Source: Gammaproteobacteria bacterium TMED78
GTDB lineage: Bacteria > Pseudomonadota > Gammaproteobacteria > Steroidobacterales > Rariloculaceae
Assembly: GCA_002171615.1 (NCBI GenBank)
Contig: NHEF01000010.1
Location: 219,017-283,016 of the forward strand
Direction: 5' to 3'
Length of the DNA: 64,000 bases
Shown: piece after piece, positions 1 through 64,000 of the stretch
Numbering within the stretch: the first letter of the stretch is position 1
Layout: each line of letters starts with the position of its first letter
Notes under the pieces: model-generated
Seen by the model: the letters and a program-made list of their open reading frames with translations, nothing else
Database searches by the model: none
What the model was told of the DNA's origin: nothing
Translations under genes and position numbers: made by a program

Positions 1-351
1 ACCCTAGAATGTATGGTTAACCTAGATGCTTACAATTCATTACCTGATGATCTTAAATCTATAATTAAAGTTGCTTGCCAAGCGGTAAATATGGATATGA
101 CAGCTGAATATAATGCTAGAAACTCAATTGCGCTAAAACAAATTATTGATGATAAAACTGTTGAGGTTATACCGTATCCAAAAGAAGTATTGAAAGAGTT
201 AAAATCTCTCAGTAGAGAAGTAATTAATAATCTAGCTAGCCGAGATCCCTTGGTAGCAAAGGTGTGGAGATCGTATGAAAATTTTCTTAATAATTCTCGG
301 CACTGGCAACAAATATCAGAACAAGCTTATATAGATACTACTGAGCTATAA
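1..351 (+). CDS. TRAP transporter substrate-binding protein (DctP family), C-terminal fragment; truncated by window start
   Basis: Frame is open to base 1 (T-L-E-C-M-V-N-L...); C-terminal sequence MVNLDAYNSLPDDLKSIIKVACQ...NARNSIALKQI resembles TRAP solute receptor C-termini. Confidence 0.75.
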   Translation, partial: TLECMVNLDAYNSLPDDLKSIIKVACQAVNMDMTAEYNARNSIALKQIIDDKTVEVIPYPKEVLKELKSLSREVINNLASRDPLVAKVWRSYENFLNNSRHWQQISEQAYIDTTEL

Positions 352-428
352 TCCTTCAATCCTTCTCTAAAATGTTTTAAAATACTCCACCGTATGCATT
401 AATTTCCTTAGTAGGAGTAAGAATAAAA

Positions 429-878
429 ATGAGAAAAATTTTCGCCATATTGATTCTGGCAGGTAGTTTTCTGGGTCAAAATTCATGGGCCCAAGACTGT
501 AATCAAGTCATAGAAGGAAACGATCTACTTCAATTTAATTTATCAGAAATAACTGTAAGCTCCTCCTGTGAGGAAGTTACTATCACTCTAAAACATGTTG
601 GAGCATTACCTGCTAATGTTATGGGTCATAACTGGGTCTTAACAAAGACTACAGATTATATGCCCGTAGCATCAGCTGGACAGGCATTTGGCCCTCCAGG
701 ATATCTTGATACTAGTGATGAAAGAATAATTGGTGCCACCCCAGGCATGATAGGGGGGGGTGAAGAAGCATCTATTACTTTTAATTTAACTAGTTTAGAA
801 GTTGGCGGGGATTATACATTCTTTTGTTCCTTTCCTGGCCACTATGTACTAATGAATGGAAAGTTCATTATTCAATAA
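429..878 (+). CDS. azu: Azurin (type I blue copper protein), with signal peptide
   Basis: HNWVLTKTTDYM, IGGGEEASITF and CSFPGHYVLMNGKF copper-site motifs; N-terminal signal ending SWAQ. Confidence 0.93.
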   Translation: MRKIFAILILAGSFLGQNSWAQDCNQVIEGNDLLQFNLSEITVSSSCEEVTITLKHVGALPANVMGHNWVLTKTTDYMPVASAGQAFGPPGYLDTSDERIIGATPGMIGGGEEASITFNLTSLEVGGDYTFFCSFPGHYVLMNGKFIIQ

Positions 879-930
879 CTTGAGTTGACCTAATGAAGTA
901 TTTATTTTTTATAAAGAGGTTTAAAATATT

Positions 931-2292
931 ATGGCTATAGCTATTGCTCTTATACTTTTAGTTGTCTGGTCTTTGTTTTTTCATTTTGCGAGTCCTTGGT
1001 ATTTAACTCCAATAGCTTCTAATTGGGGAATGATTGATACAACAATAGATATAACATTTGTTGTAACAGGGATAGTTTTTGTAGCTGTAAACCTTTTCAT
1101 GGCCTATTGTATAATTAAGTTTAGGCACAAAAAAGGGAAGCAACAAAAAGCAGAATATGAACCAGAAAATACTAAACTTGAAGTTTGGCTGACCGTTATA
1201 ACTACCATAGGTATTGCTGCAATGCTAGCCCCGGGGCTTATAGTATGGAATGATTTTGTCAATCCCCCTCAAGATGCAGTTGAGGTAGAAGTAGTTGGTC
1301 AACAATGGCACTGGAGTTTCAGATTACCAGGGGAAGATGGTCAATTAGGAAATGTAGATGTTAGATATATGTCAAAGTCTAATCCTTTTGGAATAGACTC
1401 AGAAGATCCAGCTGGTCTTGACGATATCTTGATTGGAGACTCATCAACACTTCATCTACCTATCAATCAACCTACAAAAGTCTTACTTAGATCTAAAGAC
1501 GTATTACATGATTTTGCTGTGCCACAATTTAGAATTAAAATGGATCTTGTTCCAGGAATGGTTACATACGCTTGGTTTACTCCAACAAAAACTGGTACTT
1601 ATGATATTTTATGTGAAGAATTATGTGGAATCTCTCATCATGCTATGAGAGGAAAAGTTATAGTAGATGAGCCAAGTGATTATCAAACATGGCTTCAAGA
1701 ACAAGTTACTTTTGCTGACCTTCAAAACAGGCCTAAAGGAGACCCTGAACTAGGTAAAACTAACTTCGCAATCTGTGCTGCATGCCATGGTCAAAATGGT
1801 GAAGGGATGCAGGTTCTAAATGCTCCTAAATTGACTGGTCAGGAACCACTTTACTTAAAGCGTCAACTACAATATTGGAAAAAAGGCATAAGAGGAGCCT
1901 CTGAGGGAGATATTTACGGAGCTACTATGACTCCATTAATGGTCACTCTCCCTGATCAAGCTTCTATTGATAATGTAGTTGCATATATTGAGAGCCTTCC
2001 TTCTGAACCAGCGGAAAAAACTATCTCAGGTGATATATCTACAGGAAGATATATTTATTCTACCTGCTCGGCCTGTCATGGAGCAGACGGAAAGGGAATT
2101 TGGTCAATGAATGCTCCAGCTTTAGCAGATATGACAGATTGGTATTTAGCCAGACAACTAAAGAACTATAAGGATGGTATTAGGGGGAAACATCCTGGAG
2201 ATCCTTATGGCTATCAAATGAATATGATGGTAGATATTTTACCAGACGAGAAAGCTATAAACGATGTTATTGCTTATATTAATACACTTTAA
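931..2292 (+). CDS. coxB: Cytochrome c oxidase subunit II fused to two C-terminal cytochrome c domains
   Basis: CuA motif CEELCGISHHAM, QQWHWSFRLP, two CXXCH motifs (CAACH, CSACH). Confidence 0.95.
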   Translation: MAIAIALILLVVWSLFFHFASPWYLTPIASNWGMIDTTIDITFVVTGIVFVAVNLFMAYCIIKFRHKKGKQQKAEYEPENTKLEVWLTVITTIGIAAMLAPGLIVWNDFVNPPQDAVEVEVVGQQWHWSFRLPGEDGQLGNVDVRYMSKSNPFGIDSEDPAGLDDILIGDSSTLHLPINQPTKVLLRSKDVLHDFAVPQFRIKMDLVPGMVTYAWFTPTKTGTYDILCEELCGISHHAMRGKVIVDEPSDYQTWLQEQVTFADLQNRPKGDPELGKTNFAICAACHGQNGEGMQVLNAPKLTGQEPLYLKRQLQYWKKGIRGASEGDIYGATMTPLMVTLPDQASIDNVVAYIESLPSEPAEKTISGDISTGRYIYSTCSACHGADGKGIWSMNAPALADMTDWYLARQLKNYKDGIRGKHPGDPYGYQMNMMVDILPDEKAINDVIAYINTL

Positions 2293-2321
2293 ATTTTTTA
2301 GAGATTATAGGGAGAGTTCTA

Positions 2322-4088
2322 ATGGCTTACGTATCAATAGCTGACAAAGATCATGAGCAGCACATGCATGATCCCCAATCATTTATAACAAAATATATTT
2401 GGAGCCAAGATCATAAAGTTATAGCGATACAGTATGCACTAGTAGCTATTTTTGTTGGTCTGATTGCTATGGGGCTTTCTGTAATGATGAGGCTTCAATT
2501 AGGCTTTCCAGAATGGGCAACATTTATTACCCCTGAAGAATACTATCAATACGTTACTATGCATGGAATGATTATGGTTATATACCTCTTGACTGCTCTC
2601 TTCCTAGGTGGTTTTGGTAATTACCTTATTCCTCTCCAGCTAGGTGCTAGAGATATGGTTTTTCCATATATGAATATGTTAAGTTTCTGGGTATATCTTC
2701 TATCAGTCATCGTTCTCCTTATAAGCTTTTTTATACCTGATGGACCAACAGGAGCTGGATGGACTCTCTATCCTCCACAAGCAATTTCTGAAGGTACTCC
2801 GGGAGATGGTGGAGGTATTGTATTCATGCTTGCATCACTCTCATTATTTATAGTTGCATTTACAATGGGAGGGCTTAACTATGTTACTACTGTTCTTCAG
2901 GCAAGAACTCGTGGTATGACATTAATGAGGATGCCTCTTTCTATTTGGGGTATATTCGTTGCAACTATTTTAGGCTTACTAGCATTCCCAGCATTGCTTG
3001 TTGCTGCAATCATGATGTTATTAGATAGGGTGATTGGCACTAGCTTCTTTATGCCTGCCATGCTGACTCTAGGAGAAACCTCAGAATTTTCAGGAGGTAG
3101 TCCTATTTTATTCCAACATTTATTTTGGTTCTTTGGGCACCCAGAAGTTTATATAGTAGCCTTACCTGCATTTGGGATGGTTTCAGATGTTCTCGCAACA
3201 CATGCAAGAAAAAATATATTCGGCTATAGGATGATGGTATGGGCCATAGTGGGAATTGGTGCACTAAGTTTTGTCGTATGGGCGCATCATATGTATGTTA
3301 GTGGTATGAATCCATATTTTGGCTTCTTCTTTGCAACTACTACATTAATCATAGCTGTCCCGACGGCTCTGAAAGTCTATAACTGGGTTCTGACACTTTG
3401 GAAAGGAGACCTTAGACTTACAGTCCCAATGCTTTTCGCTATTGGATTTATTTTTACTTTTACTCATGGAGGTCTAACAGGTTTATTCTTAGGTAACGTT
3501 ACTGTTGATTTGCCATTATCGGACACCTACTTCGTAGTTGGACACTTCCATATGGTAATGGGTGTCTCACCAGTTTTAGTTCTTTTTGCTGCAATATATC
3601 ATTGGTACCCAAAAATAACTGGAAGGATGTTTAATAATACACTCGGAACAATACATTTCTGGTTTACGCTCTTAGGTACTTACGCAATTTATCTTCCAAT
3701 GCATTATATTGGCTTCTTAGGAGTACCCAGAAGATATTACGCTAATGGCACAATGGATATTGTTGATGAGTCAGTACAACTGCAAAATGCAGGTATGTCA
3801 GTAGCAGCGATAATTGTAGCTTTAACTCAGCTTATCTTTTTATTCAATATGATTTGGAGCCTGAAGTACGGAAAAAAAGCTCCTGGTAACCCTTGGGGAG
3901 GAACAACTTTAGAATGGCAAACGCCTCAAACTCCTGCAGCTCATGGTAACTGGGGAGAAAATTTACCAGAAGTTCATAGATGGGCTTATGATTTTAGCGT
4001 TCCAGGTGCAGAAAAAGATTTTACCCCGCAAAATGAACCAGCATCTGACGGAGTTCCAGTAGGTAGAGATCATGGGGTAAATCACTAG
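2322..4088 (+). CDS. coxA: Cytochrome c oxidase subunit I (aa3-type heme-copper oxidase)
   Basis: WFFGHPEVYIVALPAFGM, WAHHMY, VVGHFHMVMG signatures; 588 aa. Confidence 0.97.
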   Translation: MAYVSIADKDHEQHMHDPQSFITKYIWSQDHKVIAIQYALVAIFVGLIAMGLSVMMRLQLGFPEWATFITPEEYYQYVTMHGMIMVIYLLTALFLGGFGNYLIPLQLGARDMVFPYMNMLSFWVYLLSVIVLLISFFIPDGPTGAGWTLYPPQAISEGTPGDGGGIVFMLASLSLFIVAFTMGGLNYVTTVLQARTRGMTLMRMPLSIWGIFVATILGLLAFPALLVAAIMMLLDRVIGTSFFMPAMLTLGETSEFSGGSPILFQHLFWFFGHPEVYIVALPAFGMVSDVLATHARKNIFGYRMMVWAIVGIGALSFVVWAHHMYVSGMNPYFGFFFATTTLIIAVPTALKVYNWVLTLWKGDLRLTVPMLFAIGFIFTFTHGGLTGLFLGNVTVDLPLSDTYFVVGHFHMVMGVSPVLVLFAAIYHWYPKITGRMFNNTLGTIHFWFTLLGTYAIYLPMHYIGFLGVPRRYYANGTMDIVDESVQLQNAGMSVAAIIVALTQLIFLFNMIWSLKYGKKAPGNPWGGTTLEWQTPQTPAAHGNWGENLPEVHRWAYDFSVPGAEKDFTPQNEPASDGVPVGRDHGVNH

Positions 4089-4762
4089 TGAACATAACTT
4101 TACTATTTGTAGCTTTAGCGGCTGCAATAATACTTTGGTTTTTTGTCATAAGAAGGTTAAGAGCTAAGCCTTGGACTACCGAGGGAATATTAGAGCGAAA
4201 TAATATAACCTCATTACCAGCTGAAAAGGTTGGTCTCTGGGCTTTCCTAGCAGTTGTAACAAGTCTATTTTCTTTATTTTTCATTATGTATGCAGAAAGA
4301 TCTGGGTATCCTGACTGGAGGCCCTTACCTGATCCTTCAATTTTATGGGTAAATACTTTTTTTCTTATTATGGCTAGTATCTGTTATCAACTCTCCAGAA
4401 ACCTTTTAAATAGTAAGAATTATAAATATATGAAAATAAGTTTATATTTAGGTGGAATTTTTACTATCTTTTTTATTCTTGGACAGATCTCAGCATGGCA
4501 AATGGCATATTCATCAGGATTCTTTTTTGCTACTAATCCAGCTAATACATTTTTTTATCTTATCACTGGCTTGCATGGCCTACATATTTTGGGTGGGCTA
4601 TTTGTATGGATAAAAACAGCTTTAAAGGTATGGAATGGTTTAGAATATAATAATTTAAATCAGATCGCTGGTATCAGATTAAGTATACAGCTCTGCTCAT
4701 TCTATTGGCATTATCTTTTACTTTTATGGTTAGTGCTTTTTTATCTCTTATCTACAACTTAA
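4088..4762 (+). CDS. Heme-copper oxidase subunit III family protein (first copy)
   Basis: Multi-TM; GLHGLHILGGLFVW and FYWHYLLLLWLVLFYLL motifs; GTG start overlaps the coxA stop by 1 nt. Confidence 0.85.
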   Translation: MNITLLFVALAAAIILWFFVIRRLRAKPWTTEGILERNNITSLPAEKVGLWAFLAVVTSLFSLFFIMYAERSGYPDWRPLPDPSILWVNTFFLIMASICYQLSRNLLNSKNYKYMKISLYLGGIFTIFFILGQISAWQMAYSSGFFFATNPANTFFYLITGLHGLHILGGLFVWIKTALKVWNGLEYNNLNQIAGIRLSIQLCSFYWHYLLLLWLVLFYLLSTT

Positions 4763-4775
4763 AGGAACTCATATA

Positions 4776-5462
4776 ATGTCTCAAGACTCTACAATAAGTT
4801 CAGAATTGTCCCATGCCGATGGTATGAAAGGGTTTGTTAAGGATTGGTCTTCAGATAAACAAACTTTTCACGTGCCTTGGGGTAAGGCAATGATGTGGAT
4901 CTTCCTCTTAAGTGATACATTTATATTTACTTGTTTTTTAACTGGATATTTAAACGTTAGAGCCTCAACAAGAGTTGAATGGCCCAATCCTAGTGAAGTA
5001 TTTGCCTTGTCTTTTGGAGGAGATCCTATTCCTCTAATACTTATTGCTATAATGACTTTTATTTTAATTACTAGCAGTGGCACTATGGCTATGGCAGTAA
5101 ATATGGGGTATAGGAAAGATCGTGCTAAAACTGCATCCTTGATGCTTATCACAGCTGCTTTTGGAGCCATGTTTGTTGGTATGCAAGCATTCGAATGGAC
5201 AAAATTGATCATTGACGAAGGTGTTAGGCCCTGGAGCAATCCTTTTGGGGCACCTCAATTTGGAGCAATATTCTTCATGATTACGGGATTTCATGGCATG
5301 CATGTATCTATAGGGGTTATTTATCTTGTAGTTGTAGCTATGAAAGTACTTCGAGGTGATTATGAAAAACGTGGTTATGAAATCGTAGAAATAACTGGGC
5401 TATATTGGCACTTTGTTGATCTAGTTTGGGTATTTATCTTTGCTTTTTTCTATCTTTGGTGA
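4776..5462 (+). CDS. Heme-copper oxidase subunit III family protein (second copy)
   Basis: GFHGMHVSIGVIYLV and GLYWHFVDLVWVFIFAFFYLW are typical of COX3. Confidence 0.93.
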   Translation: MSQDSTISSELSHADGMKGFVKDWSSDKQTFHVPWGKAMMWIFLLSDTFIFTCFLTGYLNVRASTRVEWPNPSEVFALSFGGDPIPLILIAIMTFILITSSGTMAMAVNMGYRKDRAKTASLMLITAAFGAMFVGMQAFEWTKLIIDEGVRPWSNPFGAPQFGAIFFMITGFHGMHVSIGVIYLVVVAMKVLRGDYEKRGYEIVEITGLYWHFVDLVWVFIFAFFYLW

Positions 5463-5473
5463 GGAATTTTTAA

Positions 5474-5818
5474 ATGGCAGGAAAAGAAGGACAACAACAT
5501 CCCCTCTCAGTATATTTTTGGGTCTGGGGTCTTTTATTTGTAATAAGCGCTCTATCATATTGGGTTGACTATGCTGGCTTTCAAGGATACTTGAGATGGA
5601 CCTTAATACTTATTTTTATGTTTCTTAAAGCAGGCCTTATTATTGCTATTTTCATGCATATGATATGGGAAAGATTAGCCCTTGCATTGGCAATACTTGG
5701 GCCGCCAATTGTTTTACTAGTTTTGATTGCCCTAATGGCTATAGAGGGTGATTATACAGAAATTACAAGACTAATTTATTTCGGTGAGGACACTACCGAA
5801 TTTTTAGGACATCATTAA
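5474..5818 (+). CDS. Cytochrome c oxidase subunit IV family (CyoD-like) membrane protein
   Basis: Three TM helices, FLKAGLIIAIFMHMIWER; position after COX3. Confidence 0.8.
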   Translation: MAGKEGQQHPLSVYFWVWGLLFVISALSYWVDYAGFQGYLRWTLILIFMFLKAGLIIAIFMHMIWERLALALAILGPPIVLLVLIALMAIEGDYTEITRLIYFGEDTTEFLGHH

Positions 5819-5835
5819 TTTAGGATTTAAATATT

Positions 5836-6090
5836 ATGATCATAAGCTTAATAATATTCTTTATTGCATTATTTTTATGGGGACTGGCCTGGTATTATCA
5901 GACAAGATTTGCTTTTGGCATATTGATAGGTCTTGGTATTGGCGCTTTTATAGCTCCATTCATAGGCCCTTTCGACCATATGGAGGACATCCCGGTATGG
6001 CTTCCTGCTATGCCACTTGTTAGCGTAGTAACAATACTCCTTATAATGGGCGTGATCGCCTGGTTTGTCCCAAACAAAAAAGATAAGTAA
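5836..6090 (+). CDS. Small membrane protein at the end of the oxidase operon
   Basis: 84 aa, about three hydrophobic segments, short spacer to the preceding gene. Confidence 0.6.
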   Translation: MIISLIIFFIALFLWGLAWYYQTRFAFGILIGLGIGAFIAPFIGPFDHMEDIPVWLPAMPLVSVVTILLIMGVIAWFVPNKKDK

Positions 6091-6106
6091 CTAAGCTTTC
6101 AGTATT

Positions 6107-6748
6107 TTATAGCGGCTTAAGCTGAACCGTACCAAATCTGATGGTTCCACCATTACTTTGTAATGCAAATGGCCCATCCATATGTGTACTATCTTCTAAC
6201 TCAGCTGTTATATTTCCATTTAAAATGACTGTGATCTTTGATCCTTGGGCTATAATGTCATAGGTATTCCAATTACCCTCTGTCTCAGTCGTTATCAATG
6301 GAGCAACATATCTCATAATACTGCCAGTCCTATTTTCTGGATTAGCATTCTGATCATATATATTAATCTCGTAGCAGGTATCTGGACTTGCTCTTGTATT
6401 GTCTTCACACCTAATGAAAACTCCACTATTTGAGTCAATACCATTCCAGAAATCAACTCTTAAATGAAAATCGGTATACTCGCCCTTCGAGACTAGATAG
6501 CTCCCACTAGCATTATTAGACTCAACGTAACTATCAATAATAGCCCAGCCACCATCTCCTATTTCATTAAAACTATTCAAATCATAGCCATCAAATAGAA
6601 TTACCCAGCCTGGATCACTTAATAGAGAGGCCTGTGTTGTATTTGATGGCATTGTTTGATTATCTAAATCATTCAATTGTGTGCCATTATTTTGTTCCTG
6701 ACAGCCTAAAATAGCTAAAAATAGAAAGAAAAAATAGAGCTTGGACAT
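6107..6748 (-). CDS. Lipoprotein with DUF1080 / 3-keto-disaccharide hydrolase-like domain
   Basis: Lipobox FLAILGC after MSKLYFFFLF (internal start preferred over track start at 6814); WVILFDGYDLNSFNEIGDGGWAI...YTDFHLRVDFW...NSGVFIRC pattern of DUF1080. Confidence 0.82.
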   Translation of the reverse strand: MSKLYFFFLFLAILGCQEQNNGTQLNDLDNQTMPSNTTQASLLSDPGWVILFDGYDLNSFNEIGDGGWAIIDSYVESNNASGSYLVSKGEYTDFHLRVDFWNGIDSNSGVFIRCEDNTRASPDTCYEINIYDQNANPENRTGSIMRYVAPLITTETEGNWNTYDIIAQGSKITVILNGNITAELEDSTHMDGPFALQSNGGTIRFGTVQLKPL

Positions 6749-6827
6749 TGCTAAAGCCTCCTGTGGTATATAGAATTTGTTATAATATAATAATGCTAAT
6801 AAAAAAAATAACAACTAAGAATTTTTA

Positions 6828-8777
6828 ATGAAGAGCAAAAAGAAAAAAAATACTTTAGGTAGGAGAGAATTCCTAGCAGGAGCTGCAGTAACTAGTATTA
6901 CAGCCCCATTCATAGAAAATGATGCTAACTCACAGCAACCAAACACCCTAGAGAAACCATCAGCGCCTTTACCTAATTCTACCCAATCAGCTATGGAGCA
7001 AGAAAATCCTGATAACTATACAAAGGAACAAAGGGCAGGTTATTTTATAGATAATCCTGGATCAGATTTTATGACAGACGTTGTTAAAGCTCTAAATATA
7101 GACTATATGGCAATTAATTGTGGCTCTAGCTTTAGAGGTTTTCATGAGTCTATTTTGAACCATGGTGGAAATAAGCCAGAAATTCTTAACTGCGTTCATG
7201 AGGAACAGGCAGTGGCAATGGCTCATGGTTATGCAAAAGTTTCTAAGAAGCCTATGGCTGTTATGTTCCATGGTACTGTAGGAATACAACATGCTGCTAT
7301 GGCAGTCTATAATGCATATGCAGATAGGGTTCCAGTAATTGTTTTTGCCGCTGATCATGATCATCTAGATGATAGAACTTCGGAAGTTAAGTGGGCTCAT
7401 GCAGCTCAAGATCCATTAAGCCCGATTAGAGATTATATGAAATGGGATGATTACCCAAAAACACTTCAACATTTTGCAGAATCTTCAATAAGAGGTTATC
7501 GACTCGCCACAACTCCGCCAATGGCACCAATTGGTATCTCTTTTGGAACAACTATACAAGAACAAAATATAGTGGAAAAAAATCTTAATATACCAAAAGT
7601 TAGAAAGCCATCAATTCCAATAGGTGATTTAAATGCTATTGATGAAGCAGGTAAAATGCTAGCTGAAGCTGAAAACCCTGTAATTGTTGTTGATAGATAT
7701 GCAAATAGTCAAGGAAGTGTTAATAACCTAATTAAACTGGCAGAGCTATTACAAGCTCCTGTAGTAGAACAAATGGGTAGAATGAATTTTCCAAATACAC
7801 ATTACTTAAGGCAAGGTGCTGGAGTAGCCGCTCAAGCAGATGTCATCTTATCATTAGAAGTTAAAGATACATGGAATATTGTTAACAGGACAAGAGACAA
7901 GCCTGATCTTCCTTACTCAAAAAGAACAAAGCCAGATGTAAAAATAATAACTTTAGGTATGACAGAAGTAATATTCAGATCTAACTATCAGGATATGAAT
8001 AGATTTTTTTCTGCTGATCTATCAATCATAGGGGATGGAGATTCTAGCCTGCCTTATCTGATTGAATCAGTTAGCAAATATCTTACTAATTCTAAAAAAA
8101 ATCAAATTAAGCAAAAAATGATTACTTGGACTGAGAGATTTAAGTCACAGAAAATAAGAGATATTGAAGCCGCAAGATATGCATGGGAGGCGAGCCCAAT
8201 AAGTACAGGTAGACTCTGTCTTGAGCTTTGGGATCTTGTTAAAAACAAGGACTGGGCTTTATTAGCACCAGAAAAATTTCATAGTAGATGGCCTAGTCGA
8301 TTATGGAAAATTGATAAGCACTATCAACTGAATGGTGACTCAGGTGGTTTTGGTCAAGGATACACTAGTCCTGCTTCTGTGGGAGCGGCTTTAGCTCATA
8401 AAGAATTTGGAAGATTACCAATAAGTATTGTTGGAGATGGAGATAGTATGTATACACCTGGCGTCCATTGGACTTCTGCTCACCACCAAATACCACTTCT
8501 TTCAATAATTCATAATAATAGAGGCTATCATCAAGAGCTTATGCATGTTCAAAGAATGGCTAATTGGAGACAAAGAGGGGAACCAGGATCAATAGATCCT
8601 GGAAATGTAATTAATAAACCTAATATTGATTTTGCTAAAGTTGGTGAGGGGCTAGGCATTTGGACAACAGGCCCTATCACTTCGCCAAATCAACTCAGGG
8701 CCGCACTAAGAAAAGCTATTGATGTCGTTGAGAATGGTGAGCCCGCCTTAGTTGATGTAATTACACAGCCAAGATAG
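6828..8777 (+). CDS. Tat-signal-bearing thiamine pyrophosphate-dependent enzyme (acetolactate synthase/benzoylformate decarboxylase superfamily)
   Basis: N-terminal GRREFLAGAAV twin-arginine motif; catalytic-Glu region HEEQAVAMAHGYAK; TPP motif GDGD...HNN with 24 residues between GDG and NN. Confidence 0.88.
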   Translation: MKSKKKKNTLGRREFLAGAAVTSITAPFIENDANSQQPNTLEKPSAPLPNSTQSAMEQENPDNYTKEQRAGYFIDNPGSDFMTDVVKALNIDYMAINCGSSFRGFHESILNHGGNKPEILNCVHEEQAVAMAHGYAKVSKKPMAVMFHGTVGIQHAAMAVYNAYADRVPVIVFAADHDHLDDRTSEVKWAHAAQDPLSPIRDYMKWDDYPKTLQHFAESSIRGYRLATTPPMAPIGISFGTTIQEQNIVEKNLNIPKVRKPSIPIGDLNAIDEAGKMLAEAENPVIVVDRYANSQGSVNNLIKLAELLQAPVVEQMGRMNFPNTHYLRQGAGVAAQADVILSLEVKDTWNIVNRTRDKPDLPYSKRTKPDVKIITLGMTEVIFRSNYQDMNRFFSADLSIIGDGDSSLPYLIESVSKYLTNSKKNQIKQKMITWTERFKSQKIRDIEAARYAWEASPISTGRLCLELWDLVKNKDWALLAPEKFHSRWPSRLWKIDKHYQLNGDSGGFGQGYTSPASVGAALAHKEFGRLPISIVGDGDSMYTPGVHWTSAHHQIPLLSIIHNNRGYHQELMHVQRMANWRQRGEPGSIDPGNVINKPNIDFAKVGEGLGIWTTGPITSPNQLRAALRKAIDVVENGEPALVDVITQPR

Positions 8778-8785
8778 CCTTAAAT

Positions 8786-9160
8786 ATGATTTCATATAAA
8801 CTAAAAAATATAATTTTTATTCTACTAATTTTAATAAACCCATCTCTTCTACTAGCACAGGATGATATCAAAGGAATAGGGAAGAAACTATATTTTGATC
8901 ATGCTTGTTGGCAATGTCATGGACTTGAAGGGCAAGGAAGCTCAGCTTCACCTGCTACACCAAGAATAGCCCCTACTCTATATCCTTATGAGGTATTTTC
9001 GATCTTAACTAGAAAGCCGCCCCCTGGAATGCCTGCCTACTCAAGCAAAATTCTGAGCAATAATGACCTATTAGCTATATATGAGTATGTAAAATCAATT
9101 CCAGCCCCTCCAGAAATTGAAGATATAGAAATATTAAATGATCTTAGCAAGGATTATTAG
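8786..9160 (+). CDS. Small secreted c-type cytochrome
   Basis: Signal peptide; CWQCH heme-binding motif; GMPAY candidate Met ligand. Confidence 0.88.
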   Translation: MISYKLKNIIFILLILINPSLLLAQDDIKGIGKKLYFDHACWQCHGLEGQGSSASPATPRIAPTLYPYEVFSILTRKPPPGMPAYSSKILSNNDLLAIYEYVKSIPAPPEIEDIEILNDLSKDY

Positions 9161-9164
9161 GCCT

Positions 9165-10118
9165 TTAGGCAGAAGGTAAATTATCAATAACCTCCTCCAT
9201 TCTTCTAAGGGTAGATTGATCTGGTAATACGCCTCTACCTGCACCAAGATTATCTAACATATTTACTGGCTTGCTAGTGCTAGGGGTAATAACCGTAACT
9301 GCTGGATTAGCAGCTATATACTTTAAAAAGAATTGAGCCCAAGTATTAGCTTGAAATTCTTTCCCCCAGTCTGGAACTGATTGCCCTCTAACTCTAGACC
9401 AAAGCCTTGAGCGACCAAATGGTAAATAAACCATAACGGCTACTCCATAATCAGCAGCGGCTGGGATAAGATAGTCAGCGGCATCTCTATCGTCTATTGC
9501 ATAATCAATACCAATAAAATCAATCTCTTGATTTTTCATAATATCAACTGCTTCTTGGTATCTCCTAGATGCTGTTGTAGTAACTCCTATATACTTTACC
9601 CGTCCCTCTGATTTTATATCCTTAAGTATTCCTAGTTGGGTAGGAACATCTGCCAAATTATGAACTTGAATTAAATCAATAGGATTCTTACCTATTGCAT
9701 TAAATGAGCGTTCAATCTGTGCCCTTGCGTCCTGGGGATTAACTGGAGAGGAGCTACCTCTTGGCTGAACATTGACTTTTGTGGCCCAAAAAACCTTATC
9801 AACCGCATTCAATTCATTAACAACTTGGCCTGCTACCTCTTCAGAAGCTCCTGCTGCATAACTTGGAGCAGTATCAAAAACTGTACCGCCATTATCTATA
9901 AGAGCACTCATTACTGATCTCACGGTATCAAATTCTTCTGCACGCGCCATGGAAGAAAAATTAGCTGAACTACCAAGACCTATAATAGGAATAAACTCAC
10001 CAGTAGAAGGTATTGCTCTTCTAATTAAAGGTTCTGATTGAGCTAGGATTATATTAGGCAAAAGATATGAAATCCCCGAAAAGGCTCCATACTTCAATAT
10101 TTCTCGTCTACTAGTCAC
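9165..10118 (-). CDS. Aldo/keto reductase with Tat signal
   Basis: N-terminal SRREILKYGAFSG; AKR motifs DTAPSYAAGASEEVAG, IDLIQVHN. Confidence 0.9.
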   Translation of the reverse strand: MTSRREILKYGAFSGISYLLPNIILAQSEPLIRRAIPSTGEFIPIIGLGSSANFSSMARAEEFDTVRSVMSALIDNGGTVFDTAPSYAAGASEEVAGQVVNELNAVDKVFWATKVNVQPRGSSSPVNPQDARAQIERSFNAIGKNPIDLIQVHNLADVPTQLGILKDIKSEGRVKYIGVTTTASRRYQEAVDIMKNQEIDFIGIDYAIDDRDAADYLIPAAADYGVAVMVYLPFGRSRLWSRVRGQSVPDWGKEFQANTWAQFFLKYIAANPAVTVITPSTSKPVNMLDNLGAGRGVLPDQSTLRRMEEVIDNLPSA

Positions 10119-10220
10119 TACTCTCTCCTAAAGAATAAATTAAGATATAATTATAAATTACAATAATTTAAAAAAAAATGATAGTGTAGATCTAAATTAT
10201 AATTTTTTCATATATTTACA

Positions 10221-11000
10221 ATGCATAAACCTAATAATATTACAATTAGTCTATTTTTTTCGCTTTTACTTACTGTGACTAAGTTAACTCCTCAAGTGCT
10301 AAATGAATATATTGAAAATTGGAATGTGGAAATCATAAAAACTATCCCTCATGATGACTCTGCTTTCACTCAAGGATTGGTCATACATAATAATTATTTA
10401 TTCGAAAGTACCGGCCAGTATGGAAAATCTTCTATAAGAAAAATAGATATAAATTCTGGAAAAATAATAAAATTCATGGCGCTTGATCGCTCGTACTTCG
10501 CTGAAGGGATAGCCATAAAAAACAATAACTTAGTTCAACTAACCTGGAAAAATCAACAAGGATTCGTATATGATCTAAATACTTTTGAACTAATAGAGTC
10601 CTTTAGTTATGAAGGAGAAGGATGGGGAATCACTAGTAACAAAAATGAACTTATAATTAGCAATGGATCAGAAATAATTAGCTTTTACAATTCAGAATCG
10701 TACGAGAAAATTAAAGATATCACTGTTACAGAAAATTTAAATCTAATAAAAGGTATAAACGAGCTAGAATATATTAATAATGAGATTTGGGCTAATATTT
10801 GGTATAAAGATAGTATTGCTAGAATTTCTCCTCTCACAGGCAATATTATTGGCTGGATAAATTTAGAAAATTTATACCCTAAAGAAAAAAGATCACCAGA
10901 AGATGTACTAAATGGTATAGCGTACGATATAAATAAAAATGAATTATTTGTTACTGGTAAGAACTGGCCATATATTTTTCAAATAAAAATAATAAAATAA
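10221..11000 (+). CDS. Glutaminyl-peptide cyclotransferase (glutamine cyclotransferase family)
   Basis: HDDSAFTQGLVI, LFESTGQYGKSSIRKID, LNGIAYD...LFVTGKNWPYIFQIKI. Confidence 0.92.
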   Translation: MHKPNNITISLFFSLLLTVTKLTPQVLNEYIENWNVEIIKTIPHDDSAFTQGLVIHNNYLFESTGQYGKSSIRKIDINSGKIIKFMALDRSYFAEGIAIKNNNLVQLTWKNQQGFVYDLNTFELIESFSYEGEGWGITSNKNELIISNGSEIISFYNSESYEKIKDITVTENLNLIKGINELEYINNEIWANIWYKDSIARISPLTGNIIGWINLENLYPKEKRSPEDVLNGIAYDINKNELFVTGKNWPYIFQIKIIK

Positions 11001-11029
11001 TTATTAAAGAGATCCTCTAGATAATAAGC

Positions 11030-12403
11030 CTAAGCACCATAAACAATCGAGGGTAGCCATGTTGCCAGTTGAGGGAAAAAAGATAAAATGATTAAAGCTA
11101 ATATCTGTATTAAAACGAAAGGTATTACCCCTCTATATATTGATATTGTTTCTACGCTCTCAGGAGCTACTCCTCTTAAGTAAAAAAGTGCAAAACCAAA
11201 TGGGGGCGTAAGAAATGAAGTTTGTAAATTAATAGCTATCATCACACCTAACCAAATCGGATCAACGCCCATTGTCAGCAATATTGGTCCAATTATTGGA
11301 ACCACAACAAAAGTGATTTCAATAAAATCAAGAATAAACCCTAGAAGAAACATTAGTAACATTACTACTAACATAACACCAAAAATACCACCTGGAAGAC
11401 TAATTAAAAGATCGTGAACTAATCTATCGCCACCATACCCACGAAAAACCAAAGAGAAGAGCGAGGCACCTATTAGTATTAAGAAGACCATACTACTTAT
11501 TCTGACAGTACTTTGAGTAACTGCTAGGAGCTTACTGAATGAAAAAACATTCATTGATATAGCTAAAAAAAGTGCCCCGAAAGCTCCTACTCCAGCAGCT
11601 TCCGTTGGCGTTGCAAGACCAAAAATTATTGAACCTAATACAGATAAAATTAAAATTAAAGGAGGTAATAGAGACAATAGTAATTTATAAATACTAGCTC
11701 TCTCTTCGATAAAATCTTCATTATTAGGAATATGATTTGGTCTAAAAAAAGATACTGCAAGAATATAAGCAATATATAAAAAAACTAGTCCTAACCCTGG
11801 TATTAGAGCTCCAACAAAAAGATCTCCTACAGATACGGTATCAGGGGAGAAAATATTTTGTGATAGCTGAGCCTGACTATAGGCTGATGATAGCACATCG
11901 CCTAATAGTACAAGAATTATAGAAGGAGGGATAATTTGACCTAGAGTACCTGAAGAACAGATAATTCCTGACGCTATCTCCGGACTATAACCGCGCTTCA
12001 ACATTGTTGGTAAAGATAAAAGTCCCATAGTAACTACGGTTGCACCAACTATTCCTGTACTAGCTGCTAATAGCATACCAACTAAAGTCACGGATATGCC
12101 TAATCCTCCTTTTATTTTTCCAAATAGAACACTCAAATTAACTAGTAAGCTTTCTGCTATTTTTGCTCTTTCCATTGTGACGCCCATAAATACAAATAAA
12201 GGCACGGCCATAAGAGTTTCATTGCTCATAATTCCGAAAACTCTATTCGGCATAGTTCCTAAAAATGAACTATCAAAAACACCAAATAAACTTCCAAAAA
12301 AAGCAAACATTAAAGAAACCCCAGCTAATGAAAATGCTACTGGAAAGCCTGCTAAAAGAACAATAACAACAGAAAAAAACATAACTAAAGATATCCATTC
12401 CAT
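11030..12403 (-). CDS. dctM: TRAP transporter large permease subunit (DctM)
   Basis: Polytopic; AVPLFVFMG, GIICSSGTLGQIIPPSIILVLLGD, LQTSFLTPPFGFALFYLRG. Confidence 0.93.
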   Translation of the reverse strand: MEWISLVMFFSVVIVLLAGFPVAFSLAGVSLMFAFFGSLFGVFDSSFLGTMPNRVFGIMSNETLMAVPLFVFMGVTMERAKIAESLLVNLSVLFGKIKGGLGISVTLVGMLLAASTGIVGATVVTMGLLSLPTMLKRGYSPEIASGIICSSGTLGQIIPPSIILVLLGDVLSSAYSQAQLSQNIFSPDTVSVGDLFVGALIPGLGLVFLYIAYILAVSFFRPNHIPNNEDFIEERASIYKLLLSLLPPLILILSVLGSIIFGLATPTEAAGVGAFGALFLAISMNVFSFSKLLAVTQSTVRISSMVFLILIGASLFSLVFRGYGGDRLVHDLLISLPGGIFGVMLVVMLLMFLLGFILDFIEITFVVVPIIGPILLTMGVDPIWLGVMIAINLQTSFLTPPFGFALFYLRGVAPESVETISIYRGVIPFVLIQILALIILSFFPQLATWLPSIVYGA

Positions 12404-12405
12404 TT

Positions 12406-12936
12406 TTATGCCTTATTCTCTATGTTGCATTTAGCTAATAAAATAGAACTGCTTTTAATTATAATTACTATTGACTGAATAATAAGTGTACTAGCCATTA
12501 GTGGAATAAAACTTTTTAATATGGAATAGAAAGGAAATGGAAGTCCCCCTACTTCTCTTGAGGCCTCTCTTATCATCCAAGAAGAAGCTACATAATCCCA
12601 ACTTGAAAAAAGAGTGAACAGAGAGAATGGTATTAGGAAGAGCACTGTCCCTAGAAAATCTACCATAGCTCTTCTCTTTAAGCTCATATCTCGATAAAAA
12701 ATATCTACTCTAACATGCTCATCATATCTTAGCGTATAAGAAGCACCTAACATAAAAACAGCAGCATGCATCCATACAACGCTCTCCTGTAAGGCTATCC
12801 AGCCTATACCAAATACGTATCTAAGAACTACAATTAAAAATGTTACTAGAACCATAAATAATGTAAGCCAGGCTATAGATTTACCTATAATCTCTATGAA
12901 GCTCTCTAAATAATTTTTTATTTTATTAAGAATCAT
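12406..12936 (-). CDS. dctQ: TRAP transporter small permease subunit (DctQ)
   Basis: Four TM; WIALQESVVWMHAAVFMLGASYTLRYDEHVRVDIFY. Confidence 0.92.
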   Translation of the reverse strand: MILNKIKNYLESFIEIIGKSIAWLTLFMVLVTFLIVVLRYVFGIGWIALQESVVWMHAAVFMLGASYTLRYDEHVRVDIFYRDMSLKRRAMVDFLGTVLFLIPFSLFTLFSSWDYVASSWMIREASREVGGLPFPFYSILKSFIPLMASTLIIQSIVIIIKSSSILLAKCNIENKA

Positions 12937-13269
12937 TTAATATAATTTTTTCAGACGACTTAAAAAAACCTTCATCTCTTTAGTTGACTGAATATCCCCA
13001 TTTTTTTTTGCTATTGAAATAGCATTAGTATAAGTATCAGTTGCAGCTTCATATAATCCTAAGCTAGTCTGAGCTTTTCCTAAAAGTTTCCATGCTGCAG
13101 AATAGCTTGGATCTAATTTAATAGCTATCTCAAGATGTAAGCATGCAGACTCAAAGTCTTCTTTTTTTAGATATGAGGAAGCTATACCAAAACGTAAAAC
13201 AGCGCTATCATCTCCATCTATAAGTAAAGATTCAAGCTTCTCATGTAAGTCCATTGCTAGCTTCTCCAA
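12937..13269 (-). CDS. Tetratricopeptide repeat protein
   Basis: TPR-like helical repeats (SAAWKLLGKAQTSLGLYEAATDTYTNAISIAKKNGD). Confidence 0.75.
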   Translation of the reverse strand: MEKLAMDLHEKLESLLIDGDDSAVLRFGIASSYLKKEDFESACLHLEIAIKLDPSYSAAWKLLGKAQTSLGLYEAATDTYTNAISIAKKNGDIQSTKEMKVFLSRLKKLY

Positions 13270-14714
13270 AAAGCTGGAGTGATTAATACTAGTAGTGTAA
13301 AAATTTCTAATCTACCTAAAAGCATAGCAAATATTGTAGACCATTTACTTATTATACCTAGGCTCATAAATCCTTCCGAAACACCCCCCAAACCTGGTCC
13401 TAAATTATTTAGCGTAGCTGCTATCGCAGAAAAAGCGGTTGCCTGATCTACACCATCAGCAATAAGTATCAACATCAATATACTAAAGACAACAATATAT
13501 ACTGTAAAAAATCCCCAAATAGAGGCTAAAACTCTACTATCGACTGCCTTACTACCTAGCTTAATAGTAATAGTAGCACTAGGATGAACTAATCTCAGTA
13601 CCTCTCTTATTCCCTGCTTATACATAATAATCCATCTAATGACTTTCATTCCTCCTGCTGTTGACCCAGCACAGCCTCCTATAAAACTAGAAAAAATTAG
13701 AAGAATAGGCAATGCACCAGGCCAGAGAGAAAAGTCATCTGTAGTAAAGCCTGTTGTAGTAGCAATTGAAATTACTTGAAATAATCCATTTGATACAGTT
13801 TCACCTAATGAAGAATAATGCCCTGTTATATATAAATATAGAAGGGATATAGAAACTAAATATACTAATATCTTAAAATAAGATCTAAATTCTGCATCAA
13901 TAAAGTAATTTTTTAAGGTTTTCTGTCTCCAAGCCAGAAAATGTAGAGAAAAATTTGCTGCGGCTATAAACATAAAAAATATTGCAACTAACTCGATAGC
14001 AGTACTATTAAAATAACCTATACTTTCATCATGCGTAGAAAAACCTCCAATAGAGACTGTACTAAATGCATGGCATAGAGCATCAAAATAATTCATACCT
14101 GCTAATTTAAAAGCTATACTACAAATAATTGTGATGCCGAGATAGACATACCAAAGAGCTTTAGCTGTTTCAGTGATTCTTGGTGTAAGCTTAGAATCTT
14201 TAATAGGTCCTGGCGTTTCTGCCTTATAAAGTTGCATTCCACCAACACCAAGCATCGGTAATACAGCTACTGCTAAAACAATTATACCTAATCCTCCTAA
14301 CCATTGGAGCTGTTGTCTATAGAAAAGAATTGATTTAGGGAGAGTATCAAGACTTACTAATACAGAAGCCCCTGTTGTAGTAAGGCCAGAAACAGACTCA
14401 AAGACAGCATCAGTAAAATTCATTGCTGGAGCATTAGACAACATGAATGGAAGTGAACCAAAAAGGCTCAGGACTGCCCAAAATAAAGCAACTACAAGAA
14501 ATCCATCTCTCAAGCGAAGCTCCCTTTCTTCTTTTCTAACTGGGTACCACGTAATTAATCCAGTAAATAAGATAATAGAAAATGAAATTAAAAATATAGG
14601 CCAGACATTATCTTGGAAAAGTAGTGAAACTAAAACAGGAGACAACATGGTTATACTAAATAACATCAGTAAAAAACCAAGTACACGCTGAATTACTAAG
14701 AGATGAACGGGCAT
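13257..14714 (-). CDS. trkH: Potassium uptake protein TrkH
   Basis: GLTTTGASVL, STVSIGGFSTHD, TTTGFTTDDF, IGGCAGSTAGGMKVIR selectivity-filter repeats. Confidence 0.96.
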   Translation of the reverse strand: MPVHLLVIQRVLGFLLMLFSITMLSPVLVSLLFQDNVWPIFLISFSIILFTGLITWYPVRKEERELRLRDGFLVVALFWAVLSLFGSLPFMLSNAPAMNFTDAVFESVSGLTTTGASVLVSLDTLPKSILFYRQQLQWLGGLGIIVLAVAVLPMLGVGGMQLYKAETPGPIKDSKLTPRITETAKALWYVYLGITIICSIAFKLAGMNYFDALCHAFSTVSIGGFSTHDESIGYFNSTAIELVAIFFMFIAAANFSLHFLAWRQKTLKNYFIDAEFRSYFKILVYLVSISLLYLYITGHYSSLGETVSNGLFQVISIATTTGFTTDDFSLWPGALPILLIFSSFIGGCAGSTAGGMKVIRWIIMYKQGIREVLRLVHPSATITIKLGSKAVDSRVLASIWGFFTVYIVVFSILMLILIADGVDQATAFSAIAATLNNLGPGLGGVSEGFMSLGIISKWSTIFAMLLGRLEIFTLLVLITPAFWRS

Positions 14715-14717
14715 AGA

Positions 14718-16094
14718 CTAAAGAGTGTTTACCCCTACCTCAAATATTTTTTCTAAATCCTGCATATTATCTTTTTCGGTCATAAAAAGAATAACATGGT
14801 CATCAGGCTCAATTATTATATCATGGTGAGCCATTAAAACTTTATCACCGCGAACGATAGATCCAATAGTAACGCCCTTTGGCAAATCTATCTCTTCTAG
14901 TGATTTACCAATAACATCAGAACTTCCTGATTCACCATGAGCAACAGCCTCTATAGCCTCTGCAGCGCCTCGTCTGAGGGCATGCACCTTGACAACATCG
15001 CCTTTCCGTATGTGAGCTAAAAGTGTCCCAAGGGTTATCTGTGATGGAGAGATAGCAATATCAATTGTTCCTGCCTCTAGAAGATCAGAATAGGCAGGTC
15101 TATTAATTAAAGCAATAACTTTTCTTGCTCCTAGCCTTTTAGCTAGCATAGCTGATAGGATATTCGCTTCCTCAGAATCAGTGACTGAAATAAAAATATC
15201 TACCCGATCAATATTTTCTTCTAATAATAACTCTTCATCTGATGCATCACCATGGAGAACAATAGCCTTGTTTAATTTTTCAGAAACGATTTTTGCCTGG
15301 TTTCTATCTCTCTCGATCAACTTAACTTCATTTTTTGATTCTAATGCCTGCGCTAGTCTTAATCCTATATTGCCTCCGCCAGCTATAATAACTTTTCTTA
15401 TTGGCCTATCAAGTTTCCTCATCTGCTTTAAAACAGTCCTAATATCTTTCCTAGCAGCTATAAAAAATACCTCATCTCCTTCTCTTATTATTGTTTCGCC
15501 ATCAGGAATAATACCTTTCCCACCTCTATAAATTGCTGCAACTCTGTAATCAATATTAGGTATGAGCTCTTCCATATCTTTCAATGGGTGTCCTATTAAT
15601 GCTCCGCCTTTCCTTGCTAGAGCTGCTACTAATCTTACCTTTCCTTCAGCAAACTCCAAGACTTGAAGCGCTCCGGGAAATCGCAATAATTCAATAATGT
15701 GGTTAGTAACTAATTCTTCTGGACTAATAGGAACATCTACTGCAATAGCTTCTTTTGTAAATAATTCATCATGATCAATATACTCAGACGCTCTTATCCT
15801 GGCAATCCTTGTAGGGATATTAAATAACTTACTTGCAACTTCGCAAGCGACTATATTAACCTCATCACTATCCGTTAAGGCTATTAATATATCAGAGTCT
15901 TTAGCTCCAGCTTTTTCTAAAACCTCTGGATGAGCTCCATGGCCAACTATAGTTCTAACATCTAATCTATCTTGCAAATCTCTTAAAGAATCAAAATCTA
16001 AATCAACAATAGTTACTTCATTTGATTCCTCTTTTGCCAGGCTATAAGCAGCTGTACTTCCTACTTGGCCTGCACCTAAAATAAGAATATTCAT
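14718..16094 (-). CDS. trkA: Trk system potassium transporter TrkA
   Basis: Two RCK_N/RCK_C modules; NILILGAGQVGSTAAYSL and IIAGGGNIGLRLAQAL. Confidence 0.96.
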   Translation of the reverse strand: MNILILGAGQVGSTAAYSLAKEESNEVTIVDLDFDSLRDLQDRLDVRTIVGHGAHPEVLEKAGAKDSDILIALTDSDEVNIVACEVASKLFNIPTRIARIRASEYIDHDELFTKEAIAVDVPISPEELVTNHIIELLRFPGALQVLEFAEGKVRLVAALARKGGALIGHPLKDMEELIPNIDYRVAAIYRGGKGIIPDGETIIREGDEVFFIAARKDIRTVLKQMRKLDRPIRKVIIAGGGNIGLRLAQALESKNEVKLIERDRNQAKIVSEKLNKAIVLHGDASDEELLLEENIDRVDIFISVTDSEEANILSAMLAKRLGARKVIALINRPAYSDLLEAGTIDIAISPSQITLGTLLAHIRKGDVVKVHALRRGAAEAIEAVAHGESGSSDVIGKSLEEIDLPKGVTIGSIVRGDKVLMAHHDIIIEPDDHVILFMTEKDNMQDLEKIFEVGVNTL

Positions 16095-16109
16095 AATTCT
16101 TTAGAGACT

Positions 16110-18266
16110 CTATATAAGTTTAAGTTTCGCATATTCTAAAACTAACCATTTACATCCTTGATTATAAAAATTTACCTGAACTCTGGCCTGAGGACCTGAC
16201 CCCTCGTATGCCAAAACAACCCCCTCACCAAAATGATCATGGAAAACTCTTTGACCAAGATGCATTTGTATAGATGATTTTCTTTTATGTTCATTATTCG
16301 AAAAGGTGGCATTTGAATGCAGTGTTATAGAGTTTAGATCTTCAATAAGCTCATTGGGTATCTCACCTATAAACCTAGATGGAGCTCCAAAATTTTCAAT
16401 CCCATATATCCTTCTTTGCTGTGCATAAGTTAAGTATATTGTTTTTTTAGCCCTAGTGATACCAACGTAACAAAGTCTCCTTTCCTCTTCTAATTCTGAT
16501 TCAGTATTTATTGATCTTCTATGAGGAAATAAACCTTCCTCTAAGCCACACAAGAATATAACTGGAAACTCTAGGCCCTTTGCAGAATGAAGTGTCATAA
16601 GCTGAACACTATCTAATTCTGAATCTGCCTGGTTAGCTCCGGACTCTAAAACAGCATAAGATAAAAACTCATCTAAAGGACTTAATCCGCTCTCCTCATC
16701 ATCAAGGATAGTGCCTTCGGATGCGCTAACTAACTCTTCTAAATTTTCTACTTTTGCCTCGCCGTTTAACTGTCCTTCTCTTCCATAGTAATCTATTAGC
16801 CCACTCTGACGTATAACGTCTCTTACTTTATCTGATAATAAAAAATCTTTGGTTGATGAATCCATTCCTTCTATTAATTTAATAAAAGAAGATAAGGCGT
16901 CATTTGCTCTCTTACTTAAAACATTATCTCCAAGAATTTTTTTTGAGCTATTCCATAAAGATATATTATATTTAATAGAAAATTTCCGTATTAATTCTAT
17001 TGTCTTTAAACCAATTCCTCTAGGAGGTACATTCACAATTCTTTCAAAAGAATTATCTTCACTTCGGTTAGAAATAATCCTTAAATATGCAAGCGCATCT
17101 TTAACTTCTGCTCTCTCAAAAAAACGTAATCCCCCATAAACCCTATAAGGGATTTTATATTTTAGTAAATATTCTTCAAAAATTCTTGATTGGGCATTAG
17201 ATCTGTATAGGATAGCTATTTCAGATCTTAAATTTCCTTGATTCAAATAGTCACTAATTTTATTTATTACAAAATCTGCCTCATCTCTCTCATTCGAAGC
17301 AGAGAATATACTTACTAGGTCTCCCTTATTTGCATTTGTCCATAATTCTTTGCCTAATCTTGTAGAATTATTAGATATTATTGAATTAGCTGCGGACAAA
17401 ATATTTTTTGTAGATCTATAATTTTGCTCTAATCTAGTTATCTTAGTAGATAAAAAATTTTTATCAAAAAGTTGCATATTTTCAACTTTAGCTCCCCTCC
17501 ATTTATATATAGATTGGTCATCATCACCTACTGCAAAAATAGAATTATTATTACCAATCATAAGTCTTAAAAAATCATACTGAATAGTATTAGTATCTTG
17601 AAACTCATCTACTAGCAAATATCTAAATTTATTTTGATAATGCTCTAACAGCTCTTTATTTTCTTTTAGCGTTTCTACTGTCCTTAGGATAAGCTCAGAA
17701 AAATCTACTACTGATGAGGACTGGCATAGATGATCATAATGCTTATAAATATCAATTATTTCTGATTCATTTTCAGCTTCTGAAGAAAATATTTTATTAG
17801 CTCTTACTCCATTATCTTTTTTTCTATTTATATATGATTGAATTTCCTTTGGAGAAAAATCTTTTTCACCCTTATTTAACTCTTTAAGCGTTTTTTTAAT
17901 TATTCTTAATTGATCCAAAGAATCAATAATCTGGAAATTTTTATTTAGTCTTGCTACATCCCAATTAATTCTCAAGAATTTATGTGATAGACCATGGAAA
18001 GTTCCTATCCATAAATTCTTAGTTGGATAATTAAGAATACTCTCAATTCTCTTTTTCATTTCTAATGCTGCTTTATTTGTAAAAGTAACAATAAATAAAT
18101 TTTCTGGAGGAATCTTTTCTACTACTATAAGCCATGCAACTCTATGAACTAGAACTCTAGTTTTTCCACTGCCAGCCCCAGCAAGAACTAAAACTGAGTT
18201 AGCGTTAGTAGTTACAGCCTCTCTTTGCTGATCATTTAAATCTGAGATTATTCTCTGAGTGTCCAT
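16110..18266 (-). CDS. uvrD: DNA helicase II (UvrD/Rep superfamily)
   Basis: Walker A AGAGSGKT; VDEFQDTN; GDDDQSIYKWRGA; VQLMTLHSAKGLEFP. Confidence 0.95.
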   Translation of the reverse strand: MDTQRIISDLNDQQREAVTTNANSVLVLAGAGSGKTRVLVHRVAWLIVVEKIPPENLFIVTFTNKAALEMKKRIESILNYPTKNLWIGTFHGLSHKFLRINWDVARLNKNFQIIDSLDQLRIIKKTLKELNKGEKDFSPKEIQSYINRKKDNGVRANKIFSSEAENESEIIDIYKHYDHLCQSSSVVDFSELILRTVETLKENKELLEHYQNKFRYLLVDEFQDTNTIQYDFLRLMIGNNNSIFAVGDDDQSIYKWRGAKVENMQLFDKNFLSTKITRLEQNYRSTKNILSAANSIISNNSTRLGKELWTNANKGDLVSIFSASNERDEADFVINKISDYLNQGNLRSEIAILYRSNAQSRIFEEYLLKYKIPYRVYGGLRFFERAEVKDALAYLRIISNRSEDNSFERIVNVPPRGIGLKTIELIRKFSIKYNISLWNSSKKILGDNVLSKRANDALSSFIKLIEGMDSSTKDFLLSDKVRDVIRQSGLIDYYGREGQLNGEAKVENLEELVSASEGTILDDEESGLSPLDEFLSYAVLESGANQADSELDSVQLMTLHSAKGLEFPVIFLCGLEEGLFPHRRSINTESELEEERRLCYVGITRAKKTIYLTYAQQRRIYGIENFGAPSRFIGEIPNELIEDLNSITLHSNATFSNNEHKRKSSIQMHLGQRVFHDHFGEGVVLAYEGSGPQARVQVNFYNQGCKWLVLEYAKLKLI

Positions 18267-18285
18267 CAGAAAAAATATATAATAA

Positions 18286-19167
18286 TTACCAAGAAGGCCA
18301 AATTAATAAAATATAATGATCAACCAATAAGAAGCTGAATAAAGCTATTAGATAGTTTATAGAAAAAACAAAAACTTCCATGGGTAAATTACTATTACTA
18401 GAATATTTTAATCTAAAAACATAAAATATGAATCCTATACCTAAAAAAATACTTCCAAGTAAATATAACTCGCCTGTCATATTTAGAAAATAGGGGCATA
18501 ATGTAACTAAGAATAAAATTAAAGTATAAATAATAATATAGTTTTTTGTTAAATCAACTCCATGTGTAACTGGAAGCATTGGGATGCCAACTTTTTCATA
18601 GTCATCTTTTCTAGCTATGGCGAGTGCCCAAAAATGTGGTGGAGTCCACATGAAGATAATCAAAAATAAAAATAATGAAAATAAGCTTACCTCATCGTTA
18701 ACAGCTGCCCATCCCAATATTGGAGGAGTTGCTCCTGCCGCACCCCCTATTACTATATTTTGAGGAGTTAATCTTTTTAGGAAAACGGTATAAATAACAG
18801 CATATCCAATTAGTGATAAGAATGTGAGTACAGCAGTTAAAATATTTACATAAAATATAAGTATAAACATACCCAGAAAACCAATAAAGAGCGAAAAAAT
18901 TAATGCTTTTCTTTCGCTAATCCTTCCGCTTGGTAGAGGTCTATGGCTAGTTCTAGACATTTTCGCATCAATTCGTTGATCAAAGATGTGATTTATTGAT
19001 GCGCCTGAAGCTGCTGATAACCCTATCCCTACACTACCGAAAAAGAGAATATTAAAGGGAATAAAGCTATCTGATGCTAGTAGCATTCCAACAATCGCAG
19101 TAAATACTAAGAGTAAAACTACCTTTGGCTTAGTTAAAGCAAAAAAATCAAAAAAAGATGAAGACAT
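18286..19167 (-). CDS. cyoE: Protoheme IX farnesyltransferase (heme O synthase)
   Basis: NHIFDQRIDAKMSRTSHRPLPSGRIS; TPPHFWALAI; start moved to MSSSFFDFFALTKPK. Confidence 0.95.
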   Translation of the reverse strand: MSSSFFDFFALTKPKVVLLLVFTAIVGMLLASDSFIPFNILFFGSVGIGLSAASGASINHIFDQRIDAKMSRTSHRPLPSGRISERKALIFSLFIGFLGMFILIFYVNILTAVLTFLSLIGYAVIYTVFLKRLTPQNIVIGGAAGATPPILGWAAVNDEVSLFSLFLFLIIFMWTPPHFWALAIARKDDYEKVGIPMLPVTHGVDLTKNYIIIYTLILFLVTLCPYFLNMTGELYLLGSIFLGIGFIFYVFRLKYSSNSNLPMEVFVFSINYLIALFSFLLVDHYILLIWPSW

Positions 19168-19174
19168 TAATGAT

Positions 19175-20149
19175 TTATAAGTTGTTGATTCTTTGATTAA
19201 CATTTAGTACCGTCAATAATAATAAAGCAGCAACAGCATTATGTGCTACAGCAATAAATAATGGAATCCCAAAAAGTATCACACTAATCCCAAGTGATAT
19301 TTGTGCAATCAGAGCAATAAGGATGAAAAAACCATCAACTCTTGTTTTCGGAAAGCTAAATAACTTAAATACTAACAAACCTAGAAAGATAGCTGTAATA
19401 ATAGCTCCTAATCTATGAGAAAAATGAATAGCCACTCTAGCTGGATGCTCTAATACCCCACCTTCGTAGTCAATACCGATGCCTCTCCAAAGAACAAAAC
19501 CTTCCTTAAAATCCATAATCGGAGGCCACCAACTTGATTGACAGGTAGGAAAATCAGGACATGATAATGCTGCATAATTTGAGCTTGTCCATCCCCCTAA
19601 AGATATCTGAAAAATTAAAATAACAAAAGAAACTAAAGCAATCTTTTTTATAGGAGCGGGGGCCATTTTATGAGGAGCTTTCCATCTAGAAAGCCACGAT
19701 AAAATGCTTAGCGTAGTTAAGCCTCCAAGCAAATGCAACATAACTACTATTGGCTTTAATAAAAGAGTCACGGTCCACATTCCTAGCATTCCTTGAAAAA
19801 TAACTGTAAAAAATAATAAAGAAGGTAAAAAGACTTTCTGATTTGGCGATCTACGATTTATAAAGGCTACTATGAGCAATGATAAGCAAACTAACCCTAA
19901 CAAAGTAGCAAGGTACCTATGTATCATTTCTCTCCATGCCTTTCCTGAATCAAAAGGTCTCTCTGGATAAGAATATATAAGTGATGCTATTTCTTCGGTA
20001 GAGCTTGGGACAAGAAGGTTGCCATAACAGCCCGGCCAATCTGGGCATCCTAGGCCAGCATCAGTCAACCTCACCCATGCACCAATAAAAATTACGAAAA
20101 AAGCTAAGAAAGTACCTAAACGAGCTAGTCGAATAAAGAGAATATCCAA
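19175..20149 (-). CDS. ctaA: Heme A synthase (COX15/CtaA)
   Basis: GAWVRLTDAGLGCPDWPGCYG; MIHRYLA; SWWPP; HFSHRLGA. Confidence 0.94.
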   Translation of the reverse strand: MDILFIRLARLGTFLAFFVIFIGAWVRLTDAGLGCPDWPGCYGNLLVPSSTEEIASLIYSYPERPFDSGKAWREMIHRYLATLLGLVCLSLLIVAFINRRSPNQKVFLPSLLFFTVIFQGMLGMWTVTLLLKPIVVMLHLLGGLTTLSILSWLSRWKAPHKMAPAPIKKIALVSFVILIFQISLGGWTSSNYAALSCPDFPTCQSSWWPPIMDFKEGFVLWRGIGIDYEGGVLEHPARVAIHFSHRLGAIITAIFLGLLVFKLFSFPKTRVDGFFILIALIAQISLGISVILFGIPLFIAVAHNAVAALLLLTVLNVNQRINNL

Positions 20150-20234
20150 TAATAAAACTCCAAAAATATGTATATTTTAAATTTTAATTATATCAAATCT
20201 TGGGCACTTCTTCGAAGTAAAGGATATCTTTAAA

Positions 20235-21128
20235 CTACTTTTTTCTATTATTTTTCTTGTAATCCATTATGCCCTCTAGGGAAATTACTTGTGTGTCTAA
20301 ATCTCCATATTTTTCCTTCTTTTCAATACACCAAGCATGACCAAAAATAGCTTCAATAGTTACATTTAATTTTGAATTTTCTCGATTTAGCTCAAAATTA
20401 CTACAAAATGACTTCCATTTATCTTTACCCGTCAAACTAGTTCTTTTTCCTTGAGCAACATTACTAGCTCCACAGCCTTTTATATCAGAAATTAACTTAG
20501 TTATATTATCGTAGTTAATATAAATTTTATTTACATCTAAAACTGGATCAACTAAATTAAACTTTAAAAGAATGTCGCCTATATCATGCATATCAAAGAA
20601 AGCATGTACATGAATATAATCATCTATAGAGTGCCATGCTCTCCTTAGCTCAACTAAAGTATCAGGACCAAAACTAGAAAATAAAAATAAGCCGCCATTT
20701 TTTAAAGTTCTTGATATTTCGTTAAAAACGAAATCGATATTACACCAAGGTAGTAATAGATTTGCAAATACTAAATCAACACAGTTATCCCTAATTGGAA
20801 GCTTCTCAGCATCACCTAGTAACACATTTATATTATCTACCTTAGAGTAGCTACTAGATGATAATTTATTCATATTTATACTATTATCAATAGCGATAAT
20901 TTCACTTTCTGGAAAAATCTCAGATAAATTAACTGCACCTTTGCCTGTAGCTGAACCTATATCTAAGATTAATTGTGGGTTTAAATTAAAAAAAATTAAT
21001 CTATCTAGTAAACGTTTCCTAATCTCGCTATATAAAACATCTGAATCGTTAAATTTTCTTGCTGATTTATTAAAGTTACGAATAGATTGTAATTTTATAG
21101 GTAGACCAATCTGATTTTTTTTTATCAA
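20235..21128 (-). CDS. bioC: Malonyl-[ACP] O-methyltransferase BioC
   Basis: SAM motif ILDIGSATG; FGPDTLVELRRAW and FFDMHDIGDILL are BioC signatures. Confidence 0.88.
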   Translation of the reverse strand: MIKKNQIGLPIKLQSIRNFNKSARKFNDSDVLYSEIRKRLLDRLIFFNLNPQLILDIGSATGKGAVNLSEIFPESEIIAIDNSINMNKLSSSSYSKVDNINVLLGDAEKLPIRDNCVDLVFANLLLPWCNIDFVFNEISRTLKNGGLFLFSSFGPDTLVELRRAWHSIDDYIHVHAFFDMHDIGDILLKFNLVDPVLDVNKIYINYDNITKLISDIKGCGASNVAQGKRTSLTGKDKWKSFCSNFELNRENSKLNVTIEAIFGHAWCIEKKEKYGDLDTQVISLEGIMDYKKNNRKK

Positions 21129-21149
21129 TTTATCTTTTAATTTAATATT

Positions 21150-22169
21150 TTATTTAAGAATTTTCTCTTCAGACTTAATGCCTAATTTAGAAAGAAGCAC
21201 CTGATCATCATCATAATTAGGATTTCTCGTAGTTAGTAATTTGTCACCGTAGAAAATTGAGTTTGCTCCAGCCATAAAACATAAAGCCTGCATTTCATCT
21301 GTGAATTCGTCTCTTCCGGCTGAGAGCCTTACATAAGATCTAGGCATGATTATCCTTGCAATAGCAATTGTTTTCACAAATTCAATCATATCTATCGGCT
21401 CTTCATTTTCTAATGGAGTGCCCGGAGATCTGACTAGATTATTTATAGGTACGCTCTCAGGCTGATCTGGCATATTTGCTAAACTTTTCAGTAACATAAC
21501 TCTATCTTCTCTATTCTCACCCAAGCCTAAAATACCGCCACAACAGACTTTCATACCGGATTTCCTAACATTTTTTAAAGTCTGTATACGATCAGAATAA
21601 TTTCTTGTTGTAATAATTTTTTTGTAAAAATTTTCAGAAGTATCAAGATTATGATTATAGTAATCTAACCCTGCGTTTTTCAGAGACAAGGCTTGATCTT
21701 CATTTAATAGCCCTAAAGTAGCACAAGTTTCTAAACCTAATGATTTAACTTCCTTAATCATCTCAATAATTTTTTTTATTTGTTTATCTTTAGGTCCTCT
21801 GTATGCAGCTCCCATACAAAATCTTGTAGCTCCTGCACTTTTAGCTTTTTTTGCCGCATCAATAACTTCACCTAAAGGCATAAGATCCTCTGGCTCTACT
21901 TCAGTATTAAAGCGGATACTTTGAGGACAATAAGAGCAATCCTCTGGACATGCTCCGGTTTTGATCGAAAGCAATGTCGACATTTGAACTTCATTAGCTA
22001 CAAAATATTTTCTATGAATCCACTGTGCTCCAAATAGTAAATCATTTAAAGGAAGATCATATAGCTCGTGCAACTCTCTTTTTGACCAATTATTTTTTTT
22101 ATATGATCCTATTACTAATCCGGTTAAAGAGAGAAAATCATCTGTAATTTCATATTTTTCTATACTCAT
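21150..22169 (-). CDS. bioB: Biotin synthase
   Basis: Radical [41 protein letters not shown]. Confidence 0.97.
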
Positions 22170-22183
22170 TAAAATAAATCCTT

Positions 22184-23041
22184 TTAAATACCATAAGATG
22201 AAAGAATACCAAAAAAAATAATACCGCCAACTAAATTATTACTTTTAAATGCTTTTAAACAAAATTCTGGCCTGCTATTTTTTATTAGAAAAAATTGATA
22301 AATAAGCAAAAGAGAAATAGCAGAAATAGAAAGAAAATAAGGAAAACTTAGCTTTTCGACTATACCAATAACCAAAAGGGTTACAAAAAATATAAGCTGC
22401 ATTACTGATATAAATAGTTTATCAAAATCTCCAAACATAATTGCTGTAGACCTCACATTCAACTTTAGATCATATTTTTTATCTGCCATAGCGTATTGTG
22501 TATCATAGAATATTATCCAAGACATAGTACAGAGAAAAATTACCCAGCTAATTATAGGAACTGAATTAGTTATCGACGCAAACGCCATTGGGCCACCCAA
22601 AGAGAACGCTACCCCAAGAAAAACCTGAGGCGCAGCAAAAAATCTCTTGGAGTAGGGATAAAGAATAGTAATTATTACACCGAAAATTGCAATATAAATA
22701 CTGAGTCTATTTAATAAAGATACTAAAAAAAACCCGATAATTAGTAAAAAAATGAATAATAACAAAGCTTCTATTTTATTTGCATGTCCTACAGCCAGTG
22801 GCCTATCTTTTGTTCGTTCAACATATCGATCAATCTTCATATCAGCATAATCATTAATTACACATCCAGCTGACCTCATTATGATGGTACCAAAAATAAA
22901 AATTAATAATATATCCAAATCAGGTAGTCCTTTAGATGCTATCCATATAGACCATAATGTAGGCCATAAAAGCAACCAAATACCAATTGGTTTATTTAAT
23001 CTCATTAAGCTGATATAGATTTTTATTTTTTTAAATATCAT
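22184..23041 (-). CDS. ubiA: 4-hydroxybenzoate polyprenyltransferase
   Basis: [50 protein letters not shown]. Confidence 0.95.
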
Positions 23042-23053
23042 ATTTTCTTGATA

Positions 23054-25123
23054 CTAAACTTTGGCATAATTTGCCGTATCGCCAAACCAACGTTCTATTA
23101 AAGAATTGATAAGATCAGGTCTTTCGCTGATAATTTTATCAGATAGCTCTATGACTTCTGACAATAAGAATGAATCTCTAGAGAAATCAGCTATCTTTAA
23201 TTTGCATAACCCTGCCTGTCTTTTTCCTAAAATTTCTCCTGGCCCTCTTAACTCTAAATCTTTTTTAGCTACTATAAATCCATCATTAGTCTCTCTTATC
23301 GCACCTAATCTTTGCCTTGATAATTCATTTAAAGGCGGCTTATATAATAGGATACAATTTGATTTAAAATCTCCTCTACCTACTCGCCCTCTTAGTTGAT
23401 GAAGCTGGGATAATCCCATTCTCTCAGAATTTTCTATAACCATTAGTGTTGCATTTGGAACATCCACACCTACCTCAATAACAGTAGTAGAAACTAATAA
23501 ATCTATTTTTTTATTTTTAAATGCTCTCATTACCTTTTCTTTTTCATCATACTTCATTTTGCCATGAAGTAACCCAATCTCTATTGTTGGCATTACTATA
23601 CTTAATTCATGAATTAAATTTTTAGCTGCTTGTGAATCAATTACCTCTGACTCTTCTATTAATGGACATACCCAATAAGCCTGCTGGCCCTTCTTACAAT
23701 GCGCTAATACCCTCTTAACGAGAATGTCTCTTTTAGCTTCAGGCATAACATTTGTTTCTACTAACTGTCGACCTTTTGGTAATTCGTTAATTATTGAACT
23801 ATCTAAATCAGCATATGCAATCATAGCTAAAGTTCTAGGTATTGGGGTGGCAGTAATAACTAACTGATGTGGAGAAAAGTCTCTACCCTTAAGTTTTAGT
23901 TTTAATCTCTGATCAACGCCAAACCTATGCTGTTCATCTATAATTATTAAACCAACTTTATTAAATTCAACAGCTCGCTGAAATAGTGCATGCGTGCCAA
24001 TAATTATAGAAGATTTTCCACTTTTAATCTTTTCTAATATAGTTGATCTTTCTTTTTCAGGAGTAGATCCTGAAAGAAAAGCAATATCTATATCTAAAAA
24101 ATTAAACCATTCCTTAAAGTTTATATAGTGCTGCTCAGCTAGAAGTTCGGTGGGAGCCATAAAAACTGCTTGGAGGGAGTTGCTGTGACATCGTAAAGCT
24201 GCCGATGCCGCTACTACTGTTTTACCAGACCCAACATCACCTTGCAATAATCTATGCATAGGTATATTTTTTTTTAAATCAGTAAATATTTCATTAATAA
24301 CAGATGATTGAGCATTTGTTAATTCAAACGGAAGTGAATTGATAAATTGATCTACTGAATCATCCTTTTTTACTATCTTCTCTGATAAGTCTTCTTTATT
24401 TTTATTACTAAGTCTTAATAAGGCTAACCTCTGTGCTAACATTTCCTCTAAAGAAATTCTTATTTGTGAAGGATGTCTTCTTTGTTCTAATAATTTTATA
24501 TCTGAATTGGCGGGAGGGCTATGTAAGAATCTTAATGAATCAGTTAAGGAAGGATATGCTCCTCCAATAATTGGTGATAGAAAATCTATTTTAGAATAAC
24601 TTTTTTCAAGGATTTTAAGAGATTGTTCTATGAGAGACCTTATTCTAGCCTGATGGAGGCCTCCGGCAGAAGGGTATACAGCTGTAAGATTAGTATTTAA
24701 ATTTTCACTACTTGAATTTATGATCTTATACTCAGGATGGATCATTTCTATTATTTGCTTATTCTGTCTTGCCTCACCAAAACATCTAACTCTCTTAGCT
24801 GCCTTAAGATTATTGAACTGAGAATTAGAAAAATGAAAAAATTTTAAATTTATCATAGCAGAATCATCATAAACCCTACAGACCATTACTCTTCTGCCTC
24901 GAAAAATAATTTTAACTTCATCTATTTCAACTTCTATTAGTTTTTTCTCTCCTGGAACTAAAGAGTCAATATTGGCTATTCTAGTTCTATCCTCATAGCG
25001 AATCGGAAAAAGAAATAGGAGATCTATAATTTTATTTATACCAAAATCATTTAGCTTGCCTAGTAGAAAAGGTCCTACACCAGCTAATTTTATAGGTGAA
25101 TCATCTATTGATATTTCTGACAT
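23054..25123 (-). CDS. recG: ATP-dependent DNA helicase RecG
   Basis: LLQGDVGSGKTVVA; DEQHRFGV; QLRGRVGRGD. Confidence 0.97.
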   Translation of the reverse strand: MSEISIDDSPIKLAGVGPFLLGKLNDFGINKIIDLLFLFPIRYEDRTRIANIDSLVPGEKKLIEVEIDEVKIIFRGRRVMVCRVYDDSAMINLKFFHFSNSQFNNLKAAKRVRCFGEARQNKQIIEMIHPEYKIINSSSENLNTNLTAVYPSAGGLHQARIRSLIEQSLKILEKSYSKIDFLSPIIGGAYPSLTDSLRFLHSPPANSDIKLLEQRRHPSQIRISLEEMLAQRLALLRLSNKNKEDLSEKIVKKDDSVDQFINSLPFELTNAQSSVINEIFTDLKKNIPMHRLLQGDVGSGKTVVAASAALRCHSNSLQAVFMAPTELLAEQHYINFKEWFNFLDIDIAFLSGSTPEKERSTILEKIKSGKSSIIIGTHALFQRAVEFNKVGLIIIDEQHRFGVDQRLKLKLKGRDFSPHQLVITATPIPRTLAMIAYADLDSSIINELPKGRQLVETNVMPEAKRDILVKRVLAHCKKGQQAYWVCPLIEESEVIDSQAAKNLIHELSIVMPTIEIGLLHGKMKYDEKEKVMRAFKNKKIDLLVSTTVIEVGVDVPNATLMVIENSERMGLSQLHQLRGRVGRGDFKSNCILLYKPPLNELSRQRLGAIRETNDGFIVAKKDLELRGPGEILGKRQAGLCKLKIADFSRDSFLLSEVIELSDKIISERPDLINSLIERWFGDTANYAKV

Positions 25124-25139
25124 CTGAGTAGATTAGTAC

Positions 25140-25520
25140 TTATAAAATCATTATAACGTCAACTTCAATTAGCGATTTTTTAGGGAGATTACTGACTTCA
25201 ATAACTGTTCTAGCTGGAAAAGGTTTAGAAAAAACTTCTTCCATAAACAAATTAATATGAGAAAAATGATCGAGGTCTTTAAGATAGATAGTTAATTTAA
25301 CTATTTGCTCTAATGAGCCTCCAGCTTCTTCAATTAAAGAAAATATATTTTTAAAAACTTGTTTTGTCTGAATATTTATATCCTCACTTACTAATTGCAT
25401 TGTTTTAGGGTCAATAGGTATCTGGCCAGAAAGAAAAACTAAATTACTATGTTTAATTGCTTGGCTATACGCTCCAATTGGAGTAGGTGCTTTATCGGAT
25501 TTTATCTCTTCTTTATTCAT
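25140..25520 (-). CDS. ridA: RidA family reactive intermediate/imine deaminase
   Basis: APTPIGAYSQAIK; FLSGQIPIDP; FPARTVIEVSNLP. Confidence 0.95.
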   Translation of the reverse strand: MNKEEIKSDKAPTPIGAYSQAIKHSNLVFLSGQIPIDPKTMQLVSEDINIQTKQVFKNIFSLIEEAGGSLEQIVKLTIYLKDLDHFSHINLFMEEVFSKPFPARTVIEVSNLPKKSLIEVDVIMIL

Positions 25521-27689
25521 CTAGCTTGGTACTCTATTTACTTTTATAACATCAGGGTTATTTCTAATACTTCTTAAAACATTAGCTAAATGTTTTCTAT
25601 TCTTAACGTTCAAACCAAAAACCAATAATGATCCATCTCCATCCGTCTCAACCTTGACATTATTGATATTACTCTCTTTTGAGGAAATCTTTGCTGCAAC
25701 CTCTGCTAAAAGCCCAACTCTATTAAAAGTTCTTATTTGAATTTCAGATTGAAACTCTCCCTTAATCTTCTTACTCCATTCCACAACAATCCAATTTGAT
25801 AAATTAGATGGATTTTTTGGAGTACTAACAACATTAGGGCATGAAGTCCTATGGATAATCATTCCTCTACCGCTTGACATATAGCCAATAATATCGTCTC
25901 CTGGTATTGGTGAACAACACTTAGCATAAGCAATAACTAAGCCCTCTATACCAGAAATATCTAGAGCCTTAATATTTTGGGAAATAATTTTTTGTTTTTT
26001 CGATGTACCTTGCTTAGCTAGCATTCCTGCTAAAACAGGCGCCAATCTTTCTCCAATACCTAATTGCTCATATACAACTTCAAGATTATCTTCCCTAAGC
26101 TCACTAAGAAAAAACTTTATCTGGGAATTTTTTAATTTTCTAATACTCAAAGCATAAGATTTAAGAGCTTGATCTAATAATCTTTTACCTAACAATCTTG
26201 CTTTATCTTTTTTTAGATGCCTTAAATAAGTTCGTATAGCATTTCTTGCTTTTGCTGTAATAACAAAGTTTACCCAGAGAGGATTTGGCTCAGGCTTTCT
26301 CTTTGTAAAAATTTCAACAGTTTCTCCATTTCTTAAAACAGTTCTTAATGGAACAAAACGTCTATTCACCTTGGCTGCTATACATCGATTTCCAATATCC
26401 GTATGAATAGCATAAGCGAAATCAACAACTGTAGAGTTAGAAGGCAACCTAAGGATCTCTCCCTTAGGTGTAAAAACATAAACATTATCTGGATATAAAT
26501 CTACCTTTACTGTCTCAATTAGCTCCTCGTGTCCAGACTCATTTTGAATCTCCATTAGCCCTGATAGCCAATCTCGTACGCGAATTTCTGCTCCATGTGT
26601 TGCCTTATCACGAGCCTTATACTGCCAATGAGCTGCTACACCTGTTTCAGCCAGTTTATCCATCTCTTCAGTTCTTATTTGAACCTCTAAGGGGCTTCCG
26701 CCTGCTCCAAAAAGGGTTGTATGGAGTGATTGATAGCCATTAATCCTTGGTATAGCAATATAGTCTTTAAATCTCCCTGGCATCGGCTTATAAAGTTGAT
26801 GGACTATACCTAAGGCAAGATAACATGTATGTACATCCTTAACATTAATCCTTATAGCAAAAATGTCTACTATATCGCTGAGGTGCATTCTTTTGGTCTT
26901 CATTTTGCTATAAATACTATAAAGACTTTTTTCTCTAGTAATTATTGAGCCCTTTATGCCCTCATCGGTCATCGTCTCATTTATGTCCGTTTCTATTTTT
27001 CGAAGGAATTTTTTTTGCTTTACTCTTAAACTTTTTAATGAATTTCCTAGTACTCTATATCTAAGAGGATTAAAGATTTTAAAACCTAAATCTTCGAGCT
27101 CATCTTTAATAGTGAAAATTCCAAGTCTATTAGCTATAGGAGCATAAATCTCAAGAGTTTCTTTCGCTATCCTTTTCTGACTATCTAAATCTAGAGCTTC
27201 TATTGTTCTCATATTATGAGTTCGGTCAGCAAGTTTAACAAAAATCACTCTAAGGTCCTTCACCATAGCTAATAGCATCTTTCTAAAATTTTGAGCCTGC
27301 TTTTCTATTGAGCTGTCAAAAAATAATTTATCTAGCTTGCTAACACCGTCGACCAAAAGAGCTATATCCTTACCAAACCTTTTTTTTAGCTCTTTAACTG
27401 ATACATCAGTATCTTCTAAGACATCATGTAAAAGGGCCGCCTTAATAGAGCCAGCATCTAAACGAAGCTCAGCGAGAATTCTTGCTACCTCTATAGGATG
27501 ATTTATATAATCTTCGCCACTGATTCTTTTTTGGCCAGCATGAGCTGTATTACTAAAGTCATATGCTTCAATAATTTCATCTATCTCTTTTTTACTTAGG
27601 TAAGTTTTTAATTGATCAGTTAATAAATTTAAATTATCTCCGCTCCATGAGGCAGAAAGGCGTTCTAATATACTAGCTCCATAATCCAT
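25521..27689 (-). CDS. spoT: Bifunctional (p)ppGpp synthetase/hydrolase (RelA/SpoT family)
   Basis: HD domain AALLHDVLEDTD, synthetase domain, TGS (VYVFTPKGEILRLPSNSTVVDFAYAIHT) and ACT domains; between rpoZ and recG. Confidence 0.96.
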   Translation of the reverse strand: MDYGASILERLSASWSGDNLNLLTDQLKTYLSKKEIDEIIEAYDFSNTAHAGQKRISGEDYINHPIEVARILAELRLDAGSIKAALLHDVLEDTDVSVKELKKRFGKDIALLVDGVSKLDKLFFDSSIEKQAQNFRKMLLAMVKDLRVIFVKLADRTHNMRTIEALDLDSQKRIAKETLEIYAPIANRLGIFTIKDELEDLGFKIFNPLRYRVLGNSLKSLRVKQKKFLRKIETDINETMTDEGIKGSIITREKSLYSIYSKMKTKRMHLSDIVDIFAIRINVKDVHTCYLALGIVHQLYKPMPGRFKDYIAIPRINGYQSLHTTLFGAGGSPLEVQIRTEEMDKLAETGVAAHWQYKARDKATHGAEIRVRDWLSGLMEIQNESGHEELIETVKVDLYPDNVYVFTPKGEILRLPSNSTVVDFAYAIHTDIGNRCIAAKVNRRFVPLRTVLRNGETVEIFTKRKPEPNPLWVNFVITAKARNAIRTYLRHLKKDKARLLGKRLLDQALKSYALSIRKLKNSQIKFFLSELREDNLEVVYEQLGIGERLAPVLAGMLAKQGTSKKQKIISQNIKALDISGIEGLVIAYAKCCSPIPGDDIIGYMSSGRGMIIHRTSCPNVVSTPKNPSNLSNWIVVEWSKKIKGEFQSEIQIRTFNRVGLLAEVAAKISSKESNINNVKVETDGDGSLLVFGLNVKNRKHLANVLRSIRNNPDVIKVNRVPS

Positions 27690-27731
27690 TTCTAAGAACT
27701 TTAAAAAAAATCAATCTTTGATATAAAAAAA

Positions 27732-27974
27732 TTATTCCTCAGAAGTAGCTACCTCGAGAATATCAATTGGGCTTTCTTTTTCCGAAAGTATGCTTTCGGA
27801 AATATGTCCTTCTGCAATTTCTCTTAATGCTACTACAGTGGGCTTATCTCCTTGCCACTCAACAAAAGCCTCCGCTCCGTTAGCTAACTGCCTTGCTCTC
27901 TTAGAGGCAACAAGGACTGTCTGAAAAATATTAGGGATTTTTTTATTGCAATCCTCTACTGTTATACGCGCCAT
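27732..27974 (-). CDS. rpoZ: DNA-directed RNA polymerase omega subunit
   Basis: [40 protein letters not shown]; start moved to MARITVEDC. Confidence 0.96.
27779..27802. repeat. Perfect 10-bp inverted repeat with 4-nt loop (TTTCCGAAAG-TATG-CTTTCGGAAA) inside rpoZ
   Basis: Read directly from sequence. Confidence 0.9.
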
Positions 27975-28052
27975 ATAAAGACATACCTCCAATTTATCCT
28001 AGTAAACAAATCTAACTATATAAAATATCAGAAAAAAATTAAAGTTAATATT

Positions 28053-28682
28053 TTAATTTGACTCAATTATTTTCATAATTCTCTTTCTATGTTGCATATT
28101 AGAAATACTACTTTCTTCCCCTTTGCCTCTTAAAATATTTTCTATTTTTTTAAATGCCTTATTTATATCATCATTTATTACAACATAATCAAACTCTGTC
28201 CAGTGGCTCATATCTGAAACTGCCTCTTCTAACCTTTGCCTTATTTCATCTTTTGTGTCTGTCGAGCGACTATTTAATCGATCAGACAAGTGTCGCTTTG
28301 TTGGTGGAAGTAGGAATATGCTTAAGCAATTCGATTCATTTTTTCTAATTTGACTAGCTCCTTGCCAATCTAATTCTAAAATAACCCATTCCCCCTTTTC
28401 TAAATTTGATTTTATATTTTTCTTGCTAGTTCCGTACCAGTTACCAAAAACTTTTGCGTACTCAGCAAAATATTCTCTACTAATTAATTCATTAAATTTT
28501 GGGCTATCAATAAAAAAATAATCTTTGCCATCAGTTTCATTGGGGCGTTTTTTCCTAGTAGTGTGAGAGATTGAAAACTTAAACTCAGAATTTTTTTCTA
28601 CCAATAAATTAACTAAAGTTGTCTTACCTGTGCCAGAAGGAGCTGAAATAACAACTAATTTATTATTTTTCTTATTTAACAT
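28053..28682 (-). CDS. gmk: Guanylate kinase
   Basis: SAPSGTGKTTLVN; SHTTRKKRPNETDGKDYFFI. Confidence 0.97.
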   Translation of the reverse strand: MLNKKNNKLVVISAPSGTGKTTLVNLLVEKNSEFKFSISHTTRKKRPNETDGKDYFFIDSPKFNELISREYFAEYAKVFGNWYGTSKKNIKSNLEKGEWVILELDWQGASQIRKNESNCLSIFLLPPTKRHLSDRLNSRSTDTKDEIRQRLEEAVSDMSHWTEFDYVVINDDINKAFKKIENILRGKGEESSISNMQHRKRIMKIIESN

Positions 28683-28768
28683 TTTTATCTAAAAAATCCA
28701 AAATTTGATGACTATTTAACAAAAAGGTATAAAAATACTCATCAAAACACAAGTAAAGGTATTATGAA

Positions 28769-29374
28769 ATGAAAATAAAAAGAAGCAAGTGGGTATTAGC
28801 AAGTGATAATATTGGCAAAATTAAAGAAATACTTGAATCACTCAAAGATTTAAATATAGAAATAATACCCCAAGCAGAATTTGGATTAAGTACTCCTGAA
28901 GAAACTGAGCTTACATTTATAGAAAATGCACTTCTTAAAGCAAGATTTGCCTGTTCTAAGACTGGCCTTCCATCAATATCTGATGATTCAGGTTTATCTG
29001 TTGATTTCTTAAAAGGAGAGCCTGGTATATATACATCCAGGTATGCAGGTGAATTAAAAAACGATGAAGAAAATATAATAAAACTGCTTCATAATCTAAA
29101 AGGAGTTCCAAAAAAAGATAGATCAGCTTGTTTTCATGCCGTAACAGTAGTGATGATGACAGAAAATGATCCTGCGCCTGTAATATGCTACGGCAGATGG
29201 GAGGGATTTATTGCGGATAAAGCATATAAACAAAATGGATTTGGTTATGATCCAGTCTTTTTTGACCCTAAATTAAATAAAATGGCGTCACATTTATCAT
29301 TATTTGAAAAAAATAAAGTAAGTCATAGATCTAAAGCTCTCAATCAACTTTCTAAGTATTTTGAAAAAATATAG
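28769..29374 (+). CDS. rdgB: RdgB/HAM1 family non-canonical purine NTP pyrophosphatase
   Basis: LASDNIGKIKEI; SDDSGLSVDFLKGEPGIYTSRYAG; NGFGYDPVFFDP; SHRSKAL. Confidence 0.95.
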   Translation: MKIKRSKWVLASDNIGKIKEILESLKDLNIEIIPQAEFGLSTPEETELTFIENALLKARFACSKTGLPSISDDSGLSVDFLKGEPGIYTSRYAGELKNDEENIIKLLHNLKGVPKKDRSACFHAVTVVMMTENDPAPVICYGRWEGFIADKAYKQNGFGYDPVFFDPKLNKMASHLSLFEKNKVSHRSKALNQLSKYFEKI

Positions 29375-29414
29375 TAAGGCATTATTTAATTTTTTTTTAA
29401 ATAATTTTATCTTA

Positions 29415-29431
29415 TGCATCATAATGATGCA
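29415..29431. repeat. 17-bp palindrome TGCATCAT-A-ATGATGCA next to a DnaA box
   Basis: Read directly from sequence; ends 3 nt before TTATACACA at 29434. Confidence 0.85.
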
Positions 29432-29433
29432 CT

Positions 29434-29747
29434 TTATACACAAAATAAAGAAATAGATATTTCACGAAGCTTAATTTATTTTATATTATATAGAAGAGTT
29501 CTATATTTTATATAAGTTATTGATTATAATAATAAAATATTATTTTGGTAATTTTTTGGGCAATTTAAAAAAAAGTATTGATTTTATTGATAATATGGCT
29601 GATTAAGAGTACTTTTCCACAAAGTTATCCACAGAAATTGTGAGTAAGTCAAATTTGGCTATATAAATAACAATAGATGATAATTCAAGGCAGAAATCAA
29701 TACAATTATCATATAAAATAAACTTAAATATTACTAAATTATCCATA
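29434..29747. other. Candidate replication origin / DnaA-box cluster
   Basis: Perfect TTATNCACA boxes at 29434-29442 (TTATACACA) and 29625-29633 (TTATCCACA); one-mismatch boxes TTTTCCACA 29613-29621 and TTATCCATA 29739-29747; very AT-rich; inside the largest intergenic gap; gene-strand switch. Confidence 0.4.
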
Positions 29748-29869
29748 TGTATACTAATTAATACCTCTAATTACTTTAGCTAATACTTAATTTCGAGATG
29801 CTACTTGTCTTTCAATAAATCCACACGTATCCTATCAATCCCTATAAATTAAAAAGCAGTAAATTTCAT

Positions 29870-30124
29870 ATGAAGGCTAAAACTCATCCAGAATACCGAG
29901 AAGTACTATTTCACGATACTAGCGTGGATGAGTACTTTCTAATACGTTCAACTCTAACAACAGATCAGACTAAAGAATGGAAAGATGGAAAAACTTATCC
30001 ATATTGGCCTCTTGACGTATCTTCTGCTTCACATCCTTTTTATACTGGAAAACAAAAAATAGTGGATACTGGAGGACGAGTAGATAAATTCAAGAAACGG
30101 TATAGACAAGGCAAAGATTCTTAA
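29870..30124 (+). CDS. rpmE2: 50S ribosomal protein L31 type B (cysteine-free)
   Basis: [23 protein letters not shown]...[28 protein letters not shown]; no Cys residues. Confidence 0.95.
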
Positions 30125-30151
30125 CCTTAAAAAATTTATAGATAAATCTTT

Positions 30152-31450
30152 ATGACTGATAAGAATTATATACTTGAAAATCCTGATACTGGTGAGAAGT
30201 TTTTTTTAAAAAAAGACCTAGGATCTATAGGTCCTTCTGTTTTAGATGTTACTTCTATTTATAGTAAACAAGGTATTTTCACCTTTGATCCTGGCTTCGC
30301 TGCTACAGCAAGTTGCAAAAGCGATATTACTTACATTGACGGAGAGAATGGGATATTGATGTACAGAGGATATCCAATAGAGGTATTAGCTAAATCATCA
30401 AGTTTTCTTGAAGTATGTTTTTTATTGCTTAATGGAGAGCTACCTAATCAAGATGAATTAAATAATTATGAAAAACTAATTAGTGATAATTCAAACTTAG
30501 ATAAGACAGTTTTAAATACACTTAAGGGCTTTAAAAATGATGCCCATCCTATGTCAATTTTATCTGCAATGCTAAACTCAATGGCGGCTTTCTATCATGA
30601 CTCAATTGATATAAATAAAGAAGACCAAAGAAATACCTTCAATACTAATATTATATCGCAAGTTCCTACTGCTGCTGCTGCTGCATTTAGACATATAACT
30701 AATAAAAGCTTTCTAGGTCCAGATAAATCCCTAGGGTATTGCGAAAATATTCTTAAAATGTTTTTTGGAGAGAAAGATTCTGAATTTAAATTTGATCCGA
30801 TATCTTCTGAAGCACTTAATTTATTATTAATTTTACATGCTGATCATGAACAAAACTGTAGTACCTCTACAGTTAGAATGTCAGGTAGCTCAGGAGTAAA
30901 TCCATATGCAGCAATTTCTGCTGGTGTGACAGCATTATGGGGTCCAGCACATGGTGGAGCGAACGAAGCAGTGATTAATATGCTAGATGAAATAGGATCA
31001 ATTGATGAGATAGACACTTACGTAGACAAAGCCAAAGATAAAAATGATCCATTTAGATTGATGGGATTTGGTCATAGAGTATATAAAAACTATGACCCAA
31101 GAGCAGCGATAATTAGAGAAATGTGTCACAAGGTCCTAGAACAGCTAGGAGAGAAGAATTCACCTACTTTAGATAAAGCTATTAAGCTAGAAGAAATAGC
31201 ATTAAAAGATGAGTATTTTATTGAAAAAAATCTTTATCCAAATGTTGATTTTTACTCTGGTATTATTTACCAAGCCATTGGTATTCCAAAGTCTATGTTT
31301 ACAGTAATATTTGCAATTGCTAGATGTGCTGGGTGGCTAGCTCACTGGAATGAAATGATTAAAGATCCATTAACAAGAATAGGTAGGCCGAGACAGCTAT
31401 ATACAGGCAAAAGAAAAAGAAACTACCTTCCAATTAAAGACCGGCGCTAA
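30152..31450 (+). CDS. gltA: Citrate synthase
   Basis: GFGHRVYKNYDPRA; HADHEQNCSTSTVRM; MFTVIFAIARCAGWLAHW. Confidence 0.97.
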   Translation: MTDKNYILENPDTGEKFFLKKDLGSIGPSVLDVTSIYSKQGIFTFDPGFAATASCKSDITYIDGENGILMYRGYPIEVLAKSSSFLEVCFLLLNGELPNQDELNNYEKLISDNSNLDKTVLNTLKGFKNDAHPMSILSAMLNSMAAFYHDSIDINKEDQRNTFNTNIISQVPTAAAAAFRHITNKSFLGPDKSLGYCENILKMFFGEKDSEFKFDPISSEALNLLLILHADHEQNCSTSTVRMSGSSGVNPYAAISAGVTALWGPAHGGANEAVINMLDEIGSIDEIDTYVDKAKDKNDPFRLMGFGHRVYKNYDPRAAIIREMCHKVLEQLGEKNSPTLDKAIKLEEIALKDEYFIEKNLYPNVDFYSGIIYQAIGIPKSMFTVIFAIARCAGWLAHWNEMIKDPLTRIGRPRQLYTGKRKRNYLPIKDRR

Positions 31451-32051
31451 ACTCCTTCAACAGTTTTATAAGTTTATTTCTGGTTATTCCTTTCATAGGT
31501 TTTTTATCAATAGGGCTCAAAGGAAAATTATATTCACCTTTTTCACGAAATATCATTAAATTTATTGATATATTATCTATCTCAAATAAAAATCCAGGGA
31601 TAATTAATTTACTCTTTTTATGGAATTTATAACGCTTTTGAAAATTCTTAAAGCCTATTCTTTCCTTATTAAGGATATCAATTAAATCTTCTAATGAATC
31701 AGAAAAAACATGAATTTCAATAGGAGAATTATATGTTGCACTTCCACTAAATACCGGACCTACCAACCTAGGTGAAAACTCTATAAAAAAATTCATAATT
31801 TTTAGAGCCAAATTTCTCATTTTATTCAAATTGTTTAGATAGCTATCCTCATCAAAGATCATATGCCTATCTATTATATTATTCTCTATCTCACTATTCC
31901 TAGGTAATAAGCATATATCTTTTATCTTTAGGATCTTAGCTGCCTTTCTCTTTGCTAATCCAAAATCTTTAATTCCATTCTCAATAATAAGTCTAGCAGC
32001 CTCTTTGGCCAACATATCTCTCAAATGTAAGCTAGCATTATTTTTACTCAT
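31434..32051 (-). CDS. Conserved uncharacterised protein, nucleotidyltransferase-like
   Basis: AKEAARLIIENGIKDFGLAKRKAAK...LPRNSEIEN and SPRLVGPVFSGSATYNSPIEIHVFSDS pattern, recalled from a gammaproteobacterial family; start moved to MSKNNASL. Confidence 0.65.
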   Translation of the reverse strand: MSKNNASLHLRDMLAKEAARLIIENGIKDFGLAKRKAAKILKIKDICLLPRNSEIENNIIDRHMIFDEDSYLNNLNKMRNLALKIMNFFIEFSPRLVGPVFSGSATYNSPIEIHVFSDSLEDLIDILNKERIGFKNFQKRYKFHKKSKLIIPGFLFEIDNISINLMIFREKGEYNFPLSPIDKKPMKGITRNKLIKLLKEFSAGL

Positions 32052-32059
32052 AATCGATC

Positions 32060-34543
32060 TCAAAAAATAGATTCCACCTTGTCTTGATCTTCTTGCTCAT
32101 TAATACCAACTTCTGGTCTAACAGTTGATAAATCTTGAACCTCTCTTTGTGGAATATGTCCTACTCTAAATTTTTCAAAAATGGTATTTTGATCAATAGA
32201 AGATGAAGCTAAACCGCTATCGGGGTTGATTCTTACATTCACAATGCCTAATGGCTGCTCTATCAAGTTACTATCGATACCTTTTAGAGCTTCTTGCATA
32301 AATTCTATCCACATAGGCAAAGCAGTTCTACCGCCTTCTTCATAACGACCAAGAGATCTTTCCTGATCAAAGCCAACCCAAGAAACTGCTACTATATTTT
32401 TATTAAACCCTGCAAACCAAGCGTCCCTCCGATCATTTGATGTACCGGTCTTTCCTGATAAATCCTCTCTCTGTAAAACGTTATATGCTCTCCTGCCTGT
32501 TCCTCTTCTCACTACATCATTCATCATATCTGAAATAAGGTAGGCATTTTCAGCTGAAATTATTCTTGGTGCTAGTGATGACTTAGGATACAACATAGAG
32601 GCATGATCAATAAGCTTTCCCTCCTCAAGAAAATCTGAGCTTTCATCATTACAAAGGATGCAAGACATTTTCGGAGATGCTTCAAATAAAATATTGCCAT
32701 CACTATCTTCTATTCTTTGAATAAAATAATTCTCTACCTTATACCCTCCATTGGCAAAAGAGGCATAGCCATTTATTAAGCTAAGAGGAGATATGCCCCC
32801 CGCCCCTAGTGCAAGAGTTGCATTCTCAGGTAAGGTAACCTCGTCGAAACCAAATTTTTTTAAATAGTTTACTGTATTTGATATGCCCATCTGCTGAACA
32901 ACCCTAACTGAAACTAAATTTAGAGACCTAACAAGTGCCTCCCTAAGTCTTGTGGGTCCATTAAATCTCCCATCGTAATTCTCTGGACGCCAGATTGCTT
33001 CAAGCTCTTCACTAGCTTCAACTATAGGAGCATCATTTATTAATGTTGCTGCGGTAAAGCCATTCTCTAGAGCAGCCGAGTAAACAAATGGCTTAAAAGA
33101 TGATCCAGGCTGTCGCTGAGACTGAATTGCTCTATTATAGTTACTTGAATTAAAATCATAGCCTCCTACTAAAGATACTATGGCTCCATCTTGAGGGTCT
33201 AATGCTACTATAGCCCCTTGAACTTCTGGCTTTTGAGCTAAGATAAAATTACTTCTCTCAAAATATGCTACATCACCTATACTCAAAACATCTGAAATAA
33301 CCTCTGGATCAGGGCCGACACTATCATCACTCAAATATCGTCTTGCCCAAGCTACTGATTCTATATCCATAATCTGTATATCGTGACCAGCAAAGAATAC
33401 TTTAGCTTTCTCGATATTCGATTCTTCCTCAACATTGATATCAATAACCAAGCCTACTTGAAAATCTTCGGAATTTAACTCTGAATAGCTCTGCACTATA
33501 TCTAACCATAACTCATTTTGCTTTTCTGGATCCAAAGAAACTAAACTATCTGGCTCTAAGCTAGAAATCGGGCCTTTATAGCCATGTCTCTCATCATATT
33601 CTTTTAGAGCATTCTTAAGAGCAGTTATTGCTTTTGTCTGAAGGCGGCCATCAATAGTAGTGGTAACTTTAAGTCCAGAACTTAGTGCGGTAGGGCCAAA
33701 TTTTTGGAGTAGCTCTAATCTCACCATTTCTGCTAAATATCTTGCATCAACCCCAATTTCTCTATCATACCGTATGCTATCAATTTTAGTTTCTAGAGCT
33801 TCCTGATATTCTGATAAAGAAATATAATCAAGCTCCCTCATTCTTCTTAAAACATATGCTCTCCTGAGCATTGATCTTTGGGGGCTATTATAAGGATTAT
33901 TTATAGAAGGCCCTTGAGGGATCCCTGCTAGGATTGCCACATCCGAAATATTCAAATCAACTAGATCCTTATTAAAGTAACGCTGGGCTGCAGCTGAAAC
34001 TCCAGTCGAATGTTGGCCAAAAAAAGTACCATTAAGATATAGCTCCAAAATTTCTTGCTTATTAAATTCCTTCTCTATCCTTACAGATAAAATAAGTTCC
34101 TTAAATTTTCTTACAAATGTTTTATCTCTAGTTAGCGCATATGTTCTAGCAACTTGGTTTGTGATAGTGCTACCGCCCTGATCTAAATCACCTCCAGTAG
34201 CTATGAAATTAAATGCCGCCCTCAAATAGCCTTGGTAATCAAAACCAGGATGATCAAAAAAACGATCGTCCTCAGCAGCAAGGAATGCATTAATTAGAAT
34301 TTCAGGAATATCTTCAAAATTAGTCTCAATTCTTCTAGTGGCACCAAATTCATAGATAAATTCGCCATCTCTACTATATATCCGCAATGGAGTCTCTAGC
34401 CTTTCCTCTCTAATTGATTCTGCCTCAGGAAGGGTAGGGGCTATATAATAATAAGCTCCCGAGAAGAGCGCAGTAAAAACAATGCCTATTATTAAAGAAA
34501 AAATAAAAAATGAAGTAAAAATTTTTTTATAATTTTTTATCAT
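32060..34543 (-). CDS. mrcA: Penicillin-binding protein 1A
   Basis: GT51 motif AAEDDRFFDHPGFDYQGYLRA and QGGSTITNQVAR; transpeptidase motifs SSFK (QPGSSFKPFVYSAALE) and KTGTSNDRRDAWFAG. Confidence 0.96.
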   Translation of the reverse strand: MIKNYKKIFTSFFIFSLIIGIVFTALFSGAYYYIAPTLPEAESIREERLETPLRIYSRDGEFIYEFGATRRIETNFEDIPEILINAFLAAEDDRFFDHPGFDYQGYLRAAFNFIATGGDLDQGGSTITNQVARTYALTRDKTFVRKFKELILSVRIEKEFNKQEILELYLNGTFFGQHSTGVSAAAQRYFNKDLVDLNISDVAILAGIPQGPSINNPYNSPQRSMLRRAYVLRRMRELDYISLSEYQEALETKIDSIRYDREIGVDARYLAEMVRLELLQKFGPTALSSGLKVTTTIDGRLQTKAITALKNALKEYDERHGYKGPISSLEPDSLVSLDPEKQNELWLDIVQSYSELNSEDFQVGLVIDINVEEESNIEKAKVFFAGHDIQIMDIESVAWARRYLSDDSVGPDPEVISDVLSIGDVAYFERSNFILAQKPEVQGAIVALDPQDGAIVSLVGGYDFNSSNYNRAIQSQRQPGSSFKPFVYSAALENGFTAATLINDAPIVEASEELEAIWRPENYDGRFNGPTRLREALVRSLNLVSVRVVQQMGISNTVNYLKKFGFDEVTLPENATLALGAGGISPLSLINGYASFANGGYKVENYFIQRIEDSDGNILFEASPKMSCILCNDESSDFLEEGKLIDHASMLYPKSSLAPRIISAENAYLISDMMNDVVRRGTGRRAYNVLQREDLSGKTGTSNDRRDAWFAGFNKNIVAVSWVGFDQERSLGRYEEGGRTALPMWIEFMQEALKGIDSNLIEQPLGIVNVRINPDSGLASSSIDQNTIFEKFRVGHIPQREVQDLSTVRPEVGINEQEDQDKVESIF

Positions 34544-34592
34544 AAAAAATTACTATTATTGTTTAATATTACTTTTAATATATTATCTCAAG

Positions 34593-35135
34593 ATGGAAGA
34601 AATGACGAATATTTATCTTATTGGCCCTATGGGGTCGGGTAAAACGACAATAGGGGGAATTTTAGCTAAAAAGCTAGGGCTTGTCTTTTATGATAGCGAT
34701 AAGGAGATAGAATATAAAACGGGGGTCGAAATTTCTCATATCTTTGATAAGGAGGGTGAATTAGGTTTTAGACTTAGAGAAAAAAACCTAATACTAGAAT
34801 TAGTAAAGCTTAAATCTATTATACTTTCAACAGGAGGAGGCTCTATTATTTCCAAAGAAGTAAGAAAAAGTCTAGAGCAGACAGGTATTGTTATTTTTTT
34901 AGATACTAATATTGAAAAACAATTACTAAATACGAGCTATAATAATGATAGGCCCTTATTAAAAGAAAAAAATAAGAGAGAGAAACTTGAGGAGCTGTAT
35001 AGATTAAGAAAGCCTCTATATACAAATATTGCAAACATTCATATTAGTACTAACGATAAGGAAATAAATATTGTAATAGAAGAGATTATTATGAAGCTCA
35101 AAAATTTTAGAGAAAATAAACGACCAATGGATTGA
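34593..35135 (+). CDS. aroK: Shikimate kinase
   Basis: IYLIGPMGSGKTTIG; DSDKEIE; STGGGSI; RPLL. Confidence 0.95.
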   Translation: MEEMTNIYLIGPMGSGKTTIGGILAKKLGLVFYDSDKEIEYKTGVEISHIFDKEGELGFRLREKNLILELVKLKSIILSTGGGSIISKEVRKSLEQTGIVIFLDTNIEKQLLNTSYNNDRPLLKEKNKREKLEELYRLRKPLYTNIANIHISTNDKEINIVIEEIIMKLKNFRENKRPMD

Positions 35136-35138
35136 TTC

Positions 35139-36218
35139 ATGGAAATCTTAACAGTACCTATAAAAAATAAAAGTTATGATATTTTCATAGGATCAGATTT
35201 ACTCTCTAATAAGAGAATCTTTGATGACAATATTACTAGTGATCAGATCTTGATCGTTACTAATGAAAAAATTGCTCCAATTTATCTAAGAAAAATAGAA
35301 ACTACATTAGGCAAAAAAAATATAGTGTCCGTCATCTTAAAAGATGGAGAAGATAAAAAAACAATAGATAGTTTTTCAGAAATTATTGATAAACTTATAG
35401 AAAATAAATTTAATAGAGAGTCTTATATATTAGCCTTAGGTGGTGGTGTCATTGGAGATGTTGCAGGATTTGCGGCTTCTAGTTACCAAAGAGGTATAAA
35501 TTATATACAAATTCCAACAACATTATTAGCTCAAGTAGATTCCTCAATAGGAGGTAAAACAGCAGTAAATCATAAAAAAGCAAAAAATATGATTGGTGCC
35601 TTTTATCAGCCTAAATGTGTTATTTCAGATATAAATACACTACAGACACTTCCTAAAAGGGAATTTTTATCTGGTCTAGCCGAAGTAATAAAGCATAGTC
35701 TAATTATGGACTATAAATTTTTTACTTGGCTTGAAAAGAATATTGAAAAATTAATAAAACATGATGAAGAATCTTTAGTATTTACTATCAAGAGAAATTG
35801 TGAATTGAAGTCTTCAATTGTAGCTGAAGATGAGAAAGAAAAAGGGATTAGAGCGCTATTAAATCTAGGCCATACATTTGGGCATGCAATAGAAACTATA
35901 ACAGGATACAATAAGTTACTTCATGGGGAGGCAGTTTCAATTGGCATATGTATAGCTTCTAAAATTTCTAATAAATTAGGTTTATTGGATAATAACTCCC
36001 TAGAAAGAATAATTAATATTTTCCAAAAAGCTCAACTACCTACTTATATAGATAAAATAAATCTAGAAGAGCTAATTGAATCTATGTATTTAGATAAAAA
36101 AATAGATTTATCTGGGCTTAGGCTTATACTCCTTAATGATATAGGTAAGGCCTCTATAAAAAAAGCCCCTGATAAAAAAAATTTATTATCCTTGATTAAA
36201 AATTCTATAGAAAAATAA
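35139..36218 (+). CDS. aroB: 3-dehydroquinate synthase
   Basis: ALGGGVIGDVAGFAAS; TTLLAQVDSSIGGKTAVNH; LNLGHTFGHAIE; LHGEAVSIG. Confidence 0.97.
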   Translation: MEILTVPIKNKSYDIFIGSDLLSNKRIFDDNITSDQILIVTNEKIAPIYLRKIETTLGKKNIVSVILKDGEDKKTIDSFSEIIDKLIENKFNRESYILALGGGVIGDVAGFAASSYQRGINYIQIPTTLLAQVDSSIGGKTAVNHKKAKNMIGAFYQPKCVISDINTLQTLPKREFLSGLAEVIKHSLIMDYKFFTWLEKNIEKLIKHDEESLVFTIKRNCELKSSIVAEDEKEKGIRALLNLGHTFGHAIETITGYNKLLHGEAVSIGICIASKISNKLGLLDNNSLERIINIFQKAQLPTYIDKINLEELIESMYLDKKIDLSGLRLILLNDIGKASIKKAPDKKNLLSLIKNSIEK

Positions 36219-36227
36219 ATTATTAAA

Positions 36228-37364
36228 GTGGAAGATAATCTTAAACCTTATGCTGCTTCATCAATAGGATCAAAAGGTAGAGTTTATGATGAGAATAAAC
36301 CTAGTGAAAGGTCAGAGTTTCAAAGAGATAGAGATAGAATAATACACTCTTCTGCATTTAGAAGACTTGTTTATAAAACACAAGTATTTGTAAATCATGA
36401 AGGTGATATGTATAGAACTAGACTAACTCACTCTCTAGAAGTTGCTCAAATAGGTAGAACTATTGCTAGGGCACTAGGATTAAACGAAGATTTAGTTGAG
36501 GCCATATGCTTAGCACATGATTTAGGACACACACCGTTTGGACATGCTGGTCAAGATGCGTTAAATGAATGCATGAAAAAATTCGATGGTTTTGAGCATA
36601 ATCTTCAATCTCTTAGGTTAGTAGATTATCTAGAAAAAAAATATGTGGAGTTCCCGGGTTTAAATCTTACCTTTGAAACAAGAGAAGGAATTTTAAAGCA
36701 TTGCTCGATAAAGAATGCTAAATCTTTAGGAGAGATAGGCCAAAGATTTATTAAAAATAAACGCCCAAGCTTAGAAGCGCAAATTGCCAATATAGCAGAT
36801 GAGATAGCATACAATAATCATGATATTGATGATGGACTGAGATCGAAGCTTATTGATATTAATGAATTCTGTAATCTTTCACTTGCTAATAGTGAGTCTA
36901 AAAAAATAAAGAAAATGTACCCTAACTTAAGTAGTAAACAATTTATAAATGAAATAGTCAGAAGAATGATCAATTCATTTGTGAATGATATCATTAATAA
37001 TAGTAGCATCATAATCAATGAAAAAAATCCTAAAAATATAAATGATATTAGAAATTTCACCCAATTGATAAAATATAGTAATAAATACTCAAATATCAAT
37101 TCTGAAACAAAAGAGTTCCTTCATATAAATCTTTATCAACATTCAAAAGTAAGAAAGATGACTGATAAAGCCGAAATAATAATAAAATTTCTTTTCAAAA
37201 AATATTCAGATAGCTATAAGCTAATGCCAAAAGATAGCTGCTTACTAGCAGAGAAAAAAACTTCAGAGCTAGGAAAAGTTGGGGGTTCTAGAATTGTATG
37301 TGACTATATAGCCGGAATGACTGATCGGTATGCTCTAGAACAATATGAGAAACTAAAAAATTAG
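36228..37364 (+). CDS. dgt: Deoxyguanosinetriphosphate triphosphohydrolase-like protein (HD domain)
   Basis: RDRDRIIHSSAFRRLVYKTQVF; TRLTHSLEVAQIGR; LAHDLGHTPFGHAG; GTG start. Confidence 0.93.
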   Translation: MEDNLKPYAASSIGSKGRVYDENKPSERSEFQRDRDRIIHSSAFRRLVYKTQVFVNHEGDMYRTRLTHSLEVAQIGRTIARALGLNEDLVEAICLAHDLGHTPFGHAGQDALNECMKKFDGFEHNLQSLRLVDYLEKKYVEFPGLNLTFETREGILKHCSIKNAKSLGEIGQRFIKNKRPSLEAQIANIADEIAYNNHDIDDGLRSKLIDINEFCNLSLANSESKKIKKMYPNLSSKQFINEIVRRMINSFVNDIINNSSIIINEKNPKNINDIRNFTQLIKYSNKYSNINSETKEFLHINLYQHSKVRKMTDKAEIIIKFLFKKYSDSYKLMPKDSCLLAEKKTSELGKVGGSRIVCDYIAGMTDRYALEQYEKLKN

Positions 37365-37391
37365 GTTAAAATAAATTTAGGTATAAAATTA

Positions 37392-38108
37392 ATGATTAGC
37401 AAAAAAAATGATTTTAATGATTCAGATCGTCTAATAGTTGCTCTAGATCTTCCAGATATAGACTATGCTAAAAAACTAGTAACCGAACTAGGTAGCTCTG
37501 TAAATTTTTATAAAGTTGGGCTTGAGCTAGCTATGACAGGAGAATATTTTAATCTTATAAGCTGGCTAAATAAAAAAAATAAAAAAGTTTTTGCAGATCT
37601 AAAATTTTATGATATTCCAAATACAGTCTCTTCAGCAATTAGGCAACTAAATAAGTGGGATATAGAATTTATAACAGTACATGGTGATAGATCAATTATG
37701 CAAGCCGCCGCTGATAGTAGAAAAAATAATATAAAATTGCTAGCTGTTACAGTTTTAACAAGCATTAATAAAGCAGATCTTTCTGAAAATGGCATAACTT
37801 ACGACACCAAAGAACTAGTTTTAACTAGAGCTAAATTAGCTTTACAAAGCGGTATTGATGGAATAATTTCATCTGGTCAAGAAACTAAATCAATCAGAAA
37901 AAAATTAGGTAATGATCTCATTATTGTAAATCCAGGTATTAGGCTTCTAAATAATAAATCAGAAGATGATCAAAAAAGGATTGTAACTCCTAGTGAAGCT
38001 ATAAAAAATGGTGCTGACTTCATAGTTATAGGGAGGCCCATCAGAAACGCAAAAAATCCAAAGAAAGTAGCTGATGAGATACAGTTAGATATAGCTAATT
38101 GCCTTTAA
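37392..38108 (+). CDS. pyrF: Orotidine-5'-phosphate decarboxylase
   Basis: LIVALDLPD; FADLKFYDIPNTV; GADFIVIGRPI. Confidence 0.96.
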   Translation: MISKKNDFNDSDRLIVALDLPDIDYAKKLVTELGSSVNFYKVGLELAMTGEYFNLISWLNKKNKKVFADLKFYDIPNTVSSAIRQLNKWDIEFITVHGDRSIMQAAADSRKNNIKLLAVTVLTSINKADLSENGITYDTKELVLTRAKLALQSGIDGIISSGQETKSIRKKLGNDLIIVNPGIRLLNNKSEDDQKRIVTPSEAIKNGADFIVIGRPIRNAKNPKKVADEIQLDIANCL

Positions 38109-39753
38109 GGGCTCTTTTAAGTATTTTACCTACATTGGTCTTTGGAAGGTCATCGCAAAACTTTACTGACTGAGGAATTTTATACCCTGTCAATCCTTGT
38201 CTACAAAAATCTATAATGGCTCTACTTGTAAGTTTATCGTCATTTTTTACTACAAATAACTTAACTGCTTCGCCAGAATCAGAATCAGGAACACCTATAG
38301 CAGCTACTTCATCTATTCCTGGATGAGTTATAACAAAATCTTCTATTTCACTTGGATATACATTAAATCCAGATACTATAATCATATCTGTCAACCTATC
38401 ATCTATAAATAAATAACCTTCTTCATCGATATGTCCCAAATCTCCACTATGGAACCATCCCTCTGGGGATATAGATACTGTTGTTGCTTCCTTGTTTCTC
38501 CAGTAACCTTTCATAACTTGAGGTCCTCTTATACAAATTTCTCCAACTTCATTAATAGGTAATATAATTCCTTCTTTATCAATTATCTTTAATTCAGTAG
38601 AAGGCACTGGAAGGCCTGCTGCACCATTAAAATTACTAGAGCTTATAAGTGTGGCTGATACTACAGGTGAAGTCTCAGTTAAACCATAGCCCTGAACTAT
38701 AGGCCTACCAGTAATGGCTTTCCACTTTTCTGAAGTTTCTTTTTGAACAGCCATGCCACCACCCATAGCAAGTTTTAAGTTACTAAAATCTATATTTCTG
38801 AATTGAGGGTCTCTTAGCAAAGCTGCATATAAGGTATTAACCCCTGTGATATAAGAAAAAGAATATTTCTTTAGCTCCTTAACAAATCCATTAATATCTT
38901 TAGGATTAGTAATTAGTAAATTATATGCACCGAGATACATAAAAAGGAATAAATTAAGAGATAGTGAAAAAATATGATAGAGAGGTAAAGGTGTTACAAC
39001 TATATCACCTTTTTTTTGAATTGGCTTAGTCCATGCATCTAACTGTAAAATATTTGTTATTATGTTTTTATGGGTTAACATTGCGCCCTTGGAAAGGCCG
39101 GTAGTACCTCCTGTATATTGAAGGAAAGCGATATCATTTCCTGATAAATCAAACTTCTTATAGTCAAAGCTTTCTTTAGAAGAAAAAATATCGCTGTAGT
39201 TGATATAGCCCTTAATTTTCCATAAAGGAACTATTCTCTTTATATACTTAAGAATAAAATTAACTATATACTTCTTTAAAATAGGAAAATGGTCTCCCAC
39301 TTTAGTAACAATCACTAATTCAATATCACTTTCATCTAAAGCCTCTGATACAGTAGATGCAAAATTTTCTAAGACGATTATTGCCTTCGCTCCACTATCT
39401 TTAAGCTGATGCCTTAATTCCCTTGCGGTGTATAAAGGATTGACATTTACTACAACCATTCCTGCTCTTAAGATACCCATTATAGTAATTGGGTATTGAA
39501 GAATATTCGGCATCATTACGGCTATTCTATCGCCAGGCCTCAATGATGAATGGCTCTGTAAAAAAGAAGCAAGTTGCTTACTAAATCTGTCAATATCTGA
39601 GTATTTTAGCTCTATCCCCATATTACAGAAAGCTACACTCTTACCGTATTTGGAAAAAGAATGATCGATTACATCAACTAAAGTATCAAATTTACTAGAA
39701 TCTATTTCTGGCGGTATATCTTTAGGATATGTCTTTAACCATGGCTTATTCAT
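38095..39753 (-). CDS. fadD: Long-chain fatty acid-CoA ligase
   Basis: AMP-binding motif YTGGTTGLSKGAM; GYGLTETSP; GWFHSGDLG; KILKRALK. Confidence 0.92.
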   Translation of the reverse strand: MNKPWLKTYPKDIPPEIDSSKFDTLVDVIDHSFSKYGKSVAFCNMGIELKYSDIDRFSKQLASFLQSHSSLRPGDRIAVMMPNILQYPITIMGILRAGMVVVNVNPLYTARELRHQLKDSGAKAIIVLENFASTVSEALDESDIELVIVTKVGDHFPILKKYIVNFILKYIKRIVPLWKIKGYINYSDIFSSKESFDYKKFDLSGNDIAFLQYTGGTTGLSKGAMLTHKNIITNILQLDAWTKPIQKKGDIVVTPLPLYHIFSLSLNLFLFMYLGAYNLLITNPKDINGFVKELKKYSFSYITGVNTLYAALLRDPQFRNIDFSNLKLAMGGGMAVQKETSEKWKAITGRPIVQGYGLTETSPVVSATLISSSNFNGAAGLPVPSTELKIIDKEGIILPINEVGEICIRGPQVMKGYWRNKEATTVSISPEGWFHSGDLGHIDEEGYLFIDDRLTDMIIVSGFNVYPSEIEDFVITHPGIDEVAAIGVPDSDSGEAVKLFVVKNDDKLTSRAIIDFCRQGLTGYKIPQSVKFCDDLPKTNVGKILKRALKGN

Positions 39754-39879
39754 ATCTTATTCTTCTTTAGCTAAATAAAATCTTCTTTAACTATACAAAT
39801 TTATTTGGCTTATATCTATAAGCATGTTATTAAATAAGAAAACCATCATGATGTAAGAGGTCTATACAAGTTGTTTTCA

Positions 39880-41691
39880 ATGGATTTACATATAATATTT
39901 GTCCTGCTATTAACTCCTTTAGCGCTATATCTATTCACTAGAGATAAGATACCTCTTGAAGCTTCTAGTCTATTAATTATCCTGATCCTAATGCTTTTTT
40001 TTCATTTTTTCCCATACATAACTGATAATCTTGAAATATCGCCAATCAAGTTTATTGCTGGCTTTGGAAATGAGGCAGTTATAACAATTGGTGCTTTAAT
40101 GATTATAGGGAAGAGCATCGAAAAAACAGGCGCTATTCAACCTTTAGCAAATTTATTAGCAAATTTCTGGAAAAATAAACCAAAAATAACTATTTTACTG
40201 ACTTTACTCTTGGCATGCCTTCTGAGTGGCTTTATCAATAATACTCCTGTAGTTATTATTTTGCTTCCAATGCTTATAGGGGTAGCTATTCGGAGTAAAT
40301 CTGCCCCCTCAACAATCCTTATGCCTATAGGATTTGCCACATTGATTGGTGGGATGGCTACCACAATAGGAACTTCTACAAATTTACTTATTGTAAATAT
40401 TGCTAGTGCACAAGGCATTATAGACTTTAAAATGTTTGACTTTGTTGTTCCTGTAGCCATTGTAGGTTTTTTTGGAATAGCCTATCTTTGGTTAATAGCC
40501 CCTAAATTACTTCCTGAGCGTGAACAGCCCCTTTCAGATAGATCGCCAAGAATTTTTGAGGCCTCTTTCTTTATAGAAGAAAACTGTAAATCATGTAATT
40601 TACCCTTCTCTGAAGTACTAGAGTTAACTGATAATGAAATGAAAGTTGATAGAATTGAGAGAGGTGAAGGCCTAATTGTAATTAAGCTTCCATCAGTTCA
40701 AATTCAAGCTGGAGATAGGTTAATTGTTCGAGACACTCCAGATAATCTAAAATTGTTTGAGGAACAATTAGGAGCTAATCTTCATAATAATAACTCTGAT
40801 AATAGAAAAAATAGTGTTATTGACCAACAGCACTTAGCAGAGATAGTTATAACAAGAGGATCTCTGTTCCATAGATCAACTCTTACTGATAGTAACTTTA
40901 TACAGCAAACAGGTCTCTTGCCTCTAGCATTAAATCAAGCTAAAGAATCAGAAGTAGAGCAATCAACGGGAAATATAAATTCTGCCTATTTAAGAGCAGG
41001 AGATATTTTATTAGTCCAAGGGTCTGATCAAAAAATAGAGGATTTAAAAAGCTCAGGTAAAGCACTGGTTCTTGATGGCACTACAGATCTACCAAGAACA
41101 CATAAATCAAGAAGAGCTATTTTTATTATGTCAGGAGTCATATTAGCTGCTGCTTCAGGTATTTTACCAATATCTATAAGTGCAGTCTTGGGCGTTGCTA
41201 TTCTCCTAGGATCTGGATGCCTTAACTGGCAAGAAGCCATGAGCGCCGTATCACTTCAAGTAATAATGGTAATAGTAGCAAGCTTAGCTTTAGGAGCCGC
41301 TATGATAGATACTGGCGCTGCTGTCCTTGTAGCTCAATTTTTTTCAGACTCTGTCAGGCATTTACCTATACCCTTAATCTTGAGCATGCTTATATTATTG
41401 ATGGCAGTACTTACTAACTTAATATCTAATGTTTCTACTGGTATAATTGGGACGCCAATAGCAATACAGATGGCATTACAGTTAGGATCTGATCCAATAC
41501 CTTTTATCCTTGCTGTGATTTTTGGTGCAAATATGAGCTTTGCAACTCCATATGGCTACCAGACGAATCTACTAATTTTTTCTGCTGGTGGTTATAAATT
41601 TAAAGACTTCATTAGAGTAGGTATACCTCTAATTTTTATAATGTGGATTGGCTTTTCACTTATATTACCTATTATTTACAAAATACATTAA
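39880..41691 (+). CDS. SLC13 family permease with RCK_C (TrkA-C) domains
   Basis: Polytopic; NNTPVVIILLPM, GTSTNLLIV, central soluble RCK_C-like segments; ATG at 39880 (track start is TTG at 39871). Confidence 0.88.
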   Translation: MDLHIIFVLLLTPLALYLFTRDKIPLEASSLLIILILMLFFHFFPYITDNLEISPIKFIAGFGNEAVITIGALMIIGKSIEKTGAIQPLANLLANFWKNKPKITILLTLLLACLLSGFINNTPVVIILLPMLIGVAIRSKSAPSTILMPIGFATLIGGMATTIGTSTNLLIVNIASAQGIIDFKMFDFVVPVAIVGFFGIAYLWLIAPKLLPEREQPLSDRSPRIFEASFFIEENCKSCNLPFSEVLELTDNEMKVDRIERGEGLIVIKLPSVQIQAGDRLIVRDTPDNLKLFEEQLGANLHNNNSDNRKNSVIDQQHLAEIVITRGSLFHRSTLTDSNFIQQTGLLPLALNQAKESEVEQSTGNINSAYLRAGDILLVQGSDQKIEDLKSSGKALVLDGTTDLPRTHKSRRAIFIMSGVILAAASGILPISISAVLGVAILLGSGCLNWQEAMSAVSLQVIMVIVASLALGAAMIDTGAAVLVAQFFSDSVRHLPIPLILSMLILLMAVLTNLISNVSTGIIGTPIAIQMALQLGSDPIPFILAVIFGANMSFATPYGYQTNLLIFSAGGYKFKDFIRVGIPLIFIMWIGFSLILPIIYKIH

Positions 41692-41697
41692 ATTATT

Positions 41698-43083
41698 ATG
41701 CAATCACAATTTGATATTATAACTGATCTAGATACACCTGTTTCTGCTTACCTGAAACTAAAAGAACTAAAACCCTGCTTCTTGTTAGAAAGCGTAGAAG
41801 GAGGAGAAAGTCTTGCTAGATATTCCTTTTTAGGACTAAATGCAAACCTAATTATAGAGCTTTCAGAAAACTATTTATTAATAGATGGTAAAAAAACACC
41901 AAGACCAAATAGTAAAACTGAATGGGTTGCAATGATGAGAAAATCAATCAACAAAAGTCCTGAGCTTTTTCCAAAAATTGATGGGCTTCCATTTTGTGGA
42001 GGGCTTGTGGGTACAACAGGATATGATGTAATTAATTTTTTTGAGAATCTTCCTGATAACCAGTCAGAATTAAAAAATCTACCACAAGCACTATATGTAT
42101 CTCCTTCTTCATTATTAGTTTTTGATCACTCTACTAGAAAGTCTGCTCTTCTTCATTCAGGCAGCAATGAAGAGAGGGAATCCTTAAGAAAAAAAATTAT
42201 ATCTTTGCTTAATCTTAAAAAGGACCTAAAACCTAAGTTAGGAAAATATAGTAATTTAGAAGCTAGTATCAATAAAAATAAGTTTATTGAAATAGTTAAA
42301 AAGTGCAAAGCTTATATAAAAAAAGGTGACATATACCAAATAGTAATGTCAATTAGATTTAGCGGCAAATCAGATGCTGATCCATTTCAGTGTTATAGAG
42401 CTATGAGAACAATAAACCCATCACCATATCTCTATTTTTTTGATGTAGGTAAAATTAAAATTTCTGGCTCTTCTCCTGAAGCTCTAGTCAAGCTAGAAGA
42501 TGGCCAAGCTATATTAAATCCAATAGCTGGAACTAAGCCAAGGGGTAGCTCAAAAGAGCAAGATATATTGATGGAAAAAGAGCTACTTAATGACCCGAAA
42601 GAAAATGCAGAGCACGTCATGCTAGTTGATTTAGCTAGAAATGATTTAGGTAGAGTTGCTTCTGCGGGATCTATAAATGTAGACCCTTATAGGAAGATTG
42701 AAAGATATAGTCACGTTATGCATATTGTTAGTGGTGTCAAAGGAAGATTAATAAAAAACAAAGATGCTCTGGATCTTTTTTCAGCTACTTTTCCAGCTGG
42801 AACACTTGTAGGCGCTCCTAAGATAAGAGCGATGGAGATCATTAGAAATCTTGAGCCCTGTGGTAGAGGATTATATGGTGGTACTATCGGGTATTTCTCA
42901 AAAAATGGTAACATGGATCAAGCAATTACAATTAGGACTATGGTATTTAATGAAGATGAAGTAAGTTTTCAGGCTGGTGCAGGCATAGTTGCTGATAGTA
43001 TTCCTGAAACAGAATATCAGGAGGTCCTTGCTAAAAGTGAAGTATTAAGAAAATCGTTAAAAATGGCAAGTGAGGGCCTATGA
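41698..43083 (+). CDS. trpE: Anthranilate synthase component I
   Basis: KKGDIYQIVMSIRFS; SGSSPEALVKLEDGQAILNPIAGTKPRG; ATFPAGTLVGAPKIRAMEII. Confidence 0.96.
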   Translation: MQSQFDIITDLDTPVSAYLKLKELKPCFLLESVEGGESLARYSFLGLNANLIIELSENYLLIDGKKTPRPNSKTEWVAMMRKSINKSPELFPKIDGLPFCGGLVGTTGYDVINFFENLPDNQSELKNLPQALYVSPSSLLVFDHSTRKSALLHSGSNEERESLRKKIISLLNLKKDLKPKLGKYSNLEASINKNKFIEIVKKCKAYIKKGDIYQIVMSIRFSGKSDADPFQCYRAMRTINPSPYLYFFDVGKIKISGSSPEALVKLEDGQAILNPIAGTKPRGSSKEQDILMEKELLNDPKENAEHVMLVDLARNDLGRVASAGSINVDPYRKIERYSHVMHIVSGVKGRLIKNKDALDLFSATFPAGTLVGAPKIRAMEIIRNLEPCGRGLYGGTIGYFSKNGNMDQAITIRTMVFNEDEVSFQAGAGIVADSIPETEYQEVLAKSEVLRKSLKMASEGL

Positions 43084-43655
43084 ATAATGAACTGCTATTA
43101 ATTGATAATTATGATTCATTTACATATAACTTAGTTCAAGCATTTAAAATATTGAAAGCAAATGTTGTTGTTTATAGGAATGATAAAATCAATAGCGAAA
43201 AAGCTAAAAAAATTAGACCAACACATCTTGTTATCTCTCCTGGCCCAGGAAGACCTGAACAAGCAGGAGTATCGTTAGAAATGATCGATATATTTCTAGG
43301 AAAGATTCCTATAATGGGGGTTTGTCTTGGACATCAATGCATTGTCCAATACTATGGAGGAGAAATAATATCAGCTAAATCTCTGATGCATGGCAAATCT
43401 TCAATGATTGAGCATGATGGTATCTCTATTTTCAGAAATATAGAAAGCCCATTAAGAGTCGGACGCTACCATTCTTTAGCAGCTAATAAAATAAATATGC
43501 CAACCAAACTAAAAGTCACTGCAAAAACCTTAGATAATGAGATAATGGGAGTTAGAGATGAAGCAAATAAGGTTGAAGGAGTTCAGTTTCATCCTGAGAG
43601 TGTTTTGACTCCAAATGGCCCTAAGCTTCTAGATAATTTCCTTAAAATAAAATAA
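43080..43655 (+). CDS. trpG: Anthranilate synthase component II (glutamine amidotransferase)
   Basis: LLIDNYDSFTYNLVQ; ISPGPGRPEQAG; GVCLGHQCI; GVQFHPESV. Confidence 0.97.
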   Translation: MNNELLLIDNYDSFTYNLVQAFKILKANVVVYRNDKINSEKAKKIRPTHLVISPGPGRPEQAGVSLEMIDIFLGKIPIMGVCLGHQCIVQYYGGEIISAKSLMHGKSSMIEHDGISIFRNIESPLRVGRYHSLAANKINMPTKLKVTAKTLDNEIMGVRDEANKVEGVQFHPESVLTPNGPKLLDNFLKIK

Positions 43656-43668
43656 TTTTTGTAAGCTA

Positions 43669-44691
43669 ATGAAAATTAAATCCACTGAAATACTAGAAAA
43701 ACTTATTCAAAAAGAAAATCTTAGTGAAGCTGAATCTCGCTGGATCCTCAATTCGATGGCTAGAAATAAAATTGAATATTCCAAAGCAGGTGCCTTGCTA
43801 ACATCTCTCAGAATTAAAGGAGAATCTTCTACTGAAATTCTTGGCTTTGCTGAGGCAATGAGAAGATTAACTTTAAAGCCAATTATTAAATCATCTGAAA
43901 ATACTGTTGATATAGTGGGAACTGGGGGCGATAAATCTGGTAGCCTAAATCTTTCTACTGGTAGCGCTATATTAACGGCAGCTTCAGGAATAAAAGTTAT
44001 TAAGCATGGCAGTAGATCAATATCAAGCAACTGTGGAAGTGCTGATGTGCTTGAGCAACTTGGAGTGCCTATACCACTAGATGAAAATCAAGCTGGTACC
44101 TATCTAGAGAAAAATGGATTTACTTTCCTTTTTGCACCTTATTACCACCCTGCAATGAAAAATATAGGTCCTGTAAGAAAAGATCTTGGCATTAGGACTA
44201 TATTCAATATTCTGGGGCCATTGACAAATCCAGCAGAGCCTCCATTTAACGTGATAGGAGCTTATAGCATTGAGGTAGCAGAACTAATGGCGGAGGCTTT
44301 ATCAGCTATGAAAATTAAACGTTGTTTCGTAATAAATGGAGCTCTTGGTTGGGATGAAGCTACGCCTATAGGGCCCTTCACTTGTTTTGATGTAGCTCCT
44401 GGAAAAATTCAGAAGACTATCCGCTCTCCAGAAGATTACGGCATACCAAGGTGTAGTAGTGATGACCTGCTTGGAAGTGATGCAGTGAATAACTGCATGA
44501 GAATGAAAAAAGCCCTTTCAGGTAAAGATACTCTAGCACACAGAAATGCTTTAATTTTAGGTGCATCATTAGCGATAGAGGTTACTAATACAGAAAGAAA
44601 TGCAAAGGATTCGTTCTTATTGGCAAAAAAAACTATAGAAGATGGTTCATCCGCCCAATTAATTAAAAAAATAAAGAATCATGGAAAATAG
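43669..44691 (+). CDS. trpD: Anthranilate phosphoribosyltransferase
   Basis: VDIVGTGGDKSGSLNLSTGSAI; KHGSRSISSNCGSADVLEQLG; GPLTNPA. Confidence 0.97.
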   Translation: MKIKSTEILEKLIQKENLSEAESRWILNSMARNKIEYSKAGALLTSLRIKGESSTEILGFAEAMRRLTLKPIIKSSENTVDIVGTGGDKSGSLNLSTGSAILTAASGIKVIKHGSRSISSNCGSADVLEQLGVPIPLDENQAGTYLEKNGFTFLFAPYYHPAMKNIGPVRKDLGIRTIFNILGPLTNPAEPPFNVIGAYSIEVAELMAEALSAMKIKRCFVINGALGWDEATPIGPFTCFDVAPGKIQKTIRSPEDYGIPRCSSDDLLGSDAVNNCMRMKKALSGKDTLAHRNALILGASLAIEVTNTERNAKDSFLLAKKTIEDGSSAQLIKKIKNHGK

Positions 44692-45529
44692 TACTTTCTT
44701 AAAAAAAATGGCTGAAAGTAGCTATGAAAGAGTTGCTAAAGCTAAATTAATAGAATCTGAATTTAAACTATCTAAGGCAGCAAAAGAATCTATAGCTCCG
44801 CCTTTAATCTATAAAAACTATTTTAATATCATAGCAGAAATAAAAAAACGCTCTCCAGCTAATGGGATGCTAGGAAGTGCTAATTTTGATCTTGAAAGTC
44901 AATTAAAATCATATGCATCTGCTAAACCTTTAGCTGTCTCTATTTTAACTGAATCGGAAAAATTTAAAGGTAGCCTAGATGATCTCTCGGTTGCATCAAA
45001 AATAATGAAGGAATATAACATACCAGTCATGAGAAAAGATTTTTTAGTTGATCCCTATCAACTATTAGAAGCAAAAAAATTAGGAGCTAGTGGCGCTCTT
45101 CTTATAGCCTCTATACTCTCAGATGATCAGCTTGATACCTTATTAGCCTGTGCAGCTGAAAATGACTTATTTATTCTTTTGGAATCATTCGACTATCATG
45201 ATATTGAAAAAATTAATAAGTGTGCTCTTGATAAATATATAAATCAGGGATGTTCTATTTTATCTGGAGTTAATTGTAGAAATCTTAAAAATCTGGCTAT
45301 CGATTTCGAACGATTTAAAGAACTATCAAGCTTATTGCCTGAACAAACTATCAAAGTGGCTGAAAGTGGAATAGAAAAAAAAGAACATGTGAAAAAAATA
45401 GTAGGCTTAGGCTACTCAGTAGCTTTAATAGGATCGATCCTTATGAAAAGTCCTAATCCTGAACAATTATTAAAAGATTTAATAAAAACTGGAAGATCTG
45501 AAGTAGAGGTAATAAAAGATTGTTCATAA
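44681..45529 (+). CDS. trpC: Indole-3-glycerol phosphate synthase
   Basis: IIAEIKKRSPANGML; AVSILTE; PVMRKDFLVDPYQLLEA; VAESGI. Confidence 0.96.
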   Translation: MENSTFLKKMAESSYERVAKAKLIESEFKLSKAAKESIAPPLIYKNYFNIIAEIKKRSPANGMLGSANFDLESQLKSYASAKPLAVSILTESEKFKGSLDDLSVASKIMKEYNIPVMRKDFLVDPYQLLEAKKLGASGALLIASILSDDQLDTLLACAAENDLFILLESFDYHDIEKINKCALDKYINQGCSILSGVNCRNLKNLAIDFERFKELSSLLPEQTIKVAESGIEKKEHVKKIVGLGYSVALIGSILMKSPNPEQLLKDLIKTGRSEVEVIKDCS

Positions 45530-46107
45530 AAATTTGTGGTCTTAACTCAATAGAAGCTATAGAAAGCTCTATATCAAATGGAGCTGATGCGATAGGGTTT
45601 GTTTTTGCTGAATCACCTAGAAAAGTCTCTCCAGAAAAAGCTTTATCTCTTTGTAAAAACTTACCGAAGAAACTTATAAAGGTAGCAGTTACTAAAAATC
45701 CTTCCAAAAAGCTTTTTAAAGAAATTATTAATATTTTTAAACCTGACTGGATCCAAGGAGAGGCAAACGATTTACTATCTTCAAAAATACTAAATAAATC
45801 TTCTATATTACCCGTTTTTAGAGACAGCCAACCAATAATTCATACCTATCCTTCAAGGATATTATACGAGGGGGAAAACAGTGGAAAATCAGAAATTGCT
45901 AACTGGGGGAAAGCTGCAAAGATATCAGAAAGAACACAATTAATTCTTGCTGGAGGTTTAAACTTAACTAATATTGAGAAAGCTATTAAAATAGTATCAC
46001 CTTGGGGCGTTGATATCTCTTCAGGTGTTGAAAGTAAATTAGGAATTAAGGATCCAAAAAAAATTAGTGCCTTTATAAGCCTTGTAAGAAGCATGGAGAA
46101 AAGCTGA
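45520..46107 (+). CDS. trpF: Phosphoribosylanthranilate isomerase
   Basis: KICGLNSIEAIESSISNGADAIGFVFAESPRKVSPEKA; LAGGLN; GVDISSGVESK. Confidence 0.95.
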   Translation: MFIKICGLNSIEAIESSISNGADAIGFVFAESPRKVSPEKALSLCKNLPKKLIKVAVTKNPSKKLFKEIINIFKPDWIQGEANDLLSSKILNKSSILPVFRDSQPIIHTYPSRILYEGENSGKSEIANWGKAAKISERTQLILAGGLNLTNIEKAIKIVSPWGVDISSGVESKLGIKDPKKISAFISLVRSMEKS

Positions 46108-47364
46108 ATGAAAACTACTAATGATCAGAAAGAGCTACTTGACAGGCTTCTAAGAGGAGATCTACCAGACAAAGAGGGTAGGTTTGGCCCCTTCGGCGGG
46201 AGATATGTCCCTGAAACTCTAATGCCTGCAATAAATAAATTAACTGATGGTGTCTTAAGGCTTCTGCCATCTGAGAATTTTAAAAAGAGGCTTAACTATG
46301 AATTAAAATCATGGGTAGGAAGGCCTACAGCCATGACAAATGCAAAAGCTTTATCTGAGTTATGGGGCTCAGAGGTGTGGCTTAAAAGAGAAGACTTAGC
46401 ACATACGGGTGCTCATAAAATTAATAACGCTATTGGTCAAGCCATACTTGCTCAAGAGCTAGGCGCAACAAGAATAGTAGCTGAGACAGGAGCGGGACAG
46501 CATGGAGTTGCTTCAGCTGCTGCTTGCGCAAGACTTGGGCTTCCATGCACAGTATATATGGGTCAAATTGATATAGAAAGACAAGCTCCTAATGTAGAGA
46601 GAATGTACCGCCTTGGAGCAAAAGTAGTTCCTGTAACCTCAGGGGATAGTACATTAAGAGCCGCTATTGATGAGGCGATGAGAGATTGGGTTTCTGATCC
46701 AGTTAACACGCATTATATAATTGGCTCAGCAGTTGGGGCTCATCCATACCCTTATCTTGTTCGTGAACTTCAATCTATAATTGGGAAAGAAGCTAAATCT
46801 CAATTGGAAGAAATAGCTGGCTTACCAGATGCTATTTTTGCCTGTGTTGGAGGAGGATCGAATGCTATAGGACTTTTTCATCCTTTCCTTGGTGATAAAA
46901 ACATAAAACTCATTGGGATTGAGGCTGGTGGAAAAGGAAAAAAACTAGGTGATAATGCCGCAACATTGAGTTCTGGAAATAAAACTGGAGTTCTTCATGG
47001 TGCACAATCTATATTACTATACGATGAAAATGGCCAGATACAAGAGACTCATTCTGTTTCTGCTGGCTTGGACTATCCTGGTGTTGGCCCAGAACATTCT
47101 TTTCTTAAGTATGTAGGAAGAGTTGAATACAAAAATGCAACAGATAGTGAAGCATTAGATGCGCTAAAGGAATGTTGCTCATTAGAAGGAATACTTCCTG
47201 CGCTTGAAACTGCTCATGCTTTGGCTGGTGCAAAGAAATGGTCAAGTCAGAATAAAGGAAGTAGAATATTAATTGGTATGTCTGGAAGAGGTGATAAGGA
47301 TATGCCAATCTTAAGAAAGTACATTGGTATTGATAAGGATGATAAACCAAATGCTACCGTATAA
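46108..47364 (+). CDS. trpB: Tryptophan synthase beta chain
   Basis: GRFGPFGGRYVPETLMPA; LKREDLAHTGAHKINNAIGQ; CVGGGSNAIGLFHPF. Confidence 0.98.
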   Translation: MKTTNDQKELLDRLLRGDLPDKEGRFGPFGGRYVPETLMPAINKLTDGVLRLLPSENFKKRLNYELKSWVGRPTAMTNAKALSELWGSEVWLKREDLAHTGAHKINNAIGQAILAQELGATRIVAETGAGQHGVASAAACARLGLPCTVYMGQIDIERQAPNVERMYRLGAKVVPVTSGDSTLRAAIDEAMRDWVSDPVNTHYIIGSAVGAHPYPYLVRELQSIIGKEAKSQLEEIAGLPDAIFACVGGGSNAIGLFHPFLGDKNIKLIGIEAGGKGKKLGDNAATLSSGNKTGVLHGAQSILLYDENGQIQETHSVSAGLDYPGVGPEHSFLKYVGRVEYKNATDSEALDALKECCSLEGILPALETAHALAGAKKWSSQNKGSRILIGMSGRGDKDMPILRKYIGIDKDDKPNATV

Positions 47365-48115
47365 AAAACTTCAAGGTGCATTAAATAGTTCTCAAGGAAC
47401 TGCTCTGATCCCATTTATCACAGCAGGTTATCCTACATGCAATAGCTTTCTAAAAAACTTAGAAGAAATCAGCCAAATAGCAGATGCTATAGAAATAGGT
47501 GTTCCATTCACTGATCCACTTGCTGACGGAGTAACAGTTCAAAAGGCTAGCTTCCAAGCTCTAAAAAATGGAGTAAGCCTATCCTGGATATTTGACCAGC
47601 TATCAAATAAAAAATTTGAGATTAAAATACCTTTACTACTTATGAGTTATCTCAATCCGCTCTATGCATTTGGGTTTGATAGATTGGCTAAATATGCAAA
47701 AAATAATAATATAAATGGCATCATAGTACCAGATTTACCATTTGAAGAATGTGAGCCCCTTAAACGTTCGTTAGATAAAGAAGGTATAGCTTTAGTTCAA
47801 CTAGTTAGTCCTGAAACACCAGTTGATAGATTAGAAACTATTTGCAAAAAAAGTAGGGGATTTGTATATGCTGTGACAAGAACAGGTATTACTGGAAAAG
47901 AAACCTCATTACCAAAAAATTTAACTAATTATTTAGATACTGTAAAAGAATTATCTCCAATTCCTGTTTGTGCAGGATTTGGCGTAAGAAAAAGAGAGCA
48001 AGTCAAGCTTATATCAAAACATGCTGATGGTGTAATAGTTGGATCAGCCCTACTCAAGATTATTGAAGGAAATAAAGATATTGTTAAATTTCTTAGCAGC
48101 TTAAAAGATTTTTAG
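47351..48115 (+). CDS. trpA: Tryptophan synthase alpha chain
   Basis: ALIPFITAGYP; AIEIGVPFTDPLADGVTVQKAS; GVIVGSALLKII; start at MLPYKKL, overlapping trpB by 14 nt. Confidence 0.96.
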   Translation: MLPYKKLQGALNSSQGTALIPFITAGYPTCNSFLKNLEEISQIADAIEIGVPFTDPLADGVTVQKASFQALKNGVSLSWIFDQLSNKKFEIKIPLLLMSYLNPLYAFGFDRLAKYAKNNNINGIIVPDLPFEECEPLKRSLDKEGIALVQLVSPETPVDRLETICKKSRGFVYAVTRTGITGKETSLPKNLTNYLDTVKELSPIPVCAGFGVRKREQVKLISKHADGVIVGSALLKIIEGNKDIVKFLSSLKDF

Positions 48116-48140
48116 CTTTAAAATAATTTAAATAGCATAA

Positions 48141-48452
48141 ATGATAAAATTAACATCAGGTGATTCTATTTTTGATATAAAACACTTAGAAAACCTACTA
48201 AAGGCTAATGGCATTGAATGTATTATTAAAAATGAACATTTAGTAGGAGGCCTAGGAGAAATACCATTTATAGAATGTCTACCTGAATTATGGCTAATTG
48301 ATGATAAGAAATTAAAATACTCAAAAGAAATAATTTCTAACGCACATAAGCTTCATAAAAAGAATGTAGAATGGTGCTGTAAAAAATGTAACGAAATAAA
48401 CGAATATCAGTTTGCTATTTGCTGGAAATGTGAAGAAGAGAATCATGAATAA
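48141..48452 (+). CDS. DUF2007-type protein with C-terminal zinc-ribbon
   Basis: ANGIECIIKNEHLVGGLGEIPF...CLPELWL; WCCKKCNEINEYQFAICWKC. Confidence 0.8.
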   Translation: MIKLTSGDSIFDIKHLENLLKANGIECIIKNEHLVGGLGEIPFIECLPELWLIDDKKLKYSKEIISNAHKLHKKNVEWCCKKCNEINEYQFAICWKCEEENHE

Positions 48453-49182
48453 CAATAAAAAAATAACTGCCTCTATCCTAATAATAGGAAATGAAATACT
48501 TTCTGGTAAAACACAAGATACAAATTTAAAATATCTTGGGCTAGAATTAGCTACTCTAGGGATTAATCTAGTTGAAGTAAGGGTTCTTCCTGATGAAGAA
48601 GATATTATTATTTCTACACTAAATTTTTGTAGATCAAAATATAACTATGTATTCACAACAGGAGGGATTGGGCCTACCCACGATGATATAACTGCTAAAT
48701 GTGTTGCAAAGGCTTTTAATAGAAATCTATTAGTAAATGAAGAAGCTGTAAAAAGGCTAATGAGCAATCCAAATAAAAATTATGAATTAAATGAAGCTAG
48801 AATGAAAATGGCTACATTACCATCTGGAGCAAATTTAATTGACAATCCCGTTAGCTATGCACCCGGATTTAATTTAGATAATGTATATGTTTTAGCTGGT
48901 ATCCCTAGTGTAGCTAAAGCAATGTTTGAAACTTTTAAGCATAAGCTTGAAACTAATGACCCTATCGAATCTGATAGTATTGATATATATCTTAGAGAAG
49001 GAGATATAGCTGAGCCACTTAGCATCATAGCTAAAAAATATTCTTATGTTGATATAGGAAGCTATCCATTTTCTAAGGATGGTAAATATGGCGCTACAAT
49101 TGTAGTAAGGGGAACAGATAAAGAATTAATTAAAAAAGTAATAGATGAGGTATTCAATATTATGGATAAGATTACTTCCTAA
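48445..49182 (+). CDS. Molybdopterin-binding/CinA N-terminal-like domain protein
   Basis: ILIIGNEILSGKTQDTN; FTTGGIGPTHDDITAKCVAKAF; start moved to MNNNKKITA. Confidence 0.9.
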   Translation: MNNNKKITASILIIGNEILSGKTQDTNLKYLGLELATLGINLVEVRVLPDEEDIIISTLNFCRSKYNYVFTTGGIGPTHDDITAKCVAKAFNRNLLVNEEAVKRLMSNPNKNYELNEARMKMATLPSGANLIDNPVSYAPGFNLDNVYVLAGIPSVAKAMFETFKHKLETNDPIESDSIDIYLREGDIAEPLSIIAKKYSYVDIGSYPFSKDGKYGATIVVRGTDKELIKKVIDEVFNIMDKITS

Positions 49183-50800
49183 ATTTAATAAGATAACTCA
49201 AAACTCCAATACCTATAATTAAATATCCAATCCAATTAGGATCTAAACCAAGGATCAGCCAAGCAAAACCAGAAATAAAGAATATCATAGCTGGAAATAC
49301 TCTACCTTCTAATGACACTGACTCGACATGTCTATGGTCTTTCATTAAATCACTGTCACTCATTCTTTCTTTATTTAATTTAGATTGTTTTATATATATC
49401 TGAAAATCTGAAAATAGCTGAATAAAATCTTCACTTATTCCTGGCCATCTCTTAGCAATATCTTTTATATGAGATCTAATACTAGTTCTTTCTTTCATCC
49501 AGCTTTCAAGATAAGGCTTAGCTGTCTGCCATAAGTCTAAATCTGGGTAAAGCTGCCTCCCTAAGCCTTCAATATTCAGAAGAGTTTTCTGTAAAAGTAC
49601 TAACTGGGGCTGTACTCGCATATCAAATCTTCTAGCTGTATCAAAAAGTCTTAGGAGTACTAGCCCAAAAGAAATATCTTTCAAAGGTTTATTAAAAATA
49701 GGCTCGCATACTGACCTTATAGCTGCTTCAAACTCATCGACTCTAGTATTTGCTGGCACCCAACCAGAATCAACATGAAGCTTTGCTACTCTATAATAAT
49801 CATTGTTAAAAAAAGCTAAAAAATTACCAGCAAGGTAATGCTGATCACTTCTACTTAAGCTACCTACTATTCCAAAATCAATTGCGACATACCTAGGATT
49901 CTGTGGATCTGCATTATCAATAAAAATATTTCCTGGATGCATATCGGCATGAAAGAAATTATCTCTAAAAACCTGCGTAAAGAAAATCTCAACGCCATTT
50001 TCAGCTAATTTTTTTATATTAGTTTTAGATCTTTTAAGTTCATCTATATCGCTTATAGGAATGCCTTTAACTCTTTCCATAACCATTATATTTGATCTAC
50101 AGTAATCCCAATATACTTTCGGAACATAAAGCATATCCGAATTATCAAAATTTCTTCTTAACTGATTTGCATTCGAAGCTTCTAGCATTAAATCAAGCTC
50201 CTTATTAAGGGTTTTATCAAACTCATCCACAACCTCATTTAGCCTTAATCTTCTTCCATCTTTCCAGTGCTTATCAACAATTGAGGCAATTAAATATAGA
50301 AGATCAATATCCTTCTTAATGTCTCCCTTAACTCCAGGCCTTAAGATCTTAACTACTACCTCCTGACCTGTTTTCATTTTAGCTAAGTGGACCTGTGCAA
50401 CTGATGCGGCTGCAAGTGGCTCCCTAATAAATTCCTCAAACACTTCTTCTACAGGAGAATTATATGCAGCCTCCAATATTTTAATGCTTTCTTCTGAATC
50501 AAAAGGTGGAACCTTATCTTGGAGCTTAACTAATTCATTAATAATTTCTATTGGAAAAAAATCACCCCTGGTAGATACTGCTTGACCAAATTTAACAAAA
50601 ATTGGCCCTAGTTCTTCTAATGTTTTTCTAATTCTAATACCTAATGGAGTATTATTTTTTTTTCTAGGAACTAAACTCAAGATATTAGCAAATGGTCTAA
50701 AAACTAACCTCCAAAGATAGAGGTCTAAGCCATATTTATATAGTATTTTATGAATAGAAATAATTCTAATAAGTAAACTAAATTTCATTCTAATCTTCAT
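49172..50800 (-). CDS. ubiB: Ubiquinone biosynthesis ABC1/ADCK-family kinase-like protein UbiB
   Basis: LGPIFVKFGQAVSTRGDFFP; AAASVAQVHLA; FFHADMHPGNIF; AIDFGIVGSL. Confidence 0.96.
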   Translation of the reverse strand: MKIRMKFSLLIRIISIHKILYKYGLDLYLWRLVFRPFANILSLVPRKKNNTPLGIRIRKTLEELGPIFVKFGQAVSTRGDFFPIEIINELVKLQDKVPPFDSEESIKILEAAYNSPVEEVFEEFIREPLAAASVAQVHLAKMKTGQEVVVKILRPGVKGDIKKDIDLLYLIASIVDKHWKDGRRLRLNEVVDEFDKTLNKELDLMLEASNANQLRRNFDNSDMLYVPKVYWDYCRSNIMVMERVKGIPISDIDELKRSKTNIKKLAENGVEIFFTQVFRDNFFHADMHPGNIFIDNADPQNPRYVAIDFGIVGSLSRSDQHYLAGNFLAFFNNDYYRVAKLHVDSGWVPANTRVDEFEAAIRSVCEPIFNKPLKDISFGLVLLRLFDTARRFDMRVQPQLVLLQKTLLNIEGLGRQLYPDLDLWQTAKPYLESWMKERTSIRSHIKDIAKRWPGISEDFIQLFSDFQIYIKQSKLNKERMSDSDLMKDHRHVESVSLEGRVFPAMIFFISGFAWLILGLDPNWIGYLIIGIGVLSYLIKFRK

Positions 50801-51387
50801 CCCTCTTTATATACTTTCTCAAAAGATAAAATTAGCCTTTCTACATCATCTCTTATTACATCAACTTCGTTAAAAAAACTATTTACCTCATTTTTTGAAG
50901 GTAATGTCCTGCTTTCTTCTTGAAAATACTCCTTCATATTAATAATAAGCTTATCGTGAATATTTTTTTTATACTGAAATAATTTTTTAAATAAATTTTT
51001 AGAATCATTAATAGCTAAGTCGCCAAATATTTCTGATAAATAATATTCTATATCTGGTATTAAAAGATTAAATAATCTATAAGCATCTTCTAATATTGCT
51101 GCATCTCCTTCTATAGTAATTCGGTTTAAATCCTTTCCATTAGAGTATAGGAAATTTAATAATGAAAGAGGATACCCTGAAACAGATACTTCTACCTCTT
51201 CATCATATGCTTCTAATAAATAAATTTTACTATTTTTAAAAATTATAAATATCCTAAAATTAATAGCCATGATTTCAATTAGTATTGCTTTATTTCCAAT
51301 ATTTGAAATAATTTCTCTTGCTGAAAATGATTCTACGATCTGATTATTCAGATACTCTTCCAAGGCATTTAAAATTTCTTTATTCAT
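50797..51387 (-). CDS. ubiJ: Ubiquinone biosynthesis accessory factor UbiJ (SCP2-like)
   Basis: Position between ubiE and ubiB; SVSGYPLSLLNF...ITIEGDAAILEDAYRLF pattern. Confidence 0.8.
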   Translation of the reverse strand: MNKEILNALEEYLNNQIVESFSAREIISNIGNKAILIEIMAINFRIFIIFKNSKIYLLEAYDEEVEVSVSGYPLSLLNFLYSNGKDLNRITIEGDAAILEDAYRLFNLLIPDIEYYLSEIFGDLAINDSKNLFKKLFQYKKNIHDKLIINMKEYFQEESRTLPSKNEVNSFFNEVDVIRDDVERLILSFEKVYKEG

Positions 51388-51391
51388 TTTC

Positions 51392-52156
51392 TTATATTCG
51401 AAATCCAATATGTAATGAAACTATCCCGGAAGATAAATTATAGTATTTACAGTTCTCGAATCCATTTTGCTCCATCATTTTTTTAAGATCGTCTTGGTTA
51501 GGATGACGCCTAATTGACTCTACTAAATATTCATAACTACTCTTATCACTTAAAACAAATTCTCCTATCTTTGGGAGAATATTGAAACTATAAAAATCAT
51601 ACAGTTTTTCTAGTAGGCCTAAATTTGCTTTAGAAAACTCTAAAATTAATAATCTTCCTCCTGGTTTTAGAGCATTAAACATTGAAGAGAGCGCTAAAGG
51701 CTTGTCTGTTACATTTCTTAGGCCAAATCCTATAGTTATACAATCAAAAGCGAATGAACTGAATGGTAAGTTTTCAGCATCAGCCTGAACGAATGAAATA
51801 TTCTTAAATGCACTAGAATCTATAGCTTTGTCTCTTCCTATTTCTAACATATTAGCATTGATATCAGTAGCAAAGATTTTACCTTTGCTACCTACTTGCT
51901 TAGATAAACTTATTGCTAAGTCACAACTTCCTGCCGCTACGTCAAGAGCGATATTGCCACTCCTCAATGCTGTGTGTCTCAAAGCTACTTTTTTCCATAC
52001 CCTATGTAAACCAAAAGACATTAGATCGTTCATTAAATCATACTTTTGGTGCACAGAGTCAAAAACAGAATAAACTCTACCCTTCTTTTCTTTCCACTTT
52101 ACTTTTTGATATCCAAAGTCAGTAAAATCATTAATTTTATTTTTTTTCTTTCCCAA
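51392..52156 (-). CDS. ubiE: Bifunctional demethylmenaquinone/2-polyprenyl-6-methoxy-benzoquinol methyltransferase
   Basis: VFDSVHQKYDLMNDLMSFGLHRVWK; ALDVAAGSCDLA; ITIGFGLRNVTD. Confidence 0.97.
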   Translation of the reverse strand: MGKKKNKINDFTDFGYQKVKWKEKKGRVYSVFDSVHQKYDLMNDLMSFGLHRVWKKVALRHTALRSGNIALDVAAGSCDLAISLSKQVGSKGKIFATDINANMLEIGRDKAIDSSAFKNISFVQADAENLPFSSFAFDCITIGFGLRNVTDKPLALSSMFNALKPGGRLLILEFSKANLGLLEKLYDFYSFNILPKIGEFVLSDKSSYEYLVESIRRHPNQDDLKKMMEQNGFENCKYYNLSSGIVSLHIGFRI

Positions 52157-52496
52157 TATTAGCTATCCTATCCTTATACCTTTTCCAATTTTTCTGATAA
52201 TTTATACCAAGATCATAAATGAATGGCCAAGTATATATCCCAGTATTATGTCCGTCATCAAAAATTAATCTAATAGCATATGAACCCACAGGCTCAATCT
52301 CATTAATCTGGACATCTTCCTTGCCAGTTACTAAAATATTTTCACCTCCATGGTGCCCTCTAACCTCTGCTGAAGGCGAGAATACCCGTAAGTATGTACA
52401 AGAAAGTAGAAAAATATTTCCATCTAAAAATGATGCTTCTATTTTTTTGTCTCTCTTTAAAAGCTTTATTCTTTGTAGCACAGGAGGTTCATTCAT
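52137..52496 (-). CDS. DUF971 (gamma-butyrobetaine hydroxylase-like N-terminal) protein
   Basis: SCTYLRVFSPSAEVRGHHGG; IRLIFDDGHNTGIYTWPFIYDLG. Confidence 0.9.
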   Translation of the reverse strand: MNEPPVLQRIKLLKRDKKIEASFLDGNIFLLSCTYLRVFSPSAEVRGHHGGENILVTGKEDVQINEIEPVGSYAIRLIFDDGHNTGIYTWPFIYDLGINYQKNWKRYKDRIANIGKEKK

Positions 52497-52506
52497 ATTT
52501 CTTAAT

Positions 52507-53409
52507 CTATTTTTTTGCTCTAGGATGAGACTTATCATATGCCTGAGCTAAATGCTGAAAATTTAGATGAGTATAAATCTGAGTAGAAGAAATACTTGAA
52601 TGGCCCAATAGTTCTTGAACAGCTCGCAAATCAGAACTTGATTCCAAAATATGTGTTGCGAATGAATGTCTTAACATATGAGGATGAACATCAAAACCTA
52701 GCCCAATCTTCCTAGACCAAACCTTAAGTCTAAGCTGTATCGCTCTAGGTGAAATTCTTGTACCTCTTTTAGATATAAATAGTGCTTTTTCTTTCTTCAT
52801 TTTTACAATTTCTCTCTTGATTAACCATTCCTTTATAGCTCTAATAGCATACTTACCAACAGGTACGATTCTAATTTTATTACCCTTTCCTAAAACTCTA
52901 ACAACTCTATCATCTAGATCTATATCTAAAAGATCAAGACCTACAACTTCGGATAATCTTAATCCGGATGAGTAAAATAATTCTAGAATAGCTCTATCTC
53001 TTATAGTTAAAAAATCATTTCCTTTTAATGAAAGCAAACTTGTGACTTGATCGGCATCTAGTGTTGAAGGCAATCTCTTTGGTATCTTAGGCGCTTGTAC
53101 ATCTTTTGCAGGATTAGATGGAATTGAGTGGTTATCTACTAAAAAATCTAGGAGACTTCGAATAGATGATAACTTCCTTGAAATAGTCTTAGGAGTTAAT
53201 CCTCTGCGGTGAGAAAATGAAAGATATGATCTAATTATATACTCATCTATCTGATTTATTTGATTGATTGAATCAGAGCAATAGTCTATGAATTGGTCAA
53301 TATCTCTTCCATATGCATCTATTGTGTTAGAGGAAAATCTCCTTTCAGAAGAAATTTTCTTTAAAAAATTATTCTTATGAGAATCAAAATGGGAAGTATC
53401 TTTATTCAT
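52507..53409 (-). CDS. xerC: Tyrosine recombinase XerC
   Basis: LFYSSGLRLSEVVGL; VHPHMLRHSFATHILESSSDLRAVQELLGHSSISSTQIYTHL; start at MNKDTSHFD. Confidence 0.95.
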   Translation of the reverse strand: MNKDTSHFDSHKNNFLKKISSERRFSSNTIDAYGRDIDQFIDYCSDSINQINQIDEYIIRSYLSFSHRRGLTPKTISRKLSSIRSLLDFLVDNHSIPSNPAKDVQAPKIPKRLPSTLDADQVTSLLSLKGNDFLTIRDRAILELFYSSGLRLSEVVGLDLLDIDLDDRVVRVLGKGNKIRIVPVGKYAIRAIKEWLIKREIVKMKKEKALFISKRGTRISPRAIQLRLKVWSRKIGLGFDVHPHMLRHSFATHILESSSDLRAVQELLGHSSISSTQIYTHLNFQHLAQAYDKSHPRAKK

Positions 53410-54115
53410 TATTATATTCAGAATTAGAAAGGATTGCATAAATAAGCTCTCCCAAACTAGATAAAATATCCGTACTAAGACTAGGATTAAAATAATCCTT
53501 ATCTTCGCTTCCAATTGCTAAAAATCCTAATTTAAGTTTAGAGCCTATAGGTATAAGGGCAGCCGAATTAATTTCTTTCTCATTACCGAAAAGAAAATCT
53601 CTTTGGTCATCCTTTATTGCTCCACACCTTGGCTGCCCTGACTCAAAAAAGCTAGCAAATGAGTCTAATTTTTTATGATCTCTAGAAACAAGCTTTATAA
53701 ATCCTTTTTTTTCATATGAAAGTACTTTGTTATTAATTGAAGAAAAAATAATTATAACTGCTGATGCAATTGAGAATCCTTGATGTAAAAAACGATCAAT
53801 CAAATCCATTCTTTTTACTAAATTATTCTCGATAATCTGCTTTAAATAAAGTTTATGAATCTTCTTTAAAAAAAATTCATTTTTCTCTCCTGCTATAATA
53901 ATATTTTCTAGTTCCTTCTTATATTTTAAATTCTGAGCTTTAAGTATAGCCACCTGGCGCTCGACTAAGGACACAGAACCTTGTTGGGAATCATAACTAA
54001 GATTAATTTTTTCTAATAAACGTGGATGATCATTAAAAATATCAGGGTTTTGGTCCAAGAAAGCATCTATGTCATTCAGAGCCTTCTCTTTCTTATTAGA
54101 TTCTTCACCCTTCAT
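53402..54115 (-). CDS. DUF484 family protein
   Basis: FLDQNPDIFNDHPRLLEKI...GSVSLVERQVAILKAQN; between dapF and xerC. Confidence 0.92.
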   Translation of the reverse strand: MKGEESNKKEKALNDIDAFLDQNPDIFNDHPRLLEKINLSYDSQQGSVSLVERQVAILKAQNLKYKKELENIIIAGEKNEFFLKKIHKLYLKQIIENNLVKRMDLIDRFLHQGFSIASAVIIIFSSINNKVLSYEKKGFIKLVSRDHKKLDSFASFFESGQPRCGAIKDDQRDFLFGNEKEINSAALIPIGSKLKLGFLAIGSEDKDYFNPSLSTDILSSLGELIYAILSNSEYNNE

Positions 54116-54938
54116 AATTTATTTCCCCATCATTACAATAATTTGTCTTACCTGTTAACCATAATTGATCTAGTAAACTTGGCCATGACACCGCAAGCTC
54201 TCCTCCTAGCATAGTAACTTTGACTTTTTCATTTAGATCATAATATTTTATTCCTACTGCTACTGCTGCCACTGCCCCAGTTCCACATGCAAGTGTCTCT
54301 CCTACTCCTCTTTCAAATACCCTAAGTGTAATTAATTCCTTATTTATAATTTTCATAAATCCAACATTTACACCCTCTGGAAAAAGGTTTTTTTCATTTT
54401 GAAAAAAATAGCTTATATCTTCCAAATTTTTATCTCCTAAACCATCATTCAGAACTACTATATGAGGATTACCTACTGACAATACAGAGTATTTTAAAGA
54501 TATTTCTTTAAAATTAGTTATATAAATATCTTTTTTGTCGTTATAAAAAAAAGGTAAAGACTTGGGATTAAAATCAGGAATCCCTAGGGAAATAGTTACG
54601 TTTGAATCTTTAAGTACTAATGCCTCTACATCACCAGAAACAGATTCCAATTTGATATTTTTTTTGTCTTTTTTTTTGCTCAAATACTTAGCAACACACC
54701 TTGCCCCATTTCCACATTGCTCTGCTTTAGATCCATCTGCATTAAAAATATAATACTTAGCATCTGCAGAGATTTTTGAAGCCTCTCGAATGATCATTAA
54801 CTGATCAAATCCTATTCCTATTTCAGCGTTAGACCAATTACATACTGTGTTTGAATCTGGTAGCTCTAATGATTCAGGCCATTCAATAATTGCGAAAGAG
54901 TTGCCTGCCGCGGCCATTTTTGTATATCTCATATTCAT
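54105..54938 (-). CDS. dapF: Diaminopimelate epimerase
   Basis: YTKMAAAGNSF; NADGSKAEQCGNGARCVAKYL; ERGVGETLACGTGAVAAV. Confidence 0.95.
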   Translation of the reverse strand: MNMRYTKMAAAGNSFAIIEWPESLELPDSNTVCNWSNAEIGIGFDQLMIIREASKISADAKYYIFNADGSKAEQCGNGARCVAKYLSKKKDKKNIKLESVSGDVEALVLKDSNVTISLGIPDFNPKSLPFFYNDKKDIYITNFKEISLKYSVLSVGNPHIVVLNDGLGDKNLEDISYFFQNEKNLFPEGVNVGFMKIINKELITLRVFERGVGETLACGTGAVAAVAVGIKYYDLNEKVKVTMLGGELAVSWPSLLDQLWLTGKTNYCNDGEINYEG

Positions 54939-55061
54939 AATCCAATAAGATAACATCAAATTAGTAAAATATAATTAAAATACACGTAAAGATGTAATTT
55001 TATAAGTAATTTACTACTAAATATTAGACTTGTCATACGAATATGTATTAAAGTAATAATT

Positions 55062-55688
55062 ATGAGAAAAATTCTAGTTACTAATAATAAAGGAGGCTGT
55101 GGAAAAAGTACGTTGGCTACCAATCTATCAGCATATTTCGCAAATGAGGGCAATTATACGGCCTTAGCTGACTATGATGAACAAAGATCATCTTTATCAT
55201 GGCTCGAGAATCGTCCAGATAAATTTTCGAATATTCTTAGCATAAATGGATGCACTGATGGGCTAAAATTTTTACCTAAAAATGTAGAATGGCTTGTCAT
55301 AGATGCTCCAGCGAGAGCTTCAAGTAAAGAGTTAACCTACTTAGTCAACCATGTTGACACTATTTTAGTTCCTGTAATGCCATCCCCAATAGACATGCAA
55401 GCATCCTCTCATTATATTTCTGAACTACTTAGCAAAAGTAAAATAAAAAATAGAAAAACAAAAGTAGCTTTAATTGCTAATAGAGTTAAAGAAAACACGA
55501 TTATCTTTGATGAGCTCGATGATTACCTTGAAAATTATAAAATACCCTATATTGCAACCCTTAGAGAAACTCATAATTACATCAAATCTTTCCAAAAAGG
55601 GATAGGCATCCATGAGATGCCTCCTTATATAGCATGGAAAGACTGGGAGCAATGGGAGCCCCTAATTGAATGGCTAGATAATTGCTGA
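55062..55688 (+). CDS. ParA/MinD-like ATPase with deviant Walker A motif; no adjacent parB
   Basis: KGGCGKSTLATNLSAYFA; ALADYDEQRSSLSWLENRP; WLVIDAPARASSKEL. Confidence 0.9.
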   Translation: MRKILVTNNKGGCGKSTLATNLSAYFANEGNYTALADYDEQRSSLSWLENRPDKFSNILSINGCTDGLKFLPKNVEWLVIDAPARASSKELTYLVNHVDTILVPVMPSPIDMQASSHYISELLSKSKIKNRKTKVALIANRVKENTIIFDELDDYLENYKIPYIATLRETHNYIKSFQKGIGIHEMPPYIAWKDWEQWEPLIEWLDNC

Positions 55689-55720
55689 TCCATAAAAGGA
55701 AAAAGCCCTATCTTTATTAT

Positions 55721-56896
55721 CTAAAGAGTTTTATTTTTTAAATATGTCTTAAGGCCTTTATCATAAGCAATAGCAGATCCTTCTATGTCTCCCATTTCTT
55801 TTAACATTCTTCCATAAATTTTGTAAGCCTCAGCATTACCATCTATATCTAGACTTAGTTCTAAATATTTTTTTGCCTTGCCCCAAAGCTCTAAATAAAT
55901 ACAAAATCTAGCACATGTCAATAAAATTAAAGCGTTATCAGGCTTCTTGGCTAACCATAGTTCTGACTTTCTTAATTGTTTATCTATGCTAACTGTCCTA
56001 ATTAAACCATATGAGTAAATCAAATCATTATTCCAATTTTTTTTCATTGCTTGAGAAATATTTTTTTCTGCTCTAATAGAATTACCAAGCCTGGCTAACA
56101 ATAATGAATAAGTAGAAATTATTTTTGGATCACTTTTAATTGAACTTGCTAAACTATTAAAGACTCTATCTAAAGACTCCAGCTTTATATTTTTTCTATC
56201 TCCAAATTTCTTAAGCGCTCTATTAACTATAATGACTCTCTCCTCCTTATCCATTTGCGCATTAGAAATATCTGGCATTAATTTAATAAGAGAATCCCAG
56301 TCACCTAGAGAGTTATAAGTTTTAGCAAGCAAGCCTAAGGCTAAGGGGTGGTTTATATTATTATTTCTAAATTTTTCTAAAGTTGCTAACGCTCCCTCAT
56401 AATCTTTATTTGCAAACTGAAGTTCTGCTTTAGTTAAAGAAATAGCTGATATAGCTGATGGCAAATTTATATACGCCAGCCTAAACCACTCATCCCTTCT
56501 ATCTATTAAACCTTGTGAATTTGCTGCTTTTGCTAATAACATATACTTAATTAAAGATTTATCTTCTGACTGAAGGCTGCTTGATATTAAATTTTCACCC
56601 TTAGCCCAATTTCCTTCATAAATATTCTTTACGCCTAGATTTAAATTTTTTTTAGATTTTTTATTTTTTGAAATATCCAAACTAAGCATCATTTTTTTTG
56701 GAATACTAATAAAATTAAATAATATCCTTAAAAGGCAATAGGATATTAATAGAAGAATAAAAAAGAAAGGTACGGACATCTCAACAGAGTAACTAAGAAA
56801 ATGAATAAATACATAGCCTTTATCTTCAAGAAAAAGATGTGCTATAGATGAACCAACTACCATAGAAAGTATTAAAAACACTCCTATCTTCATCAT
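55721..56896 (-). CDS. hemY: HemY-type TPR protein of the heme biosynthesis locus
   Basis: N-terminal TM pair then TPR repeats; AKAANSQGLIDRRDEWFRLAYINLPSA; adjacent to hemX. Confidence 0.88.
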   Translation of the reverse strand: MMKIGVFLILSMVVGSSIAHLFLEDKGYVFIHFLSYSVEMSVPFFFILLLISYCLLRILFNFISIPKKMMLSLDISKNKKSKKNLNLGVKNIYEGNWAKGENLISSSLQSEDKSLIKYMLLAKAANSQGLIDRRDEWFRLAYINLPSAISAISLTKAELQFANKDYEGALATLEKFRNNNINHPLALGLLAKTYNSLGDWDSLIKLMPDISNAQMDKEERVIIVNRALKKFGDRKNIKLESLDRVFNSLASSIKSDPKIISTYSLLLARLGNSIRAEKNISQAMKKNWNNDLIYSYGLIRTVSIDKQLRKSELWLAKKPDNALILLTCARFCIYLELWGKAKKYLELSLDIDGNAEAYKIYGRMLKEMGDIEGSAIAYDKGLKTYLKNKTL

Positions 56897-57999
56897 TTCA
56901 TAAGCTCCTTTCTAGCAATACTAATTAATTGGATAATTGAATTAATATTAGGCTTTTGAACGTTGGTAGGACGATCTGAGAAAATCTTAATATACTCTAA
57001 AGTATTTGTAAGCTGTGAATCATCCACTTTAAAATTTTGCTCTATTAAGCTTTCAACTATCACTAGACTTTGATTAAGCTTAATATATTTATTTAAAGAG
57101 AGTGCTACCCTAGCCAATGAAATCTCTGTTAATAGTCTAACTTTGATTGTCTCAATATCTGCTATAGATATAGGACTTCTATAAAGCTCATCTGTTTTTT
57201 CTATACTTATCATTCTTAACAATGCTTGCTTAAGAAAGTCTAATCCAGCCGGTATATACCCACTATCGTTATCTGAGTTACTTAAATTAATATTCTCATC
57301 AATGATATAACTATGTATAGATATTAATTCTGGCACCTTACTAGATAAAAATATAAGGTTAGTGTCTAGAACCTTATAATCTGTAAATGGAGCTGAGCTA
57401 ATTGTATTAATAGCGTTATTAATTTCATCAAGTATTATCTGGCCGTCATATTGAAATATATCAGTGCTAATCTCCTCATACTTTATAGTTGCTATATTCA
57501 AAGCATCTATAGCTCTATCGACTTCCCCTAATGTTAATAAATAAAAGTCAGCGACCTTTAGATAATATTCTAACTCATAAAGAGACCAAACAAGTCCAGG
57601 GATTTCTGATGACATCTCATATAATTTAAATTCATCTTCTAAATTTATTATTTTTTCTGATGGTTCCAAGAGCCTTTTTTCAAGCATTTGAGTAGCTCCT
57701 ATTAATGTGAGGTTACTCTCTTCTATTAGCCTTACTTGGTTCTCAAGGCTAGCAAGGCTAGAACGGTCTTTCAGTCTAGCATCTGAGACTCGACCAATCC
57801 TTTGATCTAGGCTTAAAATACTACCTTTTAAGGTATCGTTTTCTATATAAATAAAAATAAAAATAGATAAAAAAGTTAGAGAGGCTATTAAAAAAATAAA
57901 AATTACTTTTTTGATCGAGAAAAAATTACTAAAGGGGTAGTTAGAAACCTCGGAAGATCCACTCTTAAACATTTTTTTTGATGAAGATCTCTTATTCAT
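56893..57999 (-). CDS. hemX: HemX family (uroporphyrinogen-III C-methyltransferase-like membrane protein)
   Basis: N-terminal TM, coiled coil, LYELEYYLKVADFYLLTLGEVDRAIDAL; adjacent to hemY. Confidence 0.85.
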   Translation of the reverse strand: MNKRSSSKKMFKSGSSEVSNYPFSNFFSIKKVIFIFLIASLTFLSIFIFIYIENDTLKGSILSLDQRIGRVSDARLKDRSSLASLENQVRLIEESNLTLIGATQMLEKRLLEPSEKIINLEDEFKLYEMSSEIPGLVWSLYELEYYLKVADFYLLTLGEVDRAIDALNIATIKYEEISTDIFQYDGQIILDEINNAINTISSAPFTDYKVLDTNLIFLSSKVPELISIHSYIIDENINLSNSDNDSGYIPAGLDFLKQALLRMISIEKTDELYRSPISIADIETIKVRLLTEISLARVALSLNKYIKLNQSLVIVESLIEQNFKVDDSQLTNTLEYIKIFSDRPTNVQKPNINSIIQLISIARKELMK

Positions 58000-58120
58000 A
58001 AAGACTTTCTATTGTTTATAAAATGTTTTGATACGAAAAAATATAATGAACTTGTATACTTAGTATTATGCTTTATTATCTACAAGGCAATGATTTTTTG
58101 ATTTTACAAAGGAAAAAAAT

Positions 58121-58390
58121 ATGTCAAAATTTTTTAATGAAACTAAAATAGAACAATTATCAAAAAAATTAATTAATACTATACCCGATAATTACGACAT
58201 TCTAAGAGATGAAATAGAGGAAAATTTTAAATCTTTACTTAGTACAACTTTTTCAAAGATGGACCTAGTAACTAGAGAGGAGTTTGATATTCAAGTTGCT
58301 GTACTAGCTCGTACTCGAAAAAAACTTGAAGACCTTGAAACTATTCTTTCATCTCTTGAAAAAAATGATCCAAAAAAGAATCGAGGGTAA
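58121..58390 (+). CDS. ubiK: Accessory factor UbiK family protein
   Basis: Small coiled coil; SKMDLVTREEFDIQVAVLARTRKKLEDLE. Confidence 0.9.
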   Translation: MSKFFNETKIEQLSKKLINTIPDNYDILRDEIEENFKSLLSTTFSKMDLVTREEFDIQVAVLARTRKKLEDLETILSSLEKNDPKKNRG

Positions 58391-58445
58391 GTCTATGATA
58401 GCTAGGCTTTTAAAGATATAATTATGATTTTCAGAAGGAGCTAAT

Positions 58446-58940
58446 TTGAAAAGTCTAGAACAGAAGTTTTTTGATGCTTTTATGTTATTAGTTGGTATAT
58501 GGCTTGGATCTATGATTAGTATTGCTGTTTTTGCTAACTTCACTTCGCAAGATTATGTTGATGGTGATAATCACTCTAATGCTGAAAGAATTATGCCAAT
58601 TGGTCAATTTGCTCTTATAGGTGATGTTGAAGTAGGCAATATATTAGCATCTCAGCAACAATCATCAATAGAAATAGATAGGCAATTACTATCTGGACCA
58701 GAAGTATATGATCTAGCTTGTTCGCTTTGCCATCAGAGTCCAGGAGTAGCAGGAGCGCCTGTATTTGGAGATATAAGTGCTTGGACACCAAGGATTCAAC
58801 AAGGCCTGGATACCTTAGAAAACCATGCGATTAATGGCTATATAGGAGAGGCTGGATATATGCCACCAAAAGGTGGAAGATTAGACCTTTCTAATGATGA
58901 AGTAATTGAGGCTATTGGTTTTATGCTAGAGGCAGTTTAG
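58446..58940 (+). CDS. Membrane-anchored c5-type cytochrome c
   Basis: CSLCHQSPGVAGAPVFGD; GYMPPKGGRLDLSNDEVIEAI; TTG start. Confidence 0.88.
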   Translation: MKSLEQKFFDAFMLLVGIWLGSMISIAVFANFTSQDYVDGDNHSNAERIMPIGQFALIGDVEVGNILASQQQSSIEIDRQLLSGPEVYDLACSLCHQSPGVAGAPVFGDISAWTPRIQQGLDTLENHAINGYIGEAGYMPPKGGRLDLSNDEVIEAIGFMLEAV

Positions 58941-58947
58941 CTGAGAA

Positions 58948-59874
58948 ATGTCTCTTAATCGTTCAAATTTTTTTTTAATTTTATTTTTTTACCTATCTCT
59001 TTTTTCAAACCTATCTCTTAGTGATAACCAATTTTTAATTGGAAATCATCTAAATATCCTAGAAGAAATTAGAAAGGCTTCCTACTCAATAAAAGGTGAG
59101 AAGCCAACTAGAATAAACTATAGCAAATTAGCAGAAAGTCATAGGAGTTATTCTGACATAATTACTGATGGAAGTGATGAAATCTTCATTCAGGCAAGAA
59201 CTGCTTTCCAAGTAGTCTATAGCTCGTCAGAAATCATGATAGATAGTGGAATGGATGAAGCTATTCATAATTATTTTGGCTTTGGAAGAATAGAGCCATA
59301 TTGGCAAAGTAAAAATAATGAAATACAGAAAGCATTAAAACAAGCTAGTTTAATTGTAATAACGCATGAGCACGCGGATCATATTGCAGGAGTATTAAAT
59401 AGCAATATTGCAAATCATATCTCAAATAAGACCATATTAACTCAAGCACAAGCAAAAACTTTAATATCAAATCCTCAGATGCCAGAAATTAAGCTAGATC
59501 CTGAAGATTTGGATAAATATCTTTTGGTTGATTATGATAAATTAATGCCGCTAGCACCTGGGATAGTACTTATTAAATCACCAGGACATACTGATGGACA
59601 TCAAATGATTTATGTTTCTCTAGAAAGTGAAAAGGAATACCTATTCATAGGTGATATCGCTTGGTCTATAGAAAATATCAAACAACTTAAGCTAAGGCCA
59701 GAAAAAACTAGGCAAAGGATAAATGAGGATCCAAAATCCTTAATGAATCAAATGGTATGGATAAAAGATTTAATGGATGAACAAAATATCATTATCATAC
59801 CTTCACATGACAATAAGCTAATCGAAGAATATGCTATGAAAGGGATAATCTACGAGGGCTTAAAAATAAACTAA
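58948..59874 (+). CDS. Secreted metallo-beta-lactamase fold hydrolase
   Basis: Signal peptide; VITHEHADHIAG; SPGHTDGHQMIYV; FIGDIAW. Confidence 0.9.
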   Translation: MSLNRSNFFLILFFYLSLFSNLSLSDNQFLIGNHLNILEEIRKASYSIKGEKPTRINYSKLAESHRSYSDIITDGSDEIFIQARTAFQVVYSSSEIMIDSGMDEAIHNYFGFGRIEPYWQSKNNEIQKALKQASLIVITHEHADHIAGVLNSNIANHISNKTILTQAQAKTLISNPQMPEIKLDPEDLDKYLLVDYDKLMPLAPGIVLIKSPGHTDGHQMIYVSLESEKEYLFIGDIAWSIENIKQLKLRPEKTRQRINEDPKSLMNQMVWIKDLMDEQNIIIIPSHDNKLIEEYAMKGIIYEGLKIN

Positions 59875-59879
59875 GCCTA

Positions 59880-60161
59880 TCACTCTGTTCGACTAGTCAC
59901 CTCAATAAGATGAAAGCCAAATTGAGTTTTTATAGGTCCCTGAACTTCATTAATACTTGCTGAAAACACTACTTCATCAAACTCTTTAACCATCTGACCT
60001 GGGCCAAAAACACCCAAATCTCCTCCTTTTTCGCTAGAAGGGCAAGAAGAGAATTCTTTGGCTACTTCGCCAAAGTCTTCACCACTATCAATTCTATTCT
60101 TTAGCTCTTCACAAAAAACCTCTGCTTCAACTAATATATGCCTGGCGGCTGCTTGTGTCAT
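59880..60161 (-). CDS. Parvulin-type peptidylprolyl isomerase
   Basis: AAARHILVE; GEDFGEVAKEFSSCPSSEKGGDLGVFGPGQMVKEFDEVVF; QFGFHLIEV. Confidence 0.96.
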   Translation of the reverse strand: MTQAAARHILVEAEVFCEELKNRIDSGEDFGEVAKEFSSCPSSEKGGDLGVFGPGQMVKEFDEVVFSASINEVQGPIKTQFGFHLIEVTSRTE

Positions 60162-60196
60162 AACATTATCCTTAAAATACGTAATTTTCTAAATTA

Positions 60197-61225
60197 TTAC
60201 TTAACTAGCTCTGGGAGACCAATAATTCTATCAGATAAATGCCCTAGTGAAATTGCAAAAAAATGAGATCTGTTCCACCTCATAATATCTCTATAGTTAT
60301 CATAAACTAAGAAGTGGGGATCATTTTGCTCTCCTGGCGAAATTACTGATCCTTTGATATCTGATTTTGATAATTCGCGCTTATCTATAGTTAATATTCC
60401 GAGACTACCCCACTCCTCAACAGTTTTAGTAATATCTAGACCTATTAAATTCTTATCAAATTCAGGAGGCAGAATAACTTGCCTGCCCCAAATAATTCCT
60501 CTGTCCCACCCTTGGCTAGACATAAAATTTGCTGCTGACTCAAGGGCATCTACTTTATTGCTCCAGATATCCTTTTTTCCATCTCCATCACCATCTTTAG
60601 CATAAGAAATAAAAGTTGATGGCATAAATTGCACTTGACCCATAGCACCTGCCCACGAGCCCTTCATACTCTCCAAAGAAATATGTCCCTCATCTATTAT
60701 ACGCAGAGAATTTATTAATTCGGTTCTAAAAAATCTAGATCTCCTTGGGTCATATGCAAGAGTTACTAATGAACCGATTACTGAATTTGAACCCTGAGTA
60801 ATACCATAATTACTCTCTATGCCCCAAGCAGCAACTAATATATGAGGTGCAATACCATACCTTGAATAGATATCCTCTAATAGAGTCTTATTCTCCATCA
60901 TTCTTAATCGTCCTTGGTCAATCCTATCCTGAGAAACTACTCTATTAACGTAATCCCAAAAATCTAATTTAAACTCTGGCTGATTCCTATCTAACTCCAG
61001 TATTCTATCTATTGGCTCTATATTGTTAAGAGCAATAGAAACTGTCTCTTCCGATACGCCTTCTGAAACTGCCTCTTTACTAAGCTCATTTAGCCAGAAA
61101 GAAAAATCAGAATCTTGTGAGTAAGCGGCTGTTACTAGATTGATAATTATGATAGAAGAAAAAAGAAAGGGCTTAATTAGATAAGACACTAGAAACGACC
61201 TAATGCTGGCAATTATAAGGCTCAA
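60197..61225 (-). CDS. Lytic murein transglycosylase (MltB family)
   Basis: ILVAAWGIESNYG; WAGAMGQVQFMPSTF; DGDGDGKKDIW. Confidence 0.93.
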   Translation of the reverse strand: MSLIIASIRSFLVSYLIKPFLFSSIIIINLVTAAYSQDSDFSFWLNELSKEAVSEGVSEETVSIALNNIEPIDRILELDRNQPEFKLDFWDYVNRVVSQDRIDQGRLRMMENKTLLEDIYSRYGIAPHILVAAWGIESNYGITQGSNSVIGSLVTLAYDPRRSRFFRTELINSLRIIDEGHISLESMKGSWAGAMGQVQFMPSTFISYAKDGDGDGKKDIWSNKVDALESAANFMSSQGWDRGIIWGRQVILPPEFDKNLIGLDITKTVEEWGSLGILTIDKRELSKSDIKGSVISPGEQNDPHFLVYDNYRDIMRWNRSHFFAISLGHLSDRIIGLPELVK

Positions 61226-62252
61226 GCGACCCTCCTACTTTCTGAAAAGACCTTTGCTCACTGTATGTATCTAACCAATATAAAGGGTCTCTATAAATCC
61301 AGGAAACACTTAATATATTTGAATCTGGATCAAGTGTAATTACCTCAGTGCTTTCTAACTCACTACTATTTGGTAGGCCTGGATGCTGATGAATAACTCC
61401 ATCGGAATAATCTTTTGTTCTGACTATTAAAGAGGAGCCGTCATATTCTCCAACTGAATAGCCTAGAGTGCTATTAATATGGTTAGAATTAACTATACCT
61501 TCTAAATTAATAACTCTTTTTGCGTCCATCCATTCATAATTGATAGAAATAGATTTCTCTCCTTGGCTGATTTCTATTGGCTGTCCGTTTCTCCATAACC
61601 GGCTTATACTAACAGGGCTACAATTAAATGCTGGGTCATTCAATATGGGATCATATTCATTTAATGCCTTAATACCTAAACCAGAAAAAAGACCAATCCA
61701 GGGATTTGGTTCATTAGGCCCAGGAGGCCCCCCCATTCCTCCGTATCCAATACCATTCGACTCAAAATTGGAACGTAGCATTATCCAAACTCCGCTTAAG
61801 TTAGGTATGCTATTATCTAGAACAGGCTCAACATTATCATTACTATTATTTTTTTGCTCTTTAGTATTAAAAACATGTCTAGAGCCTATTTTTGTTCCAT
61901 CACTAAAAACTCCATAATCATAAGCACACTCTGTATCACTCCTTATAGCTGCTGAACCAGTAACAATAATCCTCTCTCCTTCAGGTAAAGTATCTTTACT
62001 CCAGCCAGATCTTCTTAAGATATTAGCAGGAGGCAACTCACAGTCCCAAACTTCTATACTGCCTTCTTCATTCACTACATTAATTAAAAGATGTGAATGA
62101 GGGTTTATAAAGCGGTACTCCTTAATAAGTCCCTCTACCGTAATCTTTTTATCTCTATCAAAATGATAATCAAACGAATGGTGTGAATCTCCAATTGAAG
62201 AAAAACATATCAAAAAAAATATTGGACACCATTGTATGTAAAGGTTATGCAT
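61200..62252 (-). CDS. Secreted DUF6152-like protein
   Basis: Signal-like N-terminus; HHSFDYHFDRDKKITVEGLIKEYRFINPHSHLLINV...ELPPANILRRSGWSKDTLPEGERIIVTGS; start moved to MHNLYIQW. Confidence 0.78.
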   Translation of the reverse strand: MHNLYIQWCPIFFLICFSSIGDSHHSFDYHFDRDKKITVEGLIKEYRFINPHSHLLINVVNEEGSIEVWDCELPPANILRRSGWSKDTLPEGERIIVTGSAAIRSDTECAYDYGVFSDGTKIGSRHVFNTKEQKNNSNDNVEPVLDNSIPNLSGVWIMLRSNFESNGIGYGGMGGPPGPNEPNPWIGLFSGLGIKALNEYDPILNDPAFNCSPVSISRLWRNGQPIEISQGEKSISINYEWMDAKRVINLEGIVNSNHINSTLGYSVGEYDGSSLIVRTKDYSDGVIHQHPGLPNSSELESTEVITLDPDSNILSVSWIYRDPLYWLDTYSEQRSFQKVGGSLEPYNCQH

Positions 62253-62282
62253 AATATTAAAATATCTGATTAGAAGCATATC

Positions 62283-63203
62283 TTAATTAAATAATTTTAA
62301 GGCTTCAATTAATAATTTATCTTTACTAATCTCTTCATCTTTCTCATCTAGTCTATACTGTACTTGAGGGCTCTTCACTCGATAGACTATGTCAGGTCTG
62401 ACGCCGTTTAAATTTATATTATTTCCTAAAGGAGAAATTAAATAAGCCGTAGTTAAGTAAAGCGCTTCATCGTTAGGTAGTGGGAAAAGTGTCTGGACCG
62501 TCCCCTTTCCTAAAGTCTTATCTCCAAATATCAAAGCTCTCTTGTTTTCTTTTAAAGACACAATCAATACCTCTGCAGCTGATGCAGATCCTAAGTTACT
62601 TAAAACAATTAATTTTTTTCCTTGAATAATATCTCCAAAGCTTGCCCTTGTTTCAGTTCTAGAGTTACTTGTTCTTCCCTTAGTGATGAGGATTAAGCCA
62701 TCATTCAAAAAAGCATCTGCTATACTTATTGCTGAAGATATGCTCCCACCGGGATTATTCCTTAGATCAAGAATGTAGCCTTCTATTAAATTATCTGCAT
62801 CATTATTAATTCTTTTAATGTTTTTTTCTACTTCAAAAAGTGTACTATCAGAGAAATAAAATATCCTTAGATAGCCTATACCATCTCCTAGATACTCGCT
62901 ATATACACTATTATTTTTTGAGTATTCTGCTAATGCTTTCAAAAAAACTTCATGTTCTTTTGCTGAAAGAAACTTTGAATAGCGATCCAATCCATTAATA
63001 ATTCCTTTTGAAAAATCAACATCTATTTCCTCTGCCTTAATATGCAAGAAATATTCTTTTAAAATAGTTGTAATAATATGATTATCAGTAGATATATCTT
63101 CCTGTTCTAAAGATAATAAATAGGTTAAAAAAATAAAGATAAAAAAAATTGGAATAATTACGAAAAAAGGTCTCTCCTTATAAGATTTAACTATCCTTTT
63201 CAT
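62283..63203 (-). CDS. S41 family C-terminal-processing peptidase, apparently lacking a PDZ domain
   Basis: IGYLRIFYF; LDLRNNPGGSISSAISIADAFL; NLGSASAAEVLIVSLKENKRALIFGDKTLGKGTVQTLF; start moved to MKRIVKSYKE. Confidence 0.88.
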   Translation of the reverse strand: MKRIVKSYKERPFFVIIPIFFIFIFLTYLLSLEQEDISTDNHIITTILKEYFLHIKAEEIDVDFSKGIINGLDRYSKFLSAKEHEVFLKALAEYSKNNSVYSEYLGDGIGYLRIFYFSDSTLFEVEKNIKRINNDADNLIEGYILDLRNNPGGSISSAISIADAFLNDGLILITKGRTSNSRTETRASFGDIIQGKKLIVLSNLGSASAAEVLIVSLKENKRALIFGDKTLGKGTVQTLFPLPNDEALYLTTAYLISPLGNNINLNGVRPDIVYRVKSPQVQYRLDEKDEEISKDKLLIEALKLFN

Positions 63204-63276
63204 AAACTCTTTCACATAGCATGCTATCGACTGATATAATATTAGTATAAAATCAATACTAAATGAAGGTGGCATA

Positions 63277-63693
63277 ATGGGACAACTATATGAATTTGCT
63301 TCAAATCATAGCCTCTTAGTCTCTGGGCTGATCTGCTCATGGTTTTTAGTGATATTTTATGAATCTAGGCTAAAGAAGCTCTCTTTGACACAAGTTAATT
63401 CATCTGATGCCATAAAACTAATTAATGATGGTGCAAAATTAATTGATATTAGATCATCTGATAAATTTAAAACAGGCCATATAGTGAATTCTAAAAATTT
63501 GCCTCCAGGAAATATAAATTCTAAAAAATTAAAAGCTAAAGACAAGGATAAAGTTTTTTTAATTATTTGTGATAATGGAAATGACTCTGGGAAATATGCT
63601 AACTCCCTCAAGGAAGATGGATTCAATAAAATATTTAGTCTGAAGGGTGGGTTAGACTTATGGCAAAATGACAATCTACCAATAGTAAAGTAA
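63277..63693 (+). CDS. Membrane-anchored rhodanese-like protein (YibN type)
   Basis: LIDIRSSDKFKTGHIVNSKNLP; LKGGLDLWQNDNLPIVK; upstream of grxC. Confidence 0.9.
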   Translation: MGQLYEFASNHSLLVSGLICSWFLVIFYESRLKKLSLTQVNSSDAIKLINDGAKLIDIRSSDKFKTGHIVNSKNLPPGNINSKKLKAKDKDKVFLIICDNGNDSGKYANSLKEDGFNKIFSLKGGLDLWQNDNLPIVK

Positions 63694-63697
63694 TCCT

Positions 63698-63952
63698 ATG
63701 ATTGAAATATATACTACTGATATTTGTGGGTACTGTGAGGCAGCAAAAAAACTTCTGCAGAATAAATCATTAAAATATAAAGAGATTAATATGACCAATG
63801 ATAAGAGCCTTCAATTGGAAATAATTAATAAAACTGGTTTGAAAACAGTTCCACAAATTTTCATTGATGGAAAGCATATAGGGGGATTTAATGAGCTTAG
63901 AAATCTTAGCATTACAGGAAAGCTTGACTTACTAATAGATAAGGTTAGTTAA
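63698..63952 (+). CDS. grxC: Glutaredoxin 3
   Basis: IYTTDICGYCEAAKKLL; VPQIFIDGKHIGGFNEL. Confidence 0.95.
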   Translation: MIEIYTTDICGYCEAAKKLLQNKSLKYKEINMTNDKSLQLEIINKTGLKTVPQIFIDGKHIGGFNELRNLSITGKLDLLIDKVS

Positions 63953-63956
63953 AATT

Positions 63957-64000
63957 TTGCAAAGAAATATAGCAATTGTTGGCTCTGGCTCTTGGGGTAC
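63957..64000 (+). CDS. gpsA: Start of NAD(P)H-dependent glycerol-3-phosphate dehydrogenase, truncated by window end
   Basis: Read from raw sequence (not in ORF track): TTG start, (M)QRNIAIVGSGSWGT, the GxGxWGT GpsA N-terminus; grxC context. Confidence 0.75.
   Translation, partial: MQRNIAIVGSGSWG

Follow-up and report, generated by a model that had tools for sequence, protein, structure and literature searches.

What would a thiamine-diphosphate (ThDP)-dependent enzyme do outside the cytoplasm, and why would it be encoded beside a cytochrome of its own? Decarboxylation with ThDP is textbook cytoplasmic metabolism. Two adjacent genes in the window (the whole stretch of DNA analysed, 64,000 nucleotides) raise this question. 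The sequence-only reading described them, at 6828–9160, as a Tat-signal thiamine pyrophosphate (TPP) enzyme with a dedicated c-type cytochrome and knew of no characterised example of such a pairing. Both ORFs are present at these positions, and our search of the open-licence literature likewise yielded no exported TPP enzyme with a cytochrome, although absence there is not proof.

The enzyme, its partner and the nearest known families

The first ORF (6828–8777, + strand, ATG start) encodes 649 aa with matches to the Pfam TPP_enzyme N (1e-20), M (2.5e-9) and C (8.3e-21) domains. The second (8786–9160, + strand, ATG start) begins 8 nt past the stop of the first and encodes 124 aa with a Cytochrom_C match (1.6e-8). 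The features of the pair are:

6828..8777, + strand: Tat-signal TPP-dependent enzyme, benzoylformate-decarboxylase-like, 649 aa (ORF, Pfam TPP_enzyme N/M/C, profile and fold matches)
6828..6935, + strand: twin-arginine signal peptide region, comprising n-region, GRREFL (6858–6875), h-region and AxA-like c-region (homologue conservation)
7200..7202, + strand: E125, presumed ThDP-activating glutamate (aligned with E47 of benzoylformate decarboxylase)
7269..7271, + strand: H148 (aligned with active-site H70 of benzoylformate decarboxylase)
8433..8519, + strand: GDG-X24-NN ThDP/Mg-binding motif (sequence; conserved in the exported and sister clades)
8517..8546, + strand: NRGYHQELMH segment, residues 564–573 (sequence and clade alignment)
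8786..9160, + strand: class I cytochrome c with one haem, predicted to be Sec-exported and partnering the TPP enzyme (Pfam Cytochrom_C, conserved neighbour relation)
8906..8920, + strand: CWQCH haem-attachment site (C41, C44 and H45 in 100% of 40 aligned partners)
9029..9040, + strand: MPAY with presumed axial ligand M82 (M82 in 97%, P83 in 95% and Y85 in 92% of partners)
9125..9136, + strand: conserved C-terminal tail, candidate docking element (I114 in 85%, P115 in 80% and L117 in 92% of partners)

The sequence motifs first reported for this locus were all recovered: in the enzyme, the catalytic-Glu region HEEQAVAMAHGYAK containing E125, the GDG-X24-NN motif (GDG at residues 536–538, NN at 563–564, 24 residues between) and GRREFLAG; in the second gene, CWQCH, GMPAY and the 8-nt gap. 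The three Pfam domains, the activating glutamate and GDG-X24-NN place the enzyme in the ThDP-dependent decarboxylase superfamily. The superfamily is a known one; what is new is the location and the partner.

Profile and fold searches both return benzoylformate decarboxylases as the nearest solved structures, the fold search having been run on an AlphaFold model of low confidence (mean pLDDT 61). The enzyme shares with benzoylformate decarboxylase (MdlC), its best solved relative, the catalytic Glu, the His at the position of H70 and GDG-X24-NN; it differs in overall sequence (approximately 20% identity) and in the stretch NRGYHQELMH, whose polar character points to a small, polar substrate and away from an aromatic one. 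Benzoylformate decarboxylase is cytosolic and works without a cytochrome.

Membership in a named family was rejected throughout. The score against the benzoylformate decarboxylase model NF005485 is 145 bits (cut-off 493) and that against NF006203, the PRK08327 thiamine pyrophosphate-requiring protein, is 222 bits (cut-off 456); three relatives reach 228, 224 and 202 bits against the latter, also below cut-off. Every other NCBIfam TPP model listed gives a score below its cut-off, and identity with glyoxylate carboligase, acetolactate synthase, pyruvate oxidase or benzoylformate decarboxylase was discarded because the scores fall far short.

Conservation of the Tat signal and of the cytochrome

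The first homologue set was drawn from 97 genomes of the window's relatives, the GTDB contig collection (homologues in Acidobacteriota and Alphaproteobacteria) and plasmids (Caballeronia and Novosphingobium). A hold-out set of 40 new homologues, gathered after the rule was formed, came from a 396-genome sample of the order; since most of the first set belongs to the same order, it tests new sequences, not new phyla.

The twin-arginine signal noted in the sequence-only reading is kept in 82 of 83 homologues with a readable N-terminus (34–59% identity). At the F position of RR-x-F-[L/I/F/V], two residues beyond the second Arg, 81 of the 82 motif-bearing proteins have F and one has L, and an AxA-like site follows the motif in all 82. 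The motif occurs in 46 of the 47 first-set enzymes (the exception, in locus L062, reads NSREFL) and in 36/36 hold-out enzymes with a complete N-terminus, compared with 1.8% of shuffled N-termini and 6 of 576 internal windows by chance. This conservation rules out a start-site artefact. An [ST]RRxFLK-like motif, an h-region and an AxA site, all retained in homologues, constitute a Tat signal at the sequence level, from which we infer export of the enzyme. TatC is encoded in the same genome (contig positions 216267–216899; the window starts at 219017).

It is very improbable that the enzyme is cytoplasmic or membrane-bound, its twin-arginine stretch no working Tat signal and the cytochrome a coincidental operon partner. 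The h-region in the window does look weakly hydrophobic. However, the motif is RRxF in 81 and RRxL in one more of the 83 proteins and AxA-like sites follow it, the nearest sister clade is missing the N-terminal extension of approximately 75 aa found in the exported enzymes, and the haem of a c-type cytochrome is, as is generally known, loaded only outside the cytoplasm.

In 80 of 83 testable loci (homologues at 34–59% identity) the gene immediately downstream encodes a CXXCH protein, so that the claim of a conserved neighbour held, as did the expected co-occurrence of Tat motif (82/83) and cytochrome (80/83). In the first set it stands at –4 to +193 nt in 44/45 testable loci (exception L031), a count that leaves out L036, which is masked, and L076, which ends at a contig edge; an apparent TPP–cytochrome fusion in L036 was ruled out, as its reading frame runs through some 60 codons of masked N. 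In the hold-out set 36 of the 38 loci with downstream sequence have the gene (exceptions L122 and L133). Three exported loci are thus left without a neighbouring cytochrome, and their enzymes may sometimes use another acceptor or none. Fisher values for these counts treat loci as independent and are overstated; the tree described below is the better argument.

Divergence of the enzyme correlates with that of its cytochrome (n=40, r=0.79; the highest value among 5000 permutations is 0.29), as it should for genes that are passed on together. Adjacency in 80/83 loci and this correlation are the marks of a periplasmic enzyme–cytochrome c pair, and, judged from gene order and co-divergence, the two genes are a conserved two-gene module. 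In several genomes the pair is present two or three times, with a separate cytochrome for each enzyme; the window's genome (1.57 Mb, 99% complete) has a single copy. Carriers are for the most part uncultured bacteria and include members of the window's order, Alphaproteobacteria and Acidobacteriota; the module is also present on a Caballeronia plasmid. Its distribution is patchy, as neither a phylum sample (399 genomes, all those listed being of the same class; E<=1e-90) nor a class sample (369 genomes; E<=1e-60) gave a match beyond the window's own genome. In Caballeronia, the one annotated carrier encountered, the two genes are labelled ‘thiamine pyrophosphate-binding protein’ and ‘c-type cytochrome’, nothing more.

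CXXCH, a distal Met and the Cytochrom_C match assign the partner to class I cytochromes c. Most partners are mono-haem, those of one subclade are di-haem, and CcmF is encoded in the window's genome. The C-terminal tail reads IEIL in the window, with E at the P position, and I-P-x-L in most partners; a tail of the I/V/L-P-x-L type occurs in 32 of 36 hold-out partners. Because alignments to solved cytochromes stop short of this tail, we regard it as a candidate docking element.

The cytosolic sister clade and the predicted reaction

In a quick tree on core columns, with the N-terminal columns left out and no bootstrap, a branch with SH-aLRT 97 separates the 47 first-set enzymes from the rest. 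The nearest sister group comprises 11 enzymes, most of them close to 590 aa long, which come from plasmids and from a single related genome (28–38% identity to the exported clade), a small and plasmid-biased sample. None of them has a Tat tag and none (0/11) has a neighbouring CXXCH gene. The Tat signal and the cytochrome pairing go together on the tree and, on the simplest view, arose once. E125, H148, D537, G538, N563 and N564 are common to both clades, whereas residues 568–570 are typically HxE in the exported clade and (F/Y)ND in the sister clade.

The sister genes keep other company. A same-strand NAD aldehyde dehydrogenase (Pfam Aldedh) adjoins 6 of the 11, and a 3-hydroxyisobutyrate-dehydrogenase-like NAD(P) reductase adjoins 2 of the 11; within the stretch examined, a same-strand aldehyde dehydrogenase is found in 0/47 exported loci (in L066 one lies 6 kb away, on the other strand). 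MdlC is paired with the aldehyde dehydrogenase MdlD, which the sister arrangement resembles. The gene context of the sister clade is the one that a 2-oxoacid decarboxylase would have if NAD enzymes dealt with its aldehyde product. Free NAD is absent from the periplasm, so an exported enzyme that oxidises its intermediate in that compartment would be expected to have a cytochrome in place of the dehydrogenase. UbiD genes together with those of a xanthine-dehydrogenase-like Mo enzyme are found near members of both clades, which therefore may serve similar pathways.

Alternatively, the enzyme might be a carboligase or C–C hydrolase acting on ketones or diketones, like glyoxylate carboligase or cyclohexane-1,2-dione hydrolase, with the cytochrome taking electrons from the product. 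In two sister loci the partner is an NAD(P) reductase from the family that includes tartronate semialdehyde reductase, and both model enzymes are among the fold matches of the low-confidence structure (pLDDT 61). Glyoxylate carboligase, however, has no catalytic Glu, which is conserved here, and its NCBIfam model scores 68 bits against a cut-off of 791, so that we hold this possibility to be quite improbable.

We rather favour a periplasmic two-gene oxidation module in which the partner cytochrome would oxidise the ThDP intermediate of a benzoylformate-decarboxylase-like 2-oxoacid enzyme, replacing the cytosolic dehydrogenase. The enzyme would fold and bind ThDP and Mg in the cytoplasm before export by Tat. 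In the periplasm, a small 2-oxo acid would be decarboxylated (or cleaved), leaving a carbanion/enamine on ThDP, from which two electrons would pass, one at a time, to the cytochrome. No aldehyde would be released to an NAD-dependent dehydrogenase, unlike the apparent route in the cytosolic sisters; the acyl-ThDP would be hydrolysed to the acid, and the cytochrome would deliver its electrons to the respiratory chain, here possibly to the caa3-type oxidase encoded upstream. We infer the substrate, the decarboxylation, the ThDP-to-haem transfer, the acid product and the delivery to the oxidase. Of the original proposal, the Tat-signal enzyme and its dedicated cytochrome stand; the oxidative decarboxylase or lyase function is a prediction, better supported now that aldehyde dehydrogenases are seen to take the place of the cytochrome in the sister clade.

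A more specific form of this proposal, a periplasmic 2-oxoacid:cytochrome c oxidoreductase passing electrons from the ThDP intermediate directly to c-haem without flavin, Fe–S or NAD, and acting as an exchangeable module across catabolic clusters, is put forward tentatively. The step is chemically reasonable, since artificial oxidants take electrons from ThDP intermediates. Against the proposal as a whole, the first acceptor in the characterised ThDP oxidases is, to our knowledge, FAD or an Fe–S cluster. In pyruvate oxidase (PoxB) and pyruvate:ferredoxin oxidoreductase, as proposed here, a ThDP-bound intermediate is oxidised and the electrons leave the enzyme; yet these enzymes, which rely on FAD or Fe–S, are found in the cytosol or on the inner side of the membrane, whereas the acceptor proposed here is a separate periplasmic cytochrome c, and the pyruvate oxidase NCBIfam model gives 59 bits against 742. 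The architecture has parallels in p-cresol methylhydroxylase (PchF–PchC), SoxCD and SorAB, in each of which a small class I cytochrome c is dedicated to a catalytic subunit in the periplasm, although that subunit depends on a flavin or on molybdenum and not on ThDP. Weak matches to the window's cytochrome include the PchC chain 1dii_C. Tat export with a pre-loaded organic cofactor has a precedent in the NADP-loaded glucose-fructose oxidoreductase of Zymomonas (reference list of PMC7317946), an enzyme that differs from the TPP enzyme in fold, cofactor and chemistry.

We know of no earlier case of ThDP-to-haem electron transfer, and the module would be the first. If the proposal is true, oxidation of 2-oxoacids has moved to the periplasm, bypassing NAD and CoA and coupled to respiration much as with PQQ and Mo dehydrogenases, and bacteria would have a so far uncharacterised means of oxidising organic acids on the outer side of the inner membrane. 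The contrast with the cytosolic, aldehyde-dehydrogenase-linked sister clade makes the module directly testable.

Gene neighbourhoods of the pair

The upstream gene (6107–6814, – strand; 3-keto-disaccharide hydrolase domain, DUF1080) is divergent from the TPP gene and the downstream aldo/keto reductase (AKR) gene (9165–10118, – strand) is convergent with the cytochrome; hence the pair stands alone as a two-gene unit. A larger conserved operon was not found: the DUF1080, AKR and glutamine cyclotransferase neighbours are not conserved, and the DUF1080-domain gene has no counterpart in related loci. The exceptions are a similar AKR in L043 and relatives of the TRAP permease in four loci. The window's AKR has a Tat-like signal, TSRREILKYG, and the protein in L043 (9251–10174, – strand), in the same place, also has one and is 34% identical; a periplasmic nicotinamide enzyme would need a tightly bound cofactor.

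The oxidase to which the sequence-only reading routed the electrons is genuinely encoded at 931–5818, as a caa3-like set of COX2 with two cytochrome c domains, COX1, COX3 and COX4. When 931–2292 was compared with related loci, the sole match was a 30% cytochrome-domain match near tatC in the same genome; to judge by these loci, the oxidase and the pair are not a conserved neighbourhood.

Neighbouring dehydrogenases bear on a further reading, in which the exported enzyme is a non-oxidative decarboxylase or lyase, the aldehyde is oxidised by another periplasmic dehydrogenase and the cytochrome is the general acceptor of that enzyme. Candidates lie near the pair in some loci: a PQQ alcohol dehydrogenase in L041 and L065, methylamine-dehydrogenase-like MauA/MauB in L066, and a SoxCD-like Mo enzyme with a cytochrome in L043. 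But they vary from locus to locus while the TPP–cytochrome pair is constant, and in the majority of loci the stretch examined is free of them; we therefore consider this reading unlikely.

In L066 (8773–11672), genes for methylamine-dehydrogenase-like light and heavy chains and MauD/MauE-like genes adjoin the pair. A cluster with a UbiD-type decarboxylase and a xanthine-dehydrogenase-like Mo subunit, mostly including an NMT1-type binding protein, lies upstream of the pair in L042, L044, L048, L050, L051, L053, L055, L062 and L064. Four genomes of one genus (L058–L061) share a long syntenic block around it.

A second, separate TPP clade (L093–L101; 22–26% identity) also has Tat-like starts, of the form SRRxF..AM.A.GFS.AAA. 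Examples from this clade are L094, near the SRRQFL motif, and L098, with a cytochrome at 3928–4251. A c-type cytochrome ORF is found nearby in 5 of these 9 loci, directly downstream in one.
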